This document shows, piece by piece, positions 1 through 64,000 of a DNA stretch of 64,000 nt (position 1 is its first letter; each line of letters starts with the position of its first letter). The stretch comes from Nymphaea colorata. Taxonomy: Eukaryota; Streptophyta; Magnoliopsida; Nymphaeales; Nymphaeaceae. The translations under genes and the position numbers were made by a program. Location: assembly GCF_008831285.2 (NCBI RefSeq), contig NC_045138.2:24895934-24959933 (forward strand). Direction: 5' to 3'. Under the pieces are notes generated by a model. The model had not been told where the DNA came from. It saw only the letters and a program-made list of their open reading frames with translations, and made no database searches.

Positions 1-269
1 GACCAAGTTTTAAATGATCCATGGCTTGCAGAGTTGGCCAATCTGGGTGCCCGGAGAACTCTTCCAACCATGAGTTCCCTGATCACAAGCAGCAGTAAAT
101 GCAGAAACCATCAACTTAAAGGAGGTCACCGAAGATATCTCGAATGGCAGAAGACTTCGGTTGGCTCGAGGGACTCGGACGGTCCTGACACACTTTCTTA
201 ATCTGACATAGCCTGAACCTACTTACTGTATTGACCTGAAAGATGTGGACAAAACTGAATCCAAGTTAC
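1..269. other. Left edge; inferred intron of RING-H2 gene A
   Basis: Copy A should continue here on the minus strand into its fourth exon (linker plus first RING cysteines). I could not find a convincing match to copy B's exon 4. The corresponding intron in copy B is about 1 kb, so the rest of copy A probably lies left of the window. No other feature is seen. Confidence 0.4.
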
Positions 270-1948
270 CTGTGGTTGATTTGCAGCCAGCATCGCTTCA
301 CCAACCCATTCCTGGAAAATCTTCCCATTGACCAAGCTCACGAAGATGTCCATCTGATATTTGAGAGAGACAGAGAAAGAGAGGTCAGTGGTGCCGCTTC
401 ATTCTTTTTTCTCTATTTAAGAATGTCACTATTTGTCGTTGTTTGGGCCCAAAAGTCACTAGCTTTTTGTAAAGGGAACGCTTTTAACAGGCATAAAGAC
501 ACTCTGAAGTTCACATCTTCAGAAGCAGTCTTGGTAAATTCGTAGCCACTGATACGGGAAGCGGCAAAATCCAGCGGCCATGGATGTATTGGAAGCAGCA
601 TCATGCAGTAATGGACAGATGCATGCCTCTTTCATCATTCCTAACCGTTCGGTGGTAAATCCTAGTGACCGATTTCACGATCACAACTTAACCATTTAGT
701 TCCTACAGCAGAACCAGAGTCTGAAATCGTGAACTTGGTCTTAACCATTTAGTTCCTACAGCAGAAACAGAGTCTGAAATGGTGAACTTGGTCTAGTTTT
801 AGGTGGAAACTGAGTAGTAAGTATTGTGAATTTGAGAAGACAGACTAGACTAACCAAGGACCACTGTCCACCAACAGCTGTTGATTCAAGCATTTCAATT
901 GATAGCACAGCGCCACTGAAAGCTCCAATTCTAGCACCACGAGCGCATCCAATTTCTTTTGTTTGGCCAATTAAAGCTCCGGCAGCACAACCCACAAGAG
1001 CACCGACTGCATATTACCAGAATTCTATGGGTGAGTACTTGATCAAACCAGAAAGGAAGCCTCTGTTTTTTCATCAATAGAAAGATATTTGTGGCTATAT
1101 GAACATAAAATGAAGCAGCTCATTCACTTTTCAAGTTGTTGTGGTTATTATTTTATGATCTAAGCTGACGAAGCTCTTCTGCACTATACAGTATACAATT
1201 TTATACTGCGAAGAAGGTGGCTAGTTAAACCGACGCAGGCAACTTGGTAATGTTTATGGGTAGCTCTTATCAGCCGAGGGGAGTCCTCTTGGCTGTGCTA
1301 CTATATTTTCTGCTGGTAGGAATAGAATATTGGAAGCCATTTGAGACATAAGATCATGCATATAAGCAACCACGGGACCTGATCGATGCACCTTTTATTG
1401 ATCATGGCCAGAGAGAGTTCATACTTGCGGGGGCCAAGTCAAACTATTGATGGCGGACTCGCCAGACGCGTATTAGGTTGGAGACAAGTAAAGTCGCCTG
1501 TTTAGGCCTCTATATCGCGTCGTCGGCGGGTCTACCGCCTTTTATTTGCCTTACTTTCCTACTCCCTATTAACACTGTGGGCATTGCACTATATCCCCCA
1601 TTTATAGCAGAAGACCGGCCGGGTTCCTAACATGTTATTGTCCTCTTTTACATTGAGGCAGAGAAGAGAGAGATGGAGAGAGACTTAGAAAACAAGAAGA
1701 GGAATGTACATCAGCTTAATACGAACATCAGATTCAGAAAGCTGCAGACTCTGAGAATGTAATATGTATCTTGGCAACTACAAACTCTGAAATTGATAAT
1801 TTGGTCCAAGTATTTCGGATCCACATATATGAAAGCAAGAGAAAGAAACTTATGGGGAAAAAGCGAAAAGTGAATTACCCGCAGCAAAGACGCAAGTGAG
1901 TGCTGCAAAGGCAGTTCCCTTGAGAATTCTGGACACCACAAGGCACAT
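270..1948 (-). CDS. NEP1-interacting-protein-like RING-H2 gene, copy A (5' part; RING end off-window)
   Basis: Three exons are visible: 1879-1948, 855-1006 and 270-353, joined in phases 1 and 0 with consensus GT-AG ends. Exon 1 encodes a short hydrophobic start (SRILKGTAFAALTCVFAA). Exon 2 (152 nt) encodes the Gly/Ala-rich core with GALIGQTKEIGCARGA and LSIEMLEST. Exon 3 (84 nt) encodes MDIFVSLVNGKIFQE. This series is typical of plant NEP1-interacting / ATL-type RING-H2 proteins, which are membrane-anchored ubiquitin ligases; a C-terminal RING-H2 is expected beyond coordinate 1. Exons 2 and 3 have exactly the same lengths as in copy B (10407-13902). The start is uncertain: the ATG at 1948 fits the family, but an in-frame ATG at 1984 adds 12 codons. 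Exon 3 has diverged from the usual SLLSG and RER/QER motifs, so a decaying copy is possible. Confidence 0.75.
688..793. repeat. 53-bp direct repeat, two copies, in intron 2 of copy A
   Basis: Copies at 688-740 and 741-793 differ at two positions. Each starts TTAACCATTTAGTTCC. They sit in the intron between exons 2 and 3 of the RING-H2 copy A. Confidence 0.9.
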
Positions 1949-2283
1949 TCTCAACCCGGAAGAGCCATTTATCAGCAGAATCATCTTCTCTAGTATAATA
2001 AAGAACGCAATACCAGTTCTACTCGCCACTCCTTGCCTGGTTGGTCCGGTTCAGATTGGATTCCGTCTTACCTATGTACCAGCGTATCAGCAGAAATTGC
2101 AGAGCGATGGAGAAGAAAGCTGCTGAAACTAGAACAATCGGGCACGCAGTAAATCGTTCAGGGGAGGGTTGGGAAACAAAAATGGAAGGCAAAGATAGCC
2201 ATGGAAGAACAGAGAGGGGAGAAGTTGAAGGCAGAAAGAAGAATCTGGGCTGGCCGTTGGCCTTTGAAGACGGAAGAATGTTG

Positions 2284-2291
2284 CATTTATA
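2284..2291 (-). promoter_or_regulatory. TATA box of RING-H2 copy A
   Basis: On the minus strand this reads CTATAAATGCAA, about 335 bases upstream of the ATG at 1948. The same 11-base context occurs upstream of copy B (14135-14142). This supports both a promoter function and common descent. The leader downstream is pyrimidine-rich in both copies. Confidence 0.6.
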
Positions 2292-2597
2292 GGCCCGAAG
2301 AAAGGACACCTCATCAATGGTTTGGTCCAAAAAATGACTGCTCTGCAAAAGCTTTGCAAAGTGGATAAGTACGACGGAACACATGATTTACTATGAAGAA
2401 AGGGGAAAAAACGTACTGAACTTTTACCATTAAAAAATTGATTTCTTGTTTTGATTCTTTGTAGCGTTCAGATCTTGTCGCGTGGTAGGGTCTGCAACAT
2501 CAGCCAATAACCCCAGCGTTAAACAGTGACAAATCTCACAATAAAAGCACATCATCATAGTAAGCAACTTGTACTGGTCCCATTTCCGTGACATTAA

Positions 2598-3552
2598 GGC
2601 CCCTTTCATGCACAGGAAAAACACTATGCAACGTGGAATTTTTGAATTTGAAGTTTGTATAATTTTTTTTTGCAACCTCGAACAAAGAAAATTTTACCAT
2701 GTGCTTTTCCGTGGATTTGAAAAAACTTCCCACGCAAAAAAGTCACCTCCCTAGGTTCGACTTTTTTCCATCAAAAACTTTTTTGCCCGTTTCTTCATCC
2801 TGTACACCTCTCTCGTTGGGCATTTTTCCTCTTGCTGTCGCTGTTTCTCCTGCCTCTATAGCAGTGGGTTCTTCCTCAGCAGCGGCTCCTCAACAATTCA
2901 AGTTCGCTGGTTTCGTAGATCACATTCAGTAGAGCCTTTCCCTCGTCCCCCTCCTGTCTTTGTTTTCTGGCAGAAGCACCGGCACTTCACTAGTACTTCC
3001 ACCATCGTTTTCGTGTACCTGACGATCAATTACTTGAGCAGGTGACAATCAGAGAATAGTAGCTCTCTATCTTTTTCTTTCTACACCTCCCTCTCTTTGC
3101 CGTAGATTCACGGTAGAAAGGTTCTCGTTACTGTAATCTGGAGATTCAGTATGGGTTTGATTTTAGGGATTTAATTTTATATTTGGAGGGTCTTTTACTG
3201 TTTCGTTCGTTTGGGTTCATTGACAATTGAGGTTTCTGGGAAGACTGCTACTACCATTAGTTGGGATTTCTTTATACTGAAAAATCGAAGATGCATTAGC
3301 TAGTCCTTAAACTCTTTATGTTGTTACAGTATTTTTTTTTTTTTTTAAGACTCAAGATGTTGGTATACTGTTTTACAATGTTTCATTGACATTATATGCT
3401 GTTGGGCTATATATGCAACGGTTCAAAAAATTTTCCACGGTAGGTTTTTCATGTTCATCAAACAGTGAAGTTTTTGTCTTGAAAAAAATTGTAAGCCATC
3501 AAACTACATTTTTCTATAATTTTTTTAATTTTACCATGCATCAAAGGGGGCC
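2598..3552. mobile_element. PIF/Harbinger (Tourist)-like non-autonomous DNA element
   Basis: The left end begins GGCCCCTTTCATGCA. The right end, read on the opposite strand, begins GGCCCCCTTTGATGCA. The ends are imperfect inverted repeats flanked on both sides by TAA (2595-2597 and 3553-3555), the 3-bp target duplication expected for PIF/Harbinger elements. The 955-bp interior has no long reading frame, so it would depend on a transposase elsewhere. The assignment rests on these ends alone. Confidence 0.5.
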
Positions 3553-5060
3553 TAAAGACACCCATTCTTTTCTCTTCATGTTATCTGCCTTCTTACCACT
3601 TTGCCTGCAAACACTGTTTGGAAGGCTCAGTCTAGCGGGAACGAAGACAAACTGATATTAAAGAACCTTTTTATTGGCCTTTGGACTTTGCCAGACGACC
3701 ATCAGTATAAATTTCTCTATTGTCGTTGACATTGACATTGCTAAGGTCTTGGAAATGCTTAATGATTCCTCTGAGCGGTCTACTTCCTTGTCTGGACAAA
3801 AAAACAAAAAAAAAAAAGGATCAAGGAGAAGAGAAAGAAGAAGAAAAGGTGAAAGGAATGTGTCCTCTTGAGACTCCACGAATGCATGAATTGTCGCTGA
3901 TATTGTCGCGATCAAATTTGAGTGGCTAGCCACTACATGGCCATGCTCACCTTTATGTTGAAGTCGTCGCCTATTTATATAATTTATTGCTAATATAGTT
4001 TTAAATTTTTTTTGGATATCTTCATCATTTTTCAATACACGTGAAGTGGGACGTGATCGGAGGTGACAGGATCTCAGATTCGTAAATCTGACCTCTAACC
4101 TCTCCTGTCGGATTATAGATCGACAGTCTCTGTTTTCACCCGCAGATTTGAAATCCACCTTACTGAAATCTACTGTTTGTTTGAACAGTAGATTTTACAG
4201 CAGCAGTTCTCTTGCCAAGATGATCGACGAAGGAGATTTTCTTGGCGCGGCAGAAATGTTCGACAGCATCAACTCAGAGGCCCAGCTTCTCTTTTCTTTT
4301 TTAATTCAGCAAGATTCTAAATGCCCTTTAAGATTCAAAACCGTTTGCTATCGAATTTATAAGAAATTAAAAGCACCAAGTTCCATGATCTGCACCGGAA
4401 TCACGAAATTAAAGAAACTGGTGATGTATGTCGACGGGAAAGTGGCGCCGCTTAAGTCGCCCATGGTAAGGGCATTCATTCCTTTGCTGGTATGTAACTG
4501 AAAAATTAGTAAAATAAGAACATAAAATTCATTCTTTTTTCCGGCCGGTATCTGGTTAGATTGGCATAAGCCAGCCTATTTCCAGCCAACGCAAGTAGCT
4601 GGATTATGACGGAGCTTTCTCTGAAGTGAAAGAAGAAGAGGAGGGGGGTTTCTTCTGGAGCAGTTACCTGATCAGCTTCTTCACATTAAACCGAGTTTTC
4701 AGAGAAAATTTTGTACAGCATAGTTTTCCGTCGATGCCAGTGTATCCAAAAATCAAAATTTCTTGTAAAAAATGTGGTTCTATACTCCACATCACAATCT
4801 CGACGACCTTTCTGGTTTTGGGTTTCTGTACCTTTGTAATCGTTAAAAGGGAGAGACTTTTCAGTACTTCAGAAAGTATAAAACGTTTAGAAAAAGAACC
4901 AACGGTGAAAAGGAAATAAGAGAAGAGCATATTGTTACTCGATTTGATGAAGATTCTCCGGCTTCAACATTTAAAATGATGGGGAAAGCACATGTTAATT
5001 CGTCATCGAATATTGAAAAGATGATAAGATGATGAAGTATTACATGTATTATTAGATAAG
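3553..5060. other. Intergenic; unassigned 117-codon ORF and a hairpin
   Basis: The longest reading frame, 4148-4501 plus, starts near MKSTLLKSTVC. It has no domain I recognise and no sign of splicing. Its 5' end overlaps a perfect hairpin at 4166-4195 (arms AAATCTACTGTT and AACAGTAGATTT, 6-base loop). I do not call a gene. Confidence 0.35.
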
Positions 5061-5079
5061 GGTCAGCAAATATAATTCA

Positions 5080-5145
5080 TGAATAAATGGAAGTCAGCAG
5101 TCTGCAAATATAATCCATAGAATAAATGGAAGTCAGCAACTTGTG
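5080..5145. repeat. Degenerate direct repeat, about 42-bp period
   Basis: A motif containing GCAAATATAAT, CAT, GAATAAATGGAAGTCAGCA occurs twice in a row with small indels. Confidence 0.7.
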
Positions 5146-5294
5146 GGTGCCCACAAGATTGGGATTCACATAGTACCATATATTTTCCTTACAATGAGTT
5201 GCAACAAGACTTGGGTTCCACCCTCTTCATGAAAGCAGCAGTAAACTGATCCATAGCAGACAGCACTCCAGATAAACATGCATTATTTAAGAAT

Positions 5295-5452
5295 TGAAGA
5301 TCAGAGATTCAGAGATGAAAGTTTTGCAGAAATGAATAAAATCCAGGCAGAAGTAAAAAGAAACTCTAAGAAATGAAGATCAGAGATTCAGAGATGAAAA
5401 TTTGCAGAAATGAATAAAATCCAGACAGAAGTAAAAAAGAAACGAAATGAAG
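5295..5452. repeat. 79-bp direct repeat, two copies
   Basis: Copies at 5295-5373 and 5374-5452 share TGAAGATCAGAGATTCAGAG, then GCAGAAATGAATAAAATCCA, then AGAAGTAAAAA. They differ by a few substitutions and short indels. The repeat is intergenic and has no coding potential. Confidence 0.85.
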
Positions 5453-8400
5453 AACAGAAATTACATTTGCAAATCAATCTATTGTGAATTAAATCCAAGG
5501 TAGTAGATGAAGCAAGTTATGTGTTGCTACCAAGATCATCGTCGTGAGTAATGGCGGTCGAGGTCCATGAAGAGCAGCGTGGCCATGTGCATGTCATGGG
5601 AAGCGACATCCCATGAAAGACAACTCTCATGCCCCACTACCTCCTGATGATATTTGCCATGATAAGGACATGAAAGGTGCATGCATAGCGCAGTGTCCTC
5701 GGGGAAGCTCAAGTTCTCAACCATGGTTAAGGGCCGCGTCACTGCAGAAACCAAATCAACTGTATTTGTACGACGCTTTCTTTTAATATATCTTTTAACA
5801 TGCGTCCTGATGGGCAGTTTCATTCATGTTCGACTCCAATACATATCTGACTGAGATCCAACGAAGATTCGACCCAATTACATGTAAAAAGTCTACTGTC
5901 TTTTCATTTTCTCTACGGACAAATTGAAATGAACAGTTAGAACTAGAGGTCCCTACTTATCATTAACGAGTATAGATAACTTTGACCATGCAATAAAGGA
6001 TCTCACCTACAAATTTGAACTAATAAGAACTTTCGCTTTTAATTCAATCTTGTTTTATATCAAAATAGCAACGGCGATGATGATATACGTAGTCCTTATA
6101 AATTTATAAAGGAAACTGGCAGGGAAACTGGAACATGCAGTTGGTTTCAGAAACTGTGGGCTGAATTGAAGGCGGATTGAGGGGGGCCGAATAAATACGC
6201 CCACATGGGGGCAGAGGAATGGGAAAAGCATGTTAACACCACTGCCCACGGCCGTCTCACCTACATGAACGAGGTTTTACTGACACACACACACCATATT
6301 GAATGTGCATATGATATCTTATCACATTTGGATTCGATCTTAGATGAATATCAAATTCGATTCGAATTTGTATTCAGAATAGATTTTAGATTAATATTTT
6401 ATATTCAATGTCCATATATTCAAAAGTCAGTTCTTAACATATCGTAATGTGGCTGGAATTAGATTATGTGTTTCAAAGTTGATCCGATATTGTTTACCAC
6501 CTTCCATACAAATACACATTCCTTCGCCAGTTGATTATTCTCACCAAATAATAATAATAATAATTGAATAAAAATACTCAATAACACCTAACGTTAAATA
6601 TATAGTATTTATAAGCAAACAATTTGTGTTCTCAAATTACGAATATGTGATTGCGAAGTACACTATGATGCCTGGAGTACCTAGAACATAGTGTTTGCTT
6701 GTGGCAAGAACACAAATGTTCTTCTCACTAAACAGCCTCACAGTGTATCATTGAAGTATTTGTGACCACTTTTCCGGGCAGAGCCACCTTTTCTACTTAA
6801 TAATTTAAGAACAACTCTGTCCCACACGAGACCGCAAGTGCATTTGAACCCATGTATGCAGGAAGCACCCAACGTGTGCTCTAGCAGAGACGGACTACTC
6901 GTTCCAACTTACATTTTAATTTCTCCAAAAGTTTGGGCAGGCCGACCCACTTTTTCTCTTTTTGCACTTTTTATTTTTTGATCTTTTTCTGTGTATTTTA
7001 TTCCATTTCGCAGGTGCCTTTATTGCTCGAGGAGGTCCAATATATCCATCCAGTAAATGCCTTTTTCAAGAAGGAAAACCATATGTGAAAAAAGAAGGGC
7101 ACATACACGTGGTCCAATTCTACCCTACATATGCATATTCAAGGCAGGAACTAAAAATATCATATTCATCAAAGAGCATTTAAAGTTTTTAAAAAACTAA
7201 AATATTTTAAAAATTAAAAATCTATGTGTGACACTAGATCAAATCAAATTAGAATGCGACTCATGTGATTCAAATCAGCTGATTAACCTGTCGTTCAACC
7301 GCCCATTCTCGATGGTTAGAGACAATCTCAAGAGACATATCATAGTTGGTCGAATGAGAAGACTCGTGAAAGTCTGATCATTAGTTTAATTCTCGTGAGG
7401 AGCGCTATTCTACTAAACTGTAAATGGTAGATGCACGGCACTCTAATTGAAAGGTATCTTGCTCCTCACCGAAATCCAGAAGCAGCACTGTCGAAAAATT
7501 CTTGTTGCTGTTGCTGTATTGTTTAGAAAATAAAATCTGAGATTTTCTTTCACTTGAGTGTAGAACACAGACTTAGTATTGAGAGCCAAAAGGTGCGCAC
7601 CAACCGCCACACACATACATGCACCAGGTTGACATTCGTATGTATCTATGGCTCGCAATTAATAGCAGTAAATGGGACATGGATGGCTAACTTACTAGTG
7701 ATGGTCCCTTGCTACTCTCATATTTAATGGTATTATTTTACTGCTTGTGGATCTTTGGTGGACCAGCGCCCTGATGCACATGAACTCATGTGTTCATGAG
7801 CAGGAGAGGGAGAGTCTCTTTCTCTTCTTTAGTGGTCTTACTTTGTACTTGGTTCTTGACAATGGCACGGCTTCTGTGAGAACCAATAATAAGAAGGAAG
7901 GAAAAAAATTTGAGTCCTATGTCAAGCATGATGGCGAGATAGCTACTGGCCTTGTCCTTATAATGAGGGACAATTCGATTTCGACCTAACCCTTATGGTT
8001 AGGTTTGATAGCCAATCAATCTAGGGTTTTAGCAAACTCTCAACTACCATCTAGAGTTTCAAAGGGAGGGAGAGAAACCAAAGATCCGCACCGAACGATC
8101 AATCAGAGCTTACAGAAAGGAAGAAGCAAATGAATAGATGCTCACGAGATCGAACCGCAAGATTCTGACTGTCCTAGATGGCTTGATCGGCTTCGGAGCT
8201 CGTTTTCACTTCTCCATCCCCAGAGATTTTTCTCATCAACAAACAAAGGAACAGAAAATCGATTGGCTGCTCTACGAATTCAATAAAATAATATTTGAGT
8301 GCACCTGGGAAAGTCATTCTTTGTCCATCTTCTTCTCAATTTCATTTTTTTGCGTTGGGTTACTCCTACTTTGTGCTGCACCAATCAAAATACTAAAAAT

Positions 8401-8474
8401 TCAACCGAGTTTTTATATGGGATTTTGAAATCGGCCAAAGCTCCCACCCAACCTGTCATCGAAATCAATATATC
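5453..8474. other. Intergenic, AT-rich
   Basis: No gene is supported. A minus-strand frame at about 5539-5742 (containing DTALCMHLSCPYHG) is preceded by a plausible acceptor (TTTCTGCAG), but it matches no family I know and has no partner exons. The other frames are short and uncorroborated. Confidence 0.4.
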
Positions 8475-8775
8475 AAACTAGACGAGGGTATATATTTTGC
8501 ATTAAGCTTTCGAGGATCTCATTCAAGACTTACTTGAACTGCTACTCAACAGAAAATAAGGGCTTCGGTTTCCAGCCATAGGGGTAGAGGAAGGCAAAAG
8601 CGAGATTTTCATCGTTTGTGGATCACTCGGATAAATGCAGTAACCCGCGAGAATGGGGTACCCTATAGTCGATTAATACACTATCTGCGCAAGAAGCAGC
8701 TCCTTCTTAATCGTAAAATACTTGCACAAATAGCTATATCAAATAGGAATTGCCTTTACATGATATGCCTATGAC
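8475..8775 (+). pseudogene. rpl20: Nuclear copy of plastid rpl20 (NUPT), inactivated
   Basis: The frame reads through core motifs of plastid ribosomal protein L20: SFRGSHSRLT, then [30 protein letters not shown], and [20 protein letters not shown]. The N-terminal RRGY segment is present but in another frame. About two dozen bases between it and the FALSFRG region are missing. A TGA stop follows HSRLT where the plastid gene normally has an arginine codon, consistent with C-to-T change. A working copy has about 115-120 residues, so this is a nearly full-length dead insertion. Flanking DNA shows no plastid neighbours (rps12, clpP) that I recognise. Confidence 0.85.
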
Positions 8776-10406
8776 TAGCTTAAGATGCACTATAGGGTTC
8801 CTGTTTGTGGAATGTCTTGCATGTCGACATTGAGGAAGCAGGACGTGGTCAAGAACATAAGATGCAAATGGAAATCCGTTCACACCCTTGTTTAGTTAAG
8901 AAAAACACATACTATAGCGAAGGAAATGTCGCACATACTATTGTTTGCGGTTCAAAAAAAAGAGCATTAAGAATGTAACTAAAGACACATTATCGATACA
9001 ACACTCAATCCAACCAGCTATGCTATGGCTTTTGCAGACATCCTTTGGAATGCAATGATCTACGATCATATGGCCTTCTGCAAAGACGTCGTCAAGACAT
9101 AAAAAGCATCGGCAACACCGGTGGGCTTGAATTAGCAATCAATTTCTGATTCGTTCAAGTTCGTTTGGCCTTCTTGATCTGTAGCATCAATAAGTTGCAT
9201 CAAAAAAGAAGAAAAAAGCAGGGTTCGGATCGTGAATCTTAAGATAGTTGGCTAACTTGGTTCATTTGGATCGGTTAACTTTGTCGCAAGGCCAATTAAT
9301 CGAGCAGTAGGACACCGTTCGTGAACGAGAGAGACGGGCCGTGAAGATTAATTTTCACATAGACAGGCAACTACAACAGTAGCTGCATAATAAATGAAGC
9401 ATCCACCTCTCACAGCGAATTAAGTGCAGTAAAACTCTATGGTTCTCAAAGAAATTAAGATTCGTGCTACACTTGTAAGAGCAAGAATGCAACACATGTA
9501 TCTGCTTTCCAACCGACGATTCTGAGATTGTTAACCTGTAACGCGAATCTCAAGCCCACTGGCCCATTAAATACAGCAGGATCGAAAGCTCTGAATCTTA
9601 TCCATCGAAGTAATCTCTCCGTCTCTCTCTAACTTGTGAACTTTTTGTTCAAGTGTGAATTTCTTTGTTCAAGTGTGAATTAAGAAAGGTGTGAATAGGG
9701 ATGTCAATATATTCGATTACTTTTATGATTTTTGTGATAGAAAAACTTATACCATTTTCATAAATTTATGATCCAATTCCGATTTTTATTTAACGTTAAT
9801 TGGACTTTTAATAAACAACTGAATCTAAAGCCTAAACCACGTTATGATATGCTACGAACTGTAACTTTAAAGTGTATGGACATTGGATGTTACAGGATAT
9901 TTATTTGAAACTGAATCCTATTTCAAATTTGAATCGGACAATTGTGTACTTATTTAAAACAATTTCTGAATCCGAATATGGAGGGGATGTCATTTTTTTA
10001 AATCCGAGTCCAATCCGATTTTTCATCAAATTACAAAAGGATGTTCATCAAATCATGTCACCCCATTTCACACAAGAAAATCCAAAACTGAGCTCAGGAC
10101 GGGCTATTTTCTTCATTAGCTTCGCATTTGTATTCCCCACAAGCAAAAATGTTATTTTGATTGTATACGAAAATACAAAAACGATTGTACAGTGAATACA
10201 AGCAATACCCTCACTCTTCCTACCACTTAATATGTCCCTAAACATCCCCTAATTTTAATGCAGCTATAGACATATATAGCTCCATTAAGATCCCACGCAT
10301 TTATATATACAGTAATGGGTATATCAACAGGCCAATCCAGACATCCACATCAAAGTATTAATTGAGAGAGATTTCTTATATTTTTGGTATATCTGTATAT
10401 ATATAT
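8776..10406. other. Intergenic / 3' flank of RING-H2 copy B
   Basis: No gene is seen. At about 9642-9695 a short motif, TTCAAGTGTGAAT, is repeated. From about 9695 to 10030 the text alternates ATTCGAT, GAATCGGA and CCGAGTCCAATCCG, like worn hAT-type non-autonomous elements common in plants. No intact ends were found. Confidence 0.4.
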
Positions 10407-13400
10407 TCATCTGACATCTTGTCTGCAAATTGGGCAGGAGCCTTCTAATATGAGCCACCGATCTATGCAGCCCACATGGAAATGGTGCCTGCATTTAGGC
10501 AAACTCCGAGCGCTGTCCCCTTCACTCAGTTCCTGCTCAAAAATTAGGAATACTACCCAATGTAACTATGAAGTGAAGAAGATCATATATATATAAATGC
10601 TTTTACGTTTTGTTAAGGAAGACTAACCTGGAGACAGATACTGCAAGGGGCCTGGTTCTCTCCGGCGCCGGCGTTTCTCTTCCTGCCAACAACAAATTCC
10701 GGCAGCCTGGTGATGGAATCAGAAGACATCCCCTTTGTTGCGCTTACATCAAAGAGACTGGTGAGATCCTCATAACTCATGTCCACCGCGCTGGCCTGCA
10801 ACAATGTCTATGACTCTTCTCAATCTTTGTCCCTCAGTAGACATATAGGTATAATTTAAACACTTCACAAATTAATAAGCTTCAACGCAATCAAAACCTA
10901 AAACCATATTCTAAGTGCCAGTTTGACGGGCCGGATTCCAGCATTCGCCGGGAAGTTTTTCCCCTGAACAGTGGAATTCAGGTGGTGTATGTGTTTCGGT
11001 CACTACAAAGGCCGACCTTGCCATGCCCAAGGGGGTTGGCTATGAGATTGGGTAGGTGCTGTCAATCAACGTTTTGAATCCTCGGGGTGCCAACTCATGA
11101 TTGTGCTGCAAATGATGGGCTGACATTCAAGTTGAAGCGTAATGGAGGTAGCATCTCCAAGCACCAAAACAGACCCTATACCTTAAGGGATGAGAGGTTC
11201 GGTGGAAGTTTCGGCCTTCTTCGGGTGGTGGGTCAAACCTCATTCATCCGAAAGCCCAATCTTGCCCGATTTGGTGTTACTAATAAATTTTAGTTTAAAC
11301 TTAGAAACACTGGCTTCCATAGTTTTTTTCTTTTAGGAGTAGCTTTCAACATGTTAATTGGGAGCAGCTTTCACAACAATAATTAGGAGACAGTAGCTTT
11401 CATCATATTAATTAGGATGCATGCCTTTTGAAAGGGCGATGTCTTGGAAAAGGTACCTTCCTCAGGGGGCGGAAAGGTTCGTTCCTCAGGGCATAAAGAT
11501 CATGCTCGTGAGTTTATTATGGTGCTGCTCTATTGGATGCATCTTCTGTTCATGGAGGAAAAGTGGTATAGCAGAAACCACCATCATGGCTTTTAGTAGT
11601 CCTGCAACTTCTAGTAATTTATTGGGCACCAACTGATCAAAGTTTATTTCTTGTCTTTTAATTTTCTTCCCTTTTTGTTGGCTTAATTGAATAATCATAT
11701 TATTTACTCTTTAATTTAGTATGATCAGTAGTATGAGTTTCTTTACACGAAGTAGTTAGATTTATCAAAAAAAGATCAGTAGACGGTGAAAACTTATTTA
11801 CCTGCCGTCTATATGCTGCTACGATCACCCGTCTCATTCGTTCTTGGAAGAATTTGCCACTGAGCAAGCTACTAAAGATGGCCATCTGCATCATCCACAA
11901 CAAAGTATGATATAATTAGCGTCTATACATATGCTTTTTTATATGAAAATACTAACCATCTAGTGAGACATGACCACGACCACCCAGCCAGCGTTTGATG
12001 TTCTTGCTGAATTTTCTCTTCCTCGTTTACTGGGCAATCTTATGCTTCGCCTTGGGAATTGAACTAAGCCTTGGGAATTGTACTAAGCCTTGGGACTAGT
12101 AAGTGGAAAGAAAGCCAGAATGATTTGTATGCTATTTTGGGATTGGTTTCTTGCTTCTTTTCTTTATCATTCTTACTTTTCCTTTCTTTGTTTCTTTGTT
12201 TTTTCTTTTTTTTTTCTTTTATACAAACCTTCTTCCCCACCCTAAAATTGGTGGATCCTAAGGAGCAAAAGAGACCTTAAAAACCAAAAATGAACGTGGT
12301 TGTCCTTCTATGTCATATTTACTTCATTTTTTAAACTTAAGTCTACCATATAGATTCAATTAAAAAAAAATTGAACTTAAAAATTTCATGACTAAATTGT
12401 GCATACGATCTTGCGATCGTTAAATTGCATTCACAACATCAATCTTGAATAGCTGATGAAGCAAGCACGAACAAGCTAGGATGATGACCAACGGGCTGGG
12501 CTTGGGTTGGCACTATCATAAACATGAGCCCACCTTGAACTTTTGGTCAGTTTGTTTGGGTTGAAGCATTACACTTTTAACGTTCTTCAACTTAAAAGCT
12601 TGCGTCGTAAATCTAATTGATAAATAACCAGATGAATAAGAAGATTGATAGTGATTGGAAAATTAATTACCAAGGAAAATGGTCCGCCGGAGATGGTGGA
12701 GTCGAGAATCTCGATGGACACAATCACGCCATTGAAGGCTCCAACTTTTGCACCTTGAGCGCACCCAATCTCTGCAGTTTGGCCGCGCACCGCACCAACC
12801 CCCAGCCCCACGATCGCACCAACTGCGGTACACGCACATTTGCAGCTTTTGTTTAATACATGCATCGCTTGCTCCCAACATTAATTGGGATTTGTTAATG
12901 CTGTCACTTTGTGTCACGTTCAATTCATTTTTTTTGTACCACTTGCTTCCTTTTAGTGGTCTACTAACGATGATTCTGCCCATTCAGACAGGTTATCTAA
13001 CCAAGTTTGTCAATCCAAAGTGGATGGATGCAGGGACGGAGTTTGGAATTTTTAACGATGACAACTCGAATTATATATTCAAAATTTTGATACAAGCTAA
13101 AATATCGTTTTTCAAAATATGTATATAGAATGCATATTTATTAAAAATTTATATGTAAACTTTTTTAATAAAAGTTTTAAGAAGAGTCAAGACTCTGCCC
13201 ACTCCTTGCTCTACAAAGATGAAAATACTCATCACCTTTTTCTTATTATTTTTTCTTAGTCATCCATCATGAATCGAACGACTTTAATTAAATGGTTGTA
13301 TGAGTCTAAAAAGTCAGAGTTACCATTTAATTTTTTTACTCACACAAAAAAAAGCATACAGAGAGGCAGGGACAGTCTCTTTCTCTTCTTAATTGTCCTC

Positions 13401-13902
13401 GGAACATGGCATGTGTAATATGGACCAACACTACAAAGGACGGCTTATGGGAATGACAGGAGAACGCGGCTCCAATCGTTACTGTATCTCAAAGAGTTTC
13501 TGCAAACACGGCGGCATAACCTTGTTAGATACTTGAGTTAATGCTCAAGCACTGCCACTTACGGAATCGCACTGCATTTTATTGCATGTTCATACTCTAT
13601 AACACAACTTAGCGTACAGGGGATGCGACTCTATGCGGCATATTCAGCAATTGCTGCAATGGTATTCAACAATTGCTCATAGTTGAAACAGCTTAATGGG
13701 CAGCCCTGTTTTCACCTCTGAAATGTTCAGAAGGCCCTTTCTAGTTCAACTATTTTGAATCTGCACAGCTTTTCCGAGATGATCAAACACCACTGTCAGA
13801 CACAAAGAGATGATGCTTACCTAAAGCAAACGCAGAGGTCAGTGCCGCCAAAGTGAAGCCCTTGAGTATCTTCCATGCAACTCGCACGGTCACACTCTCC
13901 AT
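10407..13902 (-). CDS. NEP1-interacting-protein-like RING-H2 ubiquitin ligase, copy B
   Basis: Five exons join in frame: 13821-13902, 12671-12822, 11802-11885, 10628-10795 and 10407-10532 (82+152+84+168+126 nt, 203 codons plus stop). The N-terminus starts [15 protein letters not shown] and continues into a Gly/Ala-rich hydrophobic core with [13 protein letters not shown] and VSIEILDST. Exon 3 gives [16 protein letters not shown]. The RING-H2 is split between exon 4 (CSICLQ) and exon 5 ([14 protein letters not shown] then SCPICRQDV), so all Cys/His zinc ligands are present. Family members are small membrane-associated E3 ligases; Arabidopsis NIPs are named for binding the NEP1 protein, and some relatives recruit nuclear-encoded plastid RNA polymerase to thylakoids. 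The substrate here is unknown. It is a tandem paralogue of copy A, same strand, about 10 kb apart. Confidence 0.88.
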
Positions 13903-14134
13903 GAACACCAGCCGCAGCACCACAGCTGCAACAATCTTTTCCCCTTGTAGGCCCACCGATCAAGAGAAGAATGCTGGTTGGGAGCTGCAATTCAATGGAA
14001 AGAGTTGATGCGGAGTCCCTTACAAGTAAAGGGGCAGGAAGAGGAAGAACATGGAGGGGAGAGAGATGGGAGGGGGAAGTTGCTGGTTTTGGGCTTATGG
14101 GAGAGAGTGGTGCTGTGGCAAGGGTGAAGTCTTG

Positions 14135-14142
14135 CATTTATA
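14135..14142 (-). promoter_or_regulatory. TATA box of RING-H2 copy B
   Basis: The minus strand reads CTATAAATGCAAG about 235 bases upstream of the ATG at 13902. It is followed by a C/T-rich leader (CTCTCTCCC runs). The context matches that of copy A (2284-2291). Confidence 0.65.
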
Positions 14143-14149
14143 GCTAAAC

Positions 14150-16660
14150 TGGTCTGATCTTCTCCCCTTGCAGAAGCCTCACATGAAGAAGTAGCTTTCT
14201 TACAGGAAGATTAGTATGGTGGGGAATTAATGGTCCCCTGCTTAGTGGATGGTGCCACTTGATAATAGATCCATCATTTTATCAACTTGGGTGTATGGGC
14301 GTCCATCCTCTATGAGTTGGAAGACTGTAAATGATCATTTAATAGCTTGATTAGGAGATCCAGTCCGACTCTGTGCTCCTGTAGTTAACCTCCTTCACCC
14401 TTATCGACATCTAGAACATCAACAAGTTGCATTCTCGGTAAAATCTGATGTTGTTGAGGAAGAATATCCAAAGAAAGAAGGAACTCGCTAGGATCGATGC
14501 CAAGAGAAACGGTACTTTTATCTCCTTTAGAACTTAGATTCGGAGCTGGGGACCATCGAAAGGGTAGGGTCGGACAATGCAGTCCATTGATTTTTCTTGG
14601 GTACACTTTGAGAGGAGAGGAGAAATTCTTTCAGGAAGAAAAATTGGTGAAAAAGACGGTCCATTAATCGAGAGAAAAAGAAATCCTGCCTCTTTAGGAG
14701 TGAAAGTGAACTTTGGTAAAATGTTCATCTAGTTTTGTCGTGCTCAAAGTTTAATCTTCGAACATAGGTAAATGCGTTTTGGACACCAAAGTTGCTGAAA
14801 AAGAAAAAGGAAGAAGCTCAGAAACATTTTCTTTTGCAGAAACAGACCAACAGGCCAGATACGGCCTCCGTAGCATAATGTTGTGTACATTCTTTAGTAA
14901 TCAATCAGGGGAAAAAGAAAAAAGAAAAGAAAAGAAATCCTCCACGTAAAGATCATTTTGCAGAAAAAGGTAAGATATATATCTCAGAAAATGCAAATCA
15001 TAAAGTCATATGAACAATGAAGAAAAACAAACAACTACTGCTTTGGGAACGGGGTAAACGTCCAAATAAAAGCATAATATATGCCATTTAAAATATGTGC
15101 TCTAGATCTGCCCTTGTACTCTCATAATAATATCCATGTTCATTTTGGAATGCTAGCTATATGAGCACATTTTTGGCTACATCAGTATAGGCTTTATATT
15201 CATCGGCATCTAGTCCCTAAATTGAAAGCTAGCTAAAGAACTGACTATGTTCGATTGTGAAGGAAGAAGGATAAAATGTCGTGTCAGTTTCTATGCGGTT
15301 TTCAATGTCGATCGCGTTTGAATCCCCATTCGATGTGACAAAACTTCGATTACAAGCTGTCCACAAAATTAAAGGTACTGCCTAGCTTTCTCTCCCCTAC
15401 GTGAAGTTCGTCCACTTGGGGAACGACTAGATAGAGATTGCCAGAGGAGGAGCTCGTGCTCTTTAACGCAACATTCAAAACCCAATCGTAAATGCATGCA
15501 CGAGTATGCCCACTTCGGTTGCCCTGACAGAACAGCAGCTCTGTCCATATTCATCTCTTTGGAAAACATTTTAGACCGCCAAGTATATATATATATATAT
15601 ATATATGGATGAGTTATACCTGGGTTGGCCATAGGTGCCAGAAGAGGCTAAGGACATGCTGACAGTTGGATGATGTGCACATTCCTCGGTTATGGTGAAG
15701 ATGTGTAAGATTAATGACTTCCATATATGGTTTTTAGTTAAATTGTCTTTATTATCTACACTCTTCTGTGCAGATTTTATGTCTATTTTATAGAAAGAGC
15801 AGATGAAAGCGTAATAGAAAAAAGGAAACGTAAAAGATATAGTCTTCAAGAGACGCTTGCAGTTCTTACGGTGGTTTCATCCTGCCATCCCAGTTCTCTC
15901 AAATAATCTCCCAATGCAACAGTGAATCTGTGTTTGAAAAACAAAGATAGAAATCCTCTGCTTCAGTTGTCACAGTTCTGTTAAAATGATCCAGTTACCA
16001 TGTATACGGCCACAAACTGAACATGTTACGAGTTTAACACATCCAATAATCGGGATAAGACATCAATCATAAATATTTTCCGGCGTCTCCTTCACGGGTT
16101 CTTACGTCTGGACCTCTGCCTGCCACGATAGATTGCTGAGACGCCTTTTGGTTTCACACGAAGAAAACAACAGCAACATGGTCTATCAACACGCAACTCT
16201 CTTTTCACGTAGTAATCTTCTTGACTGACAAAGAAATGGTCATGCAATTCTCTTTTTCTAATGACCACAACGGCTATTTAGGGCATGGTTGAGTGTTTGT
16301 TTGCAAGAATGGTCTGAGACAGACATGCACTCTGTTTAGACCGTATTCAGACATGGCTGGGTTGTCTTTTTTTTTTTTTTTTCAATGGGTATCTGATTTT
16401 TTTTTTTTTTGTTGCTGTCTGGTTTCATTTATACCTTTCCACCTTCATTAAAATTCTTTCCGTATTGTAAGGGTTACAACATAGCTGAATGAATGATGGA
16501 AGAAACATGCTCACAATGTGTCTTCAATTCAATTCATGTGGGTACTATTTATCTGAATTACACACCGTGACTACGGGTAAGGCTGCGTACTAGGCCCGAC
16601 AGCACGGTGACTATGTGTAAGGCTGCACACTCGGCTGGGCTGCCGCTTGGTACCCAGTAA
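14150..16660. other. Intergenic; a weak set of possible minus-strand exons
   Basis: No gene is firmly supported. On the minus strand, three segments with GT-AG ends can be read in one frame: near 15870-15927 (FTVALGDYLRELGWQDETT), 15616-15654 (LSLFWHLWPTQ), and 15358-15524 (ACIYDWVLNVALK to a stop). They match no family I recognise and may be chance. An AT microsatellite lies at 15583-15606. Confidence 0.25.
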
Positions 16661-16793
16661 TCGTCCCTACTCGGCTTTGGGCCCGGGCCCAAGAAAAAGG
16701 GAATCAAGCTGGGCCGGCCCAACTCGTTATTAGGTCAGCCCTGGTGGGCCCAATAAGTCTTATTCGGGCCCGATATTATTTTTAAAATTTTTA

Positions 16794-16828
<35 letters not shown>

Positions 16829-16985
16829 TTATTATAATTAATTATATTTATATTTAAAATATTTTTAAATTTAATTGGGTCCGGCTCAAGTTTTTTGAGT
16901 CGGGCCGGACTCAGGCCTAGTTTTTGGATGTTGGGCCTGTTGGGCCCGGCTCGTTATCAGGCCGAGCCCAGCCCAATGCCCAAAA
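16660..16985. mobile_element. GC-rich-ended, AT-cored repeat element (copy 1 of 3)
   Basis: Arms rich in GGGCCCGGGCCC, GGGCCGGCCC and GCCGAGCCCAGCCC flank an AT-rich core containing (AT)n at 16797-16824. The layout matches 47854-48070 and 52546-52799. This style is typical of plant non-autonomous hAT-like elements. Exact ends and target duplication were not identified. Confidence 0.45.
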
Positions 16986-17132
16986 CCATGGGGGCAAGAG
17001 GAAGCCAATATGGTTTCACTTCTCATGAACTGCCAAACACTTTCCTATTACATTAGGTCCTTGAATAACTAGGTCCTTGAATAACCTTGAGATAGACCTC
17101 TGAATTTTATTGCATATATATCTCAACGTTAT

Positions 17133-17135
<3 letters not shown>

Positions 17136-17191
<56 letters not shown>
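17136..17191. repeat. (AT)28 microsatellite
   Basis: Uninterrupted alternating AT/TA for about 56 bases. It is preceded at 17058-17090 by a short direct repeat of AGGTCCTTGAATAAC. Confidence 0.95.
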
Positions 17192-17196
<5 letters not shown>

Positions 17197-20100
17197 CCCA
17201 AAACATTGATGTCCTAATACATAAATGAAAAAAGATATGAGAAAGAGACGATATTTCACCTGAATGTATGACCATTATCATGCCTTGCAAGAATAATTGA
17301 ATTTCCGGCTTCCTTTCAAACTCTAGTTTGCTGACCTTTGGAAGGCTGAAAGGCCAAGTATCGAAAAACATCTCCATGCCGCAAACGACGTGTTGGACCT
17401 CTCTAATTTACATTGGCAATGATGTCAATTGACCGCTCAAAGAGGGCGGCGAGGGTCTGAAACTGAACTGAAGCAGGCCATTACTACTAGAGGTCGCCAT
17501 GAGAGCAGCGTGGTACTCCATGGCTTCATAAATTGTGTGCTTGGGGGAGAGCGACCCCCACGTTTTGACGTGGAATGAAGGGAAGTCTGATTTCATTACC
17601 CTTGTATCGTATTTTTATCCTTTGCAGTCCAAATGAATAACACCAAAACATGACAATTCAAACCTTGAATTCCTTGGATGTGGACTGATTTACTATGGCG
17701 CTGCACCAACTATACACAAGAGTTTGTGACTTAATTGCTCTTCTTTTGGAAATATTTTTTGAAATTTTGGGGTTTTTTAAGATTCATTTATAATTCATAC
17801 ACACTTGATCTTACAAGTCCATCCTTGCCTAGTTGGGATTGAATTGCGCTTTTGATTAGAGAATTCCATTGACCTTTTGAGATATTTAATATATCACACA
17901 CTGCATGTGATAGACGATAGTTAGAAACTAATAAGTTCGAAAACAATACAAAATGAAGTAAAGTTTCTTTTTCCTTTTCTTTTTGAAGCTGGAGTTAAGT
18001 TGCAAAACCGAGCACTGGAAACACCCAAAGATGTGACAAGAAAATAAGGTAAGCTAAACAATTTGTTTGCGTTTAATTATTATGAAAGGTGCATCCAGAC
18101 AGCTTCCACCGTGTTTGAATGGAAGACCACATCCTTGCACGTTCCCCATCATTGAAACGGGCTACATTCCATGTGACAAGCTTTTATCTATCCACCCACA
18201 AGAGAGGCTGGCCCAGTCAGAAAATATGGCCACAAAGCTATCAAAATTCTAGTGAAATTTTATCTTAGAGCCGATATAGAAGTAGGCGTACATGATGGTC
18301 CAGTCAGATCGATCAAACTCATCAAACCCATATTAGGGGTAAAATGGTCACTTAATGTTTAGATAACATTTTTTTTGCATAAACTTACGTTATGTGTTAC
18401 GTATACCTAAGTTTATCATTTTTCCGATTTCTGAAGCTTCAATTCAAAATCTTTTTGCCATCTGTAATTCAAATCAATTCCATGAACAAAATGATCATTT
18501 CATTTAATGACATTCCTCTACGTAAAGTTAGGTTATCAGTCCTATACACCTAAGTTTATTGATATTCGCATCTCTAGAGAGTTATAAAATTTAAATTTTT
18601 TAAGCAATGCCAATATATAATTGAGAAAAATTGTCCCAAAGTATCAATTTAAAAATAAGCTTTTATTTTTTTTTGATTATATGAATAACTGCCTCCGTCC
18701 CTGGCTGTCTGTAAACGACTCGTTGTCATTAACTAAAAGGTTGGGTTAGTCCTGATTTTTTTTTTTTTTAAAAAAAAAAAAAAACACTTGACCATATTTG
18801 AATTGAATATCTGATCAACTTGCTTTAAGTAAGTGCGATGCATATGAAAGATTAGCATCTAAATTGGATTTCAGATCAGATTTGATTATGAATCTTAAAG
18901 TGGATCTCGGATCAGATTCGTTTGTGAATTTCAAACTTGGGTTGGAGTTTTCTTCATTCACATTCAAATTTGAATCGGAACCCGAACATGTGAACATCCA
19001 AGAAATTGGATACGGTAAAACATATATCCAATGGAAACCTGATCCACCATGTCCTTAATCCCTCTGTCCATTACTTTGAACCCATACAGGTCAGAAAAGA
19101 TGGGGTTATCCAGTACAAGGCTTTAATTAGCAATTTAACTTACTAAAAACTTGATTATTTGTGAAAAAAATAAAATTAATTTGAATAGAAAAACTCTTAA
19201 AATATTCCTAAAAACTCCAAATCTTTCTGAGATGGTTTGCCACTGAATGGGTGTTGATTATGTTAATAGTGCTATCGATATATTAACTATCATTTGGCAA
19301 CAAGAATTGTAATAAATTGTTTCATTAGTATGCCACATATACATATTCGTAATGAAAATTGTAATAATTAACTGTTGTATGAATATGCTCCAAAGATTAT
19401 GAATGTTTTTGATGCATGAATTAGATCATAAAAATTTTAAAGTAACATTCATTTATAAAATCTACTTGAATGCATGAATTAGATGATAAATATTTTAGAT
19501 TGACATTCATTTAAACTTCTTGGCTCATAAAATCCATTTGAAGAACTTATAAACAACTGCCCACCGCTGTTCTTTGTTCCTTCTTAAATACAATGCTTAA
19601 AACTGTTATATTCTGATCAATTTCATTATGATAAATAATTTGCCTATCCAACTCATTAGGATTTAGGGTCATGGACGGGCAAAATCTGGATTTTCGTAGA
19701 TCCCGACTTGTTTCAAGTATTGACCGAGCCCAGTGAAGGAGAGCCGAAACCTGGGAAATGGAGATCCGTTTCTTCCAAACACAGCCCAGGTCTTAAGGGG
19801 AGAGGTTGGTCAACCGCTATATACGAGCAAACCCCCAATTGGCGCGCTCTCCCGCGGAGACCCCACCGATAGCTTGTTTGAAGATCGAACCCCATTAGGG
19901 TTCTCAGCTTCCTCTGAGGTTCTTTGATTGCTTGTTCTTTCCCTGCGCTTGGTTTCTTCTGATTTTAGAGAGCTTGAAGCTTTCTTTCGTTGTTGAAGGT
20001 GTGTCAATGATCTTTGTTTCGCTTTCTTTTCCTTTTTATATTCTTTTTCTCCATTTTGGCGTTGTTTTCGCTTTTGGGCATCACCTGAAATGGCGGCTCT

Positions 20101-20521
20101 TGGGTTGCTTCATCGTCAAATTTGGTTTTTTGGGTATTCGGAGAAGACGCTTGCTGGTTTATTCAATTATGCTTGTCTCATTTTGGTTTTCTTCTGCTCC
20201 AGCAGAAAGCGCGTTGAGGGCCTGGGGCTTTGGGTTTGGATTTTTTTTTTTTTAGAATTTGGGTGGTGTTGAGTGTGGTCGTCGTATTGGGTTCTTTAAT
20301 TTTTTTTTCAATACCTTTTTCTTGTTTCTTTTTCTGGCTTGAGTTCGCTTTAGTCTTGTGAGGTTCATCTGGCCTGCATTGTGGTTTGGAATCTCATATG
20401 GTTATGTTGTGCACTAGATATTGGTTCTTAGTAAAATGGTTCAATTTTTTCCTGTTCTGCGTTAACAACTTATCGTTCTCGTCCTTATTCTTGTTTTCTT
20501 GTTTTATGTTCATTTGGGGAT
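17192..20521. other. Intergenic and probable 5' leader of the SR gene
   Basis: A minus-strand frame at 17408-17596 (MEYHAALMATSSSNG) and a second at about 17270-17390 (MEMFFDTWPFSLPK) look protein-like, but I cannot join or identify them. At 19405-19515 a 60-base motif with GCATGAATTAGAT is imperfectly duplicated. From about 19880 the DNA becomes pyrimidine-rich, with an ATTAGGGTTCTCAGC motif, which suits the transcription start and a spliced 5' untranslated region of the downstream gene. Confidence 0.4.
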
Positions 20522-23500
20522 ATGAAAGTGATGAATTCTGGTTCACCTGATAAAGAGGTCGATGCTTCAATGGGTGTTGCTGAGATTGACGGTGAGATCC
20601 CTGCCGGGGGTAAATGGTCAGCTGCATTAGATCTGAACCTAGCGGCAGGTAAGGACGAAGAGGGCTGTGGCCATGAGAATGATGTTCGGAATGGCCGGAT
20701 GGAGATGGACTTGAATCAGCAGCAATTGCATGGTGAGGCTAATTCGTTGCCTGTGGTGAACGGAAATTATATTCATGAAATGGAAGACGGTGATCAGTTG
20801 GAGAGATCAAATATTCCAGGGGAAGATGGAATCGCTGGAGATTGTATTGGAAGGGACAGGGATATGGAGGCTGTTGATGATTTTGAGAGAAGATGTTGTT
20901 CCTCGCCGACGAAGATTGCATCTTTGCCTACTGAAAAGCTAAACGATGAAATTGATGTTCATGGAAAGCAGAATTCAGGCATTTCAGCTGGAGAAACCGG
21001 AAATGATTTTTATAGTTATGCTGGTAAGTCGAGTGATGAAATTCGAAGTAAGGACCATGATGACGAAGATGGTGATCTTTCAGATGCTGTTTATAAGAAC
21101 CACCCCGTTGACAGGTTAGACAAGGAAGAAAACCAAATGGAATATGTTGCCGGTGATATGCAGAAGTATGAATCCTATAGCTCCAGCAATTTGGACGCAC
21201 AACCTAATACCAAGGACATGCAAGGAAGTTACTCCCACCATTTTCCCCAAGAGCGTGTCTTAGGATCTGTTTCACCGGTTACGGCAACAGCAGACTCCTG
21301 TACACAATCTCCTCACAGATTCCCATCTGCAGGAATGGAACCAAATTCTCATGTATCACCATTATCTGAAAATCAAGAAGTTCCGGTTCCTCAGTGCGAA
21401 ACTCCGCACTCATCATCACTCAAGTGTAGTCCTTCCCGTATGCAATCGCCAAAGGGTCATTCTGAACAGAAAGGAACAACTTCTCATGACAATATTCAGC
21501 AGGAGTTTTCCCCTAGAAAGTCTGCTCGCACAGATAAGGGATCTCGTTCTCCTCGAAGATTTCAGCAGCAAGACTCCCCAAAACAGGAAGATTCCTCTAA
21601 AGGTTGCCAATCTACTTCACCAAAAAGAAGGCACTCTTCACCAGGAAGGCACAAAAGACATGATCGTTCATTATCTAGATCGCCCAGCAGGCGGAGGGAA
21701 CAGAAGGATGCTCCTTCTGGTTCAAGAAGAGACTACCGCTATAGGTCGCGGTCAAGGTCCCCCATGCAAGGGAACATTCCAGGAGATCCCCAAGGTAGGA
21801 CATGCTTGGAAATCTGATGGCGTACCCTGAATATTTTTAGGTTCAATTAAGTGTTTTGATTTGGTTTGTTTGTTTGATTTGTCAGGAGGAGATATTCTCC
21901 AATGAGGAGGTCCCCTCCATCAGCTTATCATTCTCACCGCCGATCTCCAAGGAGGAGACCTTGGTCACCTCCTCCAAATCGGAGTACTGGAGTGGGGAAA
22001 CCTGGGAATAGTTTATTTGTTGCTGGTTTCAGCTTTGCCACCACTGAGAGAGATTTAGAGAGGAAGTTCTCTAGATTTGGCCGAGTGACAGATGTTCGCA
22101 TTGTTCGTGACAGGAGGTATGAACAAATTCTACGAGAATTTCATTTAGTAGCACATGTATGCGTACCTTCGAGATATCAAAGTAATGCAATGCCAAGTTG
22201 TAAATGTGCGTATGATGCATTTTGTATCTGAAAATTGTACATGCTTGCTAAGTAATATGTAATTCTTCCGATGAATAGGCTGGAATTTATATTTGAAAAA
22301 GATTCTTTTCCATGTTTTACATATATAATGAGATCAGTATCAACATAAACACGCATTACATCTGAGTCATTCAAATATGAAAAGGTTATGTCACACACAC
22401 ATTTATTACATACTTAAGAATGTATCGTCCAATAAAGGATGTTGCCGTTGTGCTAGACAGCCAGCCCAAACAACGGTAGCCTGCTATTTGTATGTGTGGC
22501 GGTTGCCTGCTTCTTTTTGTTCTTGTCTCTCACAAAAGGATCAAATTTTACTATTTGACTTTCAAGCTAACCTCTGAACCAATCTGACATAAGGAGTCTA
22601 ATTTTACTTTATTAAAGTTCTAAACTCACATATCAATGAAAAAATTTGGTGACCTTCTCCAGGTTAGGCTGTACTTTCCCTTGTGGCAGTTGGTACATGT
22701 ACTATAACTTATATGGTTGAAAGTTTTTCTTTTTATCAGTATGACATTTACCTATCTGTAGCTGAAAAAAGATTCAAATATTTGTAGTTTGTGGTGTGTA
22801 TGTTTGATCATATAATGTTACGGCTAAAAATACCACCACTGTTCTTGAGGTCTATGTTGCACATAATGATCCTGGTTATCGTGACCAGTTATGTGCTATA
22901 TTTACCTTCTGTCTGTAGACCTTCAAGACGTTGTAATGTTTCTAGGCATCAGGGCAAAAGCAATGATCCGGTAGTCTGATGGCATTTTTGTGGCGGTGAC
23001 ATTGTATGATCAAAGACTAAATTTAATATTGCTTGAGCTTTTGGAGTTGATTGGAAAAAAAAAATATACTCATAGGATTGTGTTTCTTTATGTATTATAA
23101 GTTGTAGCCAGCTTCATGAAAAGGTCAACATGATGGTTAGGAGTCTTAAGACTAAACAAAAGAACTCTCTGAAAATGAATTATTTCGTGGTTGTCATACC
23201 TCTATCTTAATATTATACTTTGATGATTTAGTCTGTACTTTGAAGCCACTATATGCCGAACTGAGCGATTCTGTTTAGTGATTTGACAGGTGGAAGAATG
23301 GAACCTAATCTAAAACTTTAATAACGTCTATTAAGGATGTGTCTAGTTTATGGTTTGTAATGTTGGTGATCAGGCATGTTTTTGTGGTCATGTAACTTGT
23401 TTTATTGTATCATCTAATTGCCTTACTCTTGTTTTATTGTATCATCTAATTGCCTTACTCTTGTTTATCATGTTTTAATCTATTTTAGTATTACATCTAC

Positions 23501-23682
23501 CATAATTCTAACGCTGGCCATTTTTCTTCTCTAATGTACCAAGATCTGGTGATTCAAGAGGTTTTGGCTTTTTGTCCTTGGATCGAGATGAGGATGCTGA
23601 TGCCGCAATTCGAGCTTTAGACCAGACCGAATGGAATGGGCGGATTGTCCTGGTTGAAAAATCAAAGACTCGTGCTCACTGA
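20522..23682 (+). CDS. SR-type RNA-binding protein, RS-rich N-terminus and C-terminal RRM
   Basis: Exon 1 starts at the ATG at 20522. It encodes an acidic region with LDLNLAAGKDE and MDLNQQQL, then an Ser/Arg/Pro-rich segment (SPKRRHSSPGRHKRHDRSLS). Exon 2 (21886-22116) continues RS/RRSP repeats and enters an RRM with RNP2 LFVAGF. Exon 3 (23544-23682) completes it with RNP1 RGFGFLSL and stops after VEKSKTRAH. The exon 2/3 join is clean (AG|GTATG, AAG|A). The exon 1/2 join is not: the best donor (21794, CAAG|GTAGGA) leaves the frame off by one and gives a stop within a few codons. Weaker donors at 21744 or 21756 restore the frame, giving 530 or 534 residues. The likely role is nuclear pre-mRNA splicing, near the SR45a/Tra2-like proteins by architecture. 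The RRM at the extreme C-terminus without a second RS tail is unusual. Confidence 0.82.
23396..23467. repeat. 32-bp perfect direct repeat, 2.2 copies, in SR gene intron 2
   Basis: Copies at 23396-23427 and 23428-23459 are identical, each containing TTTTATTGTATCATCTAATT. A partial third copy follows. The array lies about 80 bases upstream of the exon 3 acceptor, overlapping the region where a branch point could lie. Confidence 0.9.
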
Positions 23683-26600
23683 GTGTTCTTGTGTTTAGCT
23701 TGGGAAGTCTAGCCTCTGGCGGAGAGGCTGTGGCTTTCCATTTTCTGTCTTGTTTCCTGCCATATAGTCACCACAGTTTAATATAGGGCAAGTACTACAT
23801 AAAACTAGAATCCTGACACTGTAATCAGTTCAAGTCATACTTTGGTACTCTAAAACTGAACGTGCCAATGTCCTTTTACTAAATCATCATCCATTTGGAC
23901 TATGGAGTAGAGTAGATTCTGAAAAAATGACTTTTTTGCTGAGATACACTGTGCCAGATACTTAAACAAATTGTCTGATTAGTTGTCTATTTTACATTTT
24001 GACTTGTTCAACTGAATGACCCTTGCATAAATCTTTCAGGGCCTACCAGCGGCTAAATGAGAGTTGTGTACCTTATTTTACTGCGTGAGGGCCTCTGCCT
24101 TAATTTTGTTCGAGCACCTTCTGTACCTGGAAATTTCAACATGAACATAATGCGATTTGCATTTGTCAAATGTTTCTTATGGAGCTCGCGTGCGTTTGCC
24201 AGTTCTCAACTTGGTACCCGAAAGCAGGCAATCTGCAACATCGAGTAACTTGATTGGATGAGTGCACGGTGAACCTAGATTCTTTTGTTCAGCATACATT
24301 ACCAGCCTCTGTTGTTCTGTGTAGATCTATCGTGCCGGTAACCTGAATATGCATTTAAAGGTAAAGCACAGCTCAAACATAAGATTCTGTCTCTCTTGTT
24401 ATGAAATTGCTTATGGCCTGTGATCCTTGCTCCATCTGTTTATCATCTTGGCTACTTCATGTCTGCTTTCTTAATTTTGTAAAGTGGTTACTGAAAGCTT
24501 GAAGCTTGGGAGTATATTACATGGTTTAAGACCCAGAAGCAAGGCTGATTTAAGATTGGGTGCAATGGAATGCCAAGCTCTCACTGCTAACCCTATTCAG
24601 AATGCTGATCACTTCTTTGTGACAACCCTCCGGATGTGTTCCTCCTTCTTACCGTGGTTCAGTTGGATGTGTCTGTCATGCTGGTACTCTGCTGCAAACA
24701 GGTGACAGCAATACTTGTATATGGTCTTCATGAAGCATTGCAGATTAATTAGTAGAATAGTGTGGGCAACTTTTCATCTGCATTTCCTTATTCTGCTGAT
24801 CCAAGCATGTGATAAGAGGCTTAGTGAGGTGAGCCGAGTCAGTCAAATTTTGAACCTATAGCAAGTCTCTTTTTCTTAAAAACTAGAGGATGTCTACTTT
24901 GTTTTTATTGTTGACGTTGATAGGTAAGCCGGGTTTAGGCAGACCCATACCATCCATTATGCACTAGACCTTAAGCTATCTGGTCAACCTATTTATCTCA
25001 ATTGTCTTTGATCGTCAATATGTTAGGCCAACCCTGTGGGCGAACCTGGAAGCTGACTATTTCTTGACTAAGCCAGAGGTGACTCTGGACCTCTGGTCAA
25101 CCGTCCATGTCTTGTCCAAAGTCACCTGTTCATTTGGAAAAGCCTGTGCGCTTATAAATTAATATTATGCGGATGTTCACAGAACTGATATCTGCAAAAT
25201 GTTCGTTTCTGATGAGCCATAGTATTTGGAAGCATATATTGTGCTTACATTGTTTTCCCTTATACATACACATTACTTATTATGTAGAGTACACCAAAAA
25301 GTTGCTTTAACATACCATTTTTTAAAGATGTATGTTGGCTTAATAATGGAATTATTTGACAAAATTTACGGAGTTCTTATCTATTCTTAGTTACCAGTTG
25401 GCATGTATGCATATTAACATGAAAGTGATAATGCTTTCTCGCTTTATCGCTAAACCGCCCCAGGGACCATGAGTTTGGTTTAGTTATTATGCACCAAAAA
25501 CTACTGTTTCACATTGTGAGTGTTCTTTTGGAGCTGTATAAGGAATTACTTTCTTATGGGTGGCGTCTTTCTTGTTCCATTGCTGCATGTTCTCCGCAGT
25601 ATCTGCAAATTGCAATTATGGAGCTATGATGTCGCTGAGACCTGCCTCTTTGCTTGTTATTTTTCTCTAATCAAATTCAGATAGGTGGATGCAGGGGCAA
25701 CTGTTCTAGTGTAATATTAGCAGACGTTTAGATATTTTAACCATTGTTATTAATGTATGTGCTAAAGAATTGTGTGTTGCCTTCCCAAAATCCCGTGTTT
25801 ACAGAATTGTGTGGTATGAATTATTCCCTGCCACCTTTCGATGTTCGGAATGTTGTCAAAATACTGTGGACGGACTTGGTAACCCATACCACATTTCAAG
25901 ATCATTCATTGAGTGACCTTTGAGAATTTCATTTTGGGGGGACTATGAATGGAAATTTGCATCTAGGGAACCCACCCTTTATTCGAATCTCAAAGGCAGG
26001 TTTCAGGGTTCTGACTCTTTCACGATGCGTTTTGAGGTTCTGGCAACTGTAATATCTGTTACAACGCAATGTTTCTTAGCGTCATTTTCGTTGTGTTTGG
26101 GTCTCCATTGAATCTCACGACTGTCGCCCGCTCGGCAGCGTAAAACGCCGAGGAACCTTTACTCATCCTCATGGCTTGTGTTTGTTAGGCTTCCGATTAT
26201 CAAATCATCTGCTGCTGGTGGTCCTATCACCTGTGTCAAATTCCGTTGAGTAAAGTTTGTTTTTTCTAAACAATGATGTACATCATAGCCCTTATTTGGC
26301 ATTGATCTGGAGACTGATAAGCATCTTAATATTGGCTCTTCGTAAAATGATGCACGGGGGTGAATCTCTCCTGAATAGTCCCGCAGGGCCGCAGGAGTCA
26401 TCTAATTCAGCAAACATTTGCCCCTTAATAAGGTGTTAATTGAAATTTAGTAAGAAGAGATCGGCGATTTGGTTACTGAAAGATGTTACTGTGGTATCCC
26501 ATAAATTGCAACATTATTTTATGGAAGAAAAAGAAACAAAGTTACTCCTCGTTGAGTAGAAAACAAACTGGCAATACCTTCTCATGTTTTACGGCGAGGA

Positions 26601-28500
26601 GCATCCAAGTTTGAAATTTAATGGCACCCAAAAGTCAGAAACCATCCTTATGTAAAGTGCAAGTTGCAACGTTGCATCTTCAACCTTTCGAAGTGCTTAT
26701 CATTTGTCAACACCATCAATAACTCATTTCCAAGCTCAATTCCCTCCAGCACCTAACTTGAAATCTCGACGTCGATGTATTCACGACGCTATTGTAAGGC
26801 TGAAGCATCGATGGAGACATTCTCCTGATAAAGACAAAGGAGACATGCTTGAAACACCCAAACGGTTGAGCCAGTGGCTGCTACAAGGCTAGTCATTAGT
26901 TTGGTTCATATGGACACCAACCGTACTAGCCTAGGAGTTTAACACTACCCAAGAGAGTGACAGTCTTTTATCTCAGTTGCAGTTTTCTCAAGGTGAAAAC
27001 CAGAATTTGATCTACTTTTCTGGAAGGTTGAACTTTAGTCTTTGAAGACGAATAAAGCCAAAGCAACAATCATGGCCTATTTATCCACATAACGATGTAA
27101 GAGTTTACCTAACCCCGGCTTGTCTACCAGAGAAAAGGAAAGAAAAAAGAACAGCACCAGCCATATTAACCTGGCATCATTCTTCTAATACCATACATTT
27201 GTTGGAAAAATTTCTATTCATTAGATGTTCAATTAGCGCTCAATTCATAGATTTCGAGTTCCGTGAACACGTTAACTATCTATGATCTCAGTCTCGGAGA
27301 GACCTTCTTCTGTGCTAACCATGAACCAGGCCAAACTTTTCCTTTAGTGATCTTGTGTTAACCAACTCAACTTGTAGATCCTACTTCATGTAGGCTAACT
27401 CATACCAAAAGATCCCTTTCTTTGACTCCACCCACCCACCACGTCGCCACCAAGGAATAATTCAAGTTGGAGCAAAGCCATCAGTATAAGTTTGGTGAAC
27501 CAATAGTTCTAAGACTTCCTAATCACTTTCATGGTGTAGTTAGGTAGTGATGTAACTCATCTTTAAATGCTTTTCCACTTCCTCTAGTTAAGAAAATTTC
27601 GTGCAGACAAACTTCTATAATATGAGTACTGATAGTTTTGGGATAAAATATTCAAACTAAAGAAAAGAGTACCGTCCGTCTGACGCAAGATTTTGATAGC
27701 AATTGATTTTTTCTGTGTTGAATCTTAGGCTGGAAAATCTTCCAGGTAAATTCCTCGAGCCTACCACAAAAAGGCTGAATTAACCAGCAAACAGGTCGTG
27801 CAGATGGACCCATGCAACGCGACGGAGCAGACAAGACAGGAAGAATGGCCCAAAGGAAACGTTTTTCATCCAATACGCCGAGGAGAGTTGCCGTCCGGCA
27901 AACGGGCGATTGCGATGTTTTCTTTTATGTTTCTAAATAATTGTTGGTAAAGGGTCATTTACGTAAGTTAACCATCCATATCGAATGTTTTAAAATCGTA
28001 GACGGCTTTCTGAGAAATAAAATGAAAAGTTGAGCGGCCGTTTGATGAAGATGAGCAGAACTGCTTTTTGTAATTCTTTTCAAAATTTATATAGAAAATG
28101 TTTTTTTTTCTTTTACATTAGTTGGTAGGTGTAATTTTTAATTAACAAACATGTTTTAAGTTGATTGCTTTTTTAATTTTAATTCATAAAAATATCAGCC
28201 ACCCTTATGAGTGAGTGAAGAGGAGTATTGCTTACCGTTCTACTGAAAGCCGAAGCTTCGAGTTTTTTCGTCTCCTCAAACCAATAGCCTTACTTTCGAT
28301 GTCTTAGGGGCAGAGATAAGTAGGGTATCCATGGGGCATGTACTATGCAGAACCACTTTGAAACCTTAATTTGATAAGTAGACCTGGGTTTAGTTATATG
28401 TGGCATCCCCAGGAGACGGGAGTCACTGCTCCATGAACTTGGGTGGATTTGGTTGTTAATTGTATATTTAATGTTCCATAAAAAAAAGTTTTGGCTTTGC
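23683..28500. other. 3' region of the SR gene, then intergenic
   Basis: The first several hundred bases are probably 3' untranslated sequence. No further RS or RRM coding sequence is seen. Reading frames such as 26159-26401 minus and 26704-26892 plus have no recognisable domain or splice partners. Confidence 0.45.
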
Positions 28501-28512
28501 TTCTGCTCTTAC

Positions 28513-28668
28513 TATGTTTCAAATTGCATATTGTTGTCCTTCTTATGCAGCATAAGAAGTTAACGCTATAGGAACTCGAAACAAATATGTTTCACCTTGC
28601 ATATTGTTGTCCTTCTTATACAACATAAACAACATAAGATGTTAACGCTATGGGAGCTCGAAACAAAG
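28513..28668. repeat. Imperfect direct repeat, 73-bp period
   Basis: Two copies begin at 28513 and 28586. They share TGCATATTGTTGTCCTTCTT, then GTTAACGCTAT and CTCGAAACAAA. The second carries a roughly 10-base internal duplication (ACAACATAA). Confidence 0.85.
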
Positions 28669-28669
28669 A

Positions 28670-31600
28670 CTGATTGCTTTTGAGCCCTCGTCTCACTCTC
28701 ATCTGTTGCATCAACCCTCTCCAAATAAAAAAAATCAACTACCCTTATATCACCAAAATTTTTATACTAAAAAAAAAAAATTCTTTTCACAAGATCAACT
28801 TGAACCAAACAATGTTTTTATACTAAATCAATAGTCATCAACACTCTAGGGGATTGAAACTATGTATAAAATATCTTTTAGCATGTTTTTTAGGCGGTTT
28901 ACTTCTTGTCCATGACCTAAGTGACCTAGGTGACGCCCATTCTCCTCTCTAAGCGGTTTACTTGTTTCTAAAATATCTTTTTAGTCATAAACACTCTTAG
29001 CGGGGTGAGATTATTTTATTGAACTTTTATTTTTCTCTTTTAAGGGAGCACTAAATGGGCGTGCACTCCTACGCCTTGACCAGTGACCGATATAATAAAA
29101 AAAATAAGATCTTCAAAACTGCAGTAGGAGATCGAACAATCAAAGCTTCTAAATTACCAATTCATTTGAAGTATTCGATACACAGCCGTTGGATCTGTAG
29201 CTCAGTAATTATAAACACAGCAAAAGTTTTGCCTCTCAGAAAAGAAAATTGGACCCTTTTAGGACCACGCCACTTGGTGGATCTGGTTCCCATTTATTAC
29301 AACTTCAATTTTTTCTTCTTTTCATCTTTCAAGCAATTTCTTACTGCTTACAGTCAAGAAGGTTACATCTTTGAACCGGTTTGAAAGTATATATATATAT
29401 GCCTGCATCTACTTTCTCTCACTAACCCAGATAAAAAAATTAAAAAGTAGTTGGAATAAAATGATAGTGATACTCTTTTTATGGGCACCAATCACATATT
29501 TTAGATTTGAAAGGATAACATACAAAAGAAATGAAGGTGATAGAATAAGGCTTGCTTTTGAAAGTATAGCCAAGTGAAAATTTCTTAGGAAAAAAAAAGA
29601 GCGGAAACGAGCAAATTGATATTGACGCATGCTCTTGAGGTCCCCAAACTGGGAACTTTCCTCCCCTTTTCACAACCAAAGTGCGTGATTGACATGCCAA
29701 ATGAGATCATTAAGTTCCTCGTCATTTTCATTTTGGTCCATTTTCTATTTCCTGCCTTTGTTCTTCAAGATGTAAACTCCAAAGATTTCAGGTCGAATTC
29801 AACTCAAATCCGCGTAACATAAGATTTCGATGTTTATATACACTTGGTTTGTATTTTTATTGGATATCAATCGGATATCTGGCTCAGATCCAAACTCGGT
29901 TGTAAAGCTTCTAACCAAATTCGACTAAATGAATCTAAAACCTGATTGGTAATCTATTACATCTAACCCATTTGTCCCCAAATCCCACATACTGAATTTT
30001 TATATCAGGCTTAGATCCAAATTTAGTAAGAAAGCATCTTACCAAATCCGACCAAATGAATTCAAAGCAGATAAGTTCTCCTTAAAAAAAAAAAAAAGAT
30101 TACACAATGAAATTTCACACCACCATGCCAGTCATCTTTATCTCTGAGAGGTGACTTCTTTGAGATGCAATTCTGGAAGCAAAGAGATTCGAATATCCAA
30201 AATCCAGACCCGTTGACCCTGACCAGCTCCTGCAATGGCAGCCTTTGCAAAGAGGTGGATGTTTTCTGGAAGGCGCACCTCTCTTGTCTTCACACGGAAG
30301 CAATTATTTAAATGCGTTTGGATAAGTTCAGTTCCAGTTTTTCCTATATGTTTATTTAGCTTTTAAAACTAGTCCCTGGTTCCATTCTCGCTGGCCGCAT
30401 CAACTAATCATCTCAAAACACCGAAAGCGGCATTGGACTTTGAGGGATGGAGAAAAGGAAAGGCTTCGGTTTTCACTCCAATGGTGAGATTAACCATTTT
30501 TCATTCACCTCCGAAACTCAATCGACTCGACTGTGTCGAGACTCAACTGCCTGAGTTTAAACCCACTATGTCAACCCATTTGAGTTTCAATAAACTGAAG
30601 TCGTGTTAACAACATTCATCGAACCCACTTGGGCAGAGCTGTCGAGCTTGACACAAACTTAGTATTACTAGGATCAAGGGGGAAGGCCAAACTGGGCTTT
30701 GGATATATACCGATTAGGTTGAAGAAAAGTCTCAAATCGGGCCTGATCAATTGAGAATCTCTCAATCAAACGGGACCTACCAAGACAATGACTCGATCGG
30801 CCGACATCCAAGAATATTATGTTATATCCCAGAACTAAACTCTCGACCTAATTGTTCAAAGTATCCTACCCATCGTAGAGTACACGCGATTTTTTATGGA
30901 TGTTGTTATGTGGTTAAAAGTTAAGAATCAATCGTTAAGAGCACCATGAACCATTGTTGTATCATAAATAATTACTAATATTTATATAAAATTAATTTGA
31001 TTAATTACAAGTTTTTAATTTTTAACCATCCGACAACATTTTATACACAATTATATATATATATATATATATAAAAACAAATTATGACAATTATTTTGAT
31101 GGTCTCAATTTTATCAGGCAGTCCTAAACAAGTGATAAAAAATCTGTCCGTGAGATACCTGTTATGAAAATATAAACGAACACAAATATTCTTTATTACA
31201 AAGAAAAAGAGTTCCTTCTTTTTTTCTGTTGAAGGCTTCTCGTATACAATTTTTCCGGTTGATTTATGCAATATACCAACAAATAACGGCCACAGACGAT
31301 ATATTATTACAACTAGCAACCGCGACAATGATGAGTAGCCAATTTTCATCTCATCTCTCTCGTCTCTCTAGAAATATAGAGGATCATTTGATTTGATGGT
31401 TATCAAAATTAAATTTCTTATATATATAATATAAAAGACGGCCAAATGAGAACTCATTCTTACCATGATTTTTTTAGTACTAATGTAAATGGCTGATAGT
31501 TTTCAATTTGAAAGGACAATATACAGTAGTACAACTTTAATTGTTTAAATCATAAGCTTTAATGTAACACCTTATTCTGCGGCTGGTAGTAAAAATCTGT

Positions 31601-32552
31601 CACCATCGGAGCAACTGAATCAAGGCTAATTTTTATGAATTAAGATCAATCAAAATAAAGCGCGTAAATGAGGGGAAGGCTATGTGGGCATTTAAAATCC
31701 GGAGACTTTCTTTGTCCTCGACCAAGAAAATGCCCTCGGTTTGAGGAAATCTGCTATTTTATGCCAGTAGATTCTCATTTCTCATGCAGGAGAGAGGGGT
31801 CGATCCTTATCTTGCAGGCGACTGCAACCGCGTATTTGACTTCTCCTGGATTAATCTTCTATAACCATTCGAGGGAAAAAAAAAAAAGTCTGCGATTCAT
31901 GAGTCATGACACCCTTCCCTTCTAAGTTCAGTATGCATGAGCGAGGAATCCTCCCTTTTTCTGCTTCTTCTTGGCTCCTTCCTGGCTTGAGAAGAACATA
32001 TTGGTGGTGGTGCCCCTCTGTCCCTGAAAAGGCAGGGTCCCTCCGTCATCCCTCTTCTACGCACCACCTTCAGATACTGACTTGATAGAACTTCCTTTTT
32101 AGCCAAAACATCTGATCACCATCTCAAGCATCAGCCCCCCACCATGGTAGGACTTTAGCTCTAATTCGGTTCCGTCTCTCACCTTTGGCTCTTGGTTTAT
32201 TGTTTTACCACTGCTTAGATTTGGAACAGGGAAGGGAGGGCGAAGAACTCACAGAGATTTGGTGTATATTGAGGTAATACAATTCTCTTGCTAAGCGAAT
32301 CAGAGACCACCTTTTCAGTGATCAGTTTTCCCAGTCAAACGCTAGAAGAAGCCTACTTTCCATCAAAGTCCTTATTAGGTTCCCTTGTTCAAATCTGGCT
32401 GCCTTCTTTGACACGGAAGATACCTTGGCTATCTTTCTTCAGAGTCCAGGATTCACTTCTTTCCTACCAAATCCGATCTGGGTTCTCTTTTTTGCTTCCT
32501 TTCTGGCACTTGAGATTTGCTTTGTGGGGATTAAGAAGACTGGGTGTTGGAG
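28670..32552. other. Intergenic and 5' leader of the CDPK gene
   Basis: No gene is supported. Two diverged 65-base copies at about 29875-29940 and 30002-30066 (CAGATCCAAA, ACCAAATTCGAC or ACCAAATCCGAC, AAATGAAT) resemble worn hAT-like repeat DNA. An AT microsatellite is at 31051-31073. From about 32100 the text is pyrimidine-rich and probably holds the CDPK leader. Confidence 0.45.
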
Positions 32553-36858
<4,306 letters not shown>

Positions 36859-38827
36859 TTTGAGGATGTGCAGGTTGCTGGAGTTGTTGGAAATAAGATG
36901 CCTGAGTTGCTTTCCGCTTATCTTTTCCTGAAGATCACAATTGACTCAGTACTACACTCATGGGCAGCTTTGCTTGATGCAATCCAAGACATGGATATCC
37001 TGGTGTTGTTCCATTAGTCAAACATTTTTCATGTTATGGAGATTAAGCTGTGTAATCCTCTCGGTATTGTACATCTGGATCTGAAGCAAGATGTTGCACT
37101 GGCAGTTTCAACGGTGCCTGTATTCAGAACATTCCTTTGTATTCTTTTTTGGCTGTTCGTTTTATTTGAATGGTGTGAATGAGTTTATGTCGTTGTATTC
37201 AACAGTTTGCTCGCTCAAATATTGCTCCGGCAGTTGAGACCTGGATGGCTGGACCAACTTGTGTGATGCTTCAATATTTTTGTTTTTGGATTCCATGAAT
37301 AGCATTTCCACGAACAAGCATTGAAAGCTATAAAGAAATCAATATCGAAGGACTTGGTAGTTTATTATCTGCCATGTTCAGAATGGTCTAGTTCAGCAAT
37401 TCTTGAGCTATCTGTTGCCCTTTTCTATGAAGCAAAGGAAGTTTCTCATGGAAAAATTCTTTCGTGTTGCCATACCTTGAAACAGCTGAAAGAAGAAGCA
37501 CATTTCCCGTAAAATACGTTTGGTCTATGGAATTACTCTGTTCTTTGTGACTTTATATTCGAAGGTGCGTTTTTATTTTTTTCAAAATGCAACAGAAATC
37601 ACCAAATTGTCTTGAACGCCTCGGACTTGAACACCTAGAGGTGCCTGTTTACCATGTCTTCTTCTGAGTGTCTGTCCATGTAGGACCCTTGCTTTATTAC
37701 TCTATAAGAAAGTCTGCCTGAACATCAGGTGCTTGGAAACAACTTTGCTGAATGATGGATCCCTTTGCGGCAGGTGATTTTTCTCAAGGCATTCAACTTG
37801 AATGACATGAAGAATTCAATACCTGCAGCAAGGTTAGAACAGCACAATGGCGTTGTCAATTGTCAGAAGCGGAGATTGAAACGCTCGATGCCAACGCTGA
37901 CAAATCAGTGAACTGTTTATCCATCTTCAAACCATCTCTAAATGTGGCTTCTTTCACTGCCAAGGAAGGTAAATGTGAATGCGGCATGCATATCAGACCT
38001 TCTATAAGCGGTTGGTCGCTGAGGGAGCCATCGATTCTGCAACCAAAACAAAAGAATAACCATGATACTAGTAGTTGATTCGTATGGATCATTAAATGTA
38101 AGAAGCAATTTGGTTCTTAAGGTTTCAATTGTCTTTATGAGCTTCTGTCAGGGCCGTTGATGCTGAAACCTTCGTAAAAATAGATTCACGGTTTTTTTTT
38201 TTGTCTGACAATTTTCGGTATTCACTAGAACTTTCACAAAATTCAGTTTAGAGTTTCTTTTTGTCCTACGCAATTGGCATTTAACATTTGTTTATATTGT
38301 TAGATTTGTGAAAGCATTTCGCTCACGAATTGAAAGACCCAGAGAACAAGATAAGAGTGGGCAGCAAAGAACCAAACCACTTGAATCACAATGATCAGAT
38401 CAACTCACATGTCGACAATTAAAGTTAACATATTAGAATGACGGACGATTAATAATATTCTGACGAGGAAATCGTTACCAGATATTTTACCGGTCCCAAA
38501 TTTTACTGCCCAATGTTATGAGCAAAAAAAAAAAAAGACTAAACAATATTTATCATTTAAAAATTGAGACAACATGATAACTCCTCCTCTAGTCAGGAAA
38601 TTCAGTAGCTCACTCCAAGAGTCCAAGTAAGAAACTTGTGTTCTGTTTGCATGTCATTAAAGGACGTCTGATAAGGAAAACATGATGTTTTTGCAATAGA
38701 TATTTTTAAAATATTATATTTTTCTTTTAAAACCTTTTCAGTGTTTGGTCGTTCAATTTACGCATAATCACAATATATTTCAAAAACAAACATTTCTAAT
38801 CAAATGCTTTGTTTGAGGTCTAAGTGA

Positions 38828-38960
38828 CGTTGTGGCCCCTTCTTTTGTCTACCCTTAATTCCGTTTGTAAAAAGAGTTGGCACCTACGAAATTCGAACTC
38901 ACGACTGTTCAAGAGACAGCCTGACCGTTTCTAAATTGAAGTCGATGAGCCGGGAGAGTG
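38828..38960 (-). mobile_element. Possible tRNA-derived SINE remnant
   Basis: On the minus strand GAGTTCGAATTTC (38888-38900) resembles a pol III B box. It lies about 40 bases downstream of an A-box-like GGCTCATCGACTTC. Plant SINEs have this layout. No poly-A tail or target duplication was found. Confidence 0.3.
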
Positions 38961-39659
38961 GAGACGCGAGTGACGAACCACAAGCTGTGAAGATTGACCA
39001 TCAAAGTCTAAACAGGGAAGAATCAGGTGCTATCCGAGTATTACAAACAAAAGTACGGGGACGTTAATGAAAGATTGATGGTTGCGACTTGCGAAGAGGT
39101 GAAAAGGGAAGACCAAGAAGTCTCTGCATCTCTCGCTGTCTCTGATTCTCTCTCTGTAGGTAAGCACGAGAAGATCCTCCGCCATGGATTAAATCGAGAG
39201 TGGTGTTCTGCAATAATCTACAAGGTGCTCTCTCTCTCTCTCTCTCTCTCGCTCCCCACACCCACCCAATCCCAACCCAACGATCACCTAAGCTGAATCA
39301 TCTTTGAAGTCAACACCAACGTAGACCCTGTGGGTTTCGTTTAAATTAGAGCGGAGAAGCACACCGCAACAGTGTGGGTCCAATTTATGTTGGTCGGTTC
39401 TTTTCTTAGTTTGAATCATGTCCCATTAGACCTCTAAGATCGGCTGGATTTTCGGGAAGCAAATTGAGGAATCAGAAGAGGTAAAACTAGCTTTTCCCCT
39501 TAAGAAATCATAGGGAATTTGATTCTTTCCACGAGGAAAAAAGGAATTATGTTGAGAAGGGGATTTGGATTTCCCCGAATCTAACTAGGCCTACCTGCAT
39601 TGTGGTATTGCAACAGAATGAATGAAAAAATTGAGCAGAATGGAGTCATGTTTAAGCAT

Positions 39660-39677
39660 TTCTAGAAGGTTAACGAG
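39660..39677. promoter_or_regulatory. Heat-shock-element-like sequence
   Basis: TTCTAGAAGGTTAACGAG contains alternating 5-bp units TTC, GAA, TTA, GAG: two perfect and two near-perfect nTTCn/nGAAn modules. It lies about 520 bases upstream of the FAR1-sHSP ATG, inside the inferred leader intron. Such a match can occur by chance. Confidence 0.3.
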
Positions 39678-40184
39678 ATTCTGGGTCACTTGGTTGGGGT
39701 TCTGGGAGATAATTGCTTTTGCTTGGCTAGAAATTTTTAATTTGCACCCGACAGAAAGCGAATATGTTGTTCGTCGAGCATGAATTCTTAGATTTTGATT
39801 TTAGATGTGATTGTGCTTTATGAAGGACGGTTTATGATGCATAATGCTAGAAAAATAGAGAAACAGGACGTGCAAAACAGGTTCCATGTAGCTGTGATGA
39901 GTCTTGGTGGCGATGTCGCTGATGTGCATTTATGTTTGAAGAACAATTTGATGCCATACATACCCGCATGTGCCTAGTTCTACAAGTGAAACCTGAGTTT
40001 ATGGTTTTCCTTATTTACAAAAAGTAGTGATGAACGATATGCTTTAGTGCTGCTATGTTGCTCAATGTATTTACATGCTGTGTCAGTTTTTTGGTTGAAT
40101 GACTTCTAGACGCTTTCCTGCATGCTAACAGCGGAACTATTTCTTCGTTTATGACCTTCTCTAGGTTGTATCTGCAACTCAGGG

Positions 40185-41111
40185 ATGGAGGAGAACTGCT
40201 CCACCGGAAAGTCCATAGGAGCTTGTAACGAAAGTGAACCTGGTAAAAGTACAGTTCGTCATGGTGATGCAGTGGACACCAGTATAACGCCTGAAGTGGG
40301 AATGCAGTTTGAAACACATGAAGCTGCAAGACTGTTTTACGATCAATATGCTAGACATAAAGGGTTCTCTACCAAAATAAAACGCTCGTGGAAGAGGGGA
40401 CGTAGTGATGAGTTGTCTGCAATATTGTATTCATGTTCTAAAGCCGGTAGTAAACATGAGAACAAGAACACTCAATTTGAAAGAGGGACTTCATTGACAG
40501 ATTGCAAAGCAGAAATGAGAGTTAAGAGAATGGACACCATGAAGTGGAAAGTGACCGAAGTTGTACTTGATCACAATCACGAGCTCGTCCCTTCAAGCGT
40601 AGATCTATATAGACCCAACCGGTGCATAAGCTCTGGAGTCAGGAGGAAGTTAAAAAAGAGGCTTGTTTGTCAACCTCTGTCCACCCAGAATCACATGAAC
40701 AACATCCCCAGTGAGATGAATAAACTTTTGGATATTCAACCTATTTCCTATTTACGAGAGGCAGAGGGCACGGTGTGCACACCTGCTGATATCAAGGAGT
40801 TACCTGGTTCGTACATCTACATCATTGACATGCCTGGACTTAAATCAGATGACATCAAGGTGCAGGTTGAGGATAACAATATTCTCAGTGTATGTGGGGA
40901 GAGGAAGAAGAACGAGAGGGAGGATCCAGAAGCCAAATTTATTAGAATCGAGCGGGTGGGGAAGTTCATGAGGAGATTCACACTTCCTGCCAATGCTAAT
41001 GTCGATTCCATCTCAGCCGTTTGTAGAGATGCTGTAGTCACTATAACAGTAGCCAAAATTCCTCCTCCTGAACCTAAAAGACCTAAGGTCATAGAGGTTA
41101 AGGTTGGCTGA
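40185..41111 (+). CDS. FAR1 DNA-binding domain fused to class II small heat shock protein
   Basis: A single 308-codon frame with no intron. Residues about 38-138 are a FAR1-type (WRKY-GCM1 fold, MULE-transposase-derived) DNA-binding domain: [31 protein letters not shown], then zinc ligands Cys84 (YSCSK), Cys107 (DCKAE), His130 and His132 (DHNHEL). A basic linker (RRKLKKR at 153-159) follows. Residues about 177-308 are a cytosolic class II small heat shock protein: a short N-terminal arm ([16 protein letters not shown]), [64 protein letters not shown] and the C-terminal IEV of the I-x-I/V motif. The transposase and SWIM regions of full FAR1/FRS proteins are absent. The ATG follows an acceptor at 40161-40164, the leader-intron pattern common in FRS genes. 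An open frame across both domains suggests selection, but expression is unknown. Confidence 0.9.
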
Positions 41112-43109
41112 AATTTTTCAGTTGTACTGTCTTGTTGTAGGGGTTCTATTTTTTGTGTCTCAACACTTCTTTTTTTCTTTTTCTTTTTTTTTCTTTCTCC
41201 TGGTCCTTAATGTTCTTCTCCTTCTTTGTAATGAAATTTTTAAGAAATGTAAGCTTTCTCCATTACATCTGAATCTTGATTATTATTCTTGAGTTTGATT
41301 CTCAAATATTAGTTTGCACCCTCGTAATGACTGCGATTGAGTTACTCTCTTACGTTACTCCTTTTTAAAAGTCTCCGATAGCCTCTCTCACTTAGCACAG
41401 ACACAAAGGATACGTCGTGGCTTCCAAGTTTATCAGGATGTAACAATAACTACTACTGACACACACCTTAGGTTACCTCATTAAAGAAACTGGAGTGTGA
41501 AGATAAAATTCACAAGCCATGATGAAAATATCGACAAAAATTGTTGAGGTATCAGCCATTTATAGTGATGTGTCAAAATCTCATACGATCCAAAGCAGTT
41601 CTGACATGGATCCTGCCTTTTATAATGAAAGTGTTTTTATTTGGCTTTCTGAATATTGTTCTTTGAGCGCTACACTTATGATTTTGGTACTCCATCTAGC
41701 ACTGTTAATGAACGAATCTTCATTCCTTTTTTTTTAACGTGGTGTTTAATCATCTAACATGAACAGAACAATATGAGGAACAGAGGTTTGCGTGGTACCC
41801 AACAGTACTGAGGTATCACATTTAGTCGTCGTCCACTTTATGCTCCTTTTTTTGGAATACTATTCACATACAAAGTCCTTCCAGTCTTTCTGGTTCTTGT
41901 CTTGAGTCCTCTGGCTTTTGCACTTAGTTCATCTGAACATTGTCAGTGGCATTCTAACTAAGCTATCCTTTATCACACTCCCTAGACTCTGACTCAACCT
42001 CCAAAAAGGTCTCCCAACTGCTCATCTTTGTTAGTGTTATTGATGTTGAGCTCTACTTTGTTTCATTTTTTTTTTCTTGTTCAGATGGATGTAGACATGA
42101 AATTTTCTTTCAGCTTCAGTTGATTCAGTTTTAGTTCTGTTGCAACACGAAAAATGTGGAAATCGTTTAAGTATCTGCACAAAGGTTATGCAAATTGTGG
42201 CTTTCCTAAATTCCAATGGAAATAACTTTCGCTGTTTTTATCTTTGCAGCCTAGAATAGCTTTTTTCTATTTACCTGCACGGTACAATTGCGTATGCACT
42301 AAAATGACGAACTTACAGATGGAGACGAGGTAACCTTTAAGCAAATTAAATGAAAACATGTCTGAAACGTGCAAGATTAGAAGCAAATTCATTCTCACTC
42401 CAGCAACTGCGAAATACTGTGTTGAATGTTGATAACTTGATATTAATTATTAAATTTTTAAAAACTGTGGTACCTTTTTTAAGATATTTCATACTCTGTG
42501 GAGGCAGTTGAAAACGCGGGAGAGCACGTTGAGATTGCCCTTCTTGCTCTGCTTCATAAAAGAAACAGCATGTTGAACAATGTTTACAGTGTCACACCAT
42601 GCCCATCATCATAGTGTGACCCTGTCCATCATCATAATGTTTACAGTCACTCCACGTCCATCAACATTAAGCATTCTTCGAAGAGTAAAAAGCAGCCCAA
42701 AAATGGAAATCTCAAAATTTCAATGGTACTTTCTGATGCAAACAGTTTTCTCTTTTCACTAGACTGGCTGGTGTTGAACAGATCCTTGCTAGTGTACGCG
42801 TCATATTTCTTCTCTTTTAAAAGACCAGCTGATTCTCAGCACTGTTACAAGTACATGCCAAGAGGCTGACGAAAACATGCAAACTATTGCGAGTTCTTTT
42901 AATACAATTTGCTCCTGCAAGGTTGGCGGCTTCGGTGAACAAATCTCTAAAGTTGCCATAAACAAATCAGTTGTATTTTTTAAATAGCAACTCAAACACC
43001 TTCCATGACAACAACCACTCGATAATGCAGAGCCAGTCAGGGGGCAGTTGATGTATTTCTATTGATTATTTCATCAGAACCTTGCTTTTGCTGCAATCAA
43101 GCTAAGATG
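41112..43109. other. 3' region and intergenic DNA
   Basis: The first 150-200 bases are T-rich, with AATGAAAT near 41230 as a possible polyadenylation signal. No gene is seen. A short imperfect repeat of CATCATCATAGTGTGACC / CATCATCATAATGTTTACAG is at about 42600-42650. Confidence 0.45.
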
Positions 43110-43768
43110 TGTGAATGCCCGTTGAATTGAGAGCCACCCCCTTATGCCAGTTGAGATGTTTGGGTATAAAATCTGCTTTGATGTGGATGTTCGTCCAGTT
43201 ATTGACTCAACGCACCCTTAATTGTATCAACTGCAACCTCCGGTGGCTAATTTTCACGCCTATAAAGAAAATCAGATCCTTTGCTCTTTCATCAAGTTTT
43301 GAGACCACAACTTTTGGCCAGACAGCTGATTGGGCTGTTCTCCGAACAAGTAATCTGATGCAACGAGGAAGAAAACCATTGAGCATCTCTTCTGGCAATG
43401 TCCTATCATGCAGCACCTCTAGCAGTTCCTCGGGCATTCTCCTGCGATCGCTCCTCGGCCGCATTCATCACTCAAGAAGTCCTCTTCGGGCTGGCATGCT
43501 GCCAATTTTCCAAGGTTGGCCGCTTACGGTGACAAATTTGGCTTTCTACCACCTGGTGGGAGGTTGGTTTTGTGCGCTTGTAACGACTTTTTTTTAATCG
43601 AGGCATTAGGGTGGACCCTCTGAGGCTTGCCAAGTGGATTTTATGTGATATTGCCTCTCTCATCAATGGTCGTCAACTTGATGTGGACAGGGGTTTTGGG
43701 TTTATCACGTCTGCTTTGTAGTCATTTTGTAAGTTATTTCCTTCGCCTTCCTAACAGAAAAAAAAGTT
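43110..43768 (+). mobile_element. 3' end of a LINE (non-LTR retrotransposon), degenerate
   Basis: A frame-broken stretch encodes features of the zinc-binding segment after plant LINE reverse transcriptase, notably IEHLFWQCPIMQHL at about 43378-43419, with KIRSFALSS upstream. A tail resembling RVDPLRLAKWILCDIASLING follows to about 43720. It ends CCTTCGCCTTCCTAACAG plus eight or nine A's, the usual plant LINE 3' terminus. The reverse transcriptase proper is missing, consistent with 5' truncation. Confidence 0.6.
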
Positions 43769-44725
43769 AACACCTTTCTATATCCTCACATGGACACACA
43801 CAGAGAGAACTTTGTTTAAACCCGATTAACTTCACGTTCGGTTTCGAAGAAATCTGGAATTAGGAATTTTTCCCGTTATCTCAAGATTGCCACGTTTTTT
43901 TGGAGAAAAATTGGTGCATATAAAATAAATGCAAATGCCAGAATAACAATACAAGCTAAGAAAAGGGACTTAGTTTGGAGATGTCCGAGAAAATGATACA
44001 ATTTAAAAATTAAACATTCCCTGAAATTTTGACAATTCCCTCAATATCATACCAGCGATGATGGCCAAATCGTATTCTTTAGAGGAAATATGTGAATATT
44101 CTCTGCAACATGTCGTGATAGTATTTGGAGTCAACCTTCTCAACATTGCACCAGCCTAGATAATATATTGACGAAACGATATATTTTCATAAACAGGTCA
44201 GAGCAGCAGCAAGTGCACAAATTTCGAGAACACGAATTTGTGTTCATTTTAGTTCAAAAGCCTAGAAGACTAGAACTAAGTACTAGAAAGAATACATCCA
44301 AGTACACAGACGCAACAAACAGCCAAACCCAGATGCATACACATACAGAGGCGAAGGCACAAGGATCCTTCACAAGATAAATAATAAAAAGCAAACGAGT
44401 AAACTGCCCGAAGAACGGAAAGCATGCAAATCATTAGCACAGCGATGTGCTTATAAGAAGTGGATGCACGTATCTCAACTAAAGACTACACTGCCCCAGT
44501 CACCTGATTCTATCACAGCTAGGGAGAACGTAAAAGAAGTGAGTTAACTGACTAAATAAAAAACTCACGCAGGAGGAATAAAAAGATCCAAGTCATAAAA
44601 TATGACAAATATATTAAAAATTTGAATCAAATATCGGATATCTCAGAAGAGACAATGAATCAGATATCACAATGAATTATGAAGCCAAACTATTTGACAA
44701 CAAATAATGGATTACATGGAAAGAA
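43769..44725. other. Intergenic; 3' flank of the PPR gene
   Basis: AT-rich DNA without a supported gene. The final few hundred bases are probably the 3' untranslated region of the minus-strand PPR gene. Confidence 0.45.
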
Positions 44726-46648
44726 TCAAGCAAAAAGTTCTTTCCAACACCTATCAATGGCAATTTGCACTCTTTTATGCTTGCAAATGCCCTGTATTAT
44801 CTCCCATGTATGAGCATTTGGAACAAGCACTTTTTGCAACATTATTTCTAGTACTTTACTAGCAGCGATCAACCTTCCTCTATAATATAATTTACAGATT
44901 AGTTCATCCATAAACTTGGAAGCAACATTTAGTGCTTCAACATTCCAGAGACTCCGCAGGAAGGTATTACATGTAACCATGTCTGGGTCGACACCTCTGT
45001 CGATCATTGCATTTAGCAAGTTGATAGCATGGGGTAGTTTGTTTTGTTTGCACAAAGCATTAAACAAGATATTATAAGTAACGACATCCGGTCCACAACC
45101 TTCACATAGCATTTGATTTAGTAGTTTGAGAGCCTCTTCAACCCGACCACCACTGCAAAGGCCATGCATAAGCGTACCATATGCAACAACATCCAGCTTA
45201 ACTCCATCATCAATCATGTATTTCCACACTGTAAGTGCCTCATCTATCTTTCCTTCCCCACAGAGACCATCAATCAGTATGCTGTAACTAACAGCATTAG
45301 GAGAACAACCATTTGCCATCATTTCCTTCCATAAAAGATTTGCTTCCTCGCTGTTCCCAGTCTTAAAACACCCTTGTATTAATGAGCTATATGTCGTAAC
45401 ATTAGGTGGACAACCATTTTCTGTCATCTCCATCAAAACCCCCTTAGCTTCAAACAGTTTACCTTCCCTACAGAGCCCATCAATTAGAGTGCTGTACAGA
45501 ACGACATTTGGATTGCATCCTTGATCCATCATCACCCTCCACAATTTCAATGCTTCTTCTGCATTGCCCTCCTTAAACAATCCACTAACAAGGACTGAGT
45601 ACGTAAATACATTTGGTTGGCATCCCTTCTCCAGCATGAGCGACAAAATATGTAGTGCATCCATAGACCTCCTAATCTTCACAAGACCATTCACTATTGT
45701 GCTATAAGTCACGATATTAGGCACATAGTTGCTTGAAACCATCTTTTGCAACAGGTGAACCGCTTTCTCTATCTTCCCCTGAATGCATAGACCATGGACA
45801 AGTGTATTATAAGTGACCTCATTTGGAACACACCCTTTAAGCAGCATATTTTCAATAAGATTGGATGCCCTGTTCAAATCACCATTTTTGCAAAGACCAT
45901 TGATAAGCACATTATAGTTGACTGATGTAGGAAAGCAACCCTCCACCTGCATTTCATCCAACAATGCAATCGCCTCCTCTATCCTATCCTCTTTGCACAA
46001 TCCATCCATCAATGTACTGTATGTAAATGCATCAGGCTTGCATTTCCTGACAGGCATCTCCCTAAATAACTCGATAGCCAAGTCAGTTGAACCCTTTTTA
46101 CACAAAGCTTTAATAACCAGATTAAAAGTAAGCACATTTGGTGAAAAACCGTTTCTCAAGCACCGGCAATAAAACTGGTATGCCTGCTCGAACAGACCTG
46201 ATTTTACAATGACATTCAGAACTGAGTTGAATGATCGTATGGTTGGTCTGCACTTGTATTTATGATACATTGAATTGAATAAATAGATGGCTTCATTGGG
46301 AAGGTGAGCATGCCCATACGCTCTGAAAACAAGTATGAAGATCTTCTCTGAGAAAACACGATTCTCCTTCTTCATGCGATCAAAAACCTGCCCTAATGAA
46401 ATGAAATCTCCTGAACTCGCATACTTCTCAACAATCAGATAGTAGGAAGAATCCCCTCTTGTGTAAGAGCCCCATCTAGGGGAAGCCTTAAAAATATCAT
46501 ATGCAATTTGACTTTCATGTTCCTCATTCCTTTCAAAGTTTTCTGACAGATGTGATGAGAACCAAGACAGGGAATGCCGGGAAAGGGAGGAACACCAGCG
46601 CTTCAACGCATGAGACAAGCTATTGTTCCTTGTTATCAATATCCACAT
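44726..46648 (-). CDS. EMB1025: Pentatricopeptide repeat protein, EMB1025 orthologue
   Basis: One intronless 640-codon frame, as usual for P-class PPR genes. The N-terminus is rich in Arg/Ser/Leu and poor in acidic residues (MWILITRNNSLSHALKRWCS), consistent with a mitochondrial targeting signal. From about residue 135 to 600 there are roughly 13 tandem 35-residue repeats of the form P-N-V-x-T-Y-N-x-L-I-x-G-L-C-K (e.g. PDAFTYSTLMDGLCKEDR). The C-terminal segment (VTCNTFLRSL, then KVLEIMLQK and AIDRCWKELF) is the diagnostic tail of Arabidopsis At4g20090 (EMB1025), a protein needed for embryogenesis. PPR proteins bind organellar RNA sequence-specifically. No DYW or E domain is present, so an editing deaminase role is unlikely. 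No break is seen. Confidence 0.92.
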   Translation of the reverse strand: MWILITRNNSLSHALKRWCSSLSRHSLSWFSSHLSENFERNEEHESQIAYDIFKASPRWGSYTRGDSSYYLIVEKYASSGDFISLGQVFDRMKKENRVFSEKIFILVFRAYGHAHLPNEAIYLFNSMYHKYKCRPTIRSFNSVLNVIVKSGLFEQAYQFYCRCLRNGFSPNVLTFNLVIKALCKKGSTDLAIELFREMPVRKCKPDAFTYSTLMDGLCKEDRIEEAIALLDEMQVEGCFPTSVNYNVLINGLCKNGDLNRASNLIENMLLKGCVPNEVTYNTLVHGLCIQGKIEKAVHLLQKMVSSNYVPNIVTYSTIVNGLVKIRRSMDALHILSLMLEKGCQPNVFTYSVLVSGLFKEGNAEEALKLWRVMMDQGCNPNVVLYSTLIDGLCREGKLFEAKGVLMEMTENGCPPNVTTYSSLIQGCFKTGNSEEANLLWKEMMANGCSPNAVSYSILIDGLCGEGKIDEALTVWKYMIDDGVKLDVVAYGTLMHGLCSGGRVEEALKLLNQMLCEGCGPDVVTYNILFNALCKQNKLPHAINLLNAMIDRGVDPDMVTCNTFLRSLWNVEALNVASKFMDELICKLYYRGRLIAASKVLEIMLQKVLVPNAHTWEIIQGICKHKRVQIAIDRCWKELFA

Positions 46649-47853
46649 AGGAATTCTTCTTCCAACGTGAGGTTGTGCTTCTCGGCTCTTTAGGAGGATG
46701 AAGTCGCTTAGGACAGTTCTTCTAAATCAGGTTTTCTATTCTGTCACGAAAAAAACTGTGCAGTGAAGAAAGGATAATACTGGAAAGCTTCCTTGCTGCA
46801 TGATTACCGACAATGAATAAAAAGGCTTGCAGAGACTCCATCTCCCCCTCCCCATTTTTGCTGATACTGCTGAGTCCTTGAGGCTGCACTAGAGGAAGAT
46901 AGCAATGTTTTCTCCCTCTCTCGGTCGGACAGGATATTGATACTAGACATGACAGGACGGCTTCTTGATGTCCTACCTAACCAGAGTACTCCTAAATGAG
47001 AATTGTACATGAAGCCAGTGAAAAAATTCTTGGTTTATCCAGTCCGCACTATATGCATTTTTGCCACTGTAAAGAATAAAAGAATTAAAGAAACGCAAAT
47101 TATGTCCATCACACAATTCACAAAGGAAACAACCCTACGACAAATATGACTCCACATAGTAGGAAGAACTCAAAAAGCCGGATTCACCGTTCTTTTATTG
47201 TTTCCAACTACTTAAACAAGAAGCACGTAAGGAAAATAAAAGATTGCAAGGCACCACCAGAAAGAGAAAGGAAAGAACATAAATTCAAAAATCTGTGTAG
47301 GACACTAGCAGGTCCTGTAATGACACGAGCACGCCTAGACTTATGAAAATATCGCCTTCCGCTTCAAATTCAGAGCTCGTCAAGCAAACAGCTTGCCGAT
47401 GAAGGTGCTCAGTTATCGGTTTGGAGGGTTTGCTAAAAAGCCAATCGTTAAGTCACCCTGGTGAAACATGCCGTTCCTAGAAATGACGAAAGAAACTTGG
47501 GCTGTGGTACTTTTTCTCAAGAGAACATAAAGCAACTCTCGCGATTCCGACATGATAGTCCGATGGTTGACATCAAATGAAAAAACATGATCTTTGTCCA
47601 ACATGCATGAAAGAGATACAGAGTTGTAGAATAGGGGGTCTCCAAAAGTTCAAACAGTATGAACAAACGTGAAAAAAAGAAGAGAGAGAGAGAGAGAGAG
47701 AACCTTCCGGAAGACGAGTAGACGACGGCAAACAGCCCGGAGTAGCCCATCGAAATGGAGAGATTGGAGGGCAAAGAAGAAGAGGAAGAGGAGGTAGAAG
47801 CGGGGAGACCGGGGAGGGAATGTAAACGGATCGGGTAGCAGTAAGGTGGGCAC
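46649..47853. other. PPR upstream region
   Basis: Probable promoter and leader of the PPR gene. Minus-strand frames at 46804-47010 and 47650-47853 are low-complexity and not convincing. An (AG)n tract lies at 47680-47701. Confidence 0.45.
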
Positions 47854-48070
47854 TGGCCCAGGTACCGATGGGTAGGGTACCCGGTGCCCGGTTTGATTGA
47901 GGCTTGGAGTTGGGGTTCGACTCGATAATTTATTTAAAATATCAATTTAATTGAATATATATATATATATATATTATAATTCACTATATTTATATGTTAC
48001 ATTATATTTTTTATATATTATATTTTATTTATTTAGGGCCGGCCCAATCCCCACCTCTTATTGGGCTTAA
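47854..48070. mobile_element. GC-rich-ended, AT-cored repeat element (copy 2 of 3)
   Basis: GGGTACCCGGTGCCCGG on the left and AGGGCCGGCCCAATCCCC on the right flank an AT core with (AT)n at 47955-47976. It has the same layout as the elements at 16660 and 52546. The ends are worn. Confidence 0.4.
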
Positions 48071-50455
48071 CAGGTTTGAAACCCATTCTAGTTAGAAATC
48101 AAAATTGAGCATGCTACACGAACCAACTAAATTTGCACAAAATCCAATTAACTTTAAATTTGATACATTTTAAAATTAGTAATGCATTTTAGTAATGCAC
48201 TTTAAGATATCACCCCTTCTCTTCACATATAAGATAAATATGCACACACTCAAAACAGAGACTAATTGCCTACCAGTCACTCCAATTACACTCCTTCGGC
48301 CAAACTTTCTTCTCAAAACCTGCATCACATTTTCCAATATTCCTGAAATTTGATATCATGGGCATGGCTTCAGCATGAATTTAACTTGATACTTGCTGCA
48401 AACCCATCCGGGTCATCTGATTATGTACTGAAAAAGACCAAGCTGGTTCATTAATTTATCCAAATACCTCAGTGTGGCTTATCATGAAATCAAGTTATAG
48501 GTGGGAGAAACTCAGGATAGATTCAGAACTGATTTGCTTTAAAAATTTGAGTGTATATGTACATTCTTTAATAAAGGTAACTCTTTTAGAATGTAAGACT
48601 AGCCATTCTACGGACGAAATGAAAACATAATTACCACTCTCTAAGTACATAATTAATATATTTTCATTTCATACTTCGAATACTGAAACAAATCTCTCTA
48701 CCCATATTCAGTTGATCCTCTCCCTTCATTCCCTCCCTCATACTGCATTCCTTGAATTGCTTTAATGGCACTTTTTATTTCCAACAGGTCGTTCAAAAAA
48801 CTTTCTTTTGCCATGGCGTAAATATGAGCGTGTGCATCGTTGGGTGAAATCCAATAGCTTCTTCTCTTCATCTAGCATTCATACGAAATGCCTACGCATT
48901 TTTTTCCTGGTTTTGAAGAAACTAGAAAGTGCCGTTTTCTCCCGAATCCAGGTTCCATCTTTTTTACCAGTAGGAAGACAGGAGGAAGAAGCAAAGGATA
49001 CTTGCCCTGCACCAAGTGCATCTGGTAAACCTGAGATGGTAGAACTCCACTCTGAGAGTGGCTTGATTGGTGCTTTTCCTTTGTCTATACTCTATTGAAT
49101 GCAACAATCTTGGGAAACTCATGTCAAAGAGTCAACTTCCCTTGCCAAAAATTGCCAAACTTTTCGATGGGGTGCCAGTTCTATACTTCCTCCGAATCAT
49201 CCACCCGATGGATCAACTAATGCAAGACAAAGTGATGAAAACAGAAACGAACTTAGCGTTGCAGAAGTTTGTAGCGTATATCTTTATGGCAAGCTCAATT
49301 GCAAAAAATGGAGAGTCTTTCTTCCTCCGTAACTCATTGGGTAAGTAGCTTGTTAACAGCACCATTCATGCCAACGACCGCTATGATGAAAAACGTGAAA
49401 GCAAATGTTGGAACTGTCTTAAATGAATTTTTCTGTCCCTGCAGTATATTACTTGTACAATGTTCATTATGTGTCTTTGTCTTAATGGTATTAAATATTA
49501 ATTATAAAACTTTTCTAGGTCTTGTCGCTGCTAAAATGATCAACAGACAGAAAACAGAGGCGAAGATTGCTGACGTTGAACATTACAAGAAAAAAATGCA
49601 CATGGCCCCAGATTCCAGGAAGCAACATGCTCCTATCAATGCAGTTAAAACAATGGAAGAAGATCATACAATTGTAAATTAGATGTGTAGGGGTGAGATG
49701 CCAACGGATATAGATAGAATTATGGATTATGATGTTGTTGAGAATGAATGTCAGGACACGCATGACTGCATCAATGATTCTACACAGGATGACAATGGCG
49801 TAGAAGGACTTCAGCAATGAAAACGACTTCAGAAAGACGAAGAGTCCTGATCACTAAAATTCAAGATACACATAAGCCATAAATTCATCCTTCAAGCTCC
49901 TCTGTCTCCACTTTTCGATATCGGTATTCTTGTAACCCTCTGAACGTTATTTCTACGGCGCAACATATGCCGATCCACAATCCAGTGGGTCATAAATCAC
50001 GACTCTCATGTGGTTATGATGCAGCCAGAGCTTCACACTTTCCAGTCCTTGTTGGCCACTTTGCTCGTTACACTGCCTTCCCTCCATGTGCACCAAACCA
50101 ACATTTTCCATCTTCTGTTTACCATAATCCAACTGCTTTGTGCTTGGCTTTACCAGACTGCACTTGGATATCATAAAGCCCCTAGCGTTGCAAAATATGA
50201 TGATCAGTCTCAGCCTTAATGTGGACAGCCAAGTGGCAAGGATCTTCAAAAGAATGTTACGAGCATCGTGGGATAACTTTTATCTAAAAATTTCAGCAAA
50301 TCACTTACCAAACTGTTGCGAAGCACGATGTGTGCATCTGTGTTGCTGTTTCTCTCTGCATATCACAATCTACAAAAAAGAACCCGGTGGGTTGTAATTG
50401 GCAAAGCCTAACGGTTTGATTGTGCTATTAAACTATTAGTTGCATGTGAAAATAA

Positions 50456-50520
<65 letters not shown>

Positions 50521-51697
50521 ATTTTTCCTTCATTTACTGCAAAGCATTGTAAGCTTTTACTTAGTGATATTAGAATTGGTTCTGGACCGAATAAGGTAGC
50601 AGGACTGTTCAATGGATCGGTCAAACAAAACCATTGCAAAATCACTTTCGATTCCGTATAAATTCATCGTAATATATTTGTATCTTCCAACATCAGAAGG
50701 CGAACATTTGTTTGAAAAGTAAGAAAAAATTATTGAGGATAATAAAAAAAATAGTGTAACAAAACATGACATGTGAAGCCATAGAGATGGCAACGCAATT
50801 GAATTGATCTGTATCGAGTCCAATTCTAATTGGCCTATTCAAGTCAATTTTAAGAACAAGGTTTTCCTGCTCCTTGATTGGTTTTGCATTTATTACTCGA
50901 CAAGGAAGTCATTCCCTTCTCTGAATTAGAATCGAAAATTATGTTTACGCTGATTAAACAAAGTATCAATTAACAACTAAGACCGCAGGTTTGCAATTGC
51001 TAATAAGCTGGGCAGGTAGTCTAAAGTACTTCAAAAGGAAAAAGAAATGATCGTTTTCCTTGTCAAGTTGCTGCCCGATTACAATCTTGTCAAGAAAGTG
51101 AATAACGTTGACGACATTCCACAAGAAACAGGCAACATGTCCAACAAAGACAGAAGTTGCACCTGTTGTTTATAAAAGCATGCTCTTACAAAACATATCT
51201 ACAACTAATGCCGCAATAAAGTTTGAATCACTCTGATTTCTTTAAGCTGCATGATGGAGTCCCACTATCAGCTGTCTTATTCCAACAAAATAAAGGATGG
51301 CATCGATTGTCATGAGTCAAAAGCTCTCCTCCCCGCTTTTGGTTTTCATCTCTCAGTTGCTATTATGAAGTTTTCCTTGGAGATAAAGAAACTATACCAA
51401 CCGCAATTGTGCCTCAAGCTCCCATAGCTCTGGTAGATCCCCACATGCTGTCACAGCCTTCCATAAGATCATAGACATAGTTGCATGCATCTAAAAAATC
51501 TGTCACAGCGGAAACTTCTACTTCGCGCCACAGAAGAATTAACTGAAAACATTCTTCCATTTTGACTGACCGAAAAATAAACAAAACAGCCAAGACTTAG
51601 ATTTAAAACTAAAGAACAGTCACGTACATAACAAAGAAATTATGTGTGGTTTCAAAAGCAAAGATACCGTGTTAGCAAGCATCTTGTCCTACCATAT
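48071..51697. other. Intergenic with unassigned ORF remnants
   Basis: Between 48808 and 49820, plus strand, several short frames look protein-like (RQEEEAKDTCPAPSASG; INRQKTEAKIADVEHYKKK; a further 46 codons past one stop ending GVEGLQQ). Together they suggest a decayed gene or transposase that I cannot identify. The stretch 50800-51690 shows nothing coding and contains the 3' region of the acyltransferase gene. Confidence 0.35.
50459..50516. repeat. (CT)29 microsatellite
   Basis: A perfect CT dinucleotide run of 58 bases. Confidence 0.97.
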
Positions 51698-54600
51698 TCA
51701 TGGATGGTTACTCCTTGCATCACGGATATAGAACATAAGCTGCAAAAGGACAAGCATGTTGAGAAATAAAAATAGCTGAAAGTCATGCGTATGATGGCAA
51801 GAGAAACTGTAACATTTACGCAATCGCACGAAAGCCATAGATCATACCTTTGTCCCTACGTAAAATGACAGGAAAATGCCAAAAACTGTAGGCAGCCCTG
51901 CAAAATGATGAGCATAATATGAGTTAATGCTGCATCCACTTAATGAAATTAAGAAAGTAAGTTGCCATACCATCTTTCCTCAGCATTCTAGAAATCAACC
52001 AGTCCACTCCAGATGGCCCAATGACATAACCAACGAGGTTTGCAATCTACAATTTTCAGCAGTTCAGCGGAAAGGCCAAAGTTGAACTACAGTCTTTAGA
52101 CATCTCTTATAAATCATAATAATGGAAACATTACTGGGACAATTGAGAGCACTACCAATAGGAATTTCTGGGTATCAGTGACATAAAATTTCAACAGTAG
52201 AAGAAAATACAAAATGTCAAAATAAAACAAGCCCTTTTTCCTCATATCTTTTTTTGCAGACAATTAGCAATATGCTCCTCCAAAATTAAGTACAAAGTTG
52301 ACCTTGCTTACAAACGAAGTATACCATACTTAAGGTCATCTATAATCATGAATACACCACAAGAGCAAGGAGACCAGAGAGGGGAACATCCAGGCTGTCT
52401 TGCCTGCTCTATGGCGTCATATATCAACTAATCAACTTAATCCGCATCACTAAAAAAAAAAGCTTCTTGACTTTTTAATCTAAATATTGATTGGTTCATT
52501 ATTATAATATAACAAGGATAGAGCAATCCAACCGTGGATCATAAATAAGGGTGGGCGTCGGGCCGGGCCGCCGCCGGGCCTGGGCATGGAAAAACCTGGC
52601 CCTGGCCCAATAGACCGGCCCGGCCTGTTTAGATTAAAAAAATGATTTTTTTTATTTTTTTGTTTTAATAATATATATTTATTATTAATAAATATATTTT
52701 ATATTTAAAAAATATAATTAAAATTTTATTTTTAAATTTTAAATGGGCCGGGCCGGGCCGAGACCCGGGCTCACCGGCCCGGCCCGATGCCCACCCTTAA
52801 TTTTGGAGGAGCATATTGCTAATTGTCTAAATCTCAAGGTTTTGAATAATTTATCTTAAAAGGAGGTTTTTGCATCCCAAAAGTTAAAAAGTTTTAAGCT
52901 AGATAGTCCAAATGCACTAAATTGTCCAAGGCTTGAAAGACCTGCTTGTATATCAGTTAAAAATTTAAATTCCAGACATTCCAGAAATTATGATTGTGAT
53001 TGCTCAAGGACATATGACGAAGAGATTTGATAAAGACAATTTACTGGACAAATTTAACCAGGCATGCTTCCACAAGAATAATTGATTGATGAAAAAACTA
53101 TCAGAACTTGCCACGCTACCTAAATATTTCCTTGTTTACAGTAGCAACTTCATAATCTTTTGAAAGTACATTTCCAGTAAAGCATCACATGAGAAGGCAT
53201 ACCATAAGGCAAGAAATTGTAACAGCACCACAAATTGCACTGATTTCTCGTAGGATGAACTGGCCAAAAGCATCCCTTGGCTAACAGTTGCAGAAATAAG
53301 CACAATTAGCCTTCAAGAAAACTTGCATTTTAAACCAAGGGAAAAATAAGAAGTCCAACTGAGAAAACAAAGCATTCAACTGCAGACTTATAAATGTAGT
53401 CACATCACCGTTTCAGGAAATAACATCATAAACTGAAATAAATCATCAATAAAATGTTCTAAGGACATTTTCTTCTTAGCTGAGCTAACCGGACGTACTG
53501 GATTGATCATATAAAACTCATTTATGTGGGGCAATTCTTTTACACGCTGTTGACCTTTTAATACAGGTTGTAGGATACCAGAAGGTTTGACAGCTGCTCA
53601 TCCTGAAAACATTTATTCCTTTGCCCACTGCTGTTGGTTTATTATCTTCTCCATTCTCCCTAATTTCTTTAATCTTTTAACAGATCCTATTCTGAGAATG
53701 AATTTAATCTACTCAACAACCCTATACATTCTGCAAAGACATGCAGGATATCTTTCTTATGTTTTCTGGCTATGCACTTAGGTAGTGTATCTTCTCACAT
53801 ATGATATAAGATATGAACTTATATCAGGTAAATATGGTTGATCCTATAACACAGTCCTATTTACATGATTTTTTTTGTTCTCTGATATGCTCAACTGTTA
53901 TTTTTCATACATTCAAGTCTAACTATATAGGCCAATCTGCTATACTATGAACAGTTCCCAATATGACAAACATGCTGAAAACACTGCAACATTAAACCTT
54001 GTAACAACCTCTAAAAGTGCAGAGTTGCATAACATTAACATGATGTCAGTACAATAACTAGAAGCATGACAACATTATGATGTTTCAACAGAAATCGTTA
54101 CATAGAGAAACTTTTATTATTTCTTTCATTATTTAGAGAAAATTTTACTGTTTATATTTTTGCAACAAAAAGGTTGCTAAAGTTTACTGCCGATCTGCAT
54201 TTGTCTTACATCAAAAAATCTACTAAAATATAAGATATTCCTTGCCAAGAAATAACTAACTAATATTGGTTGGTATGTCAAATTCAGAGGAAAGAATAAG
54301 CCACACAAATAGAACGAAAGGTGAAGAAAAAAATGTCTACCTGGAAAGAATTCAGCACTGACTTTGCTATGATCTCAGGCACAAAAAACAGACACGTTAA
54401 CCATGCCCAAGAAATCAGCTTCCTGGCAAGAAATGAAAAGCCAAGCAAACAACAAAGCAATATCAGAAAATGTTTCAATTCAAAATGGACAAAGCACCAC
54501 AAATTCTTCTATATTTCACAGCATGTGGATGCTGATGTCACCTAACAACAGCATCCGATGAATTTCCTGATACACACACTTTAGTTGTGTAGGTTCATAA

Positions 54601-56398
54601 ATGGTACATTGATTTCAGAAGCACAATAAACATATAAAAGAAAGGACAAAGCATGAAATTTTGACATGGGGATTGGTAACAACTAAAAAAACCTACCATT
54701 CCAGGTCATGCCATATTGCAACAAATGTGAAAATAACCCACACATTCAGCAACTTTCTTTTTGATCCACCAAGGGGAATGTACATATATCTACAAAGTTA
54801 AAATATGTCAACATGAATTATAAGGATACTTTAAAATGACAGAGACTAGAATCTTAATAACCAGAGATATAGGTTTGCACCTAACTAGCCATTTATTAAA
54901 AGATGCATGCCAAGATTTCCAAAATGTTTCCAAACTGTAGCAGTTATTGATACACCTAGGCATATTCTCAGGAGCTTCAATGCCTCCTACCTGCAATCAA
55001 GAAAAATAATTGGATTAGTTATTAGGAGCTTTAAGGTTTATTTGTTAAAGTCAAAACATAAAACATAAAGCTTATAGTTAGACCGATGTTCTGCATCCAC
55101 AAATATCCTATCATCTTCATATGATGTGTGTGTGTGTGTATGTGCGTGTGTGTGTGTGTGTGTGCTGTGGCTGCATGCATGTGCACCATTGTTGCATGTG
55201 GGTTGCATAACGTGTGTGTGTGAATGCAATATTAATAATATTACTCACAAAGCAAGACAGAGAAGGTGCAGAAAGGAGTATCAGCGCTCAATGGGGACAA
55301 ATTTGATGGAGTTGTTTCCGACTTCAACATGCACATTGGATGCGAAAGTAAGCATTCTATATAGGACATGCTTATTCATGTACTATGAGTATTTCCCTAT
55401 CAGGACCCTGCAATGCCATGAAAATAAACATGCTTCACAACCACTTTGTTTCACCAAGTCACCCATATTTGCATTTAAGTGGGTTGATGGAATGGTCAAA
55501 TGCATGATCACGGCATTTCCCCCCAACAGAAGTAAGCATATTACTGTACAAGATACTGTAAAAGGCATAAAACAGTAGTGTTAATCATACCAATGCCCAA
55601 AATCGGAAATAGCGCCAAATAAGAAAGAATTTCAACCACATGAAGTTCAAGACCTGCATTGTGAGTAGAAACAGACAAATCAGCAATGCAAACATGGTGC
55701 AGAAAAAGCACAAAAGTGATTATCAAATAGATACACACGGGCATTTGATTGCTATGTCTACATGTTTCAACTTACAGAAGAGGCTCTTTAAAATAAAAAA
55801 TTGAAAGGAGAAAATTGAAAACACAAAAATATAAGCGGAAAAAAAAACTCAACAGCTTAATAAGCAACGAAAGTAGGCAGTCAATTAAAACAAAGTCATC
55901 AAATCCAGAAAGGTAAAATGTGAACATCTTTACATGCTCTAGAAGGTGTTCCGTCTCACACACCACGTTCATTATATCAGCTACCAGGCCATATGCTAAG
56001 ATAATCCATGTTAGAAAGGTGTGTAATCAAGATTGTCATGTAGCATGGCTCCTGTATTTCATTGTACCATGTAGCAGCCATATTGTACAAGTTTGCTCTT
56101 GCCATATATTTCAACTTTCAAGTTCCTAGTCTTCAGAAAGTGGCATCAAACCCAACTTTGGCATTCTTTAATGAATCGCTTTTCATATAAAGTCAGACAG
56201 GAAATTGGAAACAAGGCTGAGAGAGGCACAGTTTTAAATGATCTGGTAGGTTACAACAGTCGTGCTCTAACACTATTTATGCATTCTCACGTTCCATCAA
56301 AATGTTTGTATTGACAGAAGAAAGGAACAATATAGAAACCACATTCACAAGACAAGCATTGCCAAAGTCATTTACACATTATACATATACATACATAT

Positions 56399-56454
<56 letters not shown>

Positions 56455-59400
56455 TGTGAAAAATGAATTTGTCAAAACCACAGCAGTCACCAAGTTAACT
56501 GGGCAAGTCACGTGTCAATCAACTCTGAGTTGAGCCCTGGGTTTTAAAATATGTATTGCCCCTTATGTTGATCTTAAGATGTCAGCTGCTATAAAGCTCA
56601 CAAAACGTAAAATAACAAACAAGTATCTTAGTGTTCACAAGATAACAATTATTTACACATAATCGTTTATTCAATGAATTCTTTGTATTTAGCATGCATT
56701 ATCAAATAGAAGTGATAAAACATGAAATCCCCATCATGCCTAGCACTTAAGCTAACAAAAGTCTCCATGCATCAGGGACTTTGCTGTTTGGTCCTCTGGA
56801 ACCTAGATATACAAAATCATTTATACAACAGAGATCTACTTACCCCATATCCAACAATGAAAACTTCCAATGGTGAGAGGTACGTCCACAAGCCACTGAA
56901 GATTACAAAAAGAAAATGACTTAAGTTTTTATCAATAATGAAGAGAAGAAGTTCATCATTGAATCCAGATATTACCTAATTGCAAAGGCATTGTAATAGA
57001 AAAAATGTGTCATCAACTCCATAAGGAACAGACTGAGTATCCAACGGATACAGTACCAAGCCACTCTGCCAGCTGAATAATTCTTGTTAGGGACATCCAA
57101 CTGCCAAGAAAATGGAGCATTGGTTTAAAAATCAAAGAGATGGTCTATTCAATGACTTTTACATTAAGTCTCAAAAAGAACCAAACTGCACCATCTTCTG
57201 AACGGATCAATACATGATATTGAGATATTTAGAGACAACGATAGAAAAAAAGGATCACAAACAACCTGTGACGAGAAAGAATTGAAGCTTATAATCGGAC
57301 CAGCAATGTAGAGGGGTGCATATATCAAATAACATAGATATGTCTCGAATGAGAATCTCTCTCCATAGACACTCTTCTCCTATTATATAACAGAAAAGAA
57401 GAAGACTTAGAAGTTAAACATATCCAGCCAAGTAAAAGGAATCTAAGTAGATCAGCATATTTGCATATCTTTTAAGGCAGCAAGAGTAAGACAGAAGTAC
57501 CGAATATAACATTGACATTTACCTTTTGATCAACACAACTAGTGTGAGCCCAGTAATGATCGTATGCAAAGCTGATCATTCGCAAGATCACTGCAATAAT
57601 TATATAAAAATGAAAATACACACAAAAAGTTTAAGTTTAATAATTTTTTCATTACATTGATCAAGAGATACGTTCATTATGATACACAGACACTTACATG
57701 CACATGTATCAAATTTTCCTTCTTAAAATGAAAACAGACATTTTTTTGGAAAACAAATGATACTGATTGGAAGAGAGGTATTTCCCACAGAACTGTAACA
57801 AACTAGAAAATATGAATGAGCATAAAATGTAAATTTGTACCCAACAGAACAGCAAGAACAGTGTCATGGTGATGGAAAGTGACATACAGACACATGCCGT
57901 TACAAGATATACAAATCGTAAAGTGAATAGAGGAACATATAATTATTCTGAAGAGATGAATGGATTACCAAGATTGAAGCAAATTTGCCACCTGAATGTA
58001 CCACGATAGCCATCCAAGAATGCCAAACCTTCTCTGACAAAATTCATTGCAATATATAATTGGTCCAGTAAAACAAAATCCACTCATGGAAACTAAAAGA
58101 TAGGAATATAAAGGCTTCAGTTGACTTACCCAAACCAGGAAAATGAATATCCTTCGTAAACGCGATTACAAAGAAGAACCAAAATGTTGAATGACCAAAT
58201 TACAAATGAAAAGTACACAGATTTCAAAAATATCTGCAAAAAAGAACAAAGTTAACTAATTAGAAAATTAAATCCTAAGCTTTTTTTTTTTTTTGTTTCA
58301 AAGATGGGAAGGGAAGGTGGGGCACTTCCTTGGCTAGATTAATTTGTTTACTAGCTAATTGATACACGAAAATCTAGTGATATACTAATGGTGTATTCTA
58401 GAGAAATTACAAAGTCCAAAATCACTATGACATTCTTTTCTTTATAAACGTTTGAAATCAGCTGAAAAATAAAATATCCTAGTTTACTTTTTAAGTAATG
58501 ATATTATTGCTGACTTGGTGAAGATGGAAAGGAGTAAAAAATGGTGGGTCATAGATTCTCATTTAGGACAAAAATAAGAATATATTATTTGCAAGCAGAC
58601 AAAAGAGTAGGAGGAAGATGTGTAGCATCATACTTTTTAAAGTTTTATCTGTATTGCAATGTCAAAATTCAAAAGTTTGAAATACTAAGGTTTAATCTGA
58701 ATCTGTCCACCTATAAAACTTATGCAATTGATACGCTATAATGTACAAGAAACATAGTTAAGCACACCAAATTTGTAGATAACAATCTCATGACATAAGT
58801 AATATTTAAGTATGATGCACCCATATGGAAGATTAAGAGCTTTTCCAAAAACTTGTAATTATATAAATCGATTGAAAAAGAAACACACACCACCAAAAAT
58901 TTGAGGCCATAACATGAAGATTTTGGCCACAATAGAAAACCTCAAATAAGTACATCAGAACCTCCTTTTTGTGAAAGCCATCAAAAAATTTACATTTTAA
59001 GATGGCATTGTTGCCCTCTTCATCTATTTTTCACATCCTTTTATTGGTAACTTCACCATTCAACTGCAGAAGAATAAAAAAGCTGTCCCTACAATGGAAG
59101 AGACTAACACACCTTTACCAACAAGAAGTTCAATGTTGCAATAGCAAGGATAAATATGACACTGCAAATTGACAAAGAAAGTTTAGACCAATTATGAGTA
59201 ACAAGAAAATGAGAACTTACTTGAAGACAAGTACCACAAAAGTAACTTCATACCAAGCACCATGTAGATAAGATATATAACTCAAGGAGAGTAAGAGCCA
59301 AACAATTGACATGCCTCTCCATTTTAGGTGCAGCTTCTTTCTCAAGAGATATGCCAGAAGCGTAAACACTCCAAATACAATTGTAAGAATAGCCAAATTC

Positions 59401-61086
59401 TCACGAAAATTCCTCCATTGGCTATCAGAAAGGTCCTACAAAAGTAATGAACTTAGGTAAATTTACTAACTTAAAGTGCATACAACCTAGCCAAGTTCGA
59501 CAATTTCATGAAAGAACAGCAGAAGACAGCCTACCAACATGCCTTTAGTTTTTTCACATATTAGCATGTAACATTCATTCTGGAGTTTGAACTTCTAGTG
59601 AATCAGTGATATGCTCAGAGACAGATAATTCTGGCAGTTCCATAACATTCAGTTTCAAGTTTGACCTTCTACTGATATGCTTAGAGCCTTAGAGACAATG
59701 ATAACTTGTGATAGTTCAATCAAACCCATTCCTATGTTTGGTACATGTCTCAGTGCCAGGGCATCGATTACATTGATGCAGATGGCATAAGTGCAAAGCT
59801 GTCCAAGAGGAAGATGAGATAGACACAGACAACCTCTGATACACAGGTGCACCTGTGCACCTGAAGTGTCGATGTCGACTCGCCTGAACACGGGTGCGGG
59901 TACGGACATGCCTCCGACACTTCAGGGGCACAGGCTCACCCGTGTATTGTTGTATCTGTAATTATATGTTCAATATACAACATAGAATTTATATATTCAA
60001 TACATTACAATATAATTATATGCATTGTATTGGATTGTAATATTAATGAATGTCTTTTTCCATATTTTTTGTGTCAGTGTGTGTGTGTGTGTGTGTATTA
60101 TGTAAGGCCAGCCGTACCTGTGTACCCATGATTTTGAATTTTATCTGCACCCATACCCGCAACCCCACCCGAACCCGCACTCGTGCCCATGTGACATAGT
60201 AGACAACAAGGTTGAAACTTGAAAGAGAAACACATTCTGGAACTTTGCAAATCAATCAACACCCAAAGTTCTTTATTTTACTTGTCCAACGTTTCCAGAT
60301 TATTCAATTATACATATCTTCCTTAGATTTAAATGACATTTGATGTCAAACAGGAAGGGTATAAATTTGCAAGTTGAAATACTCGTCAGCATGTAAGAAC
60401 TGCAAGGTAGCAACTCATCTTTACATCAGCATGCAGTCATATGATGTCTGGAGCACACCATAGCTCCGTTCCTCCACGCATAAATATCGAGCAACGAACA
60501 AGAAATCAGCATCCTAATTATGGAGCAACCATCTATTCTGAGTAACCCACATTTTCGATAGCGTTATTCTTGACCTATATCCTTATAAAATACATAAGAG
60601 GCACAGCCCAAATCAAACTATTCATCTTTCAAGCAAAGAAAACGAAGTCCAGACATGTAACGAGTTAAACTTAAGGTCTCGTGCCTTTCTTTTACCCTAT
60701 TCCATGACATTCAGATATCCTCTGACTCACAAAAAGAACGGAAAGAACCAAAAAGAAAAACAAGGAAGAAAGAAGGGTAGTTGAAGTACATTCAATCGAT
60801 GTCCCATCCATCCTTCTCGAAGACCAACAAGTCTTCTTGAGCTCGAATAATCTGTATAATCTGACAAAAACTAAGATGAAGTCACAACGAGAATGGGAAA
60901 GACCATTAAAGTAGCCAGTATGCTCAACTAAGAAATAAAGGATAAAGAACAGGGTAGGAAGGGAAGGGACCCACCATGAGAGAGTCTCAACGACCGTTGG
61001 ATGATCACTATGTAGAACGCAACAGCATAGAGTACAAGGCCCGTCGGTTCCACGAACTTCCAAGAAACCCAACCGTCAATTGCCAT
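51698..61086 (-). CDS. MBOAT-family acyltransferase, GUP1-like
   Basis: Eighteen exons join in frame (511 codons plus stop): 60975-61086, 60790-60860, 59254-59435, 59113-59161, 58130-58233, 57969-58033, 57523-57590, 57266-57379, 56976-57100, 56844-56895, 55591-55653, 54881-54990, 54697-54789, 54341-54422, 53203-53280, 51971-52046, 51848-51897 and 51698-51739. The start is [16 protein letters not shown]. Key motifs are [71 protein letters not shown] (His363) and VAIWHDLEW (His399, the invariant MBOAT histidine). Many hydrophobic segments indicate about ten membrane spans. Relatives are fungal Gup1, which acts in GPI-anchor remodelling at the ER, and animal HHAT. The plant substrate is not established, so I infer only an ER O-acyltransferase. 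Every phase closes, so the gene appears intact. Confidence 0.93.
52258..52828. repeat. 32-bp perfect inverted repeat in an MBOAT intron
   Basis: Bases 52258-52289 and 52797-52828 are exact reverse complements; the left arm contains AGCAATATGCTCCTCCAAAA. The arms are 507 bases apart. The right arm abuts, and overlaps by about three bases, the GC-rich element at 52546-52799. The pair lies in the intron between the exons at 53203-53280 and 51971-52046. Confidence 0.95.
52546..52799. mobile_element. GC-rich terminal-inverted-repeat element (copy 3 of 3, best preserved)
   Basis: The left end is TAAGGGTGGGCGTCGGGCCG. The right end, read on the other strand, is TAAGGGTGGGCATCGGGCCG: one mismatch in the first 20 bases, and the match continues past them. 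The core is almost pure A/T (about 52635-52740). At 254 bp with no coding capacity it is a MITE-like element of hAT style. A clear target duplication was not seen. Confidence 0.7.
55123..55164. repeat. (TG)n microsatellite in an MBOAT intron
   Basis: TG dinucleotides with three interruptions (TATGTGCG). Confidence 0.9.
56407..56450. repeat. (AT)n microsatellite in an MBOAT intron
   Basis: About 22 AT units preceded by ACATACAT variants, within the 1.2-kb intron between the exons at 56844 and 55653. Confidence 0.95.
59730..60190. repeat. Repeat DNA with palindromes and CACCCGAACCCGCAC motif in an MBOAT intron
   Basis: The 1.35-kb intron between exons 2 and 3 has a perfect palindrome CAGGTGCACCTG (59844-59855) and a 12-bp inverted repeat, CCTGAAGTGTCG at 59860-59871 with its complement at 59915-59926, enclosing ACACGGGTGCGGGTACGGAC. 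Farther on are (TG)11 at 60075-60097 and ACCCGCAACCCCACCCGAACC near 60153. This looks like a dispersed plant repeat, but I cannot name the family. Confidence 0.5.
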
Positions 61087-63272
61087 CTTCTCTCCAAATT
61101 ATGAAATCTTCGTGTTCGTTCGTTCTCAATTCCTCCGCTGGTTACACCTTACCTTCCCAAGTTTCGATGAATCGGTTCTGACCAGATTCAAGAAAATGGA
61201 GCAAGAGAAATCAGTTACCTCTGCCAACGAGTTGGATTGCATTCGGATCTGTCATTACCAAATCCATGGGGCTCAGGACAAGATTGAAAAAGGGACTCGA
61301 TGCCTGCCTTGACATTTCATCAAATGGTTGGCGCAAGGTTATGAATCCAATCTGAAGCGGCTTCCGGCGGACCGGGTCTTCTCCTGCCTATCCCCAACGG
61401 AATACGTCGCTACAGACGAGTAAGAAATTGAGAATGCTTTGACGAACAATGCTGCAGGACGGAAATGATCTGCTTTGACGAACAACACCTATTACTATTG
61501 TTCCTAATATTCACGGAGGGAATATAGTTGGAACGTAGGAAACTGTAACCCTACTCTCTCATCAAAATGACCTGCCTTCGGGAAGAATTTAGCTTCAGCA
61601 CACGGCCTGGGAAAAAACAGCTATTTTCCTGGGAAAGTCCAGCATTTCCACGAGAAAGTGGTAGAAACAAACGAAACCTCAAAATTTTGTGTCCTTCTAG
61701 ACGTAGAGTCCACTGGTGGCACCACCGTGCTAAACTTCGCCCACTTCAGGTAACACGGTAACAACTCGAGTCTGAGTTCCATAGGCTCAAAATCAATTCA
61801 ACAGTATCAACAAGCTCAAGCTCGACTTGCTTAAATCCTATAACGCGTTTATGTTTACTTGTCTCATTTAGTTTAAATCATTTAACTTGTTCGCTCGTTT
61901 AATTAATTCAATTACGACGAATTGGTCAGTAGTTGAATTAAACTGAGTTTAAATGAGCCCAATTAACTCGAACTCGACTTAGTTTGACATTTTGGTCATA
62001 AGTTTCACTCAAGCTTTTTCGAGCAAGTTAGCGCCAATTGACTCCATTCATTGTGCAGCAGCAGTTACATTCATGTTTTTTTAACAAGGATTTTAAATCT
62101 CATGTTTGAAGACCATAAACTACAAGGCTCGTCAAACCACCGATCCATGCTTCATTGGCAGCATTTGAATCCATGTGTGGAGCCAAGAAACTTAGGTTGA
62201 GGGGGCACTAATTCAAGAACATTAGTCTCTTTTGAGGACACGGAATGAAGGTCGTGGTTTATGGTTGCTTTGAGATTTAGGTAAAGAATAGTACATTCAT
62301 TAATTAGAGTATCACACATCTAGTTCATCAAGCATTGAACTAACAATTAGACTTTCACCGGCCCACCAATTGAACAGCTGCGCTACTCCCTAAACACAAA
62401 AAACATAGTATGTTTAAAGACACCACTATATATAAGTAAGTAAAAATTTGAATGTATCAATATAAAATAAATAATTTTTATGGGGCTCTTTTAGGTGATA
62501 TACCACTGTCAATCTCGATTTGAAACAAATACCTGCTATTTATATTGTGAACACAACTTGGATCCATATATCATCACAAAAAAAGAGCACCTTAGATTCA
62601 CATAATTTGATTTTGGCATGGCTTTCAGAGATATGAGCCTAACCAGCCCGGCACGGTCTGAAGGTAGCCGGGGTTCATTAGTATCCTCGTGTTTGAACTC
62701 AAAACCATACAACTCTGGCGAGAAGCAGGACGCACAGTTGCGTACGTCACAGTTAACTTGGTTGCGAAATTTCTTGGGGATTATTTTTATGCCTACTCAT
62801 GAAATAATTGATACGAAAAAAATATCTTCGATTCTGGCCATTGAATTATGAAGCCATTTGTTTAATCGTCGCACTTATTTCTTGAATTTGCCGTTGAAAT
62901 TCATGGCTTCTGTTCCCTATGCATGGAACGTCCCGCATCGTTCGTCTTGTTGGCCCAAATTTTGAGATCACAGAGCATGAGAAAGAGATGCATGGCTGTA
63001 CATGGTCACGAGAGGACGCCCATCTATGTATTATTATGTGAAGCAGTACATGGGAAAGCAAAGCTGGGCCATGCCACATCATTCACAAAAACTACTACTA
63101 CATCATCATCATGCATAATGCACAGGACATCATCATCATCAACAACCACCCCCATCATATCCCACTGCCACAGCACTTTCTCACTAAGAAAGGGAAAAAG
63201 AAAACAAAAACAAAGAGCACGCAACACCAACACCTTCTTTTCCTTTTTCTCGTGATCACTTTCATGGAGGTT
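61087..63272. other. Intergenic between the acyltransferase and peroxidase genes
   Basis: The first few hundred bases are the MBOAT promoter side. From about 61770 to 62030 the text has repeated GAGCTCGA-like words (CAAGCTCAAGCTCGAC), resembling old LTR or hAT-type repeat DNA. No gene is seen. The last 200 bases, with ATCATCATCATC runs, are probably the peroxidase 3' untranslated region. Confidence 0.4.
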
Positions 63273-63962
63273 CTAATCATGATGCTTGTTGGCCAAGTTG
63301 CATTGCCTTCTGATCTCCCCCTTGCTGCCAGTGAGAGGGTTGTTCTCAGAAAGGATTGTGATTGCCCTTGAGAATTCCTGGAAGAAGTAGTCCTGGCTCT
63401 TCGCCATCTTCTTCACATAGGGCTTGGTCCTCTTGTCATGAGCAAGTTGGTGATCAACGAGCATCAGACCCTTGTTGTCCAGAATGTTTCTGTAATAGTT
63501 GTTGTCTAACTTCATGGGTGTTCCTCTGTCGTTTCTTACATACTGTACAGCCTTCGGGTTTGGAATTTGGTCAGGGCACTTCTTGAGCATGTGAGGGACA
63601 TGGTCTGGGTTCAGCCTTGGATCAACCTCAGGGTAGAGCCTGTCAACCAGTTTCACACAGTGTGTCCTCCCTACACTGTGAGCACCTGCACAAGACAAGA
63701 GATGGAAGATTAGTGGTCATGGAAAATGGGTGAGCTTGTTTCCTTTTTCTCTCTTTGAATTTGGTCTGCTGCTAAGTGTAATGTGTGAAAACGTACCAAG
63801 TAGGGCGACAACCCCAGGGGTGTCGATGCCAATGGCCTGAAACTTCTCAAGCACAGAAGAAATGCTATCATTGTGCTCAGGAAGGTACTCGTCCAACACA
63901 TCGACCCTGCTCTTTCTACCGTCTCTCCTTCCTGTTTTGAGAGGGATGTAAGGTCCACCCAA
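63273..63962 (-). CDS. PRX21: Class III peroxidase, PRX21 orthologue (3' two exons; 5' end off-window)
   Basis: Two exons are visible: 63797-63962 and 63273-63685, joined G|GT in phase 1. The first encodes LGGPYIPLKTGRRDGRKS, YLPEHNDSI and GIDTPGVVALL. The second has AHSVGRTHC, which holds the proximal haem histidine, then LYPEVDPRLNPDHV, LDNNYYRNIL, DYFFQEFSRA and the cysteine in RRQCN that closes a conserved disulphide. These words match Arabidopsis peroxidase 21 (At2g37130) closely. Class III peroxidases are secreted haem enzymes that oxidise phenolics or make reactive oxygen in the cell wall; PRX21-type genes are linked to stress and defence. The N-terminal exons with the signal peptide and distal histidine lie right of the window. 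The visible part is intact. Confidence 0.93.
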
Positions 63963-64000
63963 CTAAGGGAGAAAGCCAACAAGTTTGTCAGATTCAGACA

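Follow-up and report, generated by a model that had tools for sequence, protein, structure and literature searches.

A single-copy open reading frame joining a FAR1 DNA-binding domain to a class II small heat shock protein in the water lily Nymphaea colorata

The Locus and Its Surroundings

We analyzed a 64-kb window of Nymphaea colorata, the 64,000 nucleotides at positions 24,895,934–24,959,933 of the forward strand of contig NC_045138.2. At 40185–41111 (+) lies an open reading frame that translates into 308 residues with a single terminal stop and measures 318 codons from stop to stop (table 1). The predicted protein of 34.8 kDa carries a FAR1 domain (Pfam PF03101; residues 51–136; profile positions 2–90 of 90; 77.3 bits; E = 1.5e-21) followed by an HSP20 domain (PF00011; residues 202–306; profile positions 1–102 of 102; 74.4 bits; E = 8.4e-21). 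Translation and domain matches thus confirm the central observation of an earlier, sequence-only reading, in which a 308-codon frame joined a FAR1 domain to a class II small heat shock protein (sHSP).

Only three frames in the whole window reach 300 codons, and 20 mononucleotide shuffles of the window gave longest stop-free runs of 114–206 codons. The codon-usage score of the chimeric frame exceeds those of the other two plus-strand frames in every 40-codon segment inside it, the junction included. Its lead is small at 40305 and 40365, and a minus-strand frame scores above it in two segments (40365 and 40965). Upstream, an intron is predicted in the 5′-UTR: the donor at 39160 is the only consensus donor scoring at least 7 in 39000–41108, and an acceptor-like site ends just before 40165.

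Table 1. Features of the chimeric locus, in window coordinates.
Feature	Position	Strand	Basis
Predicted 5′-UTR intron before start codon	39160..40164	+	Scan for consensus donor and acceptor
Chimeric open reading frame, 308 codons plus stop	40185..41111	+	Translation, codon usage by frame, shuffles
FAR1/FRS-derived half, residues ~1–156	40185..40652	+	Alignment to L013/L014, domain tree
FAR1 DNA-binding domain, residues 51–136, with C84, C107, H130, H132	40335..40592	+	Pfam PF03101, residues checked
Junction zone, codons 150–158, from FAR1 to sHSP homology	40632..40658	+	Ends of genome matches, alignments
Basic cluster RRKLKKR, residues 153–159, nuclear-localization-like	40641..40661	+	Read from sequence
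Class II sHSP half, residues 158–308, K158 (AAG) at initiator Met of relatives	40656..41108	+	Seven-paralog alignment, codon table
Acceptor-like site (exon from 40689), then in-frame ATG M171 (40695)	40689..40697	+	Consensus scan, codon table; weak
Alpha-crystallin (HSP20) domain, residues 202–306	40788..41102	+	Pfam PF00011, AlphaFold2

The left neighbor is a protein kinase gene (Pfam Pkinase), which we read as encoding a calcium-dependent kinase, and the right neighbor is an At4g20090-type PPR gene. The latter (44729–46648, −) is intact, has a single exon, and is ~55% identical to At4g20090-type proteins, its best matches being from eudicots at that level. In a tree, the 12 eudicot rows exclude the PPR protein of the window at 99/95, and its placement toward monocots is weak (84/48, long branches). 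No close ortholog from Nymphaea thermarum or Victoria is among the 120 PPR rows listed.

Other features are scattered through the window. An Rfam match to the plastid rps18 3′-UTR RNA lies at 8670–8726 (−), perhaps extending over ~8480–8730; the adjacent sequence has what we take to be a resemblance to plastid rpl20, and the region is probably an insertion of plastid DNA in the nuclear genome. At 20435–22228 (+), a 460-codon frame that matches nothing in Pfam precedes one with RRM_1, perhaps together a splicing-factor gene. A plant peroxidase exon (Pfam peroxidase) is at 63279–63716 (−). A tRNA B-box-like motif on the minus strand at 38870–38900, in which ARAGORN finds no tRNA, is perhaps a SINE or tRNA relic.

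The FAR1 Half

The FAR1 domain is complete. The C-C-H-H residues of FAR1 domains are zinc ligands; C84, C107, H130, and H132 stand where the sequence-only reading had placed them, and the C, C, and H-x-H columns recur in L013 and L014, its nearest full-length FAR1 relatives in the genome. In a tree of 26 FAR1 rows, the FAR1 half is sister to this pair at 98/96, on a branch of length 1.25, and its identity to the nearest FAR1 genes of the genome is 31–39%. The alignment to L013 and L014 is good from approximately residue 34 to residue 156; residues 1–33 align poorly and are assigned to the FAR1 half by position. In an AlphaFold2 model, whose alignment held no relatives for the FAR1 half, pLDDT is below 50 over residues 88–163, except 164.

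FAR1 proteins were expected to continue into transposase (MULE) and SWIM domains, and this is true of the nearest relatives. L013 and L014, with frames 844 and 764 residues long, share with the chimera the FAR1 domain, the zinc-ligand columns, and the flank to approximately residue 156, but in them the same frame runs on into MULE and SWIM. Pfam finds neither domain in the chimeric protein. Downstream, no remnant of MULE or SWIM was detected at E values up to 1 in 10 of 13 frames of 60 or more codons (41.1–43.5 kb), and the L013 and L014 proteins have no match better than E = 0.5 in the window outside of the FAR1 region. CACGCGC, the FHY3/FAR1 binding motif, occurs nowhere in the 64-kb window. 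Elsewhere in the genome, another FRS gene (L015, C5:17.77 Mb) carries a tandem pair of FAR1 domains within a single frame of 857 residues.

The Class II sHSP Half

The second half is recognizable as a class II sHSP over its whole length. Its best match by sequence among solved structures is a 17.1 kDa class II sHSP (5ds1, E = 9.8e-31), with the best class I match 34 bits lower, and its homologs are also class II. Because homology begins at approximately K158, where relatives carry their initiator Met, the sHSP runs its full length and has lost only the start codon, a refinement of the nearly complete protein first described. I-x-V/I is the characteristic C-terminal motif of sHSPs and is present as I303-E-V305. 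AlphaFold2 models the 10-residue blocks of the alpha-crystallin domain mostly at pLDDT 89–95, with 59–62 over residues 241–260 and 79 at the C-terminus.

Like the cytosolic class II sHSPs of the C11 cluster and Amborella (P0007), this half thus extends from the start position to I-x-V. Unlike them, it lacks a start codon of its own (AAG), the G-V-L motif, which reads A283-V-V285 (G283A, L285V), and the class II signature DAKAMA/DTKAMA, which is replaced by EAEGTV (E192-A-E-G-T196) such that AKAM is lost. In addition, one residue is lost ahead of V258 in the alpha-crystallin domain.

Seven class II paralogs form a tandem cluster at C11:6.99–7.03 Mb, and the sHSP half aligns with them from their start Met onward at 49–58% identity. 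It lacks their charged insertion, and gaps relative to these paralogs keep the frame. Among trimmed homologs, its best match is Amborella P0007 (61% over 148 residues). Because of the missing insertion and the Amborella match, the sHSP half does not resemble a recent duplicate from C11. In a tree, it falls with sHSPs of Nymphaea thermarum and Amborella (95/96), although its branch is long and the bootstrap is not fully settled; the end branch is 1.13 versus 0.15 for Amborella. The genome also has near-identical truncated 5′ copies of a class II sHSP with 134-codon frames (L018 at C8:5.2 Mb and L019 at C3:18.9 Mb). Copies of this type match only query residues 152–236, have a third place at C5:24.23 Mb, and are perhaps a transposon-captured sHSP fragment.

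Junction and Copy Number

Matches from the two parent families converge on a short zone. The two best FAR1 places in the genome end at query residue 157, with weaker ones ending between 134 and 192. On the other side, seven C11 sHSP places begin at query residues 140–162, and the full-length C11 copies at 151–163. Since the frames of L013 and L014 both continue unbroken past approximately residue 156, the junction does not coincide with an exon end shared with these genes. The basic cluster at the junction resembles a nuclear localization signal, with the pattern K/R-K/R-x-K/R found at residue 154.

A search of 407.8 Mb in 783 contigs, with the locus on contig C1, supports the fusion as a single-copy locus. 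Of 76 protein matches, a lower bound for large families, only one spans both domains, and it is the window's own locus. At the DNA level, positions 39900–41400 have eight matches, namely the locus itself and seven C11 sHSP matches at 64–69% identity. As the sequence-only reading held, FAR1 proteins and class II sHSPs are ordinarily separate; both parent families exist as separate genes in this same genome.

Searches for the Same Fusion Elsewhere

No second protein with the same order of domains was found. In a homolog search with the whole protein, 35 of 795 candidates matched at E = 0.001 or better; its reach was proteins of ~169–539 residues, a range that excludes ordinary ~155-residue class II sHSPs and full-length FRS proteins. 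All 35 homologs list HSP20, matching over 26–58% of the query, and within this size range none has PF03101. They include no fusion in either Nymphaea thermarum or Victoria, which is weak evidence as protein coverage of both is uncertain. With residues 36–165 as the query, 68 candidates yielded no match, a result that reflects word sharing more than absence. At least six of the 35 homologs carry another, unrelated domain (P0013, P0017, P0025, P0026, P0027, and P0028), including P0026 with a WRKY downstream of the sHSP. These are weak precedents because their gene models may be merged neighbors. A literature search likewise found no described fusion of FAR1 and class II sHSP, in line with the sequence-only reading, and is weak evidence given that subscription papers were mostly outside of its coverage.

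Selection on the Two Halves

Changes in the sHSP half avoid conserved positions. Compared with the consensus of 29 homologs, it differs at 60 of 145 columns, and 13 of 62 strongly conserved columns are changed (Fisher P = 1.7e-5 vs. variable columns). Among the 29 homologs, only that of the liverwort Riccia approaches this many conserved-column changes (12 of 64). Neutral simulation to the same divergence predicts ~26 such changes, and none of 2,000 runs was as low as the 13 observed. With Amborella as the reference, 14 of 62 conserved columns are changed versus 24.5 expected (P = 0.0005). The changes are also conservative in kind: 26 of 60 have a positive BLOSUM62 score versus 16.7 expected (P = 0.008), and nine of the 13 at conserved columns are mild (D/E, F/Y, R/K, Y/F, M/I, K/R, L/V, V/I, and K/R), the less mild being P185Q, A195G, M196T, and G283A, the last in the GVL motif. 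Neutral drift predicts approximately three stops in this half, which stayed stop-free by chance in 3.8–4.4% of simulations.

The two halves differ in a branch test under a three-taxon codon model with two trios per half. The sequence-only reading had set a dN/dS near 1, together with absence of the fusion from related genomes, as evidence against its interpretation. For the sHSP branch, omega = 1 is rejected (2dlnL of 25.0 and 31.5), although the omega values themselves are unreliable because the length of the query branch ran to its upper bound in the fits. The FAR1 branch gives 2dlnL of 0.95 and 4.61, which does not establish purifying selection there, and the divergence of this half precludes a useful dN/dS. 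By these comparisons, the sHSP half is changing fast but under purifying selection, which may date from before the fusion. Both halves sit on long branches, which would be in keeping with a long history together, although the two trees are not strictly comparable.

These data bear on the possibility that the chimera is recent or decaying, a product of chance rearrangement that is not selected as a fusion and whose frame is open by luck or for want of time. The distance of both halves from their relatives (31–39% for FAR1, and 49–58% and 61% for the sHSP against C11 and Amborella), the changes at residues invariant in aligned class II sHSPs (G283A, L285V, and A195G), the indecisive statistics of the FAR1 branch, and the lack of the fusion in the 35 homologs are all consistent with it. 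We nevertheless regard a recent or decaying chimera as rather unlikely, given that changes in the sHSP half are conservative and avoid conserved columns, omega = 1 is rejected there, gaps relative to paralogs preserve the frame, and 308 codons have stayed free of stops despite strong divergence.

Heat Control and Use of the Locus

A link to heat, proposed in the sequence-only reading, is not supported. There is no three-unit heat shock element in 38–42 kb, and two-unit matches number four there versus 55 in the 64-kb window. FAR1 coding sequence occupies the place of the upstream region of the sHSP, and this FAR1 exon has neither a two-unit nor a three-unit match. The proposed chaperone function is likewise doubtful. 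Chaperone activity is uncertain because G-V-L reads A-V-V (G283A, L285V), and the AKAM signature is lost.

The locus could instead yield two products, the FAR1 exon and the sHSP being used apart, with M171 as the start of translation for an sHSP whose transcript starts or splices in close to 40689. The in-frame ATG at 40695 has ahead of it an acceptor-like site, at 40689, that could be fed by the donor at 39160, a TATA-like hexamer at 40606 is the sole one of its pattern in 38000–41200, and selection is clear on the sHSP half only. However, the acceptor may be a chance match because five sites of equal or higher score occur in 1.8 kb. In addition, the native start codon of the sHSP is gone while its N-terminal arm ahead of M171 is still recognizable, the FAR1 exon has no heat shock match of two or three units, and the junction is in frame. 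We consider separate use of the two parts improbable.

Route of Fusion

The sequence-only reading proposed that a domesticated transposase DNA-binding domain had captured an sHSP. Capture is not separable from other routes of fusion: there are no repeats resembling terminal inverted repeats in 36–46 kb or target-site duplications around the junction, and no poly-A after the stop. Retroposition was considered and rejected; a poly-A tract is absent after the stop, and no flanking repeat is above chance. The simplest reading would be a deletion or recombination that placed the coding region of an sHSP behind a truncated FRS gene.

Pack-MULEs carry gene pieces, and a Pack-MULE or another transposon could have brought the two parts together, leaving a transposon-borne chimeric fragment. 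The derivation of FAR1 domains from MULE transposases, as stated in one paper (PMC13306707), is in keeping with such an origin. Yet no notable inverted repeats were found in 36–46 kb, none exceeding 28 bases at 71% (a scan that may overlook degenerate ends), and target-site-like repeats around the junction are not above chance (longest of eight bases). The locus is also single copy, no transposase remnant was found in the window, and we view transport by a transposon as very improbable. The sequence-only reading also raised a join of two genes by assembly error, which is least credible of all since the window has no N, the contig around the locus is 44 Mb long, the two parts meet in frame at the start of the sHSP, and the published assembly, if the same, is described as PacBio with a contig N50 of 2.1 Mb (PMC7015852).

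Comparison with Known Proteins and a Proposed Mechanism

Two known systems resemble the chimera in part. FRF (FRS-related factor) proteins are subgroup 6 of the FHY3/FAR1 family and have a FAR1 domain only; two papers present the proposal that they compete for the DNA sites of FRS proteins (PMC6000157, PMC13306707). Like them, the chimera has an N-terminal FAR1 domain without MULE and SWIM, but FRF proteins have no other domain, whereas the chimera adds HSP20 and groups with the full-length L013 and L014. The second system is Arabidopsis ARID2/3/4 of the PEAT complexes, "TF group" ACD proteins that combine a DNA-binding and an alpha-crystallin domain (ACD), as described in two papers (PMC12071340, PMC4814718). 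Their alpha-crystallin domain is said to putatively serve homo-oligomerization (PMC12071340). The chimera shares with these ARID-ACD proteins a DNA-binding domain, a C-terminal alpha-crystallin domain, and putative self-association. It differs in that their DNA-binding domain is an ARID, which has no Pfam match in the chimeric protein at E values up to 1, rather than FAR1, and in that its second half is a recognizable class II sHSP. The general architecture of a DNA-binding domain with an alpha-crystallin domain is therefore already known; for a FAR1 domain paired with a class II sHSP, we found no earlier description.

We suggest, with a probability of roughly one-half, that the locus is a genuine chimeric protein-coding gene whose product is an FRF-like, truncated FAR1 protein with a self-assembling alpha-crystallin tail, parallel to the ARID-ACD proteins. 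The functional part of this reading rests on the open frame, the retained domains, and constraint on one half. The gene would combine an FRS-type FAR1 domain, stripped of MULE and SWIM, with a complete class II sHSP coding region joined in frame in their place. Its transcription would depend on sequence upstream of the FAR1 half, with the predicted 5′-UTR intron, and not on heat. The protein would enter the nucleus and bind FAR1-type sites by its zinc-binding domain, in the manner proposed for FRF proteins. The alpha-crystallin tail would act mainly as a module for self-association and make the DNA-bound form multivalent, and in this form the chimera could compete with full-length FRS proteins. 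The classical role of a heat-induced chaperone would probably be diminished or lost.

An FRF-like protein with a self-association tail is favored because the alpha-crystallin domain still models with confidence, the basic cluster RRKLKKR is present, there is no heat shock trimer, and a 5′-UTR intron is predicted. Counted against it, the change of GVL to AVV and the residue lost before V258 may weaken assembly.

A stronger version is that the gene is an old, selected regulator of water lilies, in which a class II sHSP was converted into the oligomerization domain of a DNA-bound FAR1 protein; we hold this tentatively, as a possibility short of even odds. If true, the architecture of a DNA-binding domain with an alpha-crystallin domain that is found in the ARID-ACD chromatin proteins would have arisen a second time, independently. 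The protein would then possibly be a DNA-tethered holdase, with chaperone-like assembly at FAR1 target promoters.

Without conservation, the gene would illustrate a chimera restricted to one lineage. With both expression and conservation, a stress chaperone would have become a structural component of a transcription regulator of transposase origin in a flowering plant from an early-diverging lineage, and the locus would offer a clean case for the nuclear re-use of sHSP self-assembly and for FRS genes turning into truncated modulators.
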